Positions 1 to 64,000 of a DNA stretch of 64,000 bases are shown here, piece after piece (position 1 is the first letter of the stretch; the number at the start of each line of letters is the position of its first letter). The notes beneath the pieces are model-generated. The model was not told where the DNA came from. It saw only the letters and a list, made by a program, of their open reading frames with translations, and did no database searches. The stretch is from Pestalotiopsis fici W106-1. Taxonomy: Eukaryota; Ascomycota; Sordariomycetes; Amphisphaeriales; Sporocadaceae. The DNA lies in the NCBI RefSeq assembly GCF_000516985.1, contig NW_006917102.1:962643-1026642 (forward strand), written 5' to 3'. The position numbers and the translations under genes are program-made.

Positions 1-2177
1 ATAGAGTCTCGATCCCACAGCTTGTCAAGAAGGGGCAGCGCAGAAATATCGGCTACCATGTTGGTGGTACACAACTTGAGCTTCCTTCTCATGTTTTTCA
101 CTGCCCATTGAGCAATCAAACATGATCAGATCAATCAAAAAGACTTGCTTTCAAATGATGGACTGCGCCCGCTGTTGTATTCGTGTAACGACAAGCAAGG
201 TGATTGACTTTTTACTAGCAATTGACAGCCACGTTAATAATCCAGTAGCCTCTGACGAATTCTCTCGCTGGTTCTCGTCTTGGCCAACGGTGGCAAGGAT
301 AAGTAAAGATAATCTGCGTAATCGCTAGATGGACCACGAATGACCTGGCAGATCCGGTGCCATGGTTGGGTAGCTTGCAAGCGATCTATAAATGGGTACG
401 CCTGCCTTTGGCATGTCGCTTCGACAAATTCACATGCAGGGAACTTAAACCGAATTGATGCATTAGTGGAGGATGAGAGATCTGATACTAATCATACCTA
501 AGTAGCGTACGCGGTGGACGCTTTCGAGAATTTCCCGACCCAATCGATGAATATTCCTCTTCTCTTGCGAGTGATTCGTGAAAGCGTCAAAGACTAATTA
601 GACGCACACCTAGAGACCAACCATATTTGCTCAATTACGAAGTCGAGCGGAGTCTTGTGTCCAGTATATGGTTGATCTGCAGACCCGTTGCCGCGGGTTG
701 CAGGACTAAGGACCAAGAGTGGCTCATTGCATAGTCCTACGTACGTACTCAAGCGGACCCCAGTACGGCTGTTTCCGTGGATGATAAATGTTCTCTACAT
801 TTTCATGGACTCAAAAAGTCTTGGCATATCGTAACTTTTGTCTATGCCCCTCTCCCATCACTAATCCCTACGTGCGACCAGGCTGTACCGGCCCCCTTGC
901 GTACATGCACATGCATGCTACGTCGTTCAAGTCGTCATCGTTATGAAAACTTCCCAGTAGGATGGCTTCAAGAAAATGAGTGTATAGAAAGTCTGCTTTA
1001 TTCTACATCACAAAGACTTCTCATAATGGTCACGCATTAGTAGCATGATTCCTGCTCAGAACGAGATACGGTGATAGAAATCCTCCAATTAGTCGATGAA
1101 CCTTCATTCTGGCAAATTCCTATCTACTAGATCTACAAAGGAATGGATAGTTGGGACTGCGCAATAAGGGCTGACCCCTGTCCGGCACATGGTTTGGCGT
1201 GGCGCCTGGGCAGTGTATACGCGTCCTACCGCCCGCATGGGACAGAAAAGCTTATTCCATTTACCTTACCCCGTACATTGGTCCCACTTCCAGGAAATTA
1301 TACGTCACTGGAATTGCAAGGCTGTTGAGAGACGTCCTCAGTGCCATTGAGGACTGATAGAAAAGACAGACAAGATTGATGTTGGCAAGGCATGGAGGAA
1401 ATGCGGTTCTCAGTCATACTTCCCGGCCAGTTACATATTTTCCACGTCTATATTTAGCGTCGATAGAAATGGAAGCTATTTTCCACGCCATAGCCTCGAG
1501 ATGTCAATTACGTAGAGTGGACCAGTTTGCAAACTTCTATGCTTATACGCACTCCATAATGTGGCGGGAGAAACAAGAACAAGCTTAACAAAATGAAACA
1601 ATATTCGTACTTGAGAATCTTTGCAACTCATGGATAATGATTGGTGCCACTGTATTTAAACCCCCGGATCGGACGTGACGTGGCCTGGGGCGGACGGGAA
1701 AGACGCTTGGACGACCGGCACGCCGAGTAAGCTCGGGTCCGCTCGGTGATAAAACATGATCCGAACTTGGGAACCACCGAAAACGCTAGACCGCCAGCGT
1801 GTTAATACCTCTGCTATCATTGGTAGTCCTCATTTCGAAACATGTCTGCAGGGTCTCTGGATGTGGCAGTGATCAACAACAAAAGAATCTTACGTATATT
1901 TCAGGGTTCCCAATGCCGCGTCCAGATCATGTAGCGGAGAGAACGCGTCACCAAGGTGGACACAGCCATGAAGAAGGCAAGCGAGGTTGACGATGGAAAG
2001 TGAATGAAAGATGGGAAGAAGGCAAGGAGAGTAAGGAGAGCCTGGCGGCGACATTGGTATAAGGGGGACCTTTGCGAACTGGACGAACTGATTTGATTTC
2101 GAGTCCATCATCAAGTCAATCCTTTCAAAGTCAGTCATCAGTCAGCCACAGTCTTTTTCGAAACCAAAAATCTCAAA
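1..2177. other. Intergenic, no gene recognised
   Basis: Only short open frames without recognisable protein features occur here. A TATA-like TATTTAAA lies near 1655 in a CG-rich stretch (about 1660-1740), but it is some 500 bp from the next start codon. The last 100 bp before 2178 are rich in AGTCATC-like tracts, as in many fungal 5' leaders. Confidence 0.5.
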
Positions 2178-3368
2178 ATGCGCTTCTCCGTCATCTCTCT
2201 TACCGCTCTTGCGGCTTCTGTCGCTATCGCTCACCCTGGCGAGAAGCAAGTCCGGACTGATGCCAAGATCGCTGCCGCCAAGCGCGAGTTCAAGGCCGGT
2301 GTTCGCCGAGGTCTCGAGGCCTGCTCCGGCAAGCTCTCAGCCCGTGGCGTCACTGACCGAGCCGTTGCCCGCCGCGCCGCCACTGCCAAGAAGTATGGCC
2401 GCTCCGTCGAGGCCCGCGACACGGATACCGTCCTCAACACCAGCCACTTGTCGACTGCCAACTACACCCTCGACACTCCCGAGTCGACCCTCTTTGCCAG
2501 CAGCGGTACCTGTGCAGTCAACCCCGAGGGCGAGACTGGCCCTTACTGGGTCAAGGGCGAACTGGTCCGCAACAACCTGCGCGAGAACCAGACTGGTGTA
2601 CCGATCGTCATCGAGGCCCAGTTTGTCGACGTTGAGACTTGCGAGCCTCTCGAGGGTATCTACTGGTGAGTATCCCAGCCTCCAGTAATTCATTGACCCA
2701 GACGTGCTGCTGAACATGAAAAGGGATGTCTGGAACTGCAACGCCACTGGAGTGTACTCTGGTCTCGTAGCCGAGGGCAATGGCAACACTGCCGACGCAG
2801 CCAACCTCAACGCCACCTTCCTGCGTGGTGTAGCCAAGAGCGACGCCGACGGTGTCGTTCAGTTCGAGTCCATCTTCCCTGGTCACTATGATGGCCGTGC
2901 TACTCACCACCACATGGTCGTGCACCTGAATGCCACCGTCCTGCCCAACAACACCCTGACTGGCGGTACCTACGGCCACGTCGGTCAACTCTTCTGGGAC
3001 CAAGACATTATCGACACCATTGAAGCCACTGCTCCTGTGAGTACACATAAAGATGACCCATGTAGTGTTCATATGCACCGTGTTCAATCCCATTGCTGAC
3101 ATGACCATGCCTCTAGTACAACACCAATACTATTTCCATCACCAACAACTCGGATGATCGTGTCTTCAGCACGGAGACCACAGACACCACCACGGACCCC
3201 GTCTTTGAGTACGTGTACCTTGGATCCGACCTTAGCGACGGTCTGTTTGGCTGGGTCACCGTCGGTGTCAACACCTCTGCCACCTACGATCCCAACTACA
3301 GCTACGTCTGGACCTCGTCGGGTGGCGTTGCTCAGAGCGGTGGTACTGTTACTGTCAACAAGCAGTAA
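2178..3368 (+). CDS. Secreted intradiol dioxygenase-like protein
   Basis: Three exons (2178-2665, 2724-3036, 3117-3368) give 350 residues; both introns have GTGAG donors and keep phase. The N-terminus MRFSVISLTALAASVAIAHP is a clear signal peptide. The mature part resembles the extracellular intradiol dioxygenase-like family: a Tyr in GPYWVKGE, a second Tyr in CNATGVYSG and a His-rich GRATHHHMVVH match the two Tyr and two His that bind Fe(III) in this fold. Family members open catechol-type rings, so oxidation of plant or host phenolics outside the cell is the likely role (inference). The protein has several N-glycosylation sequons. It stands alone in its neighbourhood with nothing suggesting a pathway. 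Frames are intact. Family call is fairly sure; substrate is unknown. Confidence 0.88.
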
Positions 3369-4165
3369 AGTAAAGTATTGTGTGTTGGGGAAACATGACT
3401 TTGTGATCAAAGGGCGGCATAAAAATAGAAAGAGTGGAGTAAATTTCCATAGGCTTCAAAGTGCGCTTTGCTATTTGTTTGTTTGTTTTAACAATAGAAA
3501 TTTTCAAATTGTCTTCTGAGCTCAGAATTCGCGCCCAAAATTACCAAAAAACTTTTACGAAGCAGGTGGGCGCATGAACATACATATATCCAACTCGTTT
3601 TGTTCGCAGAGGCAGATCGCACGAGGTGTTTGGGCTCCACTCATTTGGGGGTCTTCGGTCGCCGAAGTCTTAAATGCGAGGCTGCTCAATTATAGTTTGG
3701 ACGCGAGTGTGGAGCTAGCAAAACTACACGGTGCAATAATCTGAGTCTTATATACCAGTAAAAGTAATCTGTTATTCATCAAACCATGTGGATACAATTC
3801 AGTTGTTCCTCGATGGTCTGGGTGATCATAAACACACTTGAGGTACCGGAGGTAGGTCTCAACCTCGTCCAGTGAACGCCAGACTCCCAGGTGCGAGGGA
3901 AATAATGAGATAGTCGAGTCTCTATTGTGGAAAGTAATACAAAACTTCAAGACTGACATCTCTTAGATGCTCATGAATGGCTGTTAATGTATCCAGGTCT
4001 ATGCTGGTCCAAAGAATAGGAACATGAGTAGGTATTCGATCAACGGTGACTAAAACTATCTCTTTTCCTAAACAAGCCTTGGGTTTCCGGGTCACCGGAC
4101 ATGATTGGCCGACGCTACATAGTCCACTGTATTGGCGCAACTGATCATACTAGAATTCAGACGGT
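3369..4165. other. Intergenic, no gene recognised
   Basis: Tail-to-tail spacer between the dioxygenase-like gene and the NLR pseudogene. Short minus-strand ORFs (3690-3959, 3922-4140) show no recognisable features. Confidence 0.5.
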
Positions 4166-6924
4166 TCATTGAGATCCGTTTCGCTCCAATTCCCGACAAT
4201 CAACAGAGTCGCTCCTGATTATTTTAACAGATCCCGCAATTTTCGGAGCTTTTTTGAACCTCGACACTTTCGGCTTTGTCATCTCGATCTCGATGGAGTT
4301 TGAACGAGAAAAGACGCTGTGCAGTACGTAATTATGCGTGTCTTCTTCTGAAAGCCGACCAACTTGCCCATCATCGGGATGACTTGCCAAAGGTTGAGCT
4401 CGAGGTATCGGCTTGAGGCGCCTTGCGCGTAGATCAGACAAACAGTCGGCTTCAGCAGCAGTAAACATGTGCAGAGTGGAAGTGTAAGATGGCCTTTTAA
4501 TATCCATACCGCGGCGCTTGTCTCTGTCAGTGTCCGTAACTTCCTTGACGACAAAGTCAGACTGGAGTTCAATACAGAGATCAGGCTCCAAGGCGGCCTC
4601 GAATTCGGTCGAGACTGCCATGTCATTGGCATAACGCCAAAGTCCCACACTGATGGCGAGATCTTTCAAGGATCCACGCCACCAGGGTGCCTCGAATTTG
4701 GACGGCCTTCTAAAGTGCCCCTTGTCCGTGTCATCAGAAAGGACTTCTTGAAGCTGGTTGAGCTGTTGTGATACGGAGTACCCGTTGGTGACTTCGATTT
4801 CCCGAGCATAATAAACTGCTGAGAGAAACCAGTTCCGGAGGAATGGGTGAAGGAAAGTGAGCTTCCAAAAATGGCTAAAGATCTTGAATTGCTCGAGGCT
4901 GACCTCGAAAAGGGCTAATACGGGATTGAAATTTGGCCCTGCCCGCTGGTACAACCAATCTTGTATTCGGCTCTGGGTGATGAATTCAATGACAGTGCGA
5001 TGGATAAATCCAACACTAAAGTTGAACAAGGCTGCCTTGGTTGGATGCTCATAGATATTTATCAGGTCCTTAAATTGGGCAATGAACTGCCTCTTTTTCC
5101 TTTCGACCTCTGCAGCTTCCTCTTCATTTACGTATGGCCAGTTCTGCAGGAAAATTTGAGGGTCGAAATGTCGTCCTTCCCGGCTGTCTAGAAAGTAGAA
5201 TGTCACGAGGGGTAGCGACACGCGGGCGTGAGCGAGAACCAAGAGTACTTTTGCTGTCCGACTCTTGTAGAAGTCGGAAATGTTATTGAGCATCCTTTCG
5301 AAGAAGGGCTCAAGTTAGTGTGACAATTCGTCGAGCCGCCGCTGTAGATCCACAATGTCGTCCGCATTCACAATCCCTCGCAACAGGGATCGTACAGCGA
5401 GCTGTACCCAGAGAAAGACGCCCTCTGCCCTATCAGTGATGCATGAGACAAGCTCAAGCGAGGCTTCCGGATTTTGGGTCTTGAAGAGTTTGAACCGGTT
5501 GTGAGCTTCTAGTGTATGTAGTTTATAACGCTCTATGTCTTTTCGTGTGTGATCATGCAAGTAAAGCTTCCATGACGATTCAGAGAAAGCATCGGAAAAT
5601 TCTATCCATGGTCGGCTGGAAACACAAACTTTGACGTTGGAGAGTCTGCCAAGTGTCTGGACGACTTCGATGAGATTGTCTGGCTCGCCGCTGTATTCGT
5701 CCAAGCCATCCACGAATATGAGCACACAAGAATCGCGAGCCTCTGTAAGGAAATTGGTGAGACCACCGAGAAGCTCCTCCCGTGGCCATTGGTTCTGACT
5801 TAGAGTCTCAACAGGTTGCAATGCCGCCTTCCATCTGTCCGGGAAAGCCTGAGACGCGAGCTCTGGGCATTGTTTCAGAAGCTGAAAAGTTAATGTACGC
5901 AATAGAACCTCTTGAGATTGCTGCATCACAGTTCCTGACCCCAGAAAAAATGGCTCGCGATGAGCACTTTGCGTGTTCCAGCCCATCTCTGGAGACCTGC
6001 TGGCAATTTGTGGTGCTTGTGGATGTGCTTCATGAGCGTGGATTTACCAGAGCCAGCTCTCCCAGCAATCCAATAAATTGGGGCTTCAGGATGTTCTAGC
6101 CAGGGGCCGAAGTTGGCAGTATCAGCTTTGAACACCCAATCATATGTGCTCATATGGGGGTCTGAGATGGTGTCACGGCGCTCTCCAACTTGACTGAAAT
6201 ACAGGCTTTTGAGGATTTTTTGGGTTCTTTGGAACGACTCGTAATGGGGCTTGAGTGATTTCAACGACCTTCCCAGGCTGTAAAGCTGCTCGGAATCACC
6301 GAGCCACCTCCAGTGCAATATATCATCTTCCTGATGGTGTATGATCGCATGTGTTTTAAACTCGGCGGTTTCACGATCAAGCCTCGAGATGTAGTCTTGG
6401 CTAGTTTTGATAGTATCGACAAGCGCAGACTGCACTGAGGCTTGTTGTTGGCTGGCTACATATTAGTATCTCATTACCTAGCGAGGAACACGATCTTACA
6501 CGAGGATGATGTTTATGTGCAGACTGATCTGATTTCGCAATTCGGCCAGTCGCGCGTTGAGATTCTGGAAGACTTCCCTCAATTTCATCTCTGTCCATGT
6601 CGCATAAAAAGACTGGAGTCGTTTCTTCTTGGCCCTTTTAGCTTTGATACTTTCAAACTTGGTGTCAATCTCTGAACAAATCCTACTCGCGGCTTCAGCC
6701 AAGTGTTTGAGTTCGGCGCTCGCAACATCATGAACGCCATTCTCGTCTTGAAGCATTGGCAAATTCTTTTGGAAGTCGGACACAATCAACTGCAGCTCTT
6801 CATTCTCTTGCATCAATTCTTTCTCATCAAGAGCGAGCTCCATGGTCTTTTGTACAGCCTTGCCTGCCATACCGACAAATTGTGCGATATTCGCCGCTAA
6901 ACCGAGGGCGTCCAGCGCTTCCAT
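4166..6924 (-). pseudogene. Helo-like/NACHT STAND (NLR-type) protein, disrupted
   Basis: Reads from 6924 down to 4166. Exon 1 encodes an N-terminal helical region (starts MEALDALGLAANIAQFVG) of the fungal Helo-like N-domain type. A 48-nt intron (6499-6452, GTAAGA donor, TACTAAT branch) precedes a NACHT domain with Walker A GRAGSGKST and Walker B VLIFVDGLDE, then a long C-terminal region as found after NACHT in fungal STAND proteins. Two lesions break the frame: a one-base shift just after HFFW at about 5938-5950 (next to a C4 and an A6 run), and an in-frame TAA at 5315-5317 between the two C-terminal blocks, which otherwise continue in the same frame. No WD, ankyrin or TPR repeats follow. Such proteins act in non-self recognition and cell death. 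Two independent lesions favour a pseudogene; the first alone could be an assembly error. Confidence 0.82.
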
Positions 6925-7571
6925 GGTTCACCAGGAGAATCGTACCGAGTAGCAGCATGCGAATACCGGAACTGTGAGATGGCAATGCGCCAATGCATGG
7001 GCACGGATATGATGCATATATAACAGATGACGGGAATCTCCCCGTACGGACAGACATTCCATTGACGGGGTCGTAAGTTATCCATGACAGTCAGATCAGA
7101 GCTCAAAGGTCAGGTGCTAAAGAGGAGTTCACTCCAACAAATCAACTGGGGCCGCCGACTATCGATTATGCAAGCACCCTGGTACCATGGTGACCAGCAA
7201 GTAAAGACGTGGCGGGCCCAGAGATCATCATATTGCAGTTGCAATCATGTTTCTTAATCATATATTTCAACTCCTTGCTCTTCCTCCTTTCTGAATCCTT
7301 GATTGAAGATGTCTATACGCAATTTAAGGTTTCGGAACAGAGCGCCATCCCGTATGTAGGTAGGTACGCTGTTCTGGGGGAGCTGCACCAGTCTCCGGCC
7401 TCTTCAGTCTTGGCAATCCAGCCACCATTACGAATTGGTACGACAGCTGACCCCATCTAGCATTGATTCTCGAATATCTAGATCATAATCCAACAAGAAT
7501 AAGAACCGCCCGCTCGTGCCTCTTGACTTCTTCCAGCGAAAGACTCTGTCCAGTCGGAGGGTCTCTGTCCT
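6925..7571. other. Intergenic, no gene recognised
   Basis: Upstream region of the NLR pseudogene and downstream region of the small minus-strand gene. I see no coding features or clear promoter motif. Confidence 0.4.
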
Positions 7572-8011
7572 TTATAGGATATGATCAAACCCCCTGTCCT
7601 GTACCAATCTGGCCGATGACAGTACGCACATCCCCCAGGCCGTGGACTTCGGGACTGTTGGCGGCGGCAAATGGAGACAAGAGTGAATCGTCCCTGCCAT
7701 ACTCATATTGAAATAAAACCGCCCTTCTTCGACAAGATGTATGGAAGAAAAGCTGTTTTGTGCAGGGCGCGGCTGGTTCGTTCTCGAGAGTGCGATACCT
7801 GACGGTGGGGTTAGTATCAACAATGGGCTATACATTTGTCAAATGACAGCTTCGTGAGTATATCCAGTCACTTACACGTCTCTGTAGCAGACTTTCCCTT
7901 TCTCGTTCTTTTCCACCACCGAAAGAATTTTACGCCAATTGCTGCAGTGGCCGGCAGGGCAAGAGTCAAGCCGATAATGCCAATGATGGCATTTGTAGAC
8001 AGATCCATCAT
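7572..8011 (-). CDS. Small putative membrane-anchored protein, two exons
   Basis: Exon 1 (8011-7876) starts at tandem ATGs and encodes a hydrophobic N-terminal helix (DLSTNAIIGIIGLTLALPA) followed at once by a basic cluster (FFRWWKRTRKGK), the layout of a short membrane anchor with a cytosolic tail. A canonical intron (7875-7799, GTAAGT donor, ACTAAC branch, TCAG acceptor, 77 nt) leads into a second exon (7798-7572); total 120 residues. I do not recognise the family. It lies upstream of, and on the same strand as, the NLR pseudogene, so a functional link is possible but unproven. Evidence is limited to open frame, canonical splice sites and the helix-plus-basic pattern. Confidence 0.42.
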
Positions 8012-8951
8012 GGCGGAGAGGTGCAAGGACCGGAATTCTTGGGATTCTCCTAATACAATGAGACATCAAATGTTTGATCAACACTACAAAAATGGTAGTG
8101 GACGCCATACATATGTATATAAGACAGGAGTGGTGTTGGGCTTTGGCTCGATCTGTTGACATTGGGGACTGGTACACGACCAGAGTTCCGGATTGTGGCA
8201 TTCTCCAATCAGGATGAACACCATATTCAAAACCTTTTTTTTTTTTTTTTAAAAAAAAATTGACTTGTAGTGATGTCTTGGGTGTCTATAGCAGGGCAAC
8301 AAACAGCTTCTGCCACATTTATCAAGACGACGAGATTATGGGAGCCACCAATCACTGATCAGCTTAGCAATTCAGCGTTGGAATGCAAGGGTCCACTAGC
8401 GCATGGCCTGACAACCCTCCGTGTTGTAAGACACGAAGATGTCGACTCGCCTTCGTGAGATTGACTAACGACACCACCGTGCGCAAGGCAGTCCGCCAAA
8501 AGCAAAATGTCCTTTTGCCAGATGTGTCGTGGTGGGTCGAGATGCCGCAGTTTGTGCATAGATCACTCACATCGGGCGGCATCCTCCGTACTCGGGTGCA
8601 TATCAAAGAGGGAGCGGAGATTTGAGGCAGGGCTATGCTTGACCACCAAGCTCTTCGAAAGCATCCGATTGGGTAATCCCAAAATCTTGGATGCAAATTG
8701 CCGTGGGGAGACTTCCAGCAAGCTCAGATTATGGAATTAGCCAATAAGGTACGGACTCATTACATGGCGAGCCCAGACTCTGGATAGACCAATAAAATCG
8801 CTTCATCAACATGCCCGACATTGCTGATGCTTGGGGTCGCACAAAGCCTGATCGAAAGTAAGCTTCGAAAATAAAACACCAAGTCCCCGCTGCCCAGCTC
8901 GATTGATCACTTACCAACCACCACATTCGGCCAAAGCCGCAACACAACACG
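8012..8951. other. Intergenic region between divergent genes
   Basis: No gene recognised. Contains the T16/A9 homopolymer junction listed separately. Overlapping short ORFs on both strands look like noise. Confidence 0.45.
8235..8259. repeat. Poly-T/poly-A junction (T16 A9)
   Basis: A run of 16 T is followed directly by 9 A, giving a self-complementary homopolymer block. It may be a poly(dA:dT) promoter tract or the tail scar of an element. Nothing else supports a mobile element. Confidence 0.8.
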
Positions 8952-11900
8952 ATGCCACCAAGAACCAAGCCATCCAGTGCTGAGTGGGAGCATCACAAGA
9001 TAACAATTCGCAATCTATACCTCGGCCAGGACCTCAAATTGAAAGAGGTCCAAGCGCAGTTGGATGATTTCGGCTTTGTTGCTAGGTATGTTACTCGGCT
9101 TTGCAAAAATTGATGCAATGCTAACTCAGTATAAAGCAAATCGCAGTACGAGGCTAAACTCAAAGAGTGGGGATTCTCCAAGAATATACCTGTGAACACA
9201 TGGAAACATGTCGGCCACAAGATCGAGAAACGAAAGCGAGAAGGCAAAGACAGCGTAATTTCCATCAACGGGGTCGAAATCTCCGCCAAGAGAGTGAAGA
9301 AGGAGACAAGCAGGCACTTTTACTCTGTTGCTCAACGTCTCGAAATCGGTGAGTGTGGTACCCGGCTATAAGTCGAAGTGCCTCTGACACAAGTCTGGCA
9401 GAGAGAAACAACGCGCCATCACCACCAGACCTTTCTGTCGCCACCCCGGCTAGTACCCAGGAAGTCTTCTTTATGGGTGGTTGGCCAATGAGCCTTCCAT
9501 GGTTCACATTCACCAGGTCGCTGGACGCCCATCTATCCCGGATACATCGAAACCCACAAACGTTTCATAGTGAATTGTCTTGGATGCGGAAGAAAACTGA
9601 GCAGAGCCATTTACTTTCAGAATCCCATCTTGGCGCACCAAACTCAGACGTGTGGCAGATTGTTGTCGACAATATCAAGGAATACGCACACTTGAGTCTT
9701 ACCCACACCCTCTTGCCACTCACCTCCGACATCGAATGTCCCGCAGAAATCCAACAAGACATGTTCCTGCAGTCGACGTCCACGGACCATTGGGGTTTGA
9801 AGGTGCTCATCTATTTGACTTCGAACAAACTCTTGAAAACTAGCAGCGTTGAGCAAGTATGGCAGATGATAAACGAAACAGGCATCAGAGAATTGGCCAA
9901 ATTCTCAGAATCCTTACATCTGAATGATGTGTCTTTGGCAGCTGCATTGGAGCATTTGTTCCAGGTTGGGATGAAAGCGGAGCACATGGACCTTGTCTCA
10001 TGGTTGCTTGATACTGGTATGAACCCAAACAGAAGAATCAAAGCTGTCATTGAACGAGCGATCGACAACATGCACCTACCACTTATCGCGGCAATGGATT
10101 CGACATGGAGTCCGAATGTCAAGATGCTCCGTTTGTTGCTTGAAAACGGGGCGTCCCCTACCTTGAGCTGTTGCGACCAACACAGATCTCCGATGCAATT
10201 TGCCCTGGAGAACCATTCGCATGACGAGGACTCGGAAGTCTTGGACCTTTTTTTGGAGGTTGCAAAGGCCTTGAACAATGATCCGGCATCACCATCAACC
10301 CTACATGTCCACCACGGAGACGAAACTGATGTCAACGCCTCTTTATCGAATCCAGATCGAGACAATGCATTTGACAAAATGGAATACTTAGTTCAGTTGA
10401 TCCAACATCACGCGGCTAAGACACCACAAACATCCACGCCGCTGATCACTCCCGAGGGTCTCATTCGCGCAGTAGAGAGTAAAAATCAGAGACTCATTCG
10501 AATCATGCACAAACATGGACTTTCAATGAACTGTTGCGACGGCAATGGTCGATTCCCTCTTCAGGCGGCGGTGGAAATGTCAGAATTCGATGACTATAAC
10601 GATGAAATAGATCCAAGTGGGGTCGATCTTCTTTTGGACCTTGGCGCATCACCAAATTACGATCCGAAGTACCACGTCAACAGTCACTGTTCACCTGCCC
10701 TGCAGGCTGCGGTAAACGATCCGTATTTTCAGTGCGGGAAAATAGAAGCAATCGAAATTCTATGCCAGCGCGGTGCTCTCGTTAAAGGTCGTCCCACTTG
10801 TGGCAAGTATGACCACCATACCCTCATGGATTGTGCCTTCAATCAGAAGAATTGGGATTTATGGCAACGGACAGAAGTCATGCTCGTCCTGCATAATGCT
10901 GGATTATCGTTACCTGGGTCATTTCTGCTTGATGCCCTTGAGCTTGCTTACGTGGAACGTGAAGACGATTGGCAATACGTTTTCAAGGATATGATCAAAC
11001 AGTTACTTGGGGATTCTTTGGACCTATCCCTTCGATCCGAACGCGGCTGGACAGCGCTGGACTACGCCGTGTTCATGAATTACCGATTGCTAAGAGAGTT
11101 CCTAGTCGAGAAGAGCGTCCAACATACGCGAAAATTTGCGTTCAAATACTGTCTGTCCCCGAAAGAATTCTCAATGGAAGAACTTGAAAAAGTGCTGGCG
11201 AGAGTTCGGGCCTCTCAAAATACCAAACAATCGCGCGCCTGGCTGATTCACCATTTGATCGGCACCCTTCGTGCTACCGATTGCAGCGATCGAGGCTCAG
11301 AACGTGTCTTTGAATTACTTCATGATTACAGTCTGATAGCCCGAATTCCGGACCATGACGCGTATGTTCTGTACAATGTGTGTCGTACAGGGGACACCAA
11401 ATTCATCCGGAGAACCTTGGAACTGCTTCCCAACACTCACAATTCCGCGGCTCTTTGGTTTCTCATAAGCGACAGCAACCTGTGGGAATCGTTCAGTAAA
11501 AGGCGCCAGAAAACGGACAGATTTGCGGACTTCTTAGCAGGGACTTGGATATTTACTTGGGCTGTGCGAAGAGCCCTCGACGCCGAAGGGGATACAAAGG
11601 CCCTAGAGTGGTTCAATCAACATGACCGAAAGCCTGTGGAGCACGCCAATCTTCATGCATCCGCCTTTTCTATCAAGGTCCTCAGGACCAACAGCCGTAA
11701 AAATCTATGCAAAGACGCTGATGTCACTCAATGGTTCACCCGTGGACTCAAGGCAAGTTGCTACCTTGGTCTTCTTGTTATAGAAACTGGCGACGTCGAA
11801 AAGTTGAGTGCACTCTTGGACCAAGGATTTCGGCCCAACCGAAGGATTGCTTGGTCCCTCACAGCTCTTCAGTTCGCCGTGCTACGAGCTGACAGGCCGA

Positions 11901-12796
11901 TGACTCTTCGGCTCCTCCAGGAAGGATGTGATGTCAATGCGAGATCTCCATGGAGGGACATTCCGGGTAATATCTTACGAAAGATTCCGTACGGTGTCCT
12001 GAGCGCATTCATATCTCAATATACTAGCACATCCCGAAGGAATGCAATTCAATTGGCCGTTGAATCAGGGGACATTTCAATGATCAAGTTGCTGCTGGAC
12101 TTCGGGGCCGACGTGAATGGACCGCCTTCGCGAGTTGCGGGCGCGACTGCTCTACAAATCGCATGCATAAAAGGATACATAGATATTGTCAGACTTTTGG
12201 TGTCCAGAGGAGCCGATATCAATCAATCGGGAGCTGAATATCACGGAAGAACAGCACTGGAAGGGGCAGCGGAACATGGGCGCCTGGACATAGCTTGTCT
12301 CTTGCTTGAACACGACTGTCAGGTGAATGGCTCTTTTAGACGACAGTACATTCGGGCGGTTGGATTCGCAAGAGCGCAAGGACATTATGTTCTTTCAAAG
12401 ACGCTCGAAGATTTCGGCGAATGGAAGACGGCAGACGAGGATGTGTTGAAGAAGACCGACTTGCGTGACAAGGAACCAAATTCACGCGATTTGGATGAAG
12501 ATTTGGACGAGGAAATTAGTGAGGTTGATCCAGACGAGTTCAAGTCCGATTCTGACAGCGCGTATCCGTTTGGAACAGACCACGAGAGCGACTCAGAAGA
12601 CTATGAGAGCGACTCGGGAGAGTACGACATGACCAGTGGAAATGAAGTTGTAGCACAACCTCTCAATTACGCTTGTCAAGAGGTCATGGGCGGACCTAAT
12701 CGGCTCGAACAACCGGTCGAACAAACATCACCGCAGCCGACAAATTGGGAAGATTTGCTTGATTACTATGGTGATGACGAGCGAGAAGTCTTCTGA
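8952..12796 (+). CDS. Clr5-domain ankyrin-repeat protein
   Basis: Three exons (8952-9085, 9137-9348, 9402-12796) give 1246 residues with consistent phases; introns are 51 and 53 nt. Residues about 10-65 match the fungal Clr5 domain: WEHHKITIRNLYLGQDLKLK, a QAQLDDFGFVAS block spanning intron 1, and YEAKLKEWGFSKN. After a basic stretch (VGHKIEKRKREGK) comes a long helical region with degenerate ankyrin repeats. The clearest repeats are in the last quarter, for example NAIQLAVESGDISMIKLLLD, TALQIACIKGYIDIVRLLVS and TALEGAAEHGRLDIACLLLE. The tail is strongly acidic and Ser-rich (DEDLDEEISEVDPDEFKSDS). Clr5-type proteins are named after an S. pombe silencing factor; in filamentous fungi many are ankyrin fusions of unknown function. 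A chromatin-linked or recognition role is inference. The frame is intact. Confidence 0.87.
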
Positions 12797-14349
12797 TTCT
12801 GGATTGATTGTAAATATTCAACCGCATATACAGTCTCTAGGTACCCTTTGTGGCACATAATGGCTGCCCGCACTGAGGGTGCAGCGTAGGGATAATAGTC
12901 TCTTTCAATTTATACTTGCGTCTTTGCAGGTACATGCATGAGTCACGTCATGGATCCTCGGAACGATGACACTCGTAAGGTGCCGCAAGCGGTCATTTTG
13001 GTTGCTTGTTTGAAGAGGGTGAAAATTCGACGGTATTGGCAGTTGCAATGTGATGTTGAAGACAAACTGCGGCTGTGTTATGGTTGAGGGGCAGACCCTA
13101 TGACAGGCAGTCATCTCGTTCAGTATCATTATTACCTTTGGAGGAGTAAGCATTGCCGTTGCATACTGGATATGCATGTCACAAGTACAGATTGTTTAAA
13201 GGTTTGTCTGGATAGAGAGAAGGTCTAATGAAGCCGGATTCCCATTACTTGACGAGATATTCACTTCGCCTAGCGCTATGAGTTCATACGCCCGACACTC
13301 GAATGAGTCGGTGCAGTTAGGACTTAAAAGGGCTCAGAATCCCAACTGCAGGATCATTGCATTGTAGTTTACAGTAAGCTCATGGCAGGTCCTAGCTATT
13401 TCATTGTGATTCTCGTTGTATTCTTTAAAGATCAAGCAAGTTCATTTGGGGGAGGTTTAGGTCACTGGAGCGCTAGGGGCTGCCGCTAATTAGCCGCTGC
13501 AGCGGACCGCATCCACGAAACCCTTCACACCAATCCTAGCTCCACACAATCTAGGAGGGGATGGTAAGCAGGCTTTTGGACATGGTGAACTGCAAGACAG
13601 ACATTGACTATAATGCTTCAGGAGTAGCTTTCGCTTGATATGCGTAGGAGCTTGTTATGACTTGGCTCTAAAGTTGCTAAGTACCTACCCATTGCGTAGA
13701 GTCCCACAGTCAAATCTTTGATCGGTAATCTGGAGCGATGCTGCGCATCTGACGCTTTGAAGTTGTGTCCAGACCTGTTGAAGAGCATACGACTGCAAAC
13801 ACGGCTAGAACGGCTAATAACAAGCATAACTGGCATCTGTTCACAAATCAGCGTGAACTCTACTCTGTTCACAAATCAGAAAATTAAAACTTACCATGTA
13901 CAGTGCCGAGGTGTGGATCCGCCTCTACCACAACAAGCGTAGTCGACAGTGAGACAAATCAGCGGCGTATGGGCTTATCTCCTAGGCCGCCAATGAATAT
14001 GTCAGCATGATCTCAATCGTAAACCACGTGACGGGACTGGGCTCTATAGCAGAATGCGCTGTAACGCATTTTGACATCTCGTGGATGTCAACCAGACTAG
14101 GCGTACTCTCATCTGAGCGCCGTCTTTCTATGATTGATAATCTACGTATGGGATTTATAATGAGATTTGAAGGGCATGATATCTTCACAGGGCATATTTA
14201 ATGGTGACATCGGCCAGAGTGTGAGGAAAACTGCAAAAACAAAAGGATACTGCAGATTACGCTATCGGTTTGAACGCACTTTCCTCTTTAGTATTGCCCA
14301 TCACTTCAACGATACCGACGCAGCACCAAATTAGATCACTAGTAATACC
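12797..14349. other. Intergenic, no gene recognised
   Basis: About 1.5 kb with no supported gene. Short ORFs at 13618-13942 overlap on both strands and lack features. A TATA-like CATATTTAAT near 14192 could serve the downstream oxidoreductase. Confidence 0.5.
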
Positions 14350-15468
14350 ATGTCTACACACAAAGCTCTCGCAATCCATGCTTTGGAGCAGCCTCCAGCA
14401 TTTTTGGAGCGGCCAACTTCAGCCCCCAAAGAAGACGAAATCCTCCTGAAAGTATCAATTGTTGGATGTATGTGTTTGCAATGATTTCTTCTTGTGTCTG
14501 CACATATCTAACTATTGATAGTAAACCCTCATGATGCTTCGGGCAAAAGATTTGGGACCTTTATCAAGGAAAACTTGCCCTCGCCCATCGGAGTTGATCT
14601 TGTTGGAGACATTGTTGCTCTTGGTCGCAATATAACCGGGTACAAGGTCGGCGATCGCGTCTTTGCCTTTGGCAACCCAATGTCTGCGGACAGCACCGGC
14701 ACTCAGGAATACTGTGTCGTTCCGGCATGGCAATCAGCCCTGCTGCCCAAGGAAATCAGTGCAGACGAAGCCGCGACTTTCCCGTTGAATGCCATGACCA
14801 TGGTTTTTGCATTATTCCACGAGACTGGGCTCAACTTGCACAGCCCTTTTGGCCTCCGCCGACAGGATTGTGACTACAGCGCAGAATCGATTCTGATCAT
14901 CGGTGGAGGCGCCGCCACGGGACAATTCGGTGTGCAGCTCGCCCGGCTGGCGAAATTCAGGAACATAATAGTGGTGGCATCAAAAGCAAGGGAGTCCCAA
15001 CTCAAGGATCTTGGAGCCACCACTGTCATTGATCGCGCTCTGGACGAATCCGAGATCGAGAATCAGATTAGGAAAGTGGCCGGAGATGATTTGGTGTTTG
15101 CCATTGACTGCGTTGGGCGTGGCCCAGGTGGGCAGACATTGGGCGTCAAAGCTCTCTCTAATCATAAAAAGGGGACTCTCGCAGCGCTGGTCCATAGAGG
15201 TGATGTTGATGATTCCCGTATCGGTACCAAAACCGCTGGCTACGTACGAAATTCGGTACTGTGCCATACGGCCAAATATCCGGATATCACAAAGGAGTTC
15301 TGGGCCGTGTTGCCCAGTTTGATTGAAAGTGGCACGCTGAAGCCAACAAGCTTTCAGGTTGTCAACGGCCTCAGTGCTAAGGAGGTTGACACCTTTCTTG
15401 ATAATTATAGCACAGGGGTTGCCCAACTCAAACCTCATATACATATAGGCAGCACTTTTGAAGCGTAG
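14350..15468 (+). CDS. MDR-family (zinc-type alcohol dehydrogenase-like) oxidoreductase
   Basis: Two exons (14350-14467, 14522-15468; intron 54 nt with CTAAC branch) give 354 residues. The junction restores the conserved NP-x-D motif as VGLNPHD. The substrate-domain GVDLVGDIV and GDRVFAF blocks are followed by a Rossmann dinucleotide-binding motif (IIGGGAATGQFGVQLARLA). The conserved Cys/His set of catalytic zinc sites is not evident, as in quinone-oxidoreductase and trans-enoyl-reductase branches of MDR. NAD(P)H-dependent reduction of an enone or quinone is the usual activity. Trans-acting enoyl reductases of polyketide clusters belong here too, but no synthase lies in the window, so I do not assign one. 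Frame intact. Confidence 0.88.
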
Positions 15469-16377
15469 ATGCAATGTAGTCAGTCTAGTCTTGCTGCATA
15501 ATGGAAAAGAAGAATCGACACATAGAAACTGGATGCCCGTCCCTCTCGTGAATTCATAGTCTGCGATTGGGCCAAGAATCAAATTTCTGGTCCCACACGC
15601 TTAGAGCCGGAATTAGACCACGACTAAAAGTTTCTCTTTGTAAGACGGCAGAGGCGAAGGCAGAGCCAATACGGAAGCCTAGTGCCCCGAAGCAGATGTG
15701 CTATCACCTCTCATCAGCTGCGGACAAGTGCAGACAGTATTACAGTCTTGGTGGGACGATTATCACTTCTTGGTAGAGTGATACTCACCACCCGAAAGTG
15801 ACGATTACAACAGGAAATCTTATGACCACACACAGGCCGGGGAATACAAGTGTTGGTTGAGGTGGTGCTTTCCTATTGGAACTTAAAACTGGTTTGATAT
15901 GGGTGTCAATTGTGTGATGTATTGATCTATGTTCTGCGCCTTTTAGTTTTGACGAGGTGCATGCTTATGTGAGTAGCCCCAGCTAATTCCCAGAAGTCCT
16001 CGAAACATCTGTATGAACACCGCGGTGGTGTTGATCAGTGTATATTGTACTCCAGCACACCCTGGTGTATGGGATCCATGACTCACCATGTGACGATTAG
16101 CCAGTTTAAGGAGCAGCAAGGAGTTTTTAATAAGTTTTGAATACCGCCAATTAATAAGCCTCATCCATCAAGAATAGATCATCCACCTGGACTTGGTGTA
16201 ATAAGGTCTTATAACTGGCTACATCCCCACATGCCAGCAAGACTTGTATAACTCATCTATCAGCCAGTCGCTTTTGCAGGTTGAGACTTTTCCCTCAAAG
16301 GTGATAAAACCCTCTTCGTCGGAACCCCGATCCGTGCGTAACACTTTCGATGATTAACCCGCACATGATACCTTAGC
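15469..16377. other. Intergenic, contains one copy of a dispersed repeat
   Basis: Holds the repeat copy at about 15856-16105 (separate entry). No gene otherwise recognised. Confidence 0.5.
15856..16105 (+). repeat. Dispersed repeat, copy 1 (partner at about 43971-44215)
   Basis: Starts GGTGGTGCTTTCCTATTGGA and runs, in the same orientation and with small gaps, in parallel with 43971-44215. Shared blocks include GTCAATTGTGTGATGTATTG and TGATCTATGTTCTGCGCC. By eye the copies are roughly 80% alike. Many mismatches are C/T or G/A transitions, as expected after RIP-type mutation. It encodes nothing recognisable; a solo LTR or other non-autonomous element remnant is the simplest explanation. Confidence 0.78.
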
Positions 16378-17208
16378 ATGTCACAGCTTCCTTCCGGGTT
16401 TGCTCTCCGCAGCAACGGAACCTGCGCGGCAAATGAAGTAGATTGTGGCACCACAGTTTCACCATACAAGGCATGCTGTCCAGCCGGATCATACTGTCCA
16501 TCTCAATTTAATGTCAACGTAAGCAAAAGGATAAGTGATGCGCTATAGTACACCACTGACTATTCAACTTTCTCGAAGTGCTGCCCAACGGCCGCGAACT
16601 GCACTGCGAGTCTTTTACAAGCTCCAAGTTGCGCAAATAAGACTTGGGATCTCTATAACAACGATGGATATTACTGCTGCTTGAACGACTCTATAGGGTA
16701 CTCCGCCCAGTCTACCCATAGTGATGGTTGTGCCTCTCCACGCTATGCCTTCCAGCCTGGCGATGTTCTTTTGAGCGTAATCAGTGTTGGTCAAGGTATG
16801 ATTTATCAATACTTGTAAACGTCACCAAAGTAACATTGGCATATTCCCTTAGCGCCAACATCCAGTGCAACGACTTCCTCTAGCGAACCACAGGCAACGC
16901 CAACAGCGTCTGGGACGTCAGCACCAGATAAAGCGTCGTCAGCCGCTGTGACGACCAATATAGGTGCGATCGCTGGAGGAATCATAGGCGGTATATTGGT
17001 GCTCGTCCTCGTTGCTGTTTGGATATTATTGAGGAGAGCACGGAGGAGGAGAGTGCTATCGGCTGGCGTGACGCATGAAGCCAATGAGAGGGAACAACCA
17101 CCGGAATTGGCCGAGTTGATAGAATACCACGGAATGAGTGAGCTTTCGAGTCAGGCCAAGCAAGACCAAGTAAGCGTCCAAGCAAAAAATCCGATAGAAC
17201 TTCCATAG
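16378..17208 (+). CDS. Cysteine-rich ectodomain protein with single transmembrane segment
   Basis: Three exons (16378-16518, 16579-16795, 16853-17208) keep phase and give 237 residues. The N-terminal half is Cys-rich (NGTCAANEVDCG, KACCPAGSYCPS, CCPTAANCTASL, GYYCCLNDS) as in a common family of fungal surface proteins. Then come a Ser/Thr-rich stalk, a glycine-rich transmembrane helix (GAIAGGIIGGILVLVLVAVW) with a stop-transfer RRARRRR, and a short cytosolic tail. The layout suits a cell-surface sensor or anchor. Oddly, no signal peptide is found: the protein starts MSQLPSGFAL, which in relatives follows the signal peptide. I tried upstream splice options and they hit stops. The 5' exon may be lost or diverged, and a dispersed repeat lies about 270 bp upstream. 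Function unknown. Confidence 0.65.
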
Positions 17209-20200
17209 CAGTGGAAATGCATTCGCGACGGTCTGTAAAGATAATATTAGTACTTTTATGGGATGCGGCTTTATTCTGCTCTGTGGTTCAGTCTTATTCG
17301 TTATTGGAGTGGTCTCGATGATTCTTGGTACAATGAATGTTGAGCACAGCAGCTACAGCTTGGTTTTCATTTATTAAACCTTCTTGGATTTTGTTCCCTG
17401 GAAATTCGCGTTTCGATTATATATGGTTATTATATCATCTTGCAAGAGCAAAATGGACGGAACATCCCTTGACTCCTACGACGTCCCAAGATGCTGACAA
17501 GCTTTTCGCCTAGGCAGTGAAGTAAGGTGCTTGTCGAAGTTCAGCCTTAGAGCACTTTCAGCGGGATAGTATGTATATTGAGCAGAAACTGAGGGAAAAC
17601 GTCACATGTGTTAATTATTGAGTAATGGCCGCCCCTTTGTACTGTATGTACCACACTGGTTAACACCACAGCAATGGATAACCAAACGGGAAACTCGCGG
17701 GCTTAAGCAACGACGATTTGAATGACCCTACAGTACTCCTTATGAAACTATTACGATATGGTGGATCAGTAAAACATCCGACCTTTTACAAGCCTTAGCA
17801 ATTGTCAAGCGGGCGGCCCTATTAGATTCGTTATATGATTGGTGGTATTAGATCATACCTGTTGCGTTAACAGGTGGCCAACCACCTGTCCGGGATGGGT
17901 CCCAGACTGGCAACAAGTCAAATTCCGTCGAGAGTTGCCAGATATTCTCGATTATTATTAGCTTGTATGACATTGGCCTGTCATAATCTGCAGATTGGAA
18001 GCCTGACTGTCAAGTCTAGTTGTACTAGCTCATGGGCCTCAACAGTTCTCAAATCTTCTCCCTGCGCAACAACCATTATATTGGCTTTGGTATCACGATG
18101 CGGATGACAATTTAAGTACGCTTGTGTCAGCGTCTTTGGTAGCACGACTACAGAAGCACCAGATACGATGACGGTCCTTTGTGCAAGTCTAATCGTGGTG
18201 ATAAATGTGACACTAATTTGGCCGCGTACAACGCTCCGGCCTCCTTGATTTTTCTTTCTTTCCTGGAACCTAGCCGCTGGATTCAGCTGCACAGGACTCA
18301 GGGCTAGCGCATATGCTTGGATAGTGGTCTTGTAGCTGGGAGGAATATGTTCTCCTGAAGCGGCGCGAGGCAATGAGGCAAGGCCGCTAGAAATGAAATC
18401 TCCGATGAATGGTGATCGCTTGCTGGGCTGCTCGTTAGTCAGTGCCTCTTGTCGAAGGCCCCGACCGAGTAGTCTGCTTGTGGACAAGTTCTAGTCAGAG
18501 AGATTTAGTTGTTCTATGGATCAAGCACTTATGACTAGTCGAACCTTAAATGGCAAGTATTTTTGCTGAGGGGACCGTGAAAGGGGCGTTCTCCCGTAAG
18601 ACCCTTTTCTTCGTTTTTATCCTTGGATTCTCACCGGGCCCGTTTAAAGAGGTCCTTTCGAAATGAATATTTACTTAAAAGCATTTGCTCCGTATTGAGC
18701 AAGGCGTGACAAGTTTCGCTCTTGTTCTTACGGCCCTTGTCAGGATGTGTTGGTACTTTCATGGGGACCTTCCTGGGTGCGTTCAAATGTATTAAGGAAT
18801 CTAAAAGGAAGAAAGTGTTGTTCTAGCTACGAATCCAACCAAATCCCCCCATATGCGCCACAGATCTCACCGTTAAATTGTTTGGTATACACTAGAACAA
18901 TTACTTGGAGTGGCGCGCCAAACTAGGAATCCATCGTCCAGCCAAGGAACCGATTAATGCTTAGGGCTCCGCCAAGTTACTAGGTTAGTGACCTATGGAT
19001 AGGCCAAATCCTACACTCAGGTACAAAGCTGTATAAAGGAGAGAATGTAAATTTACAAATTAGGATCTCTGTCCAATGCGATCAATATAAACAAGTTTCA
19101 AAATAGGGGACCTTCTCACCGTGTCCATCTCAATGCCTCTTCGCCATGTTAATCGAGAACGACCGGCCCGTCACTACGGTAGCCCCAGGTCCTAACTCGG
19201 CATGCCGGCGCCCAATGCCAGTAGCGGGCCACGCCGCAGCCGGTGTATAGGTAAGTCATACACCGCCCGATCAACGTTTTTCAAGACGGACCAAACGGCA
19301 CGATCAAGACACAGTCTGCATTATTACCTCACTCTAATACCCATTCATACCACTTTGGCCCCTACATGCTGCCTGGCTGATGCGACAATACAGCTATCAC
19401 GATTCGACGACCATGACCAATGCGGCCTTGCATTCGTACTCCCTTCCAATGCCATTTCCAACGTCATTCGCCCAGACGTGATTCTTTCCCATCAATGGGG
19501 AGCAGAAGAGATCATCCCCGCAGGTTTATCAAAGCCCACGACTCTCCACGTAAGGGCCTAAACTTGTGCTTTTTAGTCAACGTCGCTTTAATCAAGCCGC
19601 TATTGGTAGACCAGCTTCGCCAAGCGTATCGGGAGGTACATGGAAGTATGGATAAAACAGCTGCGCCGCCACGTAATCATTTCGAGTCAGGTAAAGGACC
19701 ACAGACGACAAACTAGGCTGCTAGGCTTCACTTTTCGCACTTCTCTTTATAGTGCCCTTAAAGAGATGAACCAACGAGGTCGGACCGTTTGAAGCCCGAT
19801 GCTTTACCCACACAACGGCTACTGTAGCATCAACCGTCGAGGCTCACTGGCAGAGGTGATTAATCAAGGTCCTAGTTTTGGTACTTTACGCTTTATAATG
19901 CGTAGCTTGTTGCTATATATTCTCATTGAGCCTCGGCACGGCTCTCCTCTAGAGATGAGGATATTCAATAATTCATCTGTCCGTCGCCGAGTCTGCGGAG
20001 AATATGGCGGATCGGTCGGGAGCTGCACGACGCGACGGCTCGCCGGTGCAAATTTGACCTAGCGCGGTTTAGTACGTTCGGATCCGACTCCGACATCTCA
20101 GCGGCGACTCGCTAGCCAGGAGATCCAGAGCGTATCCAGTGCGGCTAGTTCTTGGCCGCAGCTTAGTCCGGTCGCCATTTCGACCTGGCCAGTCATAGTC

Positions 20201-20613
20201 TCAAAGTCCCTGACAAAGCCATCCACTAGACGAGTTACCTCTAGTGGTTCGATCTTCTGCATGGGGTAGAGATCGACGAACCATGTAGCCGGGTTCGGGG
20301 GATTTGCACCGTTACTAAGCCAAGGAACGCCTCTTGGTATAAGTTATAGGAGATGGAAGCACTAGCTTGCGAGTGTTGTGCCCAAAATGGTTGGTTTAGC
20401 TCATGCTATTGCCTGCCAGCTTGTCATGTCTGAAAATCACAGCTTCCTGGACAGGGGCAACGCTTGCATAAGCGTCTAGCCAGTCTGCGCCCGTAAATAT
20501 ATTATCCCAGATGCACCGTACCCATGTAACTCGATGTCTTCGGCACTTCTTCCTCTGTAGAAGAAGCAATTTATCGCGACCTCACTCCTGGTCACGTCCA
20601 TTCCTTATCAATC
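17209..20613. other. Gene-poor 3.4-kb stretch
   Basis: No gene is supported. A 168-codon minus-strand ORF at 17981-18487 has no recognised motif and starts from a non-conserved context. A stem CCACTAGA...TCTAGTGG lies near 20223-20250. A TATA-like TAAATATATTA at about 20494 is 115 bp before the next start codon. Confidence 0.45.
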
Positions 20614-21998
20614 ATGGCTCAAACGGGTTTCCTCGTACCGGAATGGTACGTGGTAGAAGCGCCCAGTGAGCAGGACATGAACGTTGCTAGTATCATTTGG
20701 GGTTTCTCATTGGCTGTAAGTGCAAACTCAAGATCTGATTCCATCCCATGCTTCGTTGTATTGGAGTATAGTGTTCCGATGTGTGCCTTTCCCACACCAC
20801 CGGCGCCTCGGCATCAGCTACGTGGATGAACACCCGACGGGAGCTTGCTTCCGTCATCAGCATATAAGGTGCATTGAGTGATAACTAACTTTCTTTTGAC
20901 AACCAGTGCGCCTGTTTCACCTTCGTTAAAGCAACTCGGCAAACATGGTACTCTTGGAAGAGGACCCAGGCTATCAATACATATGTCGTCATGATATGGG
21001 CCGAGTGGGTGGCGTGCGTCGTGATTTCCGTCATTAGTTGGCTGTTCCTCAAGGGAGTTATACCCATCAGGTAAGTCTTTCGTGATGCAAAAACATTCAT
21101 GTTGATGATGCTGACTACCTGCAAAGCTTTTGGTTCGTCTTTTTTCTGCTTTGCCTATGGGTCATTCAGATTCAATGCATTATGCAGATTATTATCAACC
21201 GAATTGCACTCCTCATGGTCCGACAACAAAAGGCGAGAACCTTGAAATGGTCTGTCTTTGCCTTGATAGGGCTTATAAACATCAGCGTCTTCTGTATCTG
21301 GATCCCGGCCCGACTTCAAATCAGCCAAACCTACGTCGACGTCAACAATGTATGGGACCGATGCGAAAAGGCCATCATTGCCGTTGTTGACATGGGTCTC
21401 AACTTTTACTTTATCCATCTCATTCGCGCCAAGCTCATCGCCAACGGTCTCACCAAGTACAATGCACTGTTTCGCTACAATCTCGGTATGATTGCCATTT
21501 CATTGGCACTTGATGTAAGTTTATCCCTGTGACCCTCTCTACACGAATTCCCAAAACTAACCATTTGTGAAGATCATCCTGATTGGCGTCATGTCACTCC
21601 CAAACAGCGCTGTATACATTCAATTCCATCCACTCATTTACCTCGTCAAGCTCCACATTGAGATGAACATTGCCGACATGATTGCACGCGTGGTGCGTGC
21701 CTCGAACCCCCACCAGACCGGATCCTACGACAAGTCCAACTCCAACAACCGATACGGAGGAACGACGCACAAGATGACCACGGTTGTCACCACCAGAACC
21801 GGCAACGGCAACAGGAAGCTCAATGCCAATGGAACTCATGTGGGCTTTGACGTGGACAGCGAGCGAGATATCCCTACCGATGGCATCAAGCGTACTATTG
21901 AGACCCAAGTAGTGCGTGAGCCACATGTAGTAGATGATGATAACCAGAGCGAGTCAAGCTCCACGCGTGAGTTGCAGAAGCACTTTGCTATCGTCTAA
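20614..21998 (+). CDS. Multi-pass integral membrane protein, fungal family of unknown function
   Basis: Four exons (20614-20715, 20907-21070, 21127-21514, 21573-21998) give 359 residues; all phases agree. Hydrophobic segments alternate with short loops: IIWGFSLACACFTF, VVMIWAEWVACVVISVISWL, FWFVFFLLCLWVIQ, WSVFALIGLINISVFCIWIP, AIIAVVDMGLNFYFIHL and MIAISLALDIILIGVMSL, about seven helices. A hydrophilic cytosolic tail of about 100 residues follows, rich in Ser/Thr/Asn. The topology is receptor-like, but no CFEM or known GPCR signature is visible. The conserved DVWDR-like and QIQCIMQIIINRIALLM stretches mark a widespread fungal plasma-membrane family without assigned function. Frame intact. 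Confidence 0.87.
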
Positions 21999-24559
21999 AG
22001 CACAGCTCCGGCTGACTTGGGCAGCGAGACGATCATGAGATCGCGCTGTTTAGAGATGGACTTGCCGACCTCGATCGCTTATCAAAAAGAGGGATTTCTT
22101 ATTTCTGTATATGTATTTGTAGGTAGATAGATCCATCATTAATTATTAGAAGTCTTCATAACCAAGTTTGCATAATGCATCTTGTTAAATGTCCTCGAGT
22201 CCTGACCTGCATTTAACGTGAGATAATCGACGCATTTGAAACTACGGCAGTGAGTTGAAGTTTCCCATTGGAAAGTCTAGAACGCCATTCTTTGCTTCTG
22301 AACATCATTGGGAATAGAGCTACTCAAGTGATCAAAGTCTATGGTGTCACTGTACCAGCATCGACTGCAGAAAATAAGAAAAGGAAAGAAAAAGAAATGG
22401 CCCATGGTCCAATGACAAGCAGCGAAAGGATAAGGTTCGTATCCATAGCTGATACCCGTGAATTATTGCAGTAACTTAGTCAGCATCTGCCGCGCAATGC
22501 ACTCCTCGCAACAAAGCTTGCTACGCTCAACCAAAACTTGGAGGTCGATCTGATTTGGCGCGCGCATAATCTGGGCGAAGAGCACAAATTCTCCACTCGC
22601 CGCGATACTCTGCACTCTACCTTCAGCGACCTCACTCTGATGCAGTCATATATGAATCAGTGGCTTGTGGACTGCCATAGTGTGACAAGATATCAAACAT
22701 TGCTTGGATTACGACGAAAGCTGTCCCAGAAGGACTGGGGCCCGACATATGTACAGCCACAGAGTGGGTCGTCCAGCCGCTCGAATTACAACACAGAGAG
22801 TTTCAGCAGGCCGACCGAATTCAGGTTCATATAGGGCAAGGCTGCAGAAGTGGATATCGGGAACATGTTTTGCATGTTATAACCACAAAACAAACCATCT
22901 GTGGATGGGTCAACCAGCTATTCTTCACGCACGTCGTCAACTCTCATGGGTCCGATTTTTGTGTCTATGTGAGGATTAATTAATTACAACGACTAACTGT
23001 TATTGAAATATCGAGTTAATTTACAAAATATAAAATGCACATATAGACATCTCTGTATGGTTGGATTCATACTGACCTCGCGGGAATACAGGGGACAGCA
23101 AAGTATACGACGAGCTGGACAGCGGGAACAAAAAGCCCATAACAAACGGCGTCGCTATACATATACACCTGGAACGATTGACATGCCTGCTGCTGGTTGT
23201 TTTATTGCGGCGATGAAAGCTTCGTGAGTGGTGCTATAGAATCACCGAGTTGGCTGTTTTGTGAATTACACCATTTTCAACGCTTTTGAGGTTGAAAGCA
23301 GGAAACGCGGTCCAGCCGTAATCGAGGGGGAGAATAGATGGTTAAATGTTCCTTCACTTTTATCGCAACAAGAGTTCAATCATGTGCTTTTTGATTTCAT
23401 GGATCTGAGTTTTGAATTTTACGTAAATCATCATCAAATGGATGCCGGCCGGTGTTGGGAATTGCTGAGAGACTTTGTTTAGTGATGCGCTTATATTCCC
23501 TCATCAAGCAGGAGAGTGAAAGCGAAAGCGAAAGCGAAGAGAGCGGAGACTTGTTATTCACCTTGGCGAGCTTGGCATCCTTTCTGGGTCACTGTGGGGA
23601 GTGGGCACTTTATTACCGTACACATGCCACACTTGCCCATCCTAGATTGCGAGTCGTAGCGTTTTGTCCAGAATCAAAGCGGTATTTCCACAAGATCATG
23701 TTCCATGACATTCGGATGCCACTCCATAAGGCGGTGGATATACCATCGAATATAGCTTCAAACAGCCAGCAGAACTCAATGTTAGTCATATGTGCTATAC
23801 TGATTGAAACTCATAAAATGCACACAAAATCATTTTGCAGTCCAGACGGCAGAGTAGCGGTAAAGGTATGACAGTCGGTTTTGAAATGCCTTGAAGAAGC
23901 AATACCATGGAACTACATTCGAGTTGGACTGCTCCAAATGCCAACTGAGGGATGATCATTACAAAAGCAACCTGGCGCCGCGCGTCACAAATATAAATTC
24001 CCCAGAACTGAGACAAAACCAGACTTGCATTGCTCATGTATTCCCTCAATCTAGGTACTGGCGACTAAGCTTCTTTGCGTGTGCATGACGTCTGAAATTG
24101 CCAACTAGATATAAGGCTGGATTGCCATCTCGGCTCGGAGGCCAGGTGCGTTGTGATTATCATTATTCTATAGCTTATCTTAGTGTCTAAATTCCCCGTT
24201 TGGGGCTCGCTGGGCAGCCCGTGCAGCGCCGGTACTAGAACGCTACTGGGAATAGGGTCGGTATATTGCACCGTGTTAAATCCGCATTTCACACTCTTCC
24301 GAACGGGTGAGGCGAGGGTTGCGTGCGCCCGTGGGGCGAAATGACACAACGTGAACCAAACACTTCCGGCACTTGGTACCAACATGGACATCCAGGTGCT
24401 TGTGAAAGTGCGGATAGGCGATTCAATGGAGGCTCTTTGTTATTGAAAATGGCGATCGCCAATTATATGTTTGAATATCTAAATACTTTGAGCCACCCAG
24501 CAAAGAGCTAGGACTGTTTTCACGATTCATCCCATGTCTTGACACAGGCCCTCGCAAAC
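21999..24559. other. Intergenic, no gene recognised
   Basis: About 2.5 kb of low coding potential. It holds a short GAAAGC tandem repeat (next entry). Confidence 0.5.
23513..23541. repeat. Short tandem repeat (GAAAGC)n
   Basis: About four slightly imperfect copies of a 6-nt GAAAGC unit. No functional sign. Confidence 0.7.
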
Positions 24560-26333
24560 ATGGCAGACTGGGCTTCTACATTCAAGAAACTGGCCCCGGT
24601 GGTCGTGGCAGCTCTGGCGACGGCTCCTGTTGACGCACAGTTATACAATAGCATTGTCCAGACATCTCTTGGTCCCGTTCAAGGTTTCAAATACTTCAAC
24701 GACTCCAATATTACCGAAACATACTTCAACCTGTCCGACAGCACCGTGACGGCCTTTTTGGGCGTCCCTTTTGCTGCCGATACGGGCTACCAAAACAGAT
24801 GGAAGCCGGCTCAGCCTCGTGAGCCGTGGAACACCACGTTTGCGGCGACTTCATTTGGCCCCGCATGCCCTACACTCTACGCAGAGGACTATAGCGAAGA
24901 CTGCCTGAGCCTGAACATTTGGACCAATGCCAACTCCTCCAGCGACAAGCTGCCCGTCCTTGTGTGGAACCAGGGAAGTGATGAGACAAGCGACAATACG
25001 TGGTGGTACGGTGGAGGAATGGCTTGTAAGCTTCCGTCACTCTATTAACAATTGCAATTTGAGACTAACAGTGGTTAGTGGAAAATGTTGTCATGGTGAC
25101 TTTTAACCGTCGAGATGATGTTCTTGGCTACCTGCCCTCCCTGAGCTCAACGCCGAGGGCCTTGAGCTGACTGGCTACAATACCTCGGGCAACTACGGTG
25201 TTCTTGATGAGCTGGAAGTCCTAAAGTGGGTGCAAAAGAATATTGGCAACTTCGGAGGTGACCCCGACCGTGTCACCATTGCCGGTCAATCATTTGGATC
25301 TGCTCAGGTCTACCATGCCGTGAACAGTCCTCTCTTTAGTGGCTACTTCCACGGTGCCATTTCCCAGTCAGGAATCCGATATCCTTACGATACCCTGCTC
25401 GCGGGCCTGGCCACGCAGTATGTTCCCATGGAAAAGGCCCTGTCCTTTGGACTCAACTACACGGCATCGCACAATGTCACGAGCGTGGCCGAGCTACGCA
25501 ACCTTTCCCTTTCGGACATTTTGATCGGCTCGGCAGACCGCGACACTAGTATCTGGAACATAACCGCCCTCTCCTGCGGAAACCCTCTCATCTTCAAGCC
25601 CGCTCTTGACGGTTATGTCCTGCCCATGAAGTACATTGACCAGCTCAAGGCCGGCCCCGCGAATGACGTGCCGCTGATCACGGGCAACACCAAGGATGAA
25701 AGCGGTGCTGCTACCACGACTAATTTTACTGTCGACGAGTACACCGAGTACTATACCGAAAAGTACGGCAACCTGTCCTCGCGATACTTTGAACTGTATC
25801 CCGTTGACGACAATGCAACACTTGGTGACATGGCGTGGAATGCGGCAGCACGAGACACTTCGCTGGTGAGCTCCTGGGCATATGCCAATGGCTGGATTCA
25901 GTCCGCCGAGAGCCCATTCTACACATACTACTGGGACCGTAAGTATTAAATAATTTTACGCCCTCTGATGCGGAATGAAAACTGCTAATGTGATTCTTCA
26001 TCAGATGCGCCACCGGGTCAGACTGCAGGAGCTTTCCACCAGAGTGAAATCATGTACGCCCTCAATGCTCTCTACGCCAACGGAGATCAGTACCCCTTTA
26101 CCGAAGAGGACTTGGCAATCGACAAGAAAATGACTGCGTACTGGACCAATTTCATCAAGACTGGAAACCCGAACGGCAACGGCACGTCTGGAGATCTTGC
26201 TCATTGGTATCCCAATGATGGTACCAGCAACTATGTGATGCATCTGGGAGACGGTTGGGGTAATCACACTCTTGCCAAGCCTGAGCAGGTGACTTTTATC
26301 ATGGATTACTTTGGCCAGCAGGTCCCATACTAG
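24560..26333 (+). pseudogene. Secreted carboxylesterase (type B), frame broken once
   Basis: Exons 24560-25025, 25079-25938 and 26005-26333 cover a full-length type-B carboxylesterase with a signal peptide (hydrophobic core APVVVAALATAPVDA). Catalytic residues are present: nucleophile elbow GQSFG, acidic residue in GNTKDESGA and His in GAFHQSEIMYA. EDCLSLNIW is a family hallmark. Introns have good sites, but exon 2 is one base short. After VLGYL at about 25131-25135 the frame shifts and hits a stop at 25168-25170, while the other frame runs on with perfect family similarity. Total exon length modulo 3 confirms a missing base. It is either a recent pseudogene or a single-base assembly error; everything else looks functional. 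Such enzymes hydrolyse esters of host, lipid or xenobiotic origin outside the cell. Confidence 0.85.
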
Positions 26334-27665
26334 GTAGTTTCGTGTACAAGTAGATGAGTCTACGGTTCGAATAAATATCAGAAGACTGCATTGTTCATTG
26401 ACTGAGTATTTTACATAACGCATTAATGAAGATTGGTAAACTCTGTTCTGCCTTACTCGATACCAAGATGATCTCATCACCACCATGCTGTGAACACCTT
26501 AAGGTATGGCTCAATTAGCTCCAGCGTAAAAGCGCTGTCACCACTGACGCCAACCGGCCCTAAAAATGAAGGCCCAAATTCAAACCCCAGCGACGTTGAC
26601 CACGAAATGAGTCTTCATGCTAGGTGATGTGGTATTCAACAAAAAAGCCGCGTCACTTCAGCGGAGGCATCGTGTGTTTCCCTTGTCTGAATGAGCAAAA
26701 CCATGTCTACAAAACATCGGCGATAGGAATGAGATGCTCGGATCTGGAAACGAAACAAAGAAACAAACGGCCAGGGGTCTTTCAACGAGCTGCTGGTCCC
26801 GCCGCCCCGGCCATATTTTAGGGTGGGATCGGCCCCGGACAATGCTGCAAGGGGAGCATTGTGGGGAGCGTTGTGCTTGCGTTCAAGTGCCGAACCAGCC
26901 GTGCTAGCGACGTCACCCCACTGTATGCATTACAGGTATAGAAGGTCAAGGTAGGGCCTGGGCAGCTCAGTGGAAGTCCCATCTGCCCAAAGTCGTGGGT
27001 GATTACGAGAAGATTTGTCTTTTCTTCTTTTCGAACCAGAAATCATGAGCTAGCTACTGACAAGCTTTTGTATCTGCTGTCAATCTGAAGCTATAACTGC
27101 TAAGCTTTCTTGTCTGGCAACTGGGGCCTCAAAGTTATAGTATCCTGGTCCCCTTTGTGGAGATCCAAGTAATGAGAAACTTTTCATAAGCTGTCAGTTT
27201 TCTCCGCACAGAAGTACCGATCAGATAACTGTGATCATAAATGTCTCCCGCTGTGTGCTCCGATAGCTCCGAGATGACCCACGTCACTATGGTTAGATCA
27301 CTTGTGTTTCAAGTTACCATGAAAATGTGCACAGTGCAGTGCGCGTCAATATGCGGGGACAAAGTAATCCTTAACTTTTGACTTGGCCAGTAAAGGGGCG
27401 GCGGCGGGGCGATTACCAAAAGAAGGAATATTGGCTTTGAATCAATTGGCGCTGGGTCTGTACACAGAATGGATCTAGGTTAGTATGATCTGCAAAACTG
27501 ATCCTAGATTATTCTCATGTCCTATATAAGTACGTGATGGTTCCTGACACTAGTATAACAAGTACTTGTATCCTGCCGGCGCCAGCTACAAGACGTTGGT
27601 ACACCCCAAACGCAACGTCCTTGTTCCAGCCCGAGTCCTCGGGAACCCTCGTCCCATTACAAAAA
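26334..27665. other. Intergenic, includes LysM gene promoter
   Basis: No gene recognised. Near 26841-26862 an inverted repeat CAATGCT...AGCATTG with an 8-nt loop occurs, partly repeated as GGGGAGCATTG/GGGGAGCGTTG. Confidence 0.5.
27523..27530 (+). promoter_or_regulatory. TATA box of the LysM gene
   Basis: TATATAAG lies 143 bp before the start codon at 27666, a normal spacing for a filamentous-fungus promoter with an untranslated leader. Confidence 0.4.
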
Positions 27666-28352
27666 ATGGCTGCATTCACAAAGACCGTATTGCTGGCCTC
27701 GGTCCTGGCAGCTTCGGCGTCGCTCGTTGCCGCAGACTCGTCCTGTGACACCAGCGCCCTCAACACCACCACGGGAACCTATTACATTGCCCAGGAAAAC
27801 ACCACCATCTTTGACGTCGCGGCGGCAACCAACCGCGGAGTATGCGATATCGGCCGCGTCAACTGCATGGCCGACGTCACCATTGTCCCCAACGTGGGAC
27901 AGAACATCGTGATCCCGCCCGAGGTCTGCGAGCCCGACAATGACTCGTGTCTGCTGCCCACCACGCCGTCCAACAATACGTGCGTCAACGGCGGCCCGCG
28001 CCTGTACTACACGGTCAACGGGGACACGTATGAACGCATTGCCCAGCGCCTCAACATCACCGTCGACTCGCTTCTCAATGGAAACGCGTCCGCGACCGAG
28101 GTGCTACCCGTCGGCCAGTTTGTCAAGGTCCCGCTTTGCGAACCCAGTCAATGCATTTTGCAGCCCTACCAGTTCACCTACGGCGTGTACAAGGACCTGG
28201 CCGAAAAGTACGGCAGCACCGTGGGACAGATTATGATGCTGAGTCCCACGTACAACTATAGCGAGTACACCTTGAACGGCAATGTCGCGCCGACCATTGA
28301 CTTGCCCATCAACTGCACAGCGCTGTCGAAAAATGTCACTGTCATTTCTTAA
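27666..28352 (+). CDS. Secreted LysM-domain protein (LysM effector-like)
   Basis: A single exon of 228 residues starts at AAAAAATGG, with a signal peptide (TVLLASVLAASASLVAAD). Two to three LysM modules are visible: YYIAQENTTIFDVAAATNRG to NIVIPPEVC (about 38-85), YYTVNGDTYERIAQRLNITV to VKVPLC (about 115-160), and a weaker YQFTYGVYKDLAEKYGSTVG to DLPINC (about 167-215). There is no catalytic domain or chitin-binding type 1 module, so it fits fungal LysM effectors, which bind chitin oligomers and shield hyphae or blunt host perception. Many Asn glycosylation sites and even Cys pairs suit an apoplastic protein. GC is higher than the surroundings. Effector role is inferred from family. Confidence 0.85.
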   Translation: MAAFTKTVLLASVLAASASLVAADSSCDTSALNTTTGTYYIAQENTTIFDVAAATNRGVCDIGRVNCMADVTIVPNVGQNIVIPPEVCEPDNDSCLLPTTPSNNTCVNGGPRLYYTVNGDTYERIAQRLNITVDSLLNGNASATEVLPVGQFVKVPLCEPSQCILQPYQFTYGVYKDLAEKYGSTVGQIMMLSPTYNYSEYTLNGNVAPTIDLPINCTALSKNVTVIS

Positions 28353-29239
28353 CTGACTGGACTGTGCCGGAGTTTAAGGTTGCCATGAAGTTTATACCAT
28401 TTGCAAATCTTTTGGGGTAAATAGTGGTAAATAGTTGAACAGCTTGGAAAATTTGCAGAATATATGAATATGGCCCAGACAAATGATCAACTAGGCAGAA
28501 CAAACTAATTGATGTGAATTACGCATTGTATGGTATAGCCCAGGTATGTGTTATGCCAGGATAAACCTTCTCAATGCATACTCTCTTTTATACCCTGCGA
28601 ACCACACTTTCCGCTTCTCATGCGTTCCATACCTGACCCAACATGATTACACACACTTGGGATTCGCTCCATCCCTCGTCCCCCAAGAATTCATCTAATG
28701 CAATCCGTATTTGTTGATGGCAAGCCTTGATCATGAGCCATCATTCTAATCTGATGTCTGTGCTTATAGTGGCCAGAATGGAGTTTGGCTCTCTTGAAAT
28801 GGTTCCTGATCTACGTAGCACTCATACGACTGCGGGCTGGCTGACAGAGATTGAGAGGGTATGCACCCTTCGCGGGATTCATCGCTGTTTCAGCTTATGG
28901 AAAGCTATAATGTCACCAGGGCCACGAAGAGATCGTTCCCCAGTTCTCTGATACCTCGGAAGTAATTTTCACATCTCTGTCAACGGAGTTGATGGGAGAT
29001 CTGTAGTATGCGTCCACTAAGTGGCGCATTTCATGAAAAATGGCAATCAAGTATATCGGATGCTGATACAATGAAGTATACTTTATCAGAAAATTCAAGT
29101 TATAGCAAAGTATAAGCAGACATCAACTGCGAGAAGTGGGAGTAAGTACATGGGAACGAAAATAATAGTTTCGCTCTATCAACAATACTTCCACTAGGCA
29201 AGAATCGTTGCAAAGGTATGGCCAGCCGTGAGTGGATGC
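28353..29239. other. Intergenic, no gene recognised
   Basis: Spacer between the LysM gene and the P450 relic; nothing supported. Confidence 0.5.
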
Positions 29240-29737
29240 AAACACATGATGTAGCTGCAACTCCGTTCTTGTTCTTTTTTGCGCTGCTTGGATCTCCACC
29301 ACCAATCTCACCAAGCTTACCAGGAGCCGCCGAATAGTCATAAGAGCCACAGCATCTTCACAATCGCGAGACCAGTCTCGTGATAAGCCATGGCATTCCC
29401 AGTGCAAGCACGGTAGCCGACCGAAAGGGGCACAAAGGCACTTCGCAAAAGGCTATTTGTCTTGCTCGCTGACTAGCCAGCCTTCGGGCTTAAAGGCAAA
29501 GGAGTCAGGGTAGCATTCTTCATTGCAATGCATGACATAACAATTGATACCAAACTGCACGCTCTTTGGGATGAAGTGACAGTCAATCACAATGGGTTCA
29601 TCGTTCTCAGCTTCTTCATTCACCTCGTGCCAGAACGTGGTGGCAGGTGGGTGTTTGCGAGGATTTTTGACATGAAGATAGTATTCTGTTGATGCATTTG
29701 TGGCCCAAAGTCGGTCATGAAGCGATCCGAGAAACAC
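29240..29737 (-). pseudogene. Cytochrome P450 relic, C-terminal third only
   Basis: On the minus strand, 29737-29460 encodes the region between helix K and the PERF-like motif (IPKSVQFGINCYVMHCNEEC, YPDSFAFKPEGW; the usual PERW is PEGW). After a stop at about 29457 and a frame change, the haem-binding loop appears at about 29340-29440 (PLSVGYRACTGNAMAYHETG, the FxxGxRxCxG pattern with the Cys kept). Another one-base shift creates a TGA near 29338. The N-terminal two thirds, including the oxygen-binding and ExxR regions, are absent. Multiple breaks and truncation mark it as dead. Confidence 0.82.
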
Positions 29738-30647
29738 GTGGTTTTGAGATGTTAACTATTGCACCGCATCTATCATACTCTTTCACGGATAGTGGTCACA
29801 TAATCCTGTGCACCATACACCAACCTTATTTACAGATCTTCTGCATGTTTGACCCATTTGTTGCTGCTCGACAAGAGTGATACTGCCATTTACTTTGACG
29901 ATATGGGACCAGATGCGTGCACTCTGATTTCCTCCATTGGCTCTCGAAATTCCCAGCCTGGAGAAATCCAGTCGAGTAAATACTCAGCGCAACGGGAAAC
30001 AAAGCATAATAAATCAAGCGAGAATGAAAGCTCTAAAAGCGGGCGATGATCTGAAAAGTGGGAGCGCAGCCCCGATTATCAAACGGCTCTTCAACAGCTT
30101 GACTCTTTCAAGGCAAGGTAGCAAGTCTCTAATAGACACTACCAATAGGTAATGGCACTAAGAGTTACCAGCATCATAGAGTGCGGGTTCTAAATGGATC
30201 TAGGCATGAGGCTCGTAACTTGACCAATCGCTCGTAGCCTGACCAATCACTCGCATGCGGTACCGGAATCCCATCGTGCCCACATGGGCCGTGGTCCGGC
30301 TTTACAGACGCCGAGACTCCGTCGCATCGCTTCCGTGCACAGTAAAGAGTTGCAACAAATTATAGATTGATAAAGAAACAACGCCGGAATTCCCATCTTT
30401 CAGCTAGGCCGGAACACAGTTTCAATCGTCGGGCGCGGGCCTTCGGGGTTTATTCAAATTGCGGCTTCGGTATTTACTCAAGTGCGGAAGTGGGGAGCTA
30501 GCTTTTGCGTGTCTGTAGACTCTTAGAATGATGTTAGCGAAAGGGGCATCATGAATCAGTCATTCGAAACTCTCATATTAAATACAAGTCGATGCCGCGT
30601 AGGACGGGACAGATCTCTTTGGCAATAGAATTACCCGATTCGACACC
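29738..30647. other. Intergenic, promoter region of the MDR gene at 30648
   Basis: Two CCAAT boxes sit in near-identical 15-mers (TGACCAATCGCTCGT and TGACCAATCACTCGC, about 30220-30255). A second pair of near-repeats (TTCGGGGTTTATTCAAATTG, CTTCGGTATTTACTCAAGTG) each ends in GCGG at about 30450-30487. ATATTAAATA near 30575 is TATA-like. These could be CCAAT-binding and zinc-cluster factor sites (inference). Confidence 0.4.
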
Positions 30648-31658
30648 ATGGCGACCATGAGAGGCTGGCAATATACGGCAATCGGGGAGTTGGAATCGCA
30701 ACTGCAGCTCGTCACAAATCTTCCCAAACCCTCTCCGGCGACACTCGGCCAAGATCAGGTTCTCGTCAAGAGCCTCTACGCCAGTATCAATCCTGCCGAT
30801 CGCCTGGCTTCAAACCTTGGTGTCTACACCAAATATAAGATCGGCCTTCCTGCAATCCCCGGCTATGACTTCTGTGGCCTAGTCGAAGCCATTCATCCCT
30901 CGAACACGACCTTGAAAACCGGCGATCTCGTATTTGGGTGCCTAGGGTATCCAGTCAAGCACGGCACGCTGTGCGAATACTTCATCGCCCCCACGACATG
31001 TTGTGCTCGCGTTCCCGATGGTGTCAAGGCTGAAGAGGCAGCAGGGCTTGGATCGGCTGCCGTCACCGCTTACCAAGCTCTTGCACCATTTATAAAGAGT
31101 GGGCAGAAGGTCTTCATCAACGGTGGTAGCGGAGGCGTGGGAATGTTTGCTATACAGTTTGCAAAGATGCTGGGTGCCGAAGTCACTGCTACATGCTCGA
31201 CCAAGAATGTTCCACTTTGTCAAGAGCTCGGTGCGACCACCATTGATTACACCCAGGTCAATCTACTTGACGTTTTGAAGCAAGGCGGCCAGGTATACGA
31301 CCATGTGGTCGACAATGTTGGAACGGCGCCAGAGCTATATCAACAAGCCCATCTTTACACCAATACGGACGCCAAGTACATTCAGATCGGAGGCGGAGGC
31401 GAGATTTCCGCTGCACAGCTTCTCAAAGTTGCCCGAAATCTGGTGCTTCCCAGTTTCCTAGGAGGTCTAAAACGAGCCTATCGGGTTTCTATTCCCACGG
31501 TCAAGTCGGAGGAACTGGCTTTTCTAGCAGACTGGGTAGCCCAAGGAAAGGTCAGAATTGTGATTGATCAACAATTCACTTTTGAAAATACTGTTCAGGC
31601 TTTTCAAAAGCTAAAAACTGGCCGAGCCAGAGGAAAAATCATTGTTTCGATTTCATAG
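30648..31658 (+). CDS. MDR-family quinone oxidoreductase / enoyl reductase-like protein
   Basis: An intact single exon of 336 residues with start context ACCATGG. MDR hallmarks: NPADR (NPxD motif), PAIPGYDFCGLVEAI, GDLVFGCLGY, Rossmann motif INGGSGGVGMFAIQFAKMLG, and LGATTIDY for cofactor discrimination. It ends with the standard GRARGKIIVSI strand. No structural or catalytic zinc ligands stand out, as in zeta-crystallin-type quinone reductases. It likely uses NADPH to reduce quinones or enones in the cytosol. It is a distant relative of the product at 14350-15468, not a recent duplicate. No biosynthetic backbone gene is nearby. Confidence 0.9.
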   Translation: MATMRGWQYTAIGELESQLQLVTNLPKPSPATLGQDQVLVKSLYASINPADRLASNLGVYTKYKIGLPAIPGYDFCGLVEAIHPSNTTLKTGDLVFGCLGYPVKHGTLCEYFIAPTTCCARVPDGVKAEEAAGLGSAAVTAYQALAPFIKSGQKVFINGGSGGVGMFAIQFAKMLGAEVTATCSTKNVPLCQELGATTIDYTQVNLLDVLKQGGQVYDHVVDNVGTAPELYQQAHLYTNTDAKYIQIGGGGEISAAQLLKVARNLVLPSFLGGLKRAYRVSIPTVKSEELAFLADWVAQGKVRIVIDQQFTFENTVQAFQKLKTGRARGKIIVSIS

Positions 31659-31661
31659 CGC

Positions 31662-31881
31662 TTGACAATTCACCTTTTGGGCAAAGAGAACAGGATTGGA
31701 GGTAATAATAGAAAACATTATATCATTCGCTTAATATTATTAATAGATTCGAGGGGTTATGATACGAACTTGGACTTCAGTTGTCAAATTTCCGCACTTT
31801 TGTAAGCATAAACATAACAAAAGGGCGCGTCAATCGTAAAGCCTAACTCTCCAATAGTCTTTGCATCTGCTAAGAACCCAA
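31662..31881 (-). pseudogene. Tyrosinase 3'-end relic (duplicate of 35534-35712)
   Basis: On the minus strand this region encodes GFLADAKTIGELGFTIDAPF followed by CYVYA, nearly the C-terminus of the intact tyrosinase (35634-36894). Similarity continues into the 3' flank (TTCACCTTTT, GAGGATTGGA-like and ATTATATCATTCGCT blocks). The rest of a tyrosinase is absent. It is a diverged fragment of a duplicated gene, directly abutting the stop codon of the MDR gene. Confidence 0.8.
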
Positions 31882-31983
31882 TACTAATACTGTTGTTTGG
31901 TTCTATGATTAAAGTTAAAAAACTTGATTGTCACATCTGGTAATATAGCTAGAGGACGCACCCCGAGACAACCAATTCTAGGT

Positions 31984-33678
31984 CTACACTAGATCTAGGG
32001 CTATCAGTTCCAACTCGCCCAACGGCCGCACCACGAAATTGGAGTCTTTCCCATGCCTTTGATACTCGAGACACATTGGGTACGACCTCGCATCCATAGA
32101 AAAGAGGCCAAGAATCTCACCATCCATGCTCATCTTGATCAACTCTTTGCGTCGGTCCGACGTCTCAAATATCGTGCATCTCCAGTAATTCTCTGAAGCC
32201 ACGTCATAGAACCAGCCTAGCATCTGGAGCATCGATGGAGATACGGTTCTGACACCAGTCAGATGATTTCCTTTCATAAGAATAAGCGAAACCTCATCCG
32301 GTCGTACAGCTCCACAACAAAATTCTTGTCTGACGCTCATCTTGACCGTTTCCATGCAGGTTCGGTACTCTCTCACAGTCTCTTGCCTTTTCAAACGATG
32401 CAAGTCAAGACATAACTGCCGGCAACCTCTGGATGTCAAGTCTCCGATCAGCCATCGTCGATATGCAGCAGTCGACTTGTGATTCATTCGCGAGGTCTCA
32501 AATGGTGCTAACCAGGCACCAGTGGGCGACCCCTCCAGTAAGTCGGTCGTGTCGACGGATAGTATTGCCTCCACAATGCTTGAGATGATTTCACTCCAAC
32601 AGGCATCGACCAGATGATCAATGAAAGTTTTCTGCGTTCCTTCGGGTAGACTTGCGTCCTTAAGAATGAAAGAATTGACAACGCTTTTGATGCTTCGATT
32701 GAATGACGCAGCGTCGCGACTTGCATCATTAGCGATTGCATCCCGCAGCTCGGGCAATTTCCACAATTCCTTCTCGGCTCGATCGAATGCCCTGATGATC
32801 CGGTCATGAGAATCGAGTTTTTGGATCTTCCAGTCTTCGAAATGGCTGATTCGATTGACGAGCTCAGACTCGATTCGCTCGACAATTTCTTCCAAATCAT
32901 CCAGCTCGGTCCGTTCAGCTTCATCTTCATCTTCTTTGATGACTCCGTACAAGATTTCTTCGAGGTATTCTTGGAGGTCCTGGTTTCTTTCTAGAACTCT
33001 CTTCTTGATAGGGGCCCGGGCATGTCTTTGCTGCTGTCGAAGCCGGATCAAATCCCTAACCCTCTCTGCAGCCCCTGCTTGGTGCATCCGAAGACGTGTA
33101 TCAATCGCCTCCCATTTCTCTTCGAGTTGACGCAAAACACGGAACTGCTGGATGCGCATATTCTCATCTCTAAGACGTTCAAGCTCTCGTGTATCCCTGC
33201 CGTATGAGTCTTCTGTGGGCGGAGCTGGAGCTTTGGGAGGATTTCGCCTTGAGACGGTTCCATCAGTGTCCTCACTGCGTCTGCGCTTTCGCTCTTCGCC
33301 ATCCGACTCGCTATCACTGTTATTGTCTGGCCCTCCGCCTGCTTTACGACCTCTCTGTGGTCTTTGTCTTTGAAACGTTGGCGGCGTTCGTGCAGTGCGG
33401 GGAGTCGGAGCAGGTTGTGCGGCCACTACTCTGTTTGATGTTCGAGTAACAGTGCCGGCGACATCACGACAGCCTGGGACAGGCGCCTGGATGAGTAGAG
33501 GGGGCGACACTTCTTTGTCCACATGCTTTTCAGTCGCAAATGTTGTTTTCTTCTTTGCTTTTTGGTTGAGAATATGAGACTCTCTAGACTCATTCGAGCC
33601 TTCCGTGTTGACTTGTGTTAGATCCATTTTTTGAGTAGTTGCTTGCTGCTGAATTGCATCGCTTCTTTCGCCGGCCAT
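31984..33678 (-). CDS. Hypothetical coiled-coil protein
   Basis: A single exon of 564 residues from the first ATG at 33678 (MAGERSDAIQQQ); a short upstream ORF precedes it. Residues about 1-170 are low-complexity, rich in Pro, Arg, Ser and Gln, with basic runs (EERKRRRSED) that could be nuclear localisation signals. About 180-330 is strongly helical with heptad-like charge patterns (ERLRDENMRIQQFRVLRQLE, RTELDDLEEIVERIESELVN), likely coiled coil. The C-terminal 230 residues form a folded-looking domain without a motif I recognise. Codon usage and length argue for a real gene. Function unknown; head-to-head with the DUF6594 gene across about 720 bp. Confidence 0.75.
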   Translation of the reverse strand: MAGERSDAIQQQATTQKMDLTQVNTEGSNESRESHILNQKAKKKTTFATEKHVDKEVSPPLLIQAPVPGCRDVAGTVTRTSNRVVAAQPAPTPRTARTPPTFQRQRPQRGRKAGGGPDNNSDSESDGEERKRRRSEDTDGTVSRRNPPKAPAPPTEDSYGRDTRELERLRDENMRIQQFRVLRQLEEKWEAIDTRLRMHQAGAAERVRDLIRLRQQQRHARAPIKKRVLERNQDLQEYLEEILYGVIKEDEDEAERTELDDLEEIVERIESELVNRISHFEDWKIQKLDSHDRIIRAFDRAEKELWKLPELRDAIANDASRDAASFNRSIKSVVNSFILKDASLPEGTQKTFIDHLVDACWSEIISSIVEAILSVDTTDLLEGSPTGAWLAPFETSRMNHKSTAAYRRWLIGDLTSRGCRQLCLDLHRLKRQETVREYRTCMETVKMSVRQEFCCGAVRPDEVSLILMKGNHLTGVRTVSPSMLQMLGWFYDVASENYWRCTIFETSDRRKELIKMSMDGEILGLFSMDARSYPMCLEYQRHGKDSNFVVRPLGELELIALDLV

Positions 33679-34399
33679 GTCATTAAGTTGAGGTATTTGA
33701 GCTGGAGGCCTCGCTGTACATGATCTCAATTTGATGACTTAAGAATCTGAGGGATTCCGCCAGTATTTCAAGGCAATTGGTGCGCGCACCGCAGGCGTGG
33801 CGGGCAGTCATTCGTCAATTGTTCACGCAATCCGGTGGCAGTGCAAAGAGGGTGAGGGGGGACCCTGAGTGGAAGGAAGCCTCGGAGTCTGCCTTGTGCC
33901 ACCCTGCCCAAGGACCTGCACAATCCCCATCGTCTTGTCTACCATTATTGTTCCTTCCGAGCTTGCTGTGCCTATTGTCTGTGAAATCTGAAGGAGGTAG
34001 CATATGATCAAGAGATAAGAAACCAATAGTCAATAATTACCCGCGTATCAACTCTGGAGTATATTTGCTACCTTTTTTCTTCTTCGTCAAGTCAGGTAAT
34101 GGCATTGGGCTAGCGCCGTCATGTATCGCCAGGGGCTCCATCGCCAGGGTTTAGCGCCTACGGAATGCAATGGGGATTTACCAGACCCCTACCACTATCT
34201 GCTATGTTGTGGGGTACCAAACCTGCCAGGTTATGAAAAGAGATGATAGCCTAGACTCGAGACGGGGAACACTCGGATCTTCTTTAATAATTTCCTGGCT
34301 TTTCAGCGCTCCCTCACTGTCTATCAAGCTTGTTTGTTGGTGGTTGTCGTAGCTATCATTTTCCCACTCGCTGTACTTGGAATTGCTGATAACCCCACC
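33679..34399. other. Divergent promoter region
   Basis: Separates the minus-strand coiled-coil gene from the plus-strand DUF6594 gene. No further features seen. Confidence 0.5.
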
Positions 34400-35401
34400 A
34401 TGGCAGCGCAGTTTCCAGCGCACATTGACCTGAACACCCTCCCCGCAGACACGGGACCCACGAGCGAAGAGGTGCAGCGGAAACCATGGAAATTTGTTGG
34501 TTATCGAGGATACGCGGATTTTATAGCATCAGACGATGACTTTTACATGCTTCGTCGTTTTAATACGTTACATGTTCGGGTATCTCTGAGTTATCAAGAT
34601 AGGATCGCTGCGCTCGAGGAGCAGCTCACAGAACTGGACGCAGAATATAGTAGGAGAGAAGCTGAAGACGTGGATAATGGAACATTTCGCCATGACCAAG
34701 AAGATCGCCAGGCCTTGCTGGACAATATTGGTGAGGCGCTTTATCAATATAGTAAGAAGAAAGCCCCAAAAAGTCTACCAATCTTGTCAATGGCGCTCAC
34801 TCTTCTAGACAGGCTGGTGCTGCAACAGTCAGAACTAAGAAAGCTTCCTCCTGCCCTCAAGAAAGACGTCAAGAGTGTCAAAAACTGGCATTTCAACCAC
34901 GACCATGCGGCAGTCGCGGCAGCTGAGCAAAAATATCTGGACCACGAAGCTGATCTGTTCTCCATGGCCACTACCAAAGGAAGAAGCCCGTTGCGGCAAG
35001 TCATTGACAGCTCTCTTCGTCTAAGAACCCTTGGATTGTGGAGCGTCGAGAAAGCAAATAGTGCAGTACCAGCTTACGATTCCGGAAATATCTCATATTA
35101 TTCGGATAAGCGCATAGACGCTTTCGTATCAGGCTTGATTGTGCTGATTGGCATCACCATGCTCATCACGCCAATTTGGATTCTGCAAAGTCTAAATAGC
35201 ATGCAATCAAAACTGTTTGTCATAACAGTTTTCATCCTTGTATTTCTTCTCGTCTTATCTTTGGCTATGGTGGCGAAACCATTCGAGGCCTTGGGAACGA
35301 CGGCAGCGTAAGGATCAATACACTTGATGACTGACTCAAACTAATATTATCACAGCTATGCTGCCGTTTTAATGGTATTCATACAATTCGGTTCCGATTA
35401 G
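34400..35401 (+). CDS. DUF6594-family membrane protein
   Basis: Exon 1 (34400-35307) and a short exon 2 (35356-35401) give 317 residues; the splice (GTAAGG donor, CACAG acceptor) restores the family-typical end TTAAYAAVLMVFIQ. The start is at ACCATGGC; an in-frame hydrophobic stretch lies upstream but has no ATG. It has the hallmarks of DUF6594: FIASDDDFYMLRRFNTLHVR, then LSYQDRIAALEEQLTELDAE coiled helix, then a helical middle. Three C-terminal transmembrane segments follow (FVSGLIVLIGITMLITPIWI, LFVITVFILVFLLVLSLAMV and the exon-2 helix). These proteins are abundant in fungal accessory genomes; function is unknown. Confidence 0.87.
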
Positions 35402-35533
35402 TACGCTGTATGGTAACCAGCGCGCTTTTGGAATGCATTACTGGGTAGCTGGCAGTCACATTCCAAGACTCATCGGAGACCTTGCTCTCCAAAGTTTGTG
35501 AGAATGGACAGACATATCGGGAGCAAAGGTTTG

Positions 35534-35712
35534 ATTGACACTTCACCTTTTCGGTAAATAGAAGAGGATTGGAAGCAGTAAGAGAAATATTATGTCATTC
35601 GCTCTATATTAGGGGTCGAGTCTCCGCTATCGCCTAAGCATATATGTAACAGAAGGGCCCGTCAATCGTAGAGCTCAATTCTCCAATAGTCATTGCATCT
35701 GCTAAGAACCCC
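35534..35712 (-). repeat. Tyrosinase 3' end and flank, partner of 31662-31881
   Basis: Last coding bases and 3' flank of the tyrosinase gene; the same region occurs in diverged form 3.9 kb upstream in the same orientation. Confidence 0.75.
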
Positions 35713-36894
35713 ATGTCGACAATCGTTTCCAAAGTGCCGTTGGCGGATGGAGGTGCTATATCGAGATTAGCATATGTCTCTTGCCAGCAACGTATACGCC
35801 AAACAAAAAGAAAGAAAGAAAGAAAGAAAGAAAACTTACAATCTCTGATTGTCAGCGTGTCCGAGACCTGCTTTGTCCTCACATCCTGATCAAGTCCCTG
35901 CCATAGACTCCAGATGCGATCAATCTGAGCGTGGTGAAACAGAAAGTAGGGATCCTGCGCGCTGGCCCAAAGGTCATCTTGTAAGCCTCCGATAACTGTA
36001 TGGCCGCTGCCATGCATGCCACCCTGCAAAGACTCTACAACGTCGGTGTGGCTCTGCATATCGGGCTGGATCATTGCGTTGGTGACGTTGTCATAGGACA
36101 GATATTGTTGGATATACCATTCGCGAAAATCGCGGGTAAGGCAACGCTCGTTCAACTGCAGGCCATCCGAGATTGGTGCGCCATGAGGACCGAGCGAAAC
36201 GGTGAAATTAACAAAGGGTCCAGAAGTGATACAGCCACCACCGGAACCCGAAGTGACTGTGATGTTGATGATGTCCGGAGTGGGAATATAGATGAATGAC
36301 GTGTGGTTCGTTGCGACGCCGTTACCAGATATGGATGTGTCGCTTCCGTCAAATAGAGGGTGCTCGGATATGGTGTCAGTAGAGGACCAATCCCAATATG
36401 GCTGGGTGCCGGTGTAGCCACATTCGTCACGCAGGGCGCTTTCGTACAACCATGTGTAGTATCGATGCCATGTGAAGAAGTAACTCGTCCAGTGGATCGT
36501 GGAGGTTTTGTTGACGTGCAGGGCGCCAAAGTCGTCGAAACGGCTACGAACTCCTGGTGCCGCAGATGCAGGCGTAATAGGCTTTGCGTTCATGAGGCAT
36601 TTGACAGCGTCAATGTAGTCTAGTCTCTCCTCCGAGGTCAGAGTTGCCCTGAATGTCGATCAGTATCACTGAAGTATTTTATTCGGGAGTTCTTTAGGCG
36701 ACGACAAACCATTCTTTGCGGACAAGTACGTTTTCGGATGTACATGAACTCGAAGACGATCTACCAGCCAAGATAGCTTGTATATTTTGGGTGGAATTCT
36801 GGACAAGTGCATCCAACGTGCTGTTTGTGGACGCTGTAGTCGTTTCAAACAGAATCGATATGATGGCACAAGATAGGGGGATTATTGACTTCAT
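35634..36894 (-). CDS. Secreted tyrosinase (copper monooxygenase)
   Basis: Three exons (36894-36710, 36648-35840, 35755-35634) give 371 residues; all phases agree, though the first donor is GTTTGT. A signal-like N-terminus (MKSIIPLSCAIISILFETTT) precedes VRKEW and the CuA site with three His (FGALHVNKT, TIHWTS, FTWHRYYTWLYE). The CuB site has GGMHGSGHTV and DPYFLFHHAQIDRIW. GYTGTQPYWDWSS is typical of the fungal short secreted branch, and no C-terminal cap domain follows. The enzyme oxidises phenols to quinones, for pigment or secondary metabolism. Intron 2 carries a (CTTT)n microsatellite. A decayed 3' copy lies at 31662-31881. Frame intact. Confidence 0.9.
35806..35833. repeat. (AAAG)n microsatellite in tyrosinase intron 2
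   Basis: About six AAAG units just inside the donor of intron 2 (CTTT on the coding strand, acting as part of the intron's pyrimidine tract). Probably length-polymorphic. Confidence 0.85.
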
Positions 36895-37011
36895 GGCTGC
36901 GTTGTGGAAAACTAGATATCGAGATTACTAATTCCCTTAGGGTGTCAGATGAGAAAGGTCTTGCTTGTAGAATTTGTCCAGTTCCAGGCCTTACTGAGGG
37001 TTGAATAACAG

Positions 37012-37020
37012 TTTATATAT
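37012..37020 (-). promoter_or_regulatory. TATA box of the tyrosinase gene
   Basis: On the minus strand ATATATAAA occurs about 118 bp before the tyrosinase start codon at 36894. Confidence 0.4.
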
Positions 37021-38140
37021 GAAAATGTATCTGTTCGTGCCTCCCAGGCCAGCGCCGGATTCCATAATGACTCTTGCACGTGCCTACCACTCATTGCTGA
37101 TGACAAAGCCTCCATTGCGTGCCAAGATATGATATGCGAATGACTTGGAAGAGATTATTAACATGTAAATAAGCTCATTGACACTCCACAATTAAAGGTC
37201 AAAACTAGAATTGTATGCATCTCGGTCAGACTATCTACGACCTGCAGCATATTGCAAGGAATCCATTTAGTTGAATCCCACGATATAGACGATTCAAGGG
37301 CAAATTCGTAGCTGCAAGCGATCCACTAACGTTGCAACGTCTCGTATCATAAGCAGGAAGCGGAACCGAAATTCAGGTACTAGCCTGCTACGCAGTAAAT
37401 TCCTTCAGACTAGCCTGAGCCCGGTATAGTGCTCCCGCTTTTACGCTATATATTAAGCATATCGCGGCACTTATTACCCGGTTTGCGCTTGCACATGGCG
37501 ACGGCAGGGGTCAGATACCCGGCACTCGGATGCATCGCACCCATCACTTGAGAATCTAGATGCCAGACCGCGATTCACGAGCTGCATGAACGACAACGGT
37601 TACACCGATGTACCTCGGGACGTAAGAGGCTGAACTGGAATCCCTGACTTCTCATTACTTACTAGACTGCCCAGATCGTAATTGTCTTCATGACCGGCAG
37701 CAGTTTGCCACGCGTTATATCACCTTGTAACGCTTGAGTTTGGTGCAGAGCATCCCACTTTTGCGATATGGCTCAGCGGTGGTTATACAAAGTAGGCCAA
37801 GTTCCCGCTCCCTGTCAAGTATTCGACCGAGCTCCTATTCATATGGGGCAGATTAGTTTTGCCGCAAACTCGCAGCCAAAAATTGCACAACTGGCATACA
37901 CTGAAGCCACCTATAAGTGGAGATTCACTGTACATCATACTGTGTATACAAAACTAGATCTCACCCGTCTGACCATAGTATAGCGACGCAACGCCACTGG
38001 GCAGCTCGTCTAAAGCAGTGAGAGCTGGGGAATTTATTACACCTTCCGTGGTATATAGTGAACTAAACTTGGTCTAATATGATAGGGAAGATATAAAGAA
38101 ACGAATTTGTGTGCACGGCAAGAAGTAGTTCGTGCCGCGG

Positions 38141-38170
38141 CCCGGACTTTGCCCATGGGCAATGCCCGGG
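38141..38170. repeat. 30-bp imperfect palindrome
   Basis: CCCGGACTTT followed by GCCCATGGGC and AATGCCCGGG form a nearly perfect palindrome centred on CATG. It could bind a dimeric factor or be a chance GC-rich inverted repeat. Confidence 0.6.
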
Positions 38171-38777
38171 CGCTAACTAGGTACATAGTATGTGCGGCTC
38201 GGGTGGACCGGAGTGAACCCATAAACGAACGATATCTTCAACGTTCCCGGCCGAGCATGAAATGTAGCTCCTGGTGCTACGTCCTGTTAGAAGTGTCTGC
38301 CAGAGCCGTAGAGATTAGACTGTTATACAATTGACTGTATTGCAAGCACCGAATTCTCGTGACAGTCTAACTTATATAAAGTTACAAGGAAAAGGTACCG
38401 AAGAGCTTTCTAGAGCTACTTAGGATATTTCATTTTGCTGAAGTCAACTATTCTGCTGTCATCCATTGCGTGGTCAAAATTCATCTGAATCTTGTGTGCC
38501 CCCACCCTTACTGGGGGTCACCGTGGCGCATCGCAAATAATCACTATGCGACCTGGAAGTCTAGATAGAGCTTTGCAGGGTTCACAGATATTAGGATAAT
38601 CATTTACCCACAGACGATGAGCTCACGTAATCCGATCTAACCCCGATCGAAGTAATCCAAAATATGTCGCTTAGTGTTACGAAATGGCCAAGACATGGTG
38701 CTCGACTAAAAAGTCCCACTAAGGCTTGATCCAACATCATCAGTACAATTTGTCTGGACAAGATATCTTCAAGTTTC

Positions 38778-38950
38778 CTATGCTCTAATAGTGTTGCGTA
38801 TTTCAACATACATCACTTCGTGTCCTTCAACTACCCGATGGCCGGGCATGAAATCTGCCTTCAATCCATCCAGGGCATTATCGAAGTGTGACAACCTCTG
38901 CGTTTTGTCCAAGACTCTGGAGGAACCTTGTTTTTTCCGTCATCGGCTTT
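38778..38950 (-). pseudogene. HET-domain gene relic, C-terminal piece
   Basis: Minus-strand codons read LSHFDNALDGLKADFMPGHR then VVEGHEVMYVE and a stop. This parallels the C-terminus of the intact HET-domain protein at 40289-41869 (KALSHLKISMGDLQVYM, then RVVEGHEVMYVE). No HET domain is found upstream (39-39.5 kb), though a 134-codon ORF (38981-39385) of unknown nature lies there. A remnant of a tandem paralogue. Confidence 0.7.
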
Positions 38951-40288
38951 CTGCGAGTGCCGATGAGATCAAGAGATGAGTTATTGCCGGGCCTTGGTTA
39001 CCCACAAAACAGGCAAGTGGCGGATTGGTACCACGTTGAGCCTGAAGCCATCTGTTCCGGACTGCGAACGTTGCTGAATAAGGCCTGTACGTTTGCTCGT
39101 TCCCACCTCGTTTAGGTACCATTGGGACAACCCGGTATGAGAATAGACTTTATTTACCTTGAGCATATTGATAAGTGAACCTTCCCGCTTGGTCGAAAGT
39201 TTTAGCTCATTTCCAATCGAAGCATGACTGTCATTGTTTTCTGGCATGTTTCTTAATTGGATCCAACCATTCTGGTGCTTATTTGCATCAAAGAATTCGT
39301 CGGCATTCTGATTTTCCGGTAAATACCTCGCGTGTAGTTTCGCGTTATACCCAAAAGTTGTGGCGGAATCTTGATTTTTGGGCAAATGAGTATGAGAAGT
39401 AAAGAGGCAAAATCGTGGTTCAAGACGTGAAGAGTTTCCTTCATGTTTCCTCTCACAAGAAACCTACCACAATGGTTGCATTGTAAGCAATTGTAACATA
39501 GGCATGGATTGTCGAAAAGCATACCGCTTCAGATAGCACCGCATAAATCTTCCAGTCCTTGCAAGAGTCCCTTGTCGGCAAGGGGATGGTCTGTCTGCAT
39601 GGAGGCCCCGATGTTAGCTCTACCAGACAAGTTGTAATCGCTTTTGTTTAGCCGCTGGATGCAGCAAAGATCTTTCAGCTGCTGATATCATCTTTGGCAT
39701 GTAGCACAGTAATGAAAATGTCAAAGTTACTTTGACGACTGTTGCGATTACTTCTGGGGACATTGCGCCATTTATGTTGAATGTTTATGAGTGTGTAATA
39801 TTTGAGCAGCTAAATAATTATCGGAACGCGGAAAGCACGAGGGATCTGAGAAGATTTGGGAGGTTGTATTGATAGATGAGCTCAGAGCTGTCCTGGCATG
39901 GAACTCAATACTATAATGACCACACGATGGATATTGAGATGAGTTTATTATTTCATCCAAAGAATTCATTCTTCTTCATTGCGTTCAGAACATTTACAGC
40001 AACCACAGTTTTATTTGCCCCTCCCTTTCTCATGGTGCGGCTCAGCTTAGCGCCATAAGGCCGAGAACTCCAGATATCACTGTAACAAGTAACACAGCTT
40101 GCTACCACATTAACATTGACTGTATGCAGAGATGTCTGTTTATCAAGAATGAGCGAATCAAAGATCTCAGGGGCGTAGACTGAAGTGATTCATAAAATGC
40201 TACTGAGTCCTACCAATAGCCGAGATATGATGCAAAGGTAATCATATAACCAAAGCTTTATCAAATGAAGTTTCTCCAGACAACACTG
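38951..40288. other. Intergenic with possible further HET-gene decay products
   Basis: No complete gene. The minus-strand ORF at 38981-39385 (134 codons) could be the degraded body of the HET paralogue, but I cannot align it convincingly. Confidence 0.4.
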
Positions 40289-41869
40289 TTAGACTAGCGC
40301 CAACTCAACATACATGACTTCATGTCCTTCAACCACTCGCGTCGTAGGGATCATGTACACTTGCAAGTCGCCCATAGAGATTTTGAGATGTGACAAGGCT
40401 TTTGGTTTACCCTCACCTTTGAAGAAATTGCTGACGTGGCTATATTCTTCATTCGCGCTCCGGAACGACCATTGAACGGGGATTACCCGTACCACCTCAA
40501 AAAGGTAATAATAAGTTTCATGCCCATCACCTGCGGCAACCCAAAACACGAGAAGGACATCGCAAAAGCTCTCAGATCCATTCACCTTCTTGTCTTGTAG
40601 GTATTGTCTAGAAAAGCCAATATGAAAGGCGACCTTTTTGGCCTTCATCGCGTCAATAGCCGATATTCTCCTTTGCGTCGAATGCATCAGTCCATTCGGC
40701 AGAGTGGAATGCAACTGCAATTGGTTTGGCATATTTCCTAGGTAGATTGAACCAACCTGGTGCATATCAGGGATTGCAATCATCTGCGATCTCTCGGCAT
40801 ATCGCTCTATGATGATGTGGTTGTCGAATTGTGGCATGGAAACTTGAAAGAGGCTATAAGGACTGAACCTGAGGTAAGTGTTGGCTCCAATGCGACGGGC
40901 CTGAATCGCGATTGGGTGCAAGATATCTTTGCGATAACATTTGATCGCCACCAAAGGCCGTTCATCTTGGCTCTCCAGCCCACAATTCAGAGATATTCGT
41001 CCATTCCCGAAGAAGGTTGTCGCGCTCTTGTTGTCTATCCCAAAAGTTTTGATGTCGCCACAAGTAGCGAATTCTTTTGGGCATTTGGCGTATAAGCCAC
41101 GATAAGGGAAATTCATGGCGGATTGAAAGTCTGCACACCATGCAAACAAGCTATCATCTTGAGTTTGACTCATGATCTCACTTTGAAGTCGAAGAAATGC
41201 CTTCTCGCCTTCTCCGTAAAGTAAGGGCATATTAACGTCAAATATGCCCAAAAGGCAGTAGGCTGCATCTTCTGTCCGACTCGTCTCTCGATTCGCTGCC
41301 CAACTCATTCGTGCAGCGACACTGACCGTATCGAGTGCTCTTTGACCCCACAGGATTGTCCTCGGAATACCTGTGACGGCTTCAAGTCTGAGACCCATCT
41401 TAACTTTTGTGCCTATTCGAGTCCAATTTCTTCCGTAAAAGACGACTTTCTCCGGAGCAAGAAGCTCTTGCAGCGTCCATCCCCTATAGAACCACCTGCA
41501 ATTCTTCAGGTCGCTCGATCGAACAGAGCCAATTGCATAGAAATCGGCCAAATACGCGTAGCAAATGTCCGCCTTCTTGTACCATCTGTACATTGAGTTG
41601 ATTGCTTCACTCAACTCGGCGCTACTGTCTTTATTGATACAACAAGTATCAATCCATGCATATCGTAGACCGTCATTTCGGGCCTGCTTGCAAGTGTACC
41701 GTATTTTGATGAAGCCTGCCTTGTTCTTGTATGTCTCACCTCGGTTTCCAGAGAGGTCTGCGAAAGTCACCTCTTCGGTGCCCCAGGTGTGGGATAGGAT
41801 CGCATAGCGCACAGGACATTCTCCAATAAAGTATTCGAGCTTGAGGGTGTATGTGTTGATCAAATACAT
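40289..41869 (-). CDS. HET-domain (heterokaryon incompatibility) protein
   Basis: A single exon of 526 residues from ATG 41869 (MYLINTYTLKLEYFIGECPV). The HET domain covers about residues 20-170 with its three signature blocks: YAILSHTWGTEEVTF, LRYAWIDTCCINKDSSAELS and WFYRGWTLQELLAP. The conserved AARMSWAANRETSRTEDAAY and CLLGIFDVNMPLLYGEGEKA region follows. The remaining 230 residues are beta-rich and end RVVEGHEVMYVELALV; no NACHT, WD or ankyrin part is attached. HET domains are related to TIR and trigger cell death on non-self recognition in hyphal fusion; this compact form may be an effector or partner protein. The frame is intact, next to a decayed paralogue. Confidence 0.9.
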   Translation of the reverse strand: MYLINTYTLKLEYFIGECPVRYAILSHTWGTEEVTFADLSGNRGETYKNKAGFIKIRYTCKQARNDGLRYAWIDTCCINKDSSAELSEAINSMYRWYKKADICYAYLADFYAIGSVRSSDLKNCRWFYRGWTLQELLAPEKVVFYGRNWTRIGTKVKMGLRLEAVTGIPRTILWGQRALDTVSVAARMSWAANRETSRTEDAAYCLLGIFDVNMPLLYGEGEKAFLRLQSEIMSQTQDDSLFAWCADFQSAMNFPYRGLYAKCPKEFATCGDIKTFGIDNKSATTFFGNGRISLNCGLESQDERPLVAIKCYRKDILHPIAIQARRIGANTYLRFSPYSLFQVSMPQFDNHIIIERYAERSQMIAIPDMHQVGSIYLGNMPNQLQLHSTLPNGLMHSTQRRISAIDAMKAKKVAFHIGFSRQYLQDKKVNGSESFCDVLLVFWVAAGDGHETYYYLFEVVRVIPVQWSFRSANEEYSHVSNFFKGEGKPKALSHLKISMGDLQVYMIPTTRVVEGHEVMYVELALV

Positions 41870-42591
41870 CGTACTTAACGGTAACCGTTCGCTCCTGTAT
41901 AACGAGCGATTGTGTGAAATCAAATTCAAAATTGAGATTGTCTGGAAGCGGGGTTGAAGTCGACACGAAAAGCACTGGCCCAAGATGTTGGCAACCGACA
42001 AATTACGATGCGGCGGGTATGCACCTGGCCCATGACGAACCAGTCAGATTGCACGCTCAGGTTGTACAGACTTCAGAATATGCACCAATAGTTTCGAAGT
42101 TGAATGGCGCTGCGCCACGATTCTCTGCCATAACGTCTGGACGCTGACCCTCCACCTACCCAGGTCATTTTTTACTGAGTATTGATTTGATCAGGGGCAA
42201 GCCCGAAATGACGTTATCGTCGGGATCGTTGGCAATTTTTACTGATTCGGTATACTAGGTATGCTAGCACTAACACTCGCTATAATCTCACGGCGATGAT
42301 CTAGTCTCGGAGCTAAACTCCAGCGCCGGAGTCGACTATAAATGCCGTGACGGAGGCGGCGTAAATCATTAAGTACCGTAGGCGCGCCGGGTGTACCAAG
42401 CTCTATGATTTCGGCAATACGGCCAATTTTAAGCGCTTTCGGACCCGAAGCATCGAACAATATTTAAAGTGAGTACGCCATCCCAAAACACAGACGCGAG
42501 AGCATTTATTTGTAGACCTCCTTCCTTGTGACATGGACTGTTCTTCCGGTCTAATCCACTCTGAAAAGACAGACTCACAATTATCGCGACA
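41870..42591. other. Divergent promoter region between HET and methyltransferase genes
   Basis: About 720 bp. No gene recognised. Holds the TATA-like site at 42462. Confidence 0.5.
42462..42469 (+). promoter_or_regulatory. TATA-like box of the methyltransferase gene
   Basis: TATTTAAA lies 123 bp before the ATG at 42592. Confidence 0.38.
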
Positions 42592-43518
42592 ATGAGGGAG
42601 GAAACATTCAGGTCATACACACAGGCGCAAGGAGAATCTTACGCGACAGGGCGTCCGGGTTATTCTCCAAAGCTCTTTCAAACCATCATCGATCACCATG
42701 TTGCCACGGGTGGCGAGCTCGGCCTTGTCGTCGACGTTGGCTGCGGTACTGGCCAAGCGACGCAGAGCCTGGCTCCCTTCTTTGCTCAGAGTATCGGCCT
42801 CGATCAATCAGAGGGCATGATTAATTCGGCGCGTGCTTCCATCAAGTCGCCCACCACATCTCTGCGTTTCGAGGTCTCAGCCGCCGAACTCCTGGGCGCG
42901 GATCTGGAGAGCCCAATTGCCGAAAACAGCGTCGACCTGCTGACTGCCGCTACAGCAGCTCACTGGTTCGACATGGGCGGCTTTTGGCGTCGCGCAGCAC
43001 GTGTGCTCAAGCCAGGAGGCACCGTCGCGCTGTGGGCAAGAACACGCGCTTCAGTGAACCCGGTCTTGACACCAAACGGCGCTGCCATTCAGACCGAAAT
43101 GGATAAATTTATCCGTGAGGAAATAGGGCCCTATGCCGTGGTCGGGAACTCATTGACGCGCAATCTCTACATTGACCTGCCGCTACCTTGGGCTCTTGGT
43201 CCTCCTGCAACAGAATTCGACAATGAGACTTTTTACCGAAAAGAGTGGAACAAGGAGCTAGATGGTCTGGGGTCTGATGACATGGGCACGTCAATGACAC
43301 TCAGCACCAAGGAATTTGAAATGGCAACGGCGACAAGCAGCTCTGTCACGAGATGGAGAGAAGCACACCCTGAAGAGGCTGGGACCGAGGAAGACGTGGT
43401 GAGAAGAATGACAAGGCGTATAGAGGGCCTCTTGCACGAGGCCGGGGTCAAGCCTGGAGAGGAGTTCATTCACGGTGAAGTGGCAATCATTTTGCTGATG
43501 GTGAAGAAGCGATCATGA
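42592..43518 (+). CDS. Class I SAM-dependent methyltransferase
   Basis: An intact single exon of 308 residues. Motif I VVDVGCGTGQAT (about 46-57), GLDQSEGMINSARA (motif II region), a motif with AHWFDMGGFWRRAARVLKPG and the following beta strand GTVALWAR fit the methyltransferase type 11 fold seen in trans-aconitate methyltransferase-like and Crg1-like fungal enzymes. The N-terminal SYTQAQGESYATGRPGY is characteristic of this group. It is soluble and cytosolic, transferring a methyl group to a small acid or secondary metabolite; the substrate cannot be told from sequence. Confidence 0.9.
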   Translation: MREETFRSYTQAQGESYATGRPGYSPKLFQTIIDHHVATGGELGLVVDVGCGTGQATQSLAPFFAQSIGLDQSEGMINSARASIKSPTTSLRFEVSAAELLGADLESPIAENSVDLLTAATAAHWFDMGGFWRRAARVLKPGGTVALWARTRASVNPVLTPNGAAIQTEMDKFIREEIGPYAVVGNSLTRNLYIDLPLPWALGPPATEFDNETFYRKEWNKELDGLGSDDMGTSMTLSTKEFEMATATSSSVTRWREAHPEEAGTEEDVVRRMTRRIEGLLHEAGVKPGEEFIHGEVAIILLMVKKRS

Positions 43519-43624
43519 TCAGGCTTATTCGCCCCATGCCTGCCGTCACCTATCTATAGAGAATTTTTATGTGCCGACATTGCAATAATTCATATCGATT
43601 TTCACTCGATCATTCTGACGTCAT

Positions 43625-43711
43625 TCACAATATGGTCGCATTGCGCCAGCTATCGCCTGGCACGGGCAAACCGAGACATTGGCCGGTAAAGTTCACCACC
43701 GTGAAATGGCC
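43625..43711 (-). pseudogene. 28-codon C-terminal relic shared with 55235-55322
   Basis: On the minus strand GHFTVVNFTGQCLGLPVPGD then SWRNATIL and a stop. The same peptide with three conservative changes ends the small ORF at 55235-55429. Changes are partly synonymous, so both derive from a coding ancestor. Upstream coding sequence is missing here. Family unknown. Confidence 0.7.
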
Positions 43712-43828
43712 GTGTGCATAACTAAAGATGTAAGGTTCTATAGATTCAATATGGCTATTTACATAATACCATATTCTCAGATTTCTTTTTAAGAAAGAAT
43801 TTGTGGAATGTCACGGGTTTGAAATTAT

Positions 43829-43864
43829 GGAAATCTATGATTTTGAAGCATTCTATAGATTTCC
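43829..43864. repeat. 10-bp perfect inverted repeat
   Basis: GGAAATCTAT and ATAGATTTCC flank a 16-nt spacer in AT-rich DNA. Could be a terminal remnant of a small element; no target-site duplication recognised. Confidence 0.6.
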
Positions 43865-43970
43865 CACTATAAATCAGTGGAGCCCCCCTAAAGCCCGGAT
43901 TTTAGACCGCTATAGCCCACATTCAAAATATTGCGCCGTATTCTCCGAGGTGTGATACGATTTGTGTTGA

Positions 43971-44215
43971 TCAAGGTGGTGCTTTCCTATTGGAGTTTAA
44001 ACTGGTCTGATATTGGTGTCAATTGTGTGATGTATTGATCTATGTTCTGCGCCTCTTAGTTTTGATGAGGTGTACGCTTATTTGGGTGGCCCCGGCTAAT
44101 CCCCGGGAGGTCCCGTACATCTATCTGGACTCCATGGCGTTGATCCGTGTGCTCAAGCACACCCCAGTGTATGGGAACCATAATCCACCATCTGACAATT
44201 TGCTTACAGCCTGAA
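43971..44215 (+). repeat. Dispersed repeat, copy 2 (partner at about 15856-16105)
   Basis: Same orientation and order of shared blocks as copy 1, with mainly transition differences (for example GACGAGGTGCATG versus GATGAGGTGTACG). Confidence 0.78.
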
Positions 44216-44359
44216 ACTCTACAAATCCTTTTGATTTTAGAAATCTAGAAATCTAAAAAAAAGTAAAAATGTTCAAAATTACGTATTCACGCGAACTGAA
44301 AAAAGTGCATATTTCTAATAACTTTGGTTATAATATTATGGCTGTTCAAAAGTGGACCA

Positions 44360-44553
44360 TTTTGGTGTGATTTTGGTGTAAATCTGATCGATTGGCCTTT
44401 TTTTTTNNNNNNNNNNNNNNNNNNNNNNNNNNNNNNNNNNNNNNNNNNNNNNNNNNNNNNNNNNNNNNNNNNNNNNNNNNNNNNNNNNNNNNNNNNNNNN
44501 NNNNNNTTTTGGTGTGATTTTGGTGTAAATCTGATCGATTGGCCTTTTTTTTT
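44360..44553. other. 100-N assembly gap with identical 47-bp edges
   Basis: N occupies 44407-44506, exactly 100, the conventional unknown-size filler. The 47 bp before it (44360-44406, beginning TTTTGGTGTGATTTTGGTGT, ending in T9) reappear exactly right after it (44507-44553), where the T run reaches 20. The two contig ends therefore probably overlap at a homopolymer and the gap may be artificial. Confidence 0.92.
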
Positions 44554-44951
44554 TTTTTTTTTTTGGTGTGGCATGGCTGTATACGGAAGTCGGTAACCGG
44601 TCACAGCTCCACAGCGTATACGCTGTTGATAGTTGATATCCATCTAAACTTTCAATAGCAGGAAGGTCGTACTATCTCATTCATTTGATCTTGAATGCCT
44701 CTTTTGCTATAATGCAGCGCGTTTGTTCGTATTTGAGCATTGCTTTCAACAATCCCACCATAGCAGCCAACTCGTGCGAGGTGCAGTCAACGCTGGTCGT
44801 GCCCACAGCCCATAATGATATACGAAGACTCTCGGCCATCACCATTAAATAGAATAATTCAGAGACTTGTCATTTTATAATCATACTTGTCTTCAATTAC
44901 ATCAAATTACTTCAATATGCAGTCAAAATGCTTTTAGAAGATGGCGACTTT

Positions 44952-47900
44952 CTACTCCCTCTTCACAGAGATGCCTTTCATGGTACCATCCTTGAAACAA
45001 ACGATAGCATCAATGTATGATAGTCTATCTATAATCCTTGCAGCACAAGCGCCCCGCCCCGGGACCTCGTGCAGCTTCCGGCCGCCGCGGAACTGTCTTG
45101 TGTCAAAATCAACAGGGTACTCCCAAATACTGGTACTACGAAACCCCTGCTTTAGCACAACCAATGAATGATTTCCGTAGATGCTCTGACATATGCAATC
45201 AATGCTTATAGCAGGATTTCTTTTTCCTGGAATCTCTTCGTCCGTGTCCCCTGGAAAGTATGGAAAATACCTCGTCCCTGCCACTGCCACGATGCACCCA
45301 AAGGCATCATTCATGGGGAAGACTTTCGTTGAAGCGCGATCGCGGTGCTCACTGGCGTACTTCGGCAGGTCAGATGCGAATTATGAGAGAGTAACAGCGA
45401 AATTCAGCGGGGTAAAATCACTCACATATTCAAAATATGCAGAAAAAGCGAGTTGACGATTCGGACCAGAGAAAGCGTCGTCAGGTAGCTCATATGCGAG
45501 AAGAAATCCATATTGACCAATCTGTCCCCAACAATACAAGATGGTTGCCGCATCGTTGATTGCAAGGTCACAGACTTCAATATGGACTTGCTTACTTAGG
45601 AGAGGGAGACGTGGGGGACTCTTGGGGATTTCCAAACCTATGAGCGAGTGGTTCCTAGAACAGCTTCAGCGATTAGGACTTCATGAGTGATGTTGGGACA
45701 TGAAGTACACTCACGTTTGGCGATATAACAGGATTTCGTTTTGTTTGTTGAGGGCTACGTGGCCATTTTTTGACAGGGCTAATCGAGTTGAACTGTCGAA
45801 ATTGCCAGGTATGACTCGATCTCGTTCCCAAGTAGAGCCATTGAACACGTATAAGAAGGGCTGGATTGAACTGATCAGTGAGGAAATGTGAAAGGGTTGA
45901 GCTGTCAGGACTGACCTGTGTGATACCGTCGCTGCCCCAAACAACCAGGTATATACCTGAAATCGAGAACCTGTCATATCTTGCACCCCTTGGCAATAGT
46001 AAGAAATTTCTGGGGCGCTCCGCTATAAAGTCAAAGTGGCCACTTCGAGATATCTTCAACACCGTTAGACCGTTTTGGGAGAGAACGGCGATACGCTCAT
46101 TATCGATTGCGACTGCAAGCACCTTTCCTATGCTGATTCTACTAGAGACAATGACCTTGTGAGCTTCACTTGTGGTAGTAAAACTGGAGATGGTGGTAGC
46201 CGTATCAGGTCGATCAATGGGCGTCCTGTTTGTGGCCTACGATGGCAGATCCTCGCCAACGACAGTAAATGCAGAAGTTTGTGTGATGCCAACGTCGTCG
46301 AGAAGCTGAGTTGCTGTGGGTCTTCGTTCATGGTCGACCGATAATGCACGACTGATACAACGCACCCAGTACTTCACGTATAGTCGGTCCTCTGACCATT
46401 TATCTACACATTCGAAAAGCCAATCCTGAACGCCTGGTTTCAATTCGAACTGAAGCTCACCCGCCTGTTGTCCAGGCACAGCGAGCGAGGCCGAAGACTT
46501 TCGAGAGTAAAAGTAATCATCAGCTACGACACTGACTCCGGCCCTGCGGATAGCCGTCAATCTATCAACTTCTGGGGCATGTCCCAAAGTGAAGGCCAAG
46601 ACTTCTGCAAAAATTGCCCCAAAAGCCCAGACATCCACTCCTCTACCAAGACGGCGACTGTCGCGACTGGTCGTGGAAAGGACTTCTGGTGGTGTGTAGG
46701 CGCCTTGTTCGCGACTGGCCTCTGTATCCACCGTGTATTTGCGGAACAGGTCGCCCACTGTGCCAACAAAATTAACAGGATCTGTCCAATGCTTGATGAC
46801 TGAAATGCTAAAATCGGTAATTTTCCATGTGCCGACCATGCTCTCTGCGCTACCCTGGAAAATCAAGATATTGTCGGGCTTCAAATCCATACAGACACAA
46901 TAATAGCGGTCAAGTCGGCCGGGGAAACCGTCGTGGAGAAATTTCATTGCTCCTGCTACTGAAAAACACTGTTTTAGCAAGGCCGTCGCAAGCCTGTCGA
47001 TGCTTTGTTCGGCACGGGGAAACGCGGCTGGGAAGTAATAACCTGCGTTCCATTCGGAAGGATTTTGGCCGCCAGATAGAAAAGTGTCAAGGCTCCCATG
47101 CTCAGGCCAGGGCAGAAAGATCTTGATTTCACCGTTTGCCAATCCCAATATGGCCTGGTGAAGCGAGAGACCTTTGACTCCTGTCAGGCGCTTTTTCAGT
47201 ATTTGCTTATATCCGACCTCATTGGGCAGGCCGATGAAAGTCTTGACTGCGGCGGCAACAGGATTTTTCTAGTTCTGCATTAGCACATGACTTCCAAGAA
47301 TCTATTGTTGCGAGTTTGTGTGTAAGCTGAGATTGACCGACGTACATATTGTGTTTCACCTCTGTCGATATGCTCGGGCGCTAGCATCCAACACTGCGTT
47401 GTGTTAGCTTGAAGTTTGGCTCAAAGGGCGCCAAGTTTCATGTACCTTGACACCGCCGAACCCTCCATCATAGTTTCCAGGACTTTCGAGATATGGAAGA
47501 CGTATGCGTTTGTCGGTAATAATTTGCGGCTTGTCGGTGCCGAAGTCGATCACTGCTGGAATGAGCAGATATTGTTCCGGCCATCTGTATAGGAAATGCT
47601 CAAGTTTGAGGTTCGCGGCCAGTGCTTTATGCAGTGGCATATGTTTGTCTTGGAACGACGAATGGGAGGCGCCCGCGAAAAATAAGCTTTGGAATTGGTC
47701 AAACCATTCCAGAGGTGCAGGCAAAATGACGAAGAACGAAAAGAGCTTCAACATTTGGGTGAGCACCTCAGTAGCTTGTTCGGTCGTTAGTCGCGCGATT
47801 GCTTGTATATCCTGTAGGCGACCCTTGTACACATCTTTCAAGTCAGAGAAGCAGACGATGGCGCTGGCGTTCTCGCCCCTTCTGCACGCAAGTATTTTGT

Positions 47901-49880
47901 TTCGTAGATCTTCCAGTAGTTCCTGTCGCTTAGTCATTGCTGCTTCATCGAACGACATGCTCTTTGCCGTATACTGAAAGCCGTGATCGCCAGCAGAGTC
48001 AGGATATATATTTTCGACATCGGAGGGAGCAAAAGAGCCATTTGAGGGCAGAGAAGCAAGCCCAGCCAAATCCTGATCGGATGCATCCGATACGGTGAGC
48101 CGACTGGATTGTCCATCCGTACCCTCATCAAAGTAGTCATTATTTCTGAAATAGTCCCAAACGCGATTCTCATCATCTCCAGTTTCTGCCGTGGGCCATG
48201 GCAACGATCTCATTGAGAATTCATGCACGTGTTCAAGAACGTGGTCCAGCAGACGCTCGGAATCTGCAGTGTCTGTCTCGTCGCAAAGTGGGCAGCTGCT
48301 GAGGCCACTTGGCGCCAGGACTGCAGCACTCGCTGTAAGTGTCTGGTGCTGATCTTCTCTGATCGTGTCATCATGGCGCTTTTTAACATGATCAATGAAT
48401 TCTGCCACAGATGGAAATATGAGAGACATTCTTCCCGGTGTCTTGCAAGGTATGCATTCCCAACATTGTGCGTGAGCCTCTCTTACATGTCGCATCCAAT
48501 CAGTTCGATTGACGTACGTTGCTTCGGGGGAAGGGCATTTCTCTAGTATGCAAGTATATGGGCATATGTCCGCCATGAGGTGTTTTCTTTAGTGAGTGCT
48601 GTCAGATCAAGCTTCGAACAAGATGAATTTCAGTGTGAGCAGGGAAGGTCTTTGTTACCCACTTCCAGTGTGTTGCCTCGCGAAAGAGGTCTGGCAAAAC
48701 TTGGCAGCAACATGGGCACCGAAAAGATCGCATCCCTTCATGCATTCGAGGGGGCCTTGGATATGTGACACGTGCAGCGGTTGAGGTTATATTTGTCTTG
48801 GCGATTTGTGATGGGGTTGGTCCCTGCCGAGACACTTCTTCAATTTGAGAATCAACAGCTGAAGCCGTTGTCGCAGACATTATAGCAGAGGATGCGCCTG
48901 GAGTATTGTCCAAGCCTAGCGGCAGGGCGGGGGATTCCGGGACGGTAATTTGTGTTTGGGGCGTTATCTTGTCCACAGTCATGGGACTGTCATCTCTTGA
49001 TGGCTCAGGGTTGCTATGCGCCTTTTCGGCATCGATTCCTAATTTCTGGGCATGCCTTTGAGCATAAACGAAACGGTTCCGCCTTCGAAGATTCGATATC
49101 ATAAGACGCTCTTGGATTGGCGTGAGATCTCTGGCATCAACATCCCATCTATCGCGGCCGGTCTTGCTTCCACGGGCCAGAACAAGGATTTCCAGATGCG
49201 ATCGTAGTTTTTGGTGCGCTTTTGGGTCGAACAGGCGGTCAGCTTTTTGATTGCGGAAATTTGCGCCGGATTTCCTGATGACCACGGCTATCCTTGTTAG
49301 ACTGTCAAGAACCTGCTCTACCTCATACTGGACGGTAGCGCATGACGAAGAAGAGAGATCCAATGCTCCTGCCGGTGTCTCCTCCGGCCACGAATCTGTG
49401 GAGGACATATCTGACCAAGGTGAAAATGATCGTGGGATAAGCTCGGGGGGCTCCGGAGTTTCCGTCCCAGTATGGCCAGCCGGATCAGAAGTACCCAAGG
49501 TTGGGATATCTTTGAAGATGGCTTCCTCGGGTAGCCCAAGTGCTGATGATCTGTAGTCAGCAAAGCCCAATAATGCAGTCCAGTAGACACCCACCGACAT
49601 CCCTACACTTCTCGATACAGCCTTGGAGGAGACTGAGGATGTTGATCACGAAATCACGCGTATCGGGCTGGTGAGCAAGCCTGGAATCAAGGGACGCTCT
49701 TTCGCCAGCAAACGCACCAGTGCCTGCCGCCCAAAGATTGAACTCAGCTAATCGGTTCTCGGCCCATTCATATTGTACCAAGGGTTGTAGATGAAGGCAT
49801 TCCTCGAAGCGGGCCCGACACTGTTTGGCCACCCCACCAATCGAGCCCTCATTTGCTTCATTATCATTCTCGCGTGCCAT
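44952..49880 (-). CDS. C2H2 zinc-finger / protein kinase / beta-propeller-like fusion protein
   Basis: Nine exons (49880-49609, 49550-48663, 48586-47446, 47393-47346, 47268-46241, 46183-45916, 45860-45715, 45654-45426, 45359-44952) sum to 1475 residues with every junction in phase. Residues about 1-95 form the helical N-terminus common to fungal zinc-finger/ankyrin/kinase fusions. A C2H2 cluster spans the exon 2/3 border (FRCPCCCQVLPDLF, CPYTCILEKCPSPEATYVNR, ECIPCKT, SCPLCDETD). The kinase has a glycine loop (GGFGGVK), VAIK-type AVKTF, catalytic loop CMDLKPDNIL (His and Arg of HRD replaced, Asp kept), TDFS instead of DFG, and GRGVDVWAFGAIFAE. The C-terminal 370 residues show repeated beta strands (YLVVWGSDGITQ, LYVFNGSTWERD, IWEYPVDF) like a propeller or lectin. 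An in-frame TAG is removed by a 57-nt intron (46240-46184, weak donor). Divergent from the subtilase gene; possibly a sensor-kinase. Confidence 0.78.
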
Positions 49881-50141
49881 CGCCTGACGTGCTGTCAAGA
49901 CAAATAATGATGAGAAGAGGGGAGTCAGCAGAGAAAGATCAGGGCGAGATGCATTGCACGTCACCACATGTGCGCTAGATCCTATTGGCCACCTCAGGCG
50001 AGGTTCTGGGGGAACCTGCAGGTCTATCAAACCCCGCTTCCAGGGTTGTGTCTTACTTCTTCTTGGGCGCAGCTCACAAAACGCGGCGTGCCATTGCTGT
50101 CTTCACTCTGCGCCCGCAGTAGGGCATGCGCGCGATGATTT
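49881..50141. promoter_or_regulatory. Bidirectional promoter between kinase-fusion and subtilase genes
   Basis: Only 261 bp separate the two divergent start codons (49880 minus, 50142 plus), so the promoters must overlap and co-regulation is likely. No clear TATA box is visible. Confidence 0.55.
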
Positions 50142-52988
50142 ATGGCTACAGAAATAGCCATCGCCGAGGTCGAAGAGATCGAATTCGCCAAAAAGGCGCT
50201 TTCCCGCGTTGCCAATATTGGCGCCGAACTTGGTCGTCGAATGAGATCTTCTGTCGCTGGGAGTCTGGGCGCAAGGCTATTAGTGGCGAAAGCGTCTCTG
50301 GATTGTGCCGATGCCGAGGAACTCGTGCGCCTGCAAAGACGCATCCCTAAGCTACTCAACGACCTAGAGCGAATATGCGGAGTACGTCGCTGAGTCTGCG
50401 CATCACCTGCAGTGTGCATTTATTTCCTTTCCAATTGTGCTAATGTCAGAGGCTGGTAGTGGCCCGAGCCAACAGATTCCGGTTGCCCGATCCTGCATTC
50501 AGTCCTGCACCAGGGAACCGACCGGTCGGCACGTAGAGCGGAAGATCGCGTCCAGCGTGGGATATCTGCATGGGCCAAGGGGCCTCTTCTTGTTCGCCAG
50601 ACCTATTTCCAGAATCTGGACCAGTTCTCGAAGCGTGCAATGGCGATAGGCGACGAGCAACGCCAACCGAAGCGGAAAGCTAAAGAAATACCCGCAATCG
50701 ATGATTATCCTCCACACATCAATCATAGCCTGTATTCGGTCATGCTGGCACACTCTGTGTGCACGTGTATAATGGATCGCGGATATACAAAATCCAGGCA
50801 CCCTGCCAGACTACGGTTGAGAGATCAATTGGTCAAGGTCGACGGGTGCATCGCATTCGACATGCTGCTATGTGCGAAGCCTGATACTTGGGAGTACTGG
50901 CAAGATGTACAACTACGCATTTCATTGTAAGAAACATGTTGAAAAGTCGATCCCCGCAGTCGAGCGCGTTCGATCGCTGACTTGGCAACAGGAAGGAGGT
51001 GACCAAGAAATCGCTTCGAATTGTAGGCGGCGATTCCAATATATACACTGAACGGAAGATGGCCCGTTTCAGGATGATAAAGCCAGGATCTTTGTGTCAA
51101 CTGCTCGAACCAAGACCTGGTGCTCGAATAGATTGTCAAATACAGGGATCGGAACTACGCCAACTACACGAGAGCTCACCAATTATGCAACATGTACTCC
51201 CCGGCCCCAGCGTCTCTCTAAAGAACATTCTGAACACTCACCGTCTATCCAACAGGATGAAACTAGTACTTGCGAATATAGTTGCGAAGTCATTCTATCA
51301 GTATTACGATTCACCATGGATGGACAGTAAATGGAGCAGCGAGTCTATCCATTTCTTGCCCCAGTCTCGAATCGACGGCAGCACGACCGAGACCGACGAA
51401 AAAGTCTTCTACGCCTCGAGGCCGTATTTTGTCGTCGAATTTGAGGGTGGCAAACGTCCATTTCCGGAATACTGTGACTCCTTCTCTGTGATTTACCGGT
51501 ACCCAAGGCTGCTTTCTCTCTGCACAATTTTAATGGAAATTGGTCGGGGCAAGACTTTTACTTGGAACCACGACGAATCATTAGAGTGCAGTTTAAATGC
51601 TAATTGGAATATCGTCAAGCGTTTGGCTGACAGTCATCGTGGCTGGGGAGACTTCGATTACGCCGATTACCAAAAAGCCATTCTCAGCTGCCTCAATCCC
51701 CAGCTTTCCGATAAGGGCACAGCCGAAAATAGCCAAGCCGAGTCAGAAATAGATATTCGAAAAACCATCATTTATAACGATATAGTCTTGCCCTTAGAAC
51801 GATTGCTCAAACTTGGATTCTCGGAAAGCACACGAAAGTTAGATCCGATCCCGATTGAAGCTCGGCAGCTTGGCGTCCATGAACCTGCTATACAAGCCCT
51901 TCCGACTTTCAATCCCGAGAACATAGCAAATTTTGCCCAAGATCGCGAGGCGGACCAGTCTGCCAGATGGTTGGATCAGATCTTGAAAATAAATAGCTAT
52001 ATCAACGACGTATCCAGACGGTGCACGCACGAAGGGAAGCGTCGTGCCACCCGGGTAGCTGTGCTCGACACTGGATACGACGACGAGGCTGTATTCTTCC
52101 AAGTTCCGGCTCGTCGAAGGCGCATTAGGCAGTGGAAGGACTTTTACGGAGATTTGGGCGATCCCATCGATGAGACCGGACATGGATCTCACACGGCAGC
52201 GCTAATCATGAAGGTTGCCCCGACTGCAGATATATACATAGCCAGAGTCACCAAGAGCCGTGGGACTTTGCGGGATTGCGCTCCCCAAATCGCCAAGGTA
52301 AGAATGCTGCATACGCCCGGGGTACATCCTTCAGGCTGATAGAATCATGCATCAATATGCACTGACACCATCGATCGCATAGGCAATTTGGTGGGCAGTA
52401 GACGAATGCGAGGCCGACGTGATATCAATGTCGTTTGGGTTCTCAGATGAGATACCGCTCATCAGCAAAACTATCAATGAAGTTCATTTGCAGCGGAACA
52501 ACAAAATCCTCTTTTTTGCTGCAGCGTCCAACTCTGGCGGAAACCGTAAGGAGATGTTCCCGGCAAGTCATGACTCTGTGATATCAATACGCGAGACAAA
52601 CAGCAATGGCGCCTTTTCGGACACCAACCCACCTGTTGACCGCCTTGGACCCGCGGTATTTGGTACATTGGGTACCCAAGTGCGGTCGGCATGGCTGCGC
52701 AGAGTCGATGGCGAGCTGCCCAAATCTGGTTCGTCTGTCGCCACCGCTATAGCGGCTGGCATCGCGGCCATGATGCTGAACTTTGCCAACCTCGGCTTTT
52801 GCAGCTCGAAATTCGTGCTTCCCACCAGCGCCAACCGTTTGTGGACCAGGCGTGGCATGCTCGCCCTGTTTGCGCGGATGTCGGAAGATATGGGCAACCG
52901 GTGTTTCTTCATCTCACCTATGAGATTCTTCTCTGACTCAAACGAGGTGGCTTCATGGATAGCAATGGCCGATGCCCTAAAGGGTTGA
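50142..52988 (+). CDS. DUF7580-like / subtilisin (S8) serine protease, HET-Q2-like neighbour of gasdermin
   Basis: Exons 50142-50381, 50450-50926, 50992-52297 and 52383-52988, about 650 residues. There is no signal peptide, so it is cytosolic. An N-terminal helical region (IEFAKKALSRVANIGAELGR) leads to a DUF7580-like region (EYWQDVQLRISLKEV, YYDSPWMDSKWSSESIHFLP, LLSLCTILMEIGRGKTF). The C-terminal subtilase keeps the full triad: Asp in VAVLDTGYDD (52067-52069), His in ETGHGSHTAALI (52181-52183), Ser in SGSSVATAIAAGIAA (52734-52736), plus the oxyanion Asn in AAASNSGGN. Exon 2 length is out of phase by one unless an extra 55-nt intron (about 50509-50563, weak GTCGGC donor) or a frame error near 50505-50525 is allowed. 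Such intracellular subtilases neighbour fungal gasdermin genes and cleave them; the gasdermin-like gene follows 677 bp downstream on the same strand. Confidence 0.82.
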
Positions 52989-53665
52989 GGAGCAATGCTT
53001 ACTTACATTCAAGGGGTGACTCGTGAGTATGAACTCAAAAATGCTAAACTGTGATTGTGATAGATTGCGCTGGGAACCAGTCAAGCAACTACTTGCTATC
53101 CTGTGCACACGTAGCCGAATATCAAGAAGTCTTCAGAACCCAGCGCGGAACATTGGTGCTCACTTGAGGTTGTTGACACCATAATTGCCTGCCTGCCTAC
53201 CTAGACGAAATGAATAGCGGGGACGGGTGCGACGCATGATTGATCAGTGCCATAGCTTATTTGTTAGGCCCCGAGACAGGTTAACCCTGATAGCTTCTCC
53301 TTTGGGTTCTATGCGAACACGACAGCTCTACTATGTCCCTTTAATAACCTATTCCCCTGAACGAGCCTGTGAATTCTGCAAAGGTGAATGAGTGTGGCAT
53401 ATATTCGAGAATTACGAGCCGATGAACTCGGTGATATCAGTGGCTTTATGCGCTGTCAGACGTGGCCAAACAAGGGAATGTCTATTACCCCGCCTCAACC
53501 GTGAGAACAGCCAGCCAGCCAGCCTGGAAGTGGCTGTGTACCTACCCAGCCCTGCAGATGGCATCTGAGACACCAAAGATCTCACAATGCTGGAAACATA
53601 AATTTTCATGCACTGCGAAAAGGCTTCTTCGCATTGTCTAGGTTTCAATTTGCAGGCTCATTACC
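52989..53665 (+). other. Spacer between subtilase and gasdermin-like genes
   Basis: 677 bp, no gene recognised. It must contain the subtilase 3' end and the gasdermin-like gene promoter; no distinct TATA box seen. Confidence 0.5.
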
Positions 53666-54508
53666 ATGGCTGCTGTGAGAACTTATATCTTGGCGCCAAA
53701 CCTCCAGTTCAAGCCATCAGGCCCTATACAGCTGTGCAGCATTATAGCTGATCCGTTTCGACCAACCAAGACGCTATCAACTCTCCCGCAAGAGGCCTTA
53801 CCGCCAATGGAGACAATCAAGGAATATAATCACGAGCTGAGCAGCGAGAAGGGACACCTCATGAGCATGGGGTTTTGGGCCCAGTTCCTTTCGACCGTGG
53901 GCGGCGATGCCAGCCTGGAGCATAATGTCAACCACGTACAGCGGTACGACATTGACGAACTCGAGACGCGCTATATTCGCGACGAGCCGTCCGCCAACAA
54001 TGTCGACCTGGTGCGCAGGCTAGCTGAGCCCAAGGTGCAGGCTGCCATCAAGGCCGGCCTGTTCGGAAGCCAGCCCGTGTATATGATTACGGGCATCAAA
54101 ATTGCCCGCGGGCTCACTGTGCGGTTGGAGCGATCCACGCAGCTGGGTGGAGGGTTTGGGCCCACGGTGCCCGTGACGGAGAGCGTATCTGTTGGCGGCC
54201 AGGTCGTGGGCGAGCATCGTAACAACACGACAAGCGCGTTCCGAGCAGGCGAAGAGGATATCGTCTTCGCCTATCAACTGCACGCCATTCGACGAAAGGG
54301 CAGGAAGAAAGAAACCAAGGTGGATGTCTTTGAGTCCGAGGCGGCTTTGCTACATGGTGACGACGGCCCTTATGATTCAGATGTAGAAGGGGCGTCGCTC
54401 AGTATGGTGAATGCTGATGACCTATTTGAGGATGATGAGTGTGACGAACTTGCAACCAAGTCCCGCGAGTTGGCCGGTATTGATGGTTCGCTATATATGT
54501 ATATTTAA
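53666..54508 (+). CDS. Gasdermin-like pore-forming protein (RCD-1/HET-Q1 type)
   Basis: An intact single exon of 280 residues, within the 250-280 range of fungal gasdermin-like proteins. The N-terminus reads YILAPNLQFKPSGPIQL (7-23), then ADPFRP, an FWAQFLSTVGG block (70-80) and YDIDELETRYI. The hallmark strand pair PVYMITGIKIARGLTVRLER (137-156), a Gly-rich hairpin (160-182) and EEDIVFAYQLHAIRRKGRKK (196-215) recall gasdermin N-domains. From about residue 223 the tail is short, acidic and Ser/Asp-rich (DDGPYDSDVEG, DDLFEDDECDEL). In Podospora HET-Q1 a comparable short C-terminal tail is removed by the adjacent subtilase HET-Q2, which frees the pore-former to kill the cell. The subtilase directly upstream supports the same logic. 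No signal peptide or transmembrane segment is present. The call rests on recognised pattern and context, not an alignment. Confidence 0.76.
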   Translation: MAAVRTYILAPNLQFKPSGPIQLCSIIADPFRPTKTLSTLPQEALPPMETIKEYNHELSSEKGHLMSMGFWAQFLSTVGGDASLEHNVNHVQRYDIDELETRYIRDEPSANNVDLVRRLAEPKVQAAIKAGLFGSQPVYMITGIKIARGLTVRLERSTQLGGGFGPTVPVTESVSVGGQVVGEHRNNTTSAFRAGEEDIVFAYQLHAIRRKGRKKETKVDVFESEAALLHGDDGPYDSDVEGASLSMVNADDLFEDDECDELATKSRELAGIDGSLYMYI

Positions 54509-55234
54509 CGACTAAGTCCTGTCCATGCTCCTACAAGTGACACAAGTTCAGAAGATGCTTGCACCAGATTTCACTGCATTAAGCAATCATTGCAGACAGC
54601 AGTTCTTGTGGCTAGAAGAGGACATCACGACGCCGGGGCGGTATCATACTTGTACACATTTTGAAACACATGTTACCATTTCGCTTCGTCACACAATGAG
54701 TCCTCGCGGCTCCCACGGACCCCTGTGAGCATCACGTAATTTTGTACCAACACAGCCAAAACCGTATATATTTTGTTAGCATTTCCGCATACAAAAGCTA
54801 CAACAATGTTTTTATTCATTTAACGCTTTTTCTCTAGATATCGCTTTCTGTATCAACGAGGTGAATTATAAACGAGCAGATCTCACTTGATTTAGCGATG
54901 CAGCTGCTTGTTAGCTCCCGACGCGGGCCAGAAAACCATTACCGTCAAGCCATTCTTACGGCTGATTGCTAGAACCACAGCGCACTACCGCGAATAATCC
55001 TTAATATCACAGTTTCTTCAACTGCGCGCAATACATCACGAAAGATTGCATAGAAAAAAAATATAAACATATAACAAGACGTAATTTGGGTATAAACACG
55101 GGGTAGTAAGTGCTGTTGCGGCAAGGGAAATAGGAAGATGCGCAGCTTGTAGGATACAAAATTACGCAGGTGGCACAGTGAGCTATACTAATTTAAACCG
55201 TTTTATTTGATTATTTCGATTATTCTAACTTTAT
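54509..55234. other. Intergenic, AT-rich, no gene recognised
   Basis: About 0.7 kb downstream of the gasdermin-like gene. Nothing supported. Confidence 0.5.
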
Positions 55235-55429
55235 CTACAACATAGTCGCATTGCGCCAGTCGGCGCCTGGCACGGGCAAGCCGAGACATTGGCCGGTAAA
55301 GTTCACCACGGTGAAATGGCCATCTTCATGCAATCTCTGGGCAACACCAAATCCATTAGTTCCATCCCGAACAGGCGCCTTTGATGTGGAGGAAAGTTTC
55401 TTCGTGAGAAAGTACGACTTCATTGACAT
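55235..55429 (-). CDS. Small ORF ending in a peptide shared with 43625-43711, probably partial
   Basis: 64 codons from ATG 55429 (MSMKSYFLTKKLSS). The last 28 residues (GHFTVVNFTGQCLGLPVPGA then DWRNATML) recur at 43625-43711 with conservative changes, which shows the frame was under coding constraint. The preceding part (NGFGVAQRLHED) flows into it. No signal peptide or domain recognised; it may be the last exon of a longer gene whose 5' part is lost, or a relic. Confidence 0.4.
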   Translation of the reverse strand: MSMKSYFLTKKLSSTSKAPVRDGTNGFGVAQRLHEDGHFTVVNFTGQCLGLPVPGADWRNATML

Positions 55430-55664
55430 GCCCAAAACCACATGATCATGTGCTCTCGGGTTGAGTGAGACTAGATTTTACATAAAAACATGAGGGAGCA
55501 GATCATTTGATAACTTCCTACCATATCAATCAGGCTCGCGCGATGAGAGAGTGATTGGTAAATTCAACATAATACTTTCCAATGTCTGTGGATATTCCTA
55601 GTTCTACTAACTCCAGAGAGAGAAAGATACAAGTAATCCGATAATCCACCACAATCCCAAACTT

Positions 55665-58600
55665 TCAAATGGCGCCATTTTCAGTCGGTCGCCTTGCGGC
55701 TTCAATATCGTCGTGCATAGCAGGTCGTGGTTGTGACCGTGCACTCAATCTGCTGGCCGTTCGAGCTACTCCATCTGGAAGCAACACGGCTGTCTCATGT
55801 GTCCTGCCAGGTGAATTTCCGCCAGACTGAGAACCACCAGGTGCACTCGCGGTAGAGGAGGGTTGCCCCGAAGCCTCTCGCTTCTGCTCGTACTTCTCCC
55901 ACCTTCGGTCCGAATACAGCTTCATCTGCTTAACCAGCAATTCTTCAGTGGCGTTCACGGTGTCCTCGTAAAAATTATGGCTGGGCAGGTTGACATCAAG
56001 GTAGTGCTGGTACAGTCCAATGCGGGCACTCAACCACAAGAAGCTATACTTGAACAGACCTGCTAGGGCTGATCGTGTCCAGCTGTTCAGGGAGAATACA
56101 AGTGTCAGGAATATAATTGGAGCAGATATTCCAGCTATTAGGGAGTCAAAAATCAGTATTTCTTTGATTTGATTTTCACCGTAACTCACCAATATATCTG
56201 AATTGATCTCCAAGATGCATGAGATTGCCATCTCCTCCGAACTCAATGGTGTTCATGCCAAACAGGGACGACATGAACGACAATGGCAACTAAATCTGGT
56301 CAGACCCATGCAACTTGCGTTTGCCTTGTCATGTGTGCTTACGAAAACAATTGTGACAATTGTAAAGACCATGATGGCGCGCCCTTGCGCATTTGCTTCA
56401 TCGCTTTGCCTGACAGATTGCCAGGCCTGTACAACACCTGCCTGTTGTTGTTTCAACTCCAGAAGGTCCTTGACCTAGAAAGAATGTTATTCATCAATAT
56501 CGTGGGCTAAAATATAATGATAACAGCTTACACTTGACGCAGTAATCTGCGCGCTTCTCTGTAGTTCTTCTAGTTGCTCGATTCGATCGTCAACACGGGT
56601 CCGAGTTTCGTCTGCGTTGATGTTGAACCAATCGAAAATGTTTTTCTGTTCCTGTACAGTTTCTTCGTTGGCGTTGGCAGAGAACTTAGGTACCTTGTTC
56701 GCCGAAGTCTTTCTCAGGAGGCCAATTCGCTTCTTCGACGCATCGACTCCGGCTTCCTTGCCCGTGAATTCGCTGTGGGGATCCAGTATATGTTTAACGT
56801 GAGTTATGAACTGCTTCAAAACGTCGCGATGGGTCTTGTTGATGTGGATCATGATGCCAAGCTCTTCAAGGATGTCCTTGATCTCTTTCTCCAGCTCGCC
56901 TTCTGGAGTGATGTCGAGAAGCGGTACGTGTAATTTGGAGCCAGCAAGACGTGTGCGAGATTTGTAGATCTTGCGCGCTTCCTCGGTCCATCGCCACAAG
57001 CGTCCAAAGGCCAGCGTTTGCTTATGCATCTGTGTGATTTTGTTCAAGATTAGCAAGACCTTCGACAAAGTTTGAGAGAATATGGTCGTGGTGTAAAATT
57101 GACTTACGATGTTTCCAATGGACTCTGAGAATGCATCAAGCACCTCGGGCTGTTTGTCTGTGGTTCTTGTGCGATCGAAGAATGTATTGGAGCATTCTTC
57201 AAATATAATGAGAGCCAAGTCAAACACAGATTTTACCTGCTGATGTCTTTTGTCGCCGATCCTGGTTCGTATTGACTTGTGCACGCCAGATGAGTCATGC
57301 TTGTTCGCTCCATATCGCTTCGGGAAGCAGGTGATGATGGTGTTGGCATCCAAGATCCACATCCAGAGCTGGTCAACCATGACCACACGCGAAACCTTGG
57401 TGATTTTATCAGAACAGTCGCGACATAATTCATGTTTCCCTAGTCTTGGATGATTGGGCCATGAGGCCTTATCGAAGTCGTATTTGTGGAATTCCGCGCC
57501 CTTGGCGGTTGTGGCACGATATACGACTTGGTCTTTGTCGCGAGAGCGAGTCGTGTTCAGCGTCCAGTAGTATGCCTGATCCAGAGTTCGCCTTGGGTGA
57601 AGGGGAGCTTCGTGCATGAGAAACTTCTCTAGAAGGCGTTTGTCGCGATAGTTTGTGATCGCCTCAAACAGACGAGCAGCATCGATCAAGTACTGTCCGA
57701 GTGGGCTACCCTTTTTATTTCCCTGCTCGTCCTCGTAAGTAATCCGAAGCCTACCGGTCCCGTCCACCTTGACTGGAATTCTCGGATAGCCAAAGCGCTG
57801 TGCCAGTGTCCCAAGTGTGAGGATTCGGCCCATCCCTGCAGGTTGTGTCTTGTCCGCTGGAAGCTGCATCCTTTGTGTTGCTGTAGTTGATTGATCGCTG
57901 CTGGTAGATTTCGCAGGTGGCAAAGACTTCCTGGCTTCTTGTCTCTTTTTCTTTTCATTCAACTCAATGGTTGTGGCCTTGGCAAGGTGTTGGTCAACGA
58001 TCTGCTCGATCTTTTGTGCGAATTTCTCGCGGTTTCGCGATGTCTCCCAATGTAGATAAGGCATCTTCGGGGGTATGTTAGATTAGCATCATGATCAAGG
58101 CAGAAACAACAGACTCACAAAAAGAACCATATTCTTCGGCAAGTGGTCCTTCTCGGTCTGGCCTAAACAAGTGTGAGACATGAGATTATTCAGAGGCAAC
58201 TCCAACAATACTAACTGGAAGAGATTGCTTCACAAAAGGGTCGCATGAACCGAGAGTTCACAGATAATTGACTCCCGTGTAGTTGCCCCCGCCAATGTGA
58301 CTCCTTCAGAATCTTGGCTGAAATTGTTTCTTCCAATGTTCCAATCTTTCGCCTAATCTTGTAGAACTTAGGCGTCTCCTCGTTGAAGTAGCGAGCGATT
58401 GCTTCCTATCATGCGTTAGGCAGCCTTAGCTAACCAATCAATCAATTTACGTACCTCTGCCCACTAGTGAGAAGGACTTGTTAGCCAGAGCAAAATAAGA
58501 AAAGATAGCGAAGGGTATTACTCACTGCCATGTTATTCGATGGAAGGTGGAAGTACTTGACTGTGGACGTATCCTTTTCGTCACGGCGGAGGATACTATT

Positions 58601-59206
58601 CTTGCCAGCCTCATTGTCAAGTAAATGTTCCACTGTCGTCTTTTGGTCCGGAAAACTGCCCCAAATCTTTTTGTTCTTCTTGTCCAATTTGAAGTCATCT
58701 GGCTCTCCATCTTTGAACTTTATGATAGGAACATTTACGTCCTTCTCTGGTATGTACTTGTCTTGCACAGATTCCGGTTTGACATTCACAGGACTACCGC
58801 TGGGCTTGAACGTTCCACTGTCCTCGGGAGTTGCCCTCCTCCATTCCTCGACCATCTGGATACCTTCTTTGTACTCAGGCGATCTCTTCCATTCTTTTCT
58901 ACTCCTCTCAATATTTGACACAAGTTGACGTTCATCTTCATCTCCATCGTCTTTTAGCTTTTCTCGGAGAAACTCAATGCGCCGGAGCTCATTTAAGCAG
59001 TTCGCTCTCCATTTTTCCCTCTTCTTGGTCACATTTTCCCCCTTGTTGTGCTTTGCTTCAAAACTCCACACAGGGTGCGCTTCGTCTTCGAGAAAGTCAT
59101 GACGCTCGCTGATTTTGAGGCAGCCTAAGAAATGTAGAAGTACCTCTTTGATGTTCTCTTCATGCGGCTCAGCACTCAAACAGGATCGGTGATGGGAACG
59201 GTTCAT
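55665..59206 (-). CDS. CorA-like divalent-cation transporter domain protein
   Basis: Nine exons (59206-58526, 58463-58455, 58405-58216, 58162-58119, 58064-57108, 57029-56532, 56474-56343, 56289-56190, 56134-55665) give 1026 residues, all in phase. The second exon is only 9 nt (Trp-Ala-Glu), with canonical sites on both sides. The N-terminal part is highly charged and helical; the middle has PKNMVLFMPYLHWET and QLWMWILDANTIITCFPKRY, typical of large fungal CorA-like proteins. The C-terminus has a long helix (VKDLLELKQQQAGVVQAWQS) entering TM1 (IMVFTIVTIVFLPLSF), the signature SLFGMN motif after TM1, then TM2 (SAPIIFLTLVFSL) and a cytosolic tail. CorA proteins conduct Mg2+ or related ions; many fungal relatives carry ankyrins, absent here. 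Transport activity is unproven. Confidence 0.88.
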
Positions 59207-60165
59207 ATTGAATGGGTTTTCTTTGCAAATGGCCGTTGTTCAGTCAAGCGAGCCGAAGAATGGACAAGAAGTAAGCTCGGAGGTGCACGAGAAGTGAGAC
59301 AAGCGCAATACAGAATTGGACCCGAGTGCGAAGCCCGATCTCTGCTTCTGAATAAGTACATCGATAATTTGGGGGCGGCTGAAAAAACGGCTGAAAGCCT
59401 CTGCAAACAGAAAATGGTAGAGTAGGTAAAGAATGACCACCATGTAAGATATTATTTCAGATCCTCCAATAGATGGACAACTATACCACAACCTCCCTGC
59501 TCACCGAGTACAGCGGTCAAAAAGCAATGAAAAGCTGCGCGAGGCTGTCATAATACAATGATATTGTGTGAAGACTCCATTCCCGACTCAGAAGTTGTGG
59601 CAGGGTTATGTTGTATCACGATTGTGTGCCACTGCATAAAGCCATGTCGAGGGAGCAGGGGATCCTTCCTACATGTGGGTAAAAGTTCGCGAGGCTGTGG
59701 TTGCGGTACGAGATGACGGCGAGAGCACGGAGAGCGGAACTCGACTGTGGCCGCCCACACTTCGTTTCCTTTCATCAAGATAAAGGTACCATGATGTGAT
59801 ATTCGGGGGAAGCGACTTCGATCTTGTGTGATGGATGAATGGTCTTGCCAGATGTCCTCGGAAAACGCCGTATCACCGCCCTGTTCAGGGTTGTCGCTGA
59901 AGGAGCCCTGCGGACAAAGTCTGGCCGGTTTCCATGTTCCCATTTCCGACTTCGGGTAAATTGAAGTGAAGAGAGTCCATCAATAAAAAACTAATATTTC
60001 CTGCGGCCCATCGTGGCTGTGAAGAGTAATAATGTCATCAATTGAATCTGTTCACCGCCACCTAAAAACGCCGAGACCAATCTTTATCTGCGCCAGGATC
60101 AATAACAGTGCTAAGAATACAAACCGGAACCCTTCAACTCCTAAATGGCCCATATAATTTCTCAT
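59207..60165. other. Intergenic, no gene recognised
   Basis: A 131-codon minus-strand ORF at 59548-59943 starts with ATG but has no recognisable features or splice partners; I left it out as a gene. Confidence 0.45.
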
Positions 60166-61599
60166 TCAAGGATTGTTGGACTTTGGAAGATAGCGACTCC
60201 GAAAGACATTACTGATAGTACTCATGCGGCTTCCAATTCCACCATCCTGTATTCTGCTTGCCAGCGCTTCTTCCAACGCCGACTGAGTCACAGAAGCATC
60301 TACTTGCAAATTAGTGTGAACAGCCAACAAGAGAGGGGACAGACTGACCGTCGAGATCGCTAAAGCTGCTTCCCATACTAGGTGTGCCATCACTGTCTCG
60401 CGAATAACCCTTGCCTTTTCCGATAGGACTTCTGCCCGCAAGCTCCTGGGTCCGACGGGGGGACAAGGGTGACCCCAACCCAGCCTTACCTCCAGCCAAG
60501 CCTCGTGGCATTGGAGCGGCAGAACTTGTCGAAGAGTCAGAGGTCTGGGATAAGTGTATCTTGCCATGTTGTTTTGGCTGTTTTCTCGGGAGGTTTCCCC
60601 TCAGCGTAGCGCTGAGATCATGCTGTCCACCAGCTGACCCTTCTTTCTGTGCCCTATATGGCATGAACGCCGGTTCGTCATCCTCTTCATCGTCGTCATC
60701 ATCATAGGATATGGGCGGTCGACGGATGATTCGGGACTGCGCCGGACTGGACTCATCCGAAGACGAGGCGGCGGAGCTAGTGTCTGCGGGGCCGGGCGAC
60801 GAAGGATCGGGCTCGACTTCGGGGGTAGCGGCAGTCGTGCTTAGTGGGAGGGAAGAAAGTCTGCGCCTCTGCGCGTCTCCCGATCTGATGTTTGCCTTGC
60901 TGCTGCCTCCTAGATTTCGAGTCGCGTAGACGGAACCTGTGTTGGACGATGTCTTTCGGGCGGCTTGCGGGCGTGGTGTTGCACGCAGCGGTGTGCCCGG
61001 GGTACTGCCATCGTTTCGCGGTAGAGGCGAGTCCTTTCTAAGCGAAAGGGCGGAAGGGGCTCTCGGTCGGCCAGCCGCTGAGCTCGTTCGCTGGAGTCCA
61101 TCGCCCGTTAATGCGGGATCAGCACCAGGTGCCGGAGAACTGGCTGATGACCCTTTGGCTGCGGCTGCCGCTTTGCGAAGCTGGGCTCGAACTTGTGATG
61201 TATGTCGTTCGGTAAGAAAGGCGACTTGTTGGAGGAGGAAATCGACGTTGACATTGAAACGTGCAGCACTATGACAGGACATTGGTGAGCGATCATCGCA
61301 TACGTAGCCCGAGGATACTTACATTTCATTCCCTGAAAGAAGATATTGGTCAATAAACGATTGACGAAGTTTATTCGGTATACTTACAATCTATATCAGT
61401 CTTGGAAACACCAGAAACAATATTCCAGAGCGCCTCATCCTTGGAAGGATCCCAGTTGACCTTTGGCACTGTTAGTGGCCGAGTTGCGCACGCGAGCTCT
61501 CGTCTGTCATGAATCACGTACCGGCGGAGGATCCACAAAGTTTCCACGGGGAAATGGTAATCGGATGAAAACCGTATACGTCGGATCTGAAGAAGCCAT
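60166..61599 (-). CDS. atg29: Autophagy-related protein 29
   Basis: Five exons (61599-61522, 61460-61388, 61332-61323, 61268-60349, 60302-60166) give 405 residues in phase; exon 3 is just 10 nt. The N-terminal 80 residues are the Atg29 domain: YTVFIRLPFPRGNFVDPPP, VNWDPSKDEALWNIVSGVSK, TDIDWNEIAARFNVNVDFLL and FLTERHTSQVRAQLRKAAAA. The rest is long and disordered, rich in Ser, Pro and Arg with an acidic run (YDDDDDEEDDE), and ends with the conserved SDLDVDASVTQSALEEAL block. Atg29 joins Atg17 and Atg31 in the scaffold that assembles the pre-autophagosomal structure for starvation-induced autophagy. The disordered part probably carries phosphorylation sites. Frame intact; a core gene. Confidence 0.93.
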
Positions 61600-62304
61600 G
61601 GTCATGTGGTGTTTGATGCCATCAAGAATGCAGCCTCACGGCAGAAACAGCTTCCAGGCAATGTATGATGTAGGCCTGAAAGGTCACTGATAAGGACCAT
61701 CATAGCTTTATCGCCCGGCATAAGTGTCAGGCAGGGATTGTCTCACTTCCTAGCGACTCCGGGGTTATGCCGTCCCCCCGGATATGGGGGTCCTGGCAGT
61801 TGCCTCGGCCACTAAACCGCTGGAGCGTACCTTAGAGCAATGGTAAGCCATAGTGGCTTTCACTGAAGCCCGTTGGTTCCGAGAGGTTTCAGCCTTAAGC
61901 AACAAATAATTGAAACCACCACGAAATGAGGCGTAAATAATTATTTCGGAAAGATCAACAAAGATCTTTCTACTTCAGCCTGCATTAGGCCCTTTCAAAC
62001 ATATCTTACCTTACTGCTTTTGTCCGATAACACAAAAGAGATGCCCAACCACCCGCATCACCGATTGCCAAGCCAAGCGCTCGCCCCGTAGGCGAAGAGC
62101 ATCAAGTGACCATGAATGACTTGCGGGTAGCGCAGAAAGGACCGGAACTGAGGCAGGCTGGGCTTTGGTGTGGCAGGCCTCCTCCCTCACCGCGATGATC
62201 CGATCCCCCTCCCGTCGATTTTTTAGAAGGGTGGTCGGCCCAAGTCGATCTGTCATTGAAAATGCCTGGTTCTCCCGTTCTTTTAATAATAGCCAGTCAT
62301 ATGT
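61600..62304. other. Divergent promoter region between atg29 and a membrane-protein gene
   Basis: About 0.7 kb without a recognised gene. A short upstream ATG (62301, four codons) precedes the next start codon at 62305. Confidence 0.5.
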
Positions 62305-63959
62305 ATGGATAATGCTACAAGATTGTCCGTGGTATTACACAAATATATCCCCTTTGACTTCCAGAATAAACTCGTGATCCCGGCATCTCTTGCGATTGGT
62401 CTCGTTTGGTTGGCTGGCTCTTTCGACAACTACGTCAAATCACAGGACTTTTTGGCCAGGATATTTTGCTTCCCGCTCGCGACAGGTTACATTCAATCGG
62501 CCAATGACGAAGTAGGATCATGTCTTTGTCGCCCATATCGAGAGATCTTCACTGGGTTTTCTTTCTCTCTTGACAGTGATTGCTTCTTGTCCAGCTTCAT
62601 CCATTCTCATATATATTGCATTTGCTTTTATCCCCGGATTACATCTGCAAGTAATCTGTTCGCCTGTCTATAAGGCGGGGGGGCTCCAATATGGAGGTAA
62701 GCCCGTTTCTGGGAAATCCTCGCTTACATCACTGAGCGCAATAACTAATTTTCTCACCCAGAGCCTGATCAGACGTGCTGCTGAATTTCCAAATTGGACA
62801 CAAGTTCCTATTCCGAATTTTCAACTCTCAGCCAGCGGTCTTTTAGCATTGGCAGACTTGAGCACCATTGCCCAGCGCACTGCTATTGCAGGCGGATCAT
62901 CATGGCTCGACGCACTGCTCCTGGCTCCGGGCTTACACTACCAACAGGCGGCCGACGCCCTGGACAAGGAGACGGCCAAATATGACGCCGTGGAACTCGT
63001 GCAGGGGCGCATGTCGACGTACAACATCAACAACCCGGCGACGGTTCGGTATCTGCAAAAGGTCGGCCGGCAGGGCGAGCTCGTGACCGTCGACGTGGGC
63101 ATGATCCCCCAGCGGCAGTACTTTCGTCGTGCGGGCCGCGGTCGCCGCCGCGGCGGCCAGAGAGCCACGATTTGGCGTGACACGGGCTCGGATCTGGGCT
63201 GGTTCTCACATGTGCTGTACCTCGCCAGTCCCGTGTTGACGGTGACGGCAATCGTCTTTCTAGTGTTGCTGCGGGAGTGTGAGTGACCCACCCCTTTGTG
63301 CTCTGGTCTTGAGATGTTGTAACTAATCGACCTTGTCAGGGTACGGAGTAGCTTTCCTGCTCGCCTTGATGCTCTCCCGCATCCTCAACATCTGGGTCAT
63401 CAAGCAGCGCGCAAAACCACCACAGCCTCTGCCACCCGATCCGGACGTCAGTCACATGCTGACGCAATACCTCGTGGACCTGGGCAACGGGCGCTCCGTC
63501 CGGCTGCGCGGCATGGCCGACGATCTCCAAGCCATCACAACATCGTCGTGGCTCCGCGCCAAGACCCACGCCGAGGGCTACCTCGAGGCCGCGGCCAAGC
63601 TGATTGTCTATGTCGTCGCCGCCTTTAGCGGCAACATGTCCCAGGTCGGCGGCATCATCTTCATGGGCTTGCTGCTCATCACGGCTGGCTTGCTTGGCTT
63701 GAGTAATGCCCATGCCAAAACTTTCACAATGCACGGGAGGCTGGCGGCGCCCACGATGGAACGCCTGCCGTACCCGACGGATAAGCCGCCATATCCTCGC
63801 AGCAAGAGCACCTTTAGTGACGGGACCGTGTCGTTTCCGGCAACGACGCAAAGGACGGACACTGGGTTGACTGCTCTCAGTGACTGGGCAGAAACAGGTC
63901 AAGTCGGTGCTCCACTGAGGAATAGCCATCCCTTTGATAAGGACGTGGACTATTCATGA
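62305..63959 (+). CDS. Multi-pass membrane protein of unknown function
   Basis: Three exons: exon 1 from 62305, exon 2 62577-63278, exon 3 63340-63959. The first donor is uncertain: GTTACA at 62486 or GTCTTT at 62522 both keep phase, giving 500 or 512 residues. The second intron is canonical (GTGAGT donor, CTAAT branch). Hydrophobic segments: VIPASLAIGLVWLAGSF, SSILIYIAFAFIPGLHL, LYLASPVLTVTAIVFLVLL, YGVAFLLALMLSRILNIWVI, AAKLIVYVVAAF and GGIIFMGLLLITAGLLGL, so about six helices. A soluble loop of about 130 residues lies between the second and third. A basic stretch (RRAGRGRRRGG) precedes the third helix. I do not recognise a named family; the pattern occurs in fungal plasma-membrane hypothetical proteins. 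Confidence 0.75.
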
Positions 63960-64000
63960 ATGAGAACAACTCCAATTCAAAGTCGTACGTCACTAGCATG

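Follow-up and report, generated by a model that had tools for sequence, protein, structure and literature searches.

A gasdermin gene, a DUF7580-subtilase gene and a receptor-like neighbour in Pestalotiopsis fici: a candidate three-gene cell-death module

Protease-linked gasdermins in fungi

Fungal gasdermins are commonly encoded next to proteases, and an S8 protease gene adjoins about 63% of them (Clave et al., 2022, as cited in reviews; PMC12881547, PMC10197012, PMC10989679). In a 2023 review, the clusters are described as consisting of two genes, of which one encodes a pore-forming protein and the other a sensor that bears the protease; in some clusters, a single protein combines receptor and protease. 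A 2025 review names the trigger of fungal gasdermin proteases as an open question.

The locus described below resembles the HET-Q1/HET-Q2 system of Podospora anserina in the size of the gasdermin (278 aa for HET-Q1, 280 aa here), its short C-terminal tail and its S8 subtilase partner. However, HET-Q2 has 388 aa, whereas the protease here has 872 aa, with DUF7580 in front. Moreover, het-Q1 and het-Q2 occupy a single locus as idiomorphs; here, both genes are adjacent in one genome and accompanied by a third. The two-gene Q2L clusters likewise place an S8 protease gene beside a gasdermin gene, and their receptor-type repeats, where annotated, adjoin the protease domain within one protein. In contrast, the receptor-type domains found here (kinase, ankyrin, NACHT/NB-ARC) belong to a linked gene of their own. 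The closest solved sequence to the gasdermin of this locus is RCD-1 of Neurospora crassa (8jyz, 8jyy, 8jyx), which is triggered when two allelic forms meet, without cleavage. Three linked cell-death genes also occur in the PP/RHIM-type amyloid-signalling cluster of Chaetomium globosum, which, according to a review, signals by amyloid motifs, whereas the present locus has a protease and a gasdermin.

The subtilase and gasdermin genes

An earlier note on the window, the stretch of 64,000 nucleotides of P. fici W106-1 DNA analysed here, had proposed that a cytosolic subtilase with an intact Asp/His/Ser triad and a DUF7580-like N-terminal region, a possible sensor, is followed 677 bp later, on the same strand, by an intact gasdermin-like protein with a short acidic tail, and that the two genes are a further protease-gasdermin pair. 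The four exons of the protease gene join into a single open frame (Table 1) in which the Asp/His/Ser triad and oxyanion-Asn motifs are all present (LDTGYD from residue 594, GHGSH 632, AAASN 717, SGSSVA 786). Both expected domains were detected with Pfam, namely DUF7580 (PF24476, 5.6e-25) and Peptidase_S8 (PF00082), the latter at 5.9e-7 on the last exon and at 0.0057, below the cut-off, on the penultimate one. Reading of the first 60 residues by eye found no hydrophobic N-terminus, so the proposed cytosolic location is plausible. The S8 domain with its Asp/His/Ser residues is as expected of a Q2L (HET-Q2-like) protease, and the 677 bp to the gasdermin ATG fall within the 10 kb that delimits a Q2L cluster. 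A further S8 match about 18.5 kb from the pair (C12:1035624) was set aside as a probably secreted, unrelated protease, with a hydrophobic N-terminal stretch in its open frame.

The DUF7580 region looked kinase-like by eye. A kinase fold was rejected after a PDB search with a profile of 14 DUF7580 sequences returned no kinases at E<=10 and Pfam scans of each of the 14 members gave no kinase families at E<=1. The predicted model of the domain had a pLDDT of 33, and a limited literature search found no paper on it.

The intact 280-residue product of the downstream gene, used as a single query against the PDB, matched RCD-1 only (best E 0.0053). A profile including four paralogs matched RCD-1 (1.8e-32), the HET-Q1 pore (1.3e-6) and bGSDM (~1e-6), and a control profile lacking the most RCD-1-like paralog still matched RCD-1, bacterial gasdermins and the HET-Q1 pore. 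Gasdermins were the sole matches of both profiles at E<=0.001. The homology runs across the pore-forming domain, and these sequence comparisons confirm the protein as a fungal gasdermin of the RCD-1/HET-Q1 type. The pore-forming core probably extends to about residue 225, followed by the acidic tail; the final 54 residues carry a net charge of -13.

Table 1. Genes and subregions of the locus, in window coordinates
Feature	Coordinates	Strand	Basis or remark
Third gene, receptor-like	44952..49880	-	Homologs by gasdermins/DUF7580; Pkinase; joined frame; 3' end uncertain
Third gene, conserved N-terminal domain	49880-49595	-	
Third gene, spacer	49542-48663	-	
Third gene, C2H2-type region	48586-47446	-	
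Third gene, protein kinase domain	47268-46241	-	Pkinase 8.2e-11
Divergent intergenic region between ATGs of third gene and subtilase, 261 bp	49881..50141	.	Coordinates
DUF7580-subtilase gene, 872 aa	50142..52988	+	Pfam PF24476, PF00082; gene model; triad motifs
Subtilase exons	50142-50381, 50460-50926, 50992-52297, 52383-52988	+	GT-AG introns; single 872-aa frame
Fungal gasdermin, single exon, 280 aa	53666..54508	+	PDB matches, profile matches, tail charge

Linkage was surveyed in one genome, that of P. fici W106-1, within 7 kb around each gene. Seven gasdermin loci were detected, all adjoined by an S8 gene (six from the Pfam list and one, L016, recognised by eye, with just E 0.095 in Pfam). 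A DUF7580 gene lay within 7 kb of all five loci retrieved by the window gasdermin, the query locus included, and of six of the seven overall, which exceeds chance. A candidate divergent gasdermin in cluster C2, gene X, was rejected as too weak (hhalign 57.5% over 28 columns). The sequence profiles and the recurrence in the genome support the proposed protease-gasdermin pairing. The pair is real yet of an already-described kind, most fungal gasdermins being protease-linked, and is unsurprising alone. With a separate receptor-like gene alongside, the locus looks more like a trio.

A third gene linked to DUF7580

The third gene lies on the opposite strand, divergent from the protease gene, and was overlooked in the earlier note. 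Its four segments join in a single stop-free frame of 1111 residues, and more open frames continue downstream of the kinase domain to about 44952. The intergenic region between this gene and the subtilase is a possible shared promoter. The conserved N-terminal domain gave chance-level matches only in the PDB (E 0.7, 0.97). Cysteine/histidine spacing in the next region reads as C2H2-like, and no Pfam match above the cut-off was obtained for it in the copies scanned. In the pieces of the window gene scanned, Pfam found Pkinase instead of NACHT or NB-ARC, and the gene is not classed as an NLR/STAND receptor.

Across copies, the N-terminal domain and the C2H2 region stay constant and the C-terminus varies. 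A C-terminal domain above the cut-off was present in five of the nine copies examined: ankyrin in the third genes of C8 and C1:1835489, kinase in those of the window and C10, and NACHT/NB-ARC in that of C2. The other four (C9, C1, C8b and C6) gave none.

The N-terminal domain and the C2H2 half were searched independently, with agreeing results. The former was found at 13 loci, every one with a DUF7580 gene no more than 7 kb away, as were 15 of the 18 loci of the latter; P values for this linkage were computed as if the clusters were unrelated, ignoring common descent. The N-terminal domain was also within 7 kb of six of the seven gasdermins, and these six loci have both the DUF7580-subtilase and the third gene. 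The remaining gasdermin, C3, has a short S8 neighbour without DUF7580 and without the third gene, which is thus not required at every gasdermin. As a control, HET-domain matches (304 candidates, 150 scored) were examined, and 5 of the 150 had a DUF7580 gene within 7 kb. Because this figure (3.3%) is somewhat higher than the 0.8% expected from per-gene chance, part of the linkage could reflect general clustering of such genes. No third gene was detected within 7 kb of 14 of the 29 DUF7580 matches. Relatives of the third gene also flank DUF7580 genes at sites that yielded no gasdermin, and the third gene may therefore belong with DUF7580 rather than with cell death. Beside another third gene, the DUF7580 protein carries a HET death domain (PF06985, 3.2e-12).

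Over six clusters, the gasdermin, S8 and third-gene families diverge in parallel. Correlations were r=0.81 for gasdermin and S8 (11 of 720 permutations as high), r=0.65 for gasdermin and third gene (10/720) and r=0.58 for S8 and third gene (17/720). The relationship between DUF7580 and gasdermin was weak (r=0.34; 80/720).

A possible sensor-protease-pore module

It is moderately probable that the locus is a three-gene, pyroptosis-like cell-death module of sensor, protease and pore. By analogy with HET-Q1, the short acidic C-terminal tail would hold the gasdermin inactive, and the DUF7580-subtilase would remove it, probably around residues 222-235. The released core would then form membrane pores and cause cell death, as others have shown for HET-Q1/HET-Q2. 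The third protein probably serves wholly or partly as the sensor and would act on the protease via DUF7580. A separate receptor-like gene is a better candidate for all or part of the sensor than the DUF7580 region on the protease, which had been suggested for that role. If this reading is right, the arrangement parallels the mammalian inflammasome-caspase-GSDMD pathway, which likewise has a separate receptor, protease and pore protein, with a subtilase replacing the caspase and a short tail replacing the large inhibitory domain.

A plain two-gene pair of the HET-Q2/HET-Q1 kind, in which DUF7580 does all the sensing and the third gene is a neighbour with another job, is rather unlikely. Two-gene clusters are the norm in reviews, one of which mentions fusions of such domains as the protease to 'other predicted kinase-like domains', and C3 offers such a pair in the same genome. 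Nevertheless, the third gene diverges in parallel with the gasdermin, and its halves neighbour DUF7580 genes at 13/13 and 15/18 loci, against 5/150 for HET. It is similarly doubtful that the third gene is a regulator (a zinc-finger protein that controls expression from the shared promoter) or an inhibitor or antidote restraining the protease. Its divergence from the protease gene across 261 bp and its C2H2-like spacing are consistent with such a role, as is the position of the third genes of C8 and C8b, which lie on the other side, beside the gasdermin. However, no zinc finger rose above the Pfam cut-off, and kinase, ankyrin and NACHT/NB-ARC C-termini are less expected of a transcription factor than of a protein that acts as a receptor or in signalling.

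Inheritance of a duplicated ancestral block, whose genes share no function, is quite improbable as the source of the linkage. The window cluster and C9 do have the same gene order, and the relationships between these two, and between C8b and C6, are seen in all four families. Yet the gasdermins of the six clusters are just 18-36% identical to one another, and linkage persists while gene order and orientation vary, even among nearest relatives (C8 vs C1, C8b vs C6). It is highly improbable that the 280-aa protein falls outside the gasdermins or that the pair has decayed: Pfam gives no match for the protein, its single-sequence RCD-1 match is modest and its single-sequence AlphaFold model has a pLDDT of 30, but both profiles point to gasdermins exclusively at E<=0.001, every frame is open and every motif is present.

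The three-gene module may, more tentatively, be one instance of a receptor family in which a single N-terminal/C2H2 module, combined with interchangeable C-termini of kinase, ankyrin, NACHT or HEAT-like type, drives a DUF7580-fused or DUF7580-linked death output. The output of this fungal pyroptosis-like pathway might then be a subtilase and gasdermin here and a HET domain elsewhere. What is new here is the recurrent third gene at six of seven gasdermin loci, which hints at a complete sense-cut-kill pathway. In a recurrent receptor-like gene beside the protease, the missing sensor has a concrete candidate, and the three genes form a unit transferable to yeast. The three-gene reading would also link DUF7580 to gasdermin and HET death outputs alike.

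Protease and gasdermin genes

The DUF7580-subtilase gene of the window comprises four exons with GT-AG introns, which form a single 872-residue frame. The earlier note proposed an HMM search for both domains, and both were matched in Pfam: DUF7580 (PF24476, 5.6e-25) and subtilase (PF00082, 5.9e-7 in the last exon and 0.0057 in the preceding one). The intact frame also contains AAASN and the motifs of the anticipated Asp/His/Ser triad, LDTGYD, GHGSH and SGSSVA. The next gene, 677 bp away as described, is a 280-residue open frame whose product has no Pfam match. As a single query against all PDB sequences, this protein had four matches under the limit of E<=10, each of them to an RCD-1 entry (0.0053-0.28). 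A profile combining it with four paralogs from the same genome returned seven, all gasdermins (RCD-1-1 1.8e-32; bacterial gasdermins ~1e-6; HET-Q1 pore 1.3e-6). A control profile lacking the most RCD-1-like paralog gave eight, of which seven were gasdermins (RCD-1 2e-15; HET-Q1 4.8e-6) and one was unrelated (E 1.1). These profile matches uphold the suggested gasdermin-like nature of the protein, and its short acidic tail is likewise present, with a net charge of -13 across the last 54 residues. HET-Q1 is reported to be cleaved at F238, and the aligned part of its chain stops at position 215. If chain and residue numbering agree, F238 would correspond to a putative cleavage site at about residues 222-235 of the window gasdermin, which form the beginning of the acidic tail; paralogs have a common motif like KGALL/RGAFL at the tail start.

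Searches covered the strain's own genome (51.7 Mb in 20 contigs, the window being part of contig C12), which spliced genes, HET domains and fungal gasdermins show to be that of a filamentous fungus, and yielded seven gasdermin loci, five with the window protein as query (window included) and two from further searches, all counts being lower bounds. Pfam lists for the genome held 29 DUF7580 matches (E<=0.01) and 31 Peptidase_S8 rows (E<=0.1). DUF7580 lies within 7 kb of 6/7 gasdermins, as does S8 by the Pfam list; S8 reaches 7/7 when counting the C6 cluster, whose protease is absent from that list (Pfam 0.095) and has visible triad motifs. With S8 adjoining every gasdermin locus found, the proposed protease-gasdermin pair is real, and the window pair is a further case of an already described kind. 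At the C3 locus, a short S8 gene is convergent with the gasdermin and is accompanied by neither DUF7580 nor the third gene; this arrangement is much like HET-Q2/HET-Q1 and looks to be of the same type.

Beside the window gasdermin lies what is probably a multi-exon gene. No Pfam family matches its longest frame (56490-58064) above cut-off; the end of the gene, judged by eye, presumably resembles fungal CorA-like membrane proteins.

Features of the window and of related loci in the same genome (G000)
Feature	Stretch read	Genome position	Strand
Third (receptor-like) gene	window 49880 to ~44952		-
DUF7580-subtilase gene	window 50142-52988		+
Gasdermin gene	window 53666-54508		+
Probable multi-exon gene	window 55665-58064		-
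HET-DUF7580 fusion, 892-aa frame, beside ankyrin-bearing third-gene relative	L011:1306-3981	C1:1837792-1838817	-
Gene X, 280 aa	L042:2921-3763	C2:1028920-1029759	+
Gene X relative	L047	C5:48533-49226	
Short subtilase and convergent gasdermin	L046	C3:4206000-4211500	
Third-gene C2H2 match, DUF7580 match and HET-domain gene		C5:3305822-3310631	
C6 S8 protease	L016		

A third gene linked to DUF7580

A third gene is present in all six DUF7580 gasdermin clusters, no more than 5 kb from the DUF7580 match; in the window, its start and that of the protease gene are 261 bp apart. Its N-terminal domain is followed by a spacer and then by a stretch of C2H2-like spacing, where Pfam zinc-finger matches all fall below cut-off. 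Queries with the N-terminal domain from three copies (13 matches at E<=0.1, 10 at E<=1 and 13 at E<=1) agree on the same loci, 13 in total, and every one of them has a DUF7580 match no more than 7 kb away, against a per-gene chance of 0.8%. The C2H2-containing half, queried separately, gave 18 loci (19 rows), of which 15 lie within 7 kb of DUF7580, namely the 13 N-domain loci and two others; the distant ones are C9:467275, which matches the other query part, C9:1347775 and C1:2956784. Conversely, the third gene occurs within 7 kb of 15/29 DUF7580 matches. Among HET-domain matches taken as a control, 5 of 150 scored (304 candidates) lie within that distance. Because this 3.3% exceeds the 0.8% expected, death-type genes do cluster somewhat, at a level far below that of the third gene. 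Binomial P values for the linkage ignore common descent and are not to be read literally.

The C-termini, inspected at 9 of 15 loci, carry a Pfam domain above cut-off in five. The window copy ends in a protein kinase (8.2e-11), its glycine loop closing one exon and the AVK lysine opening the next, with CMDLKPDN and DFS present; N-domain, spacer, C2H2 region and kinase form one stop-free frame of 1111 residues. The C10 copy also has a kinase (8.6e-19), and the C8 and C1:1835489 copies have ankyrin repeats within the open frame of the C2H2 region. At C2, NACHT/NB-ARC (2.8e-13 and 4.4e-11) occupies the next open frame, which we infer to belong to the same gene. The C9 C-terminus shows a weak HEAT match below cut-off (0.0031), and those of C1, C6 and C8b have no Pfam domain above cut-off. 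A review names ankyrin-type repeats and NB domains as usual components of fungal NLR-like sensors. Because a constant front is joined to exchangeable backs of sensor-type domains, the third gene is read as a candidate sensor.

DUF7580 also occurs away from gasdermins. The DUF7580 protein at C1:1837792, adjoining a third gene, is fused to HET (3.2e-12), a known death domain of fungi, and at C5:3308706, where DUF7580 adjoins a third-gene match, a HET gene lies 790 bp off; there all three lie within ~5 kb. In the stretches read, no fused effector was seen by eye in the DUF7580 genes beside the third gene at C10, C6:1048109, C6:2710505, C1:194926 and C6:2010771. Gene X, in the cluster with the NACHT-bearing third gene, is convergent with a DUF7580-subtilase and holds the position of the gasdermin in C1. 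Compared with gasdermins by hhalign, it reached 57.5% across 28 columns. It is possibly another executioner type or a very divergent gasdermin. Its relative on C5 comprises two overlapping frames and is perhaps decayed.

Parallel divergence and gene order

Distance matrices were compared across six clusters (the window's, W, and C9, C8, C1, C8b and C6) with 720 permutations. Correlations were 0.81 for gasdermin and S8 (reached or exceeded in 11/720 permutations), 0.65 for gasdermin and third gene (10/720) and 0.58 for S8 and third gene (17/720). Agreement with DUF7580 was weaker (gasdermin 0.34, 80/720; S8 0.42, 43/720; third gene 0.46, 46/720). The nearest pairs of each of the four families include W-C9 and C8b-C6; C8 and C1 are reciprocally nearest for gasdermin and S8 only. 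Gene order is third(-), protease(+), gasdermin(+) in W and C9; third(-), protease(+), gasdermin(-) in C1; protease(+), gasdermin(-), third(+) in C8 and C8b; and protease(+), third(-), gasdermin(+) in C6. Order and orientation thus differ among clusters, and linkage therefore survives rearrangement.

A candidate three-part module

Gene identities, intact frames, linkage and parallel divergence are established in this genome. In HET-Q1, an S8 protease is described as removing a C-terminal piece, after which the remainder kills. By analogy, the window protease would trim the gasdermin C-terminus and the freed part would kill; the third protein may sense something and then work on the protease via DUF7580. 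According to a review, some fungal two-gene clusters are contracted pathways with a caspase-like protease inside the receptor; in mammals, receptor and caspase are on separate proteins. The main text of PMC12881547 contains neither 'zinc' nor 'C2H2', and that of PMC10197012 neither 'zinc finger' nor 'three-gene'; within this limited coverage of the literature, the third gene is likely to be new. The window locus, third gene included, is probably a sensor-protease-pore module of three parts, which would extend the known two-gene arrangement.
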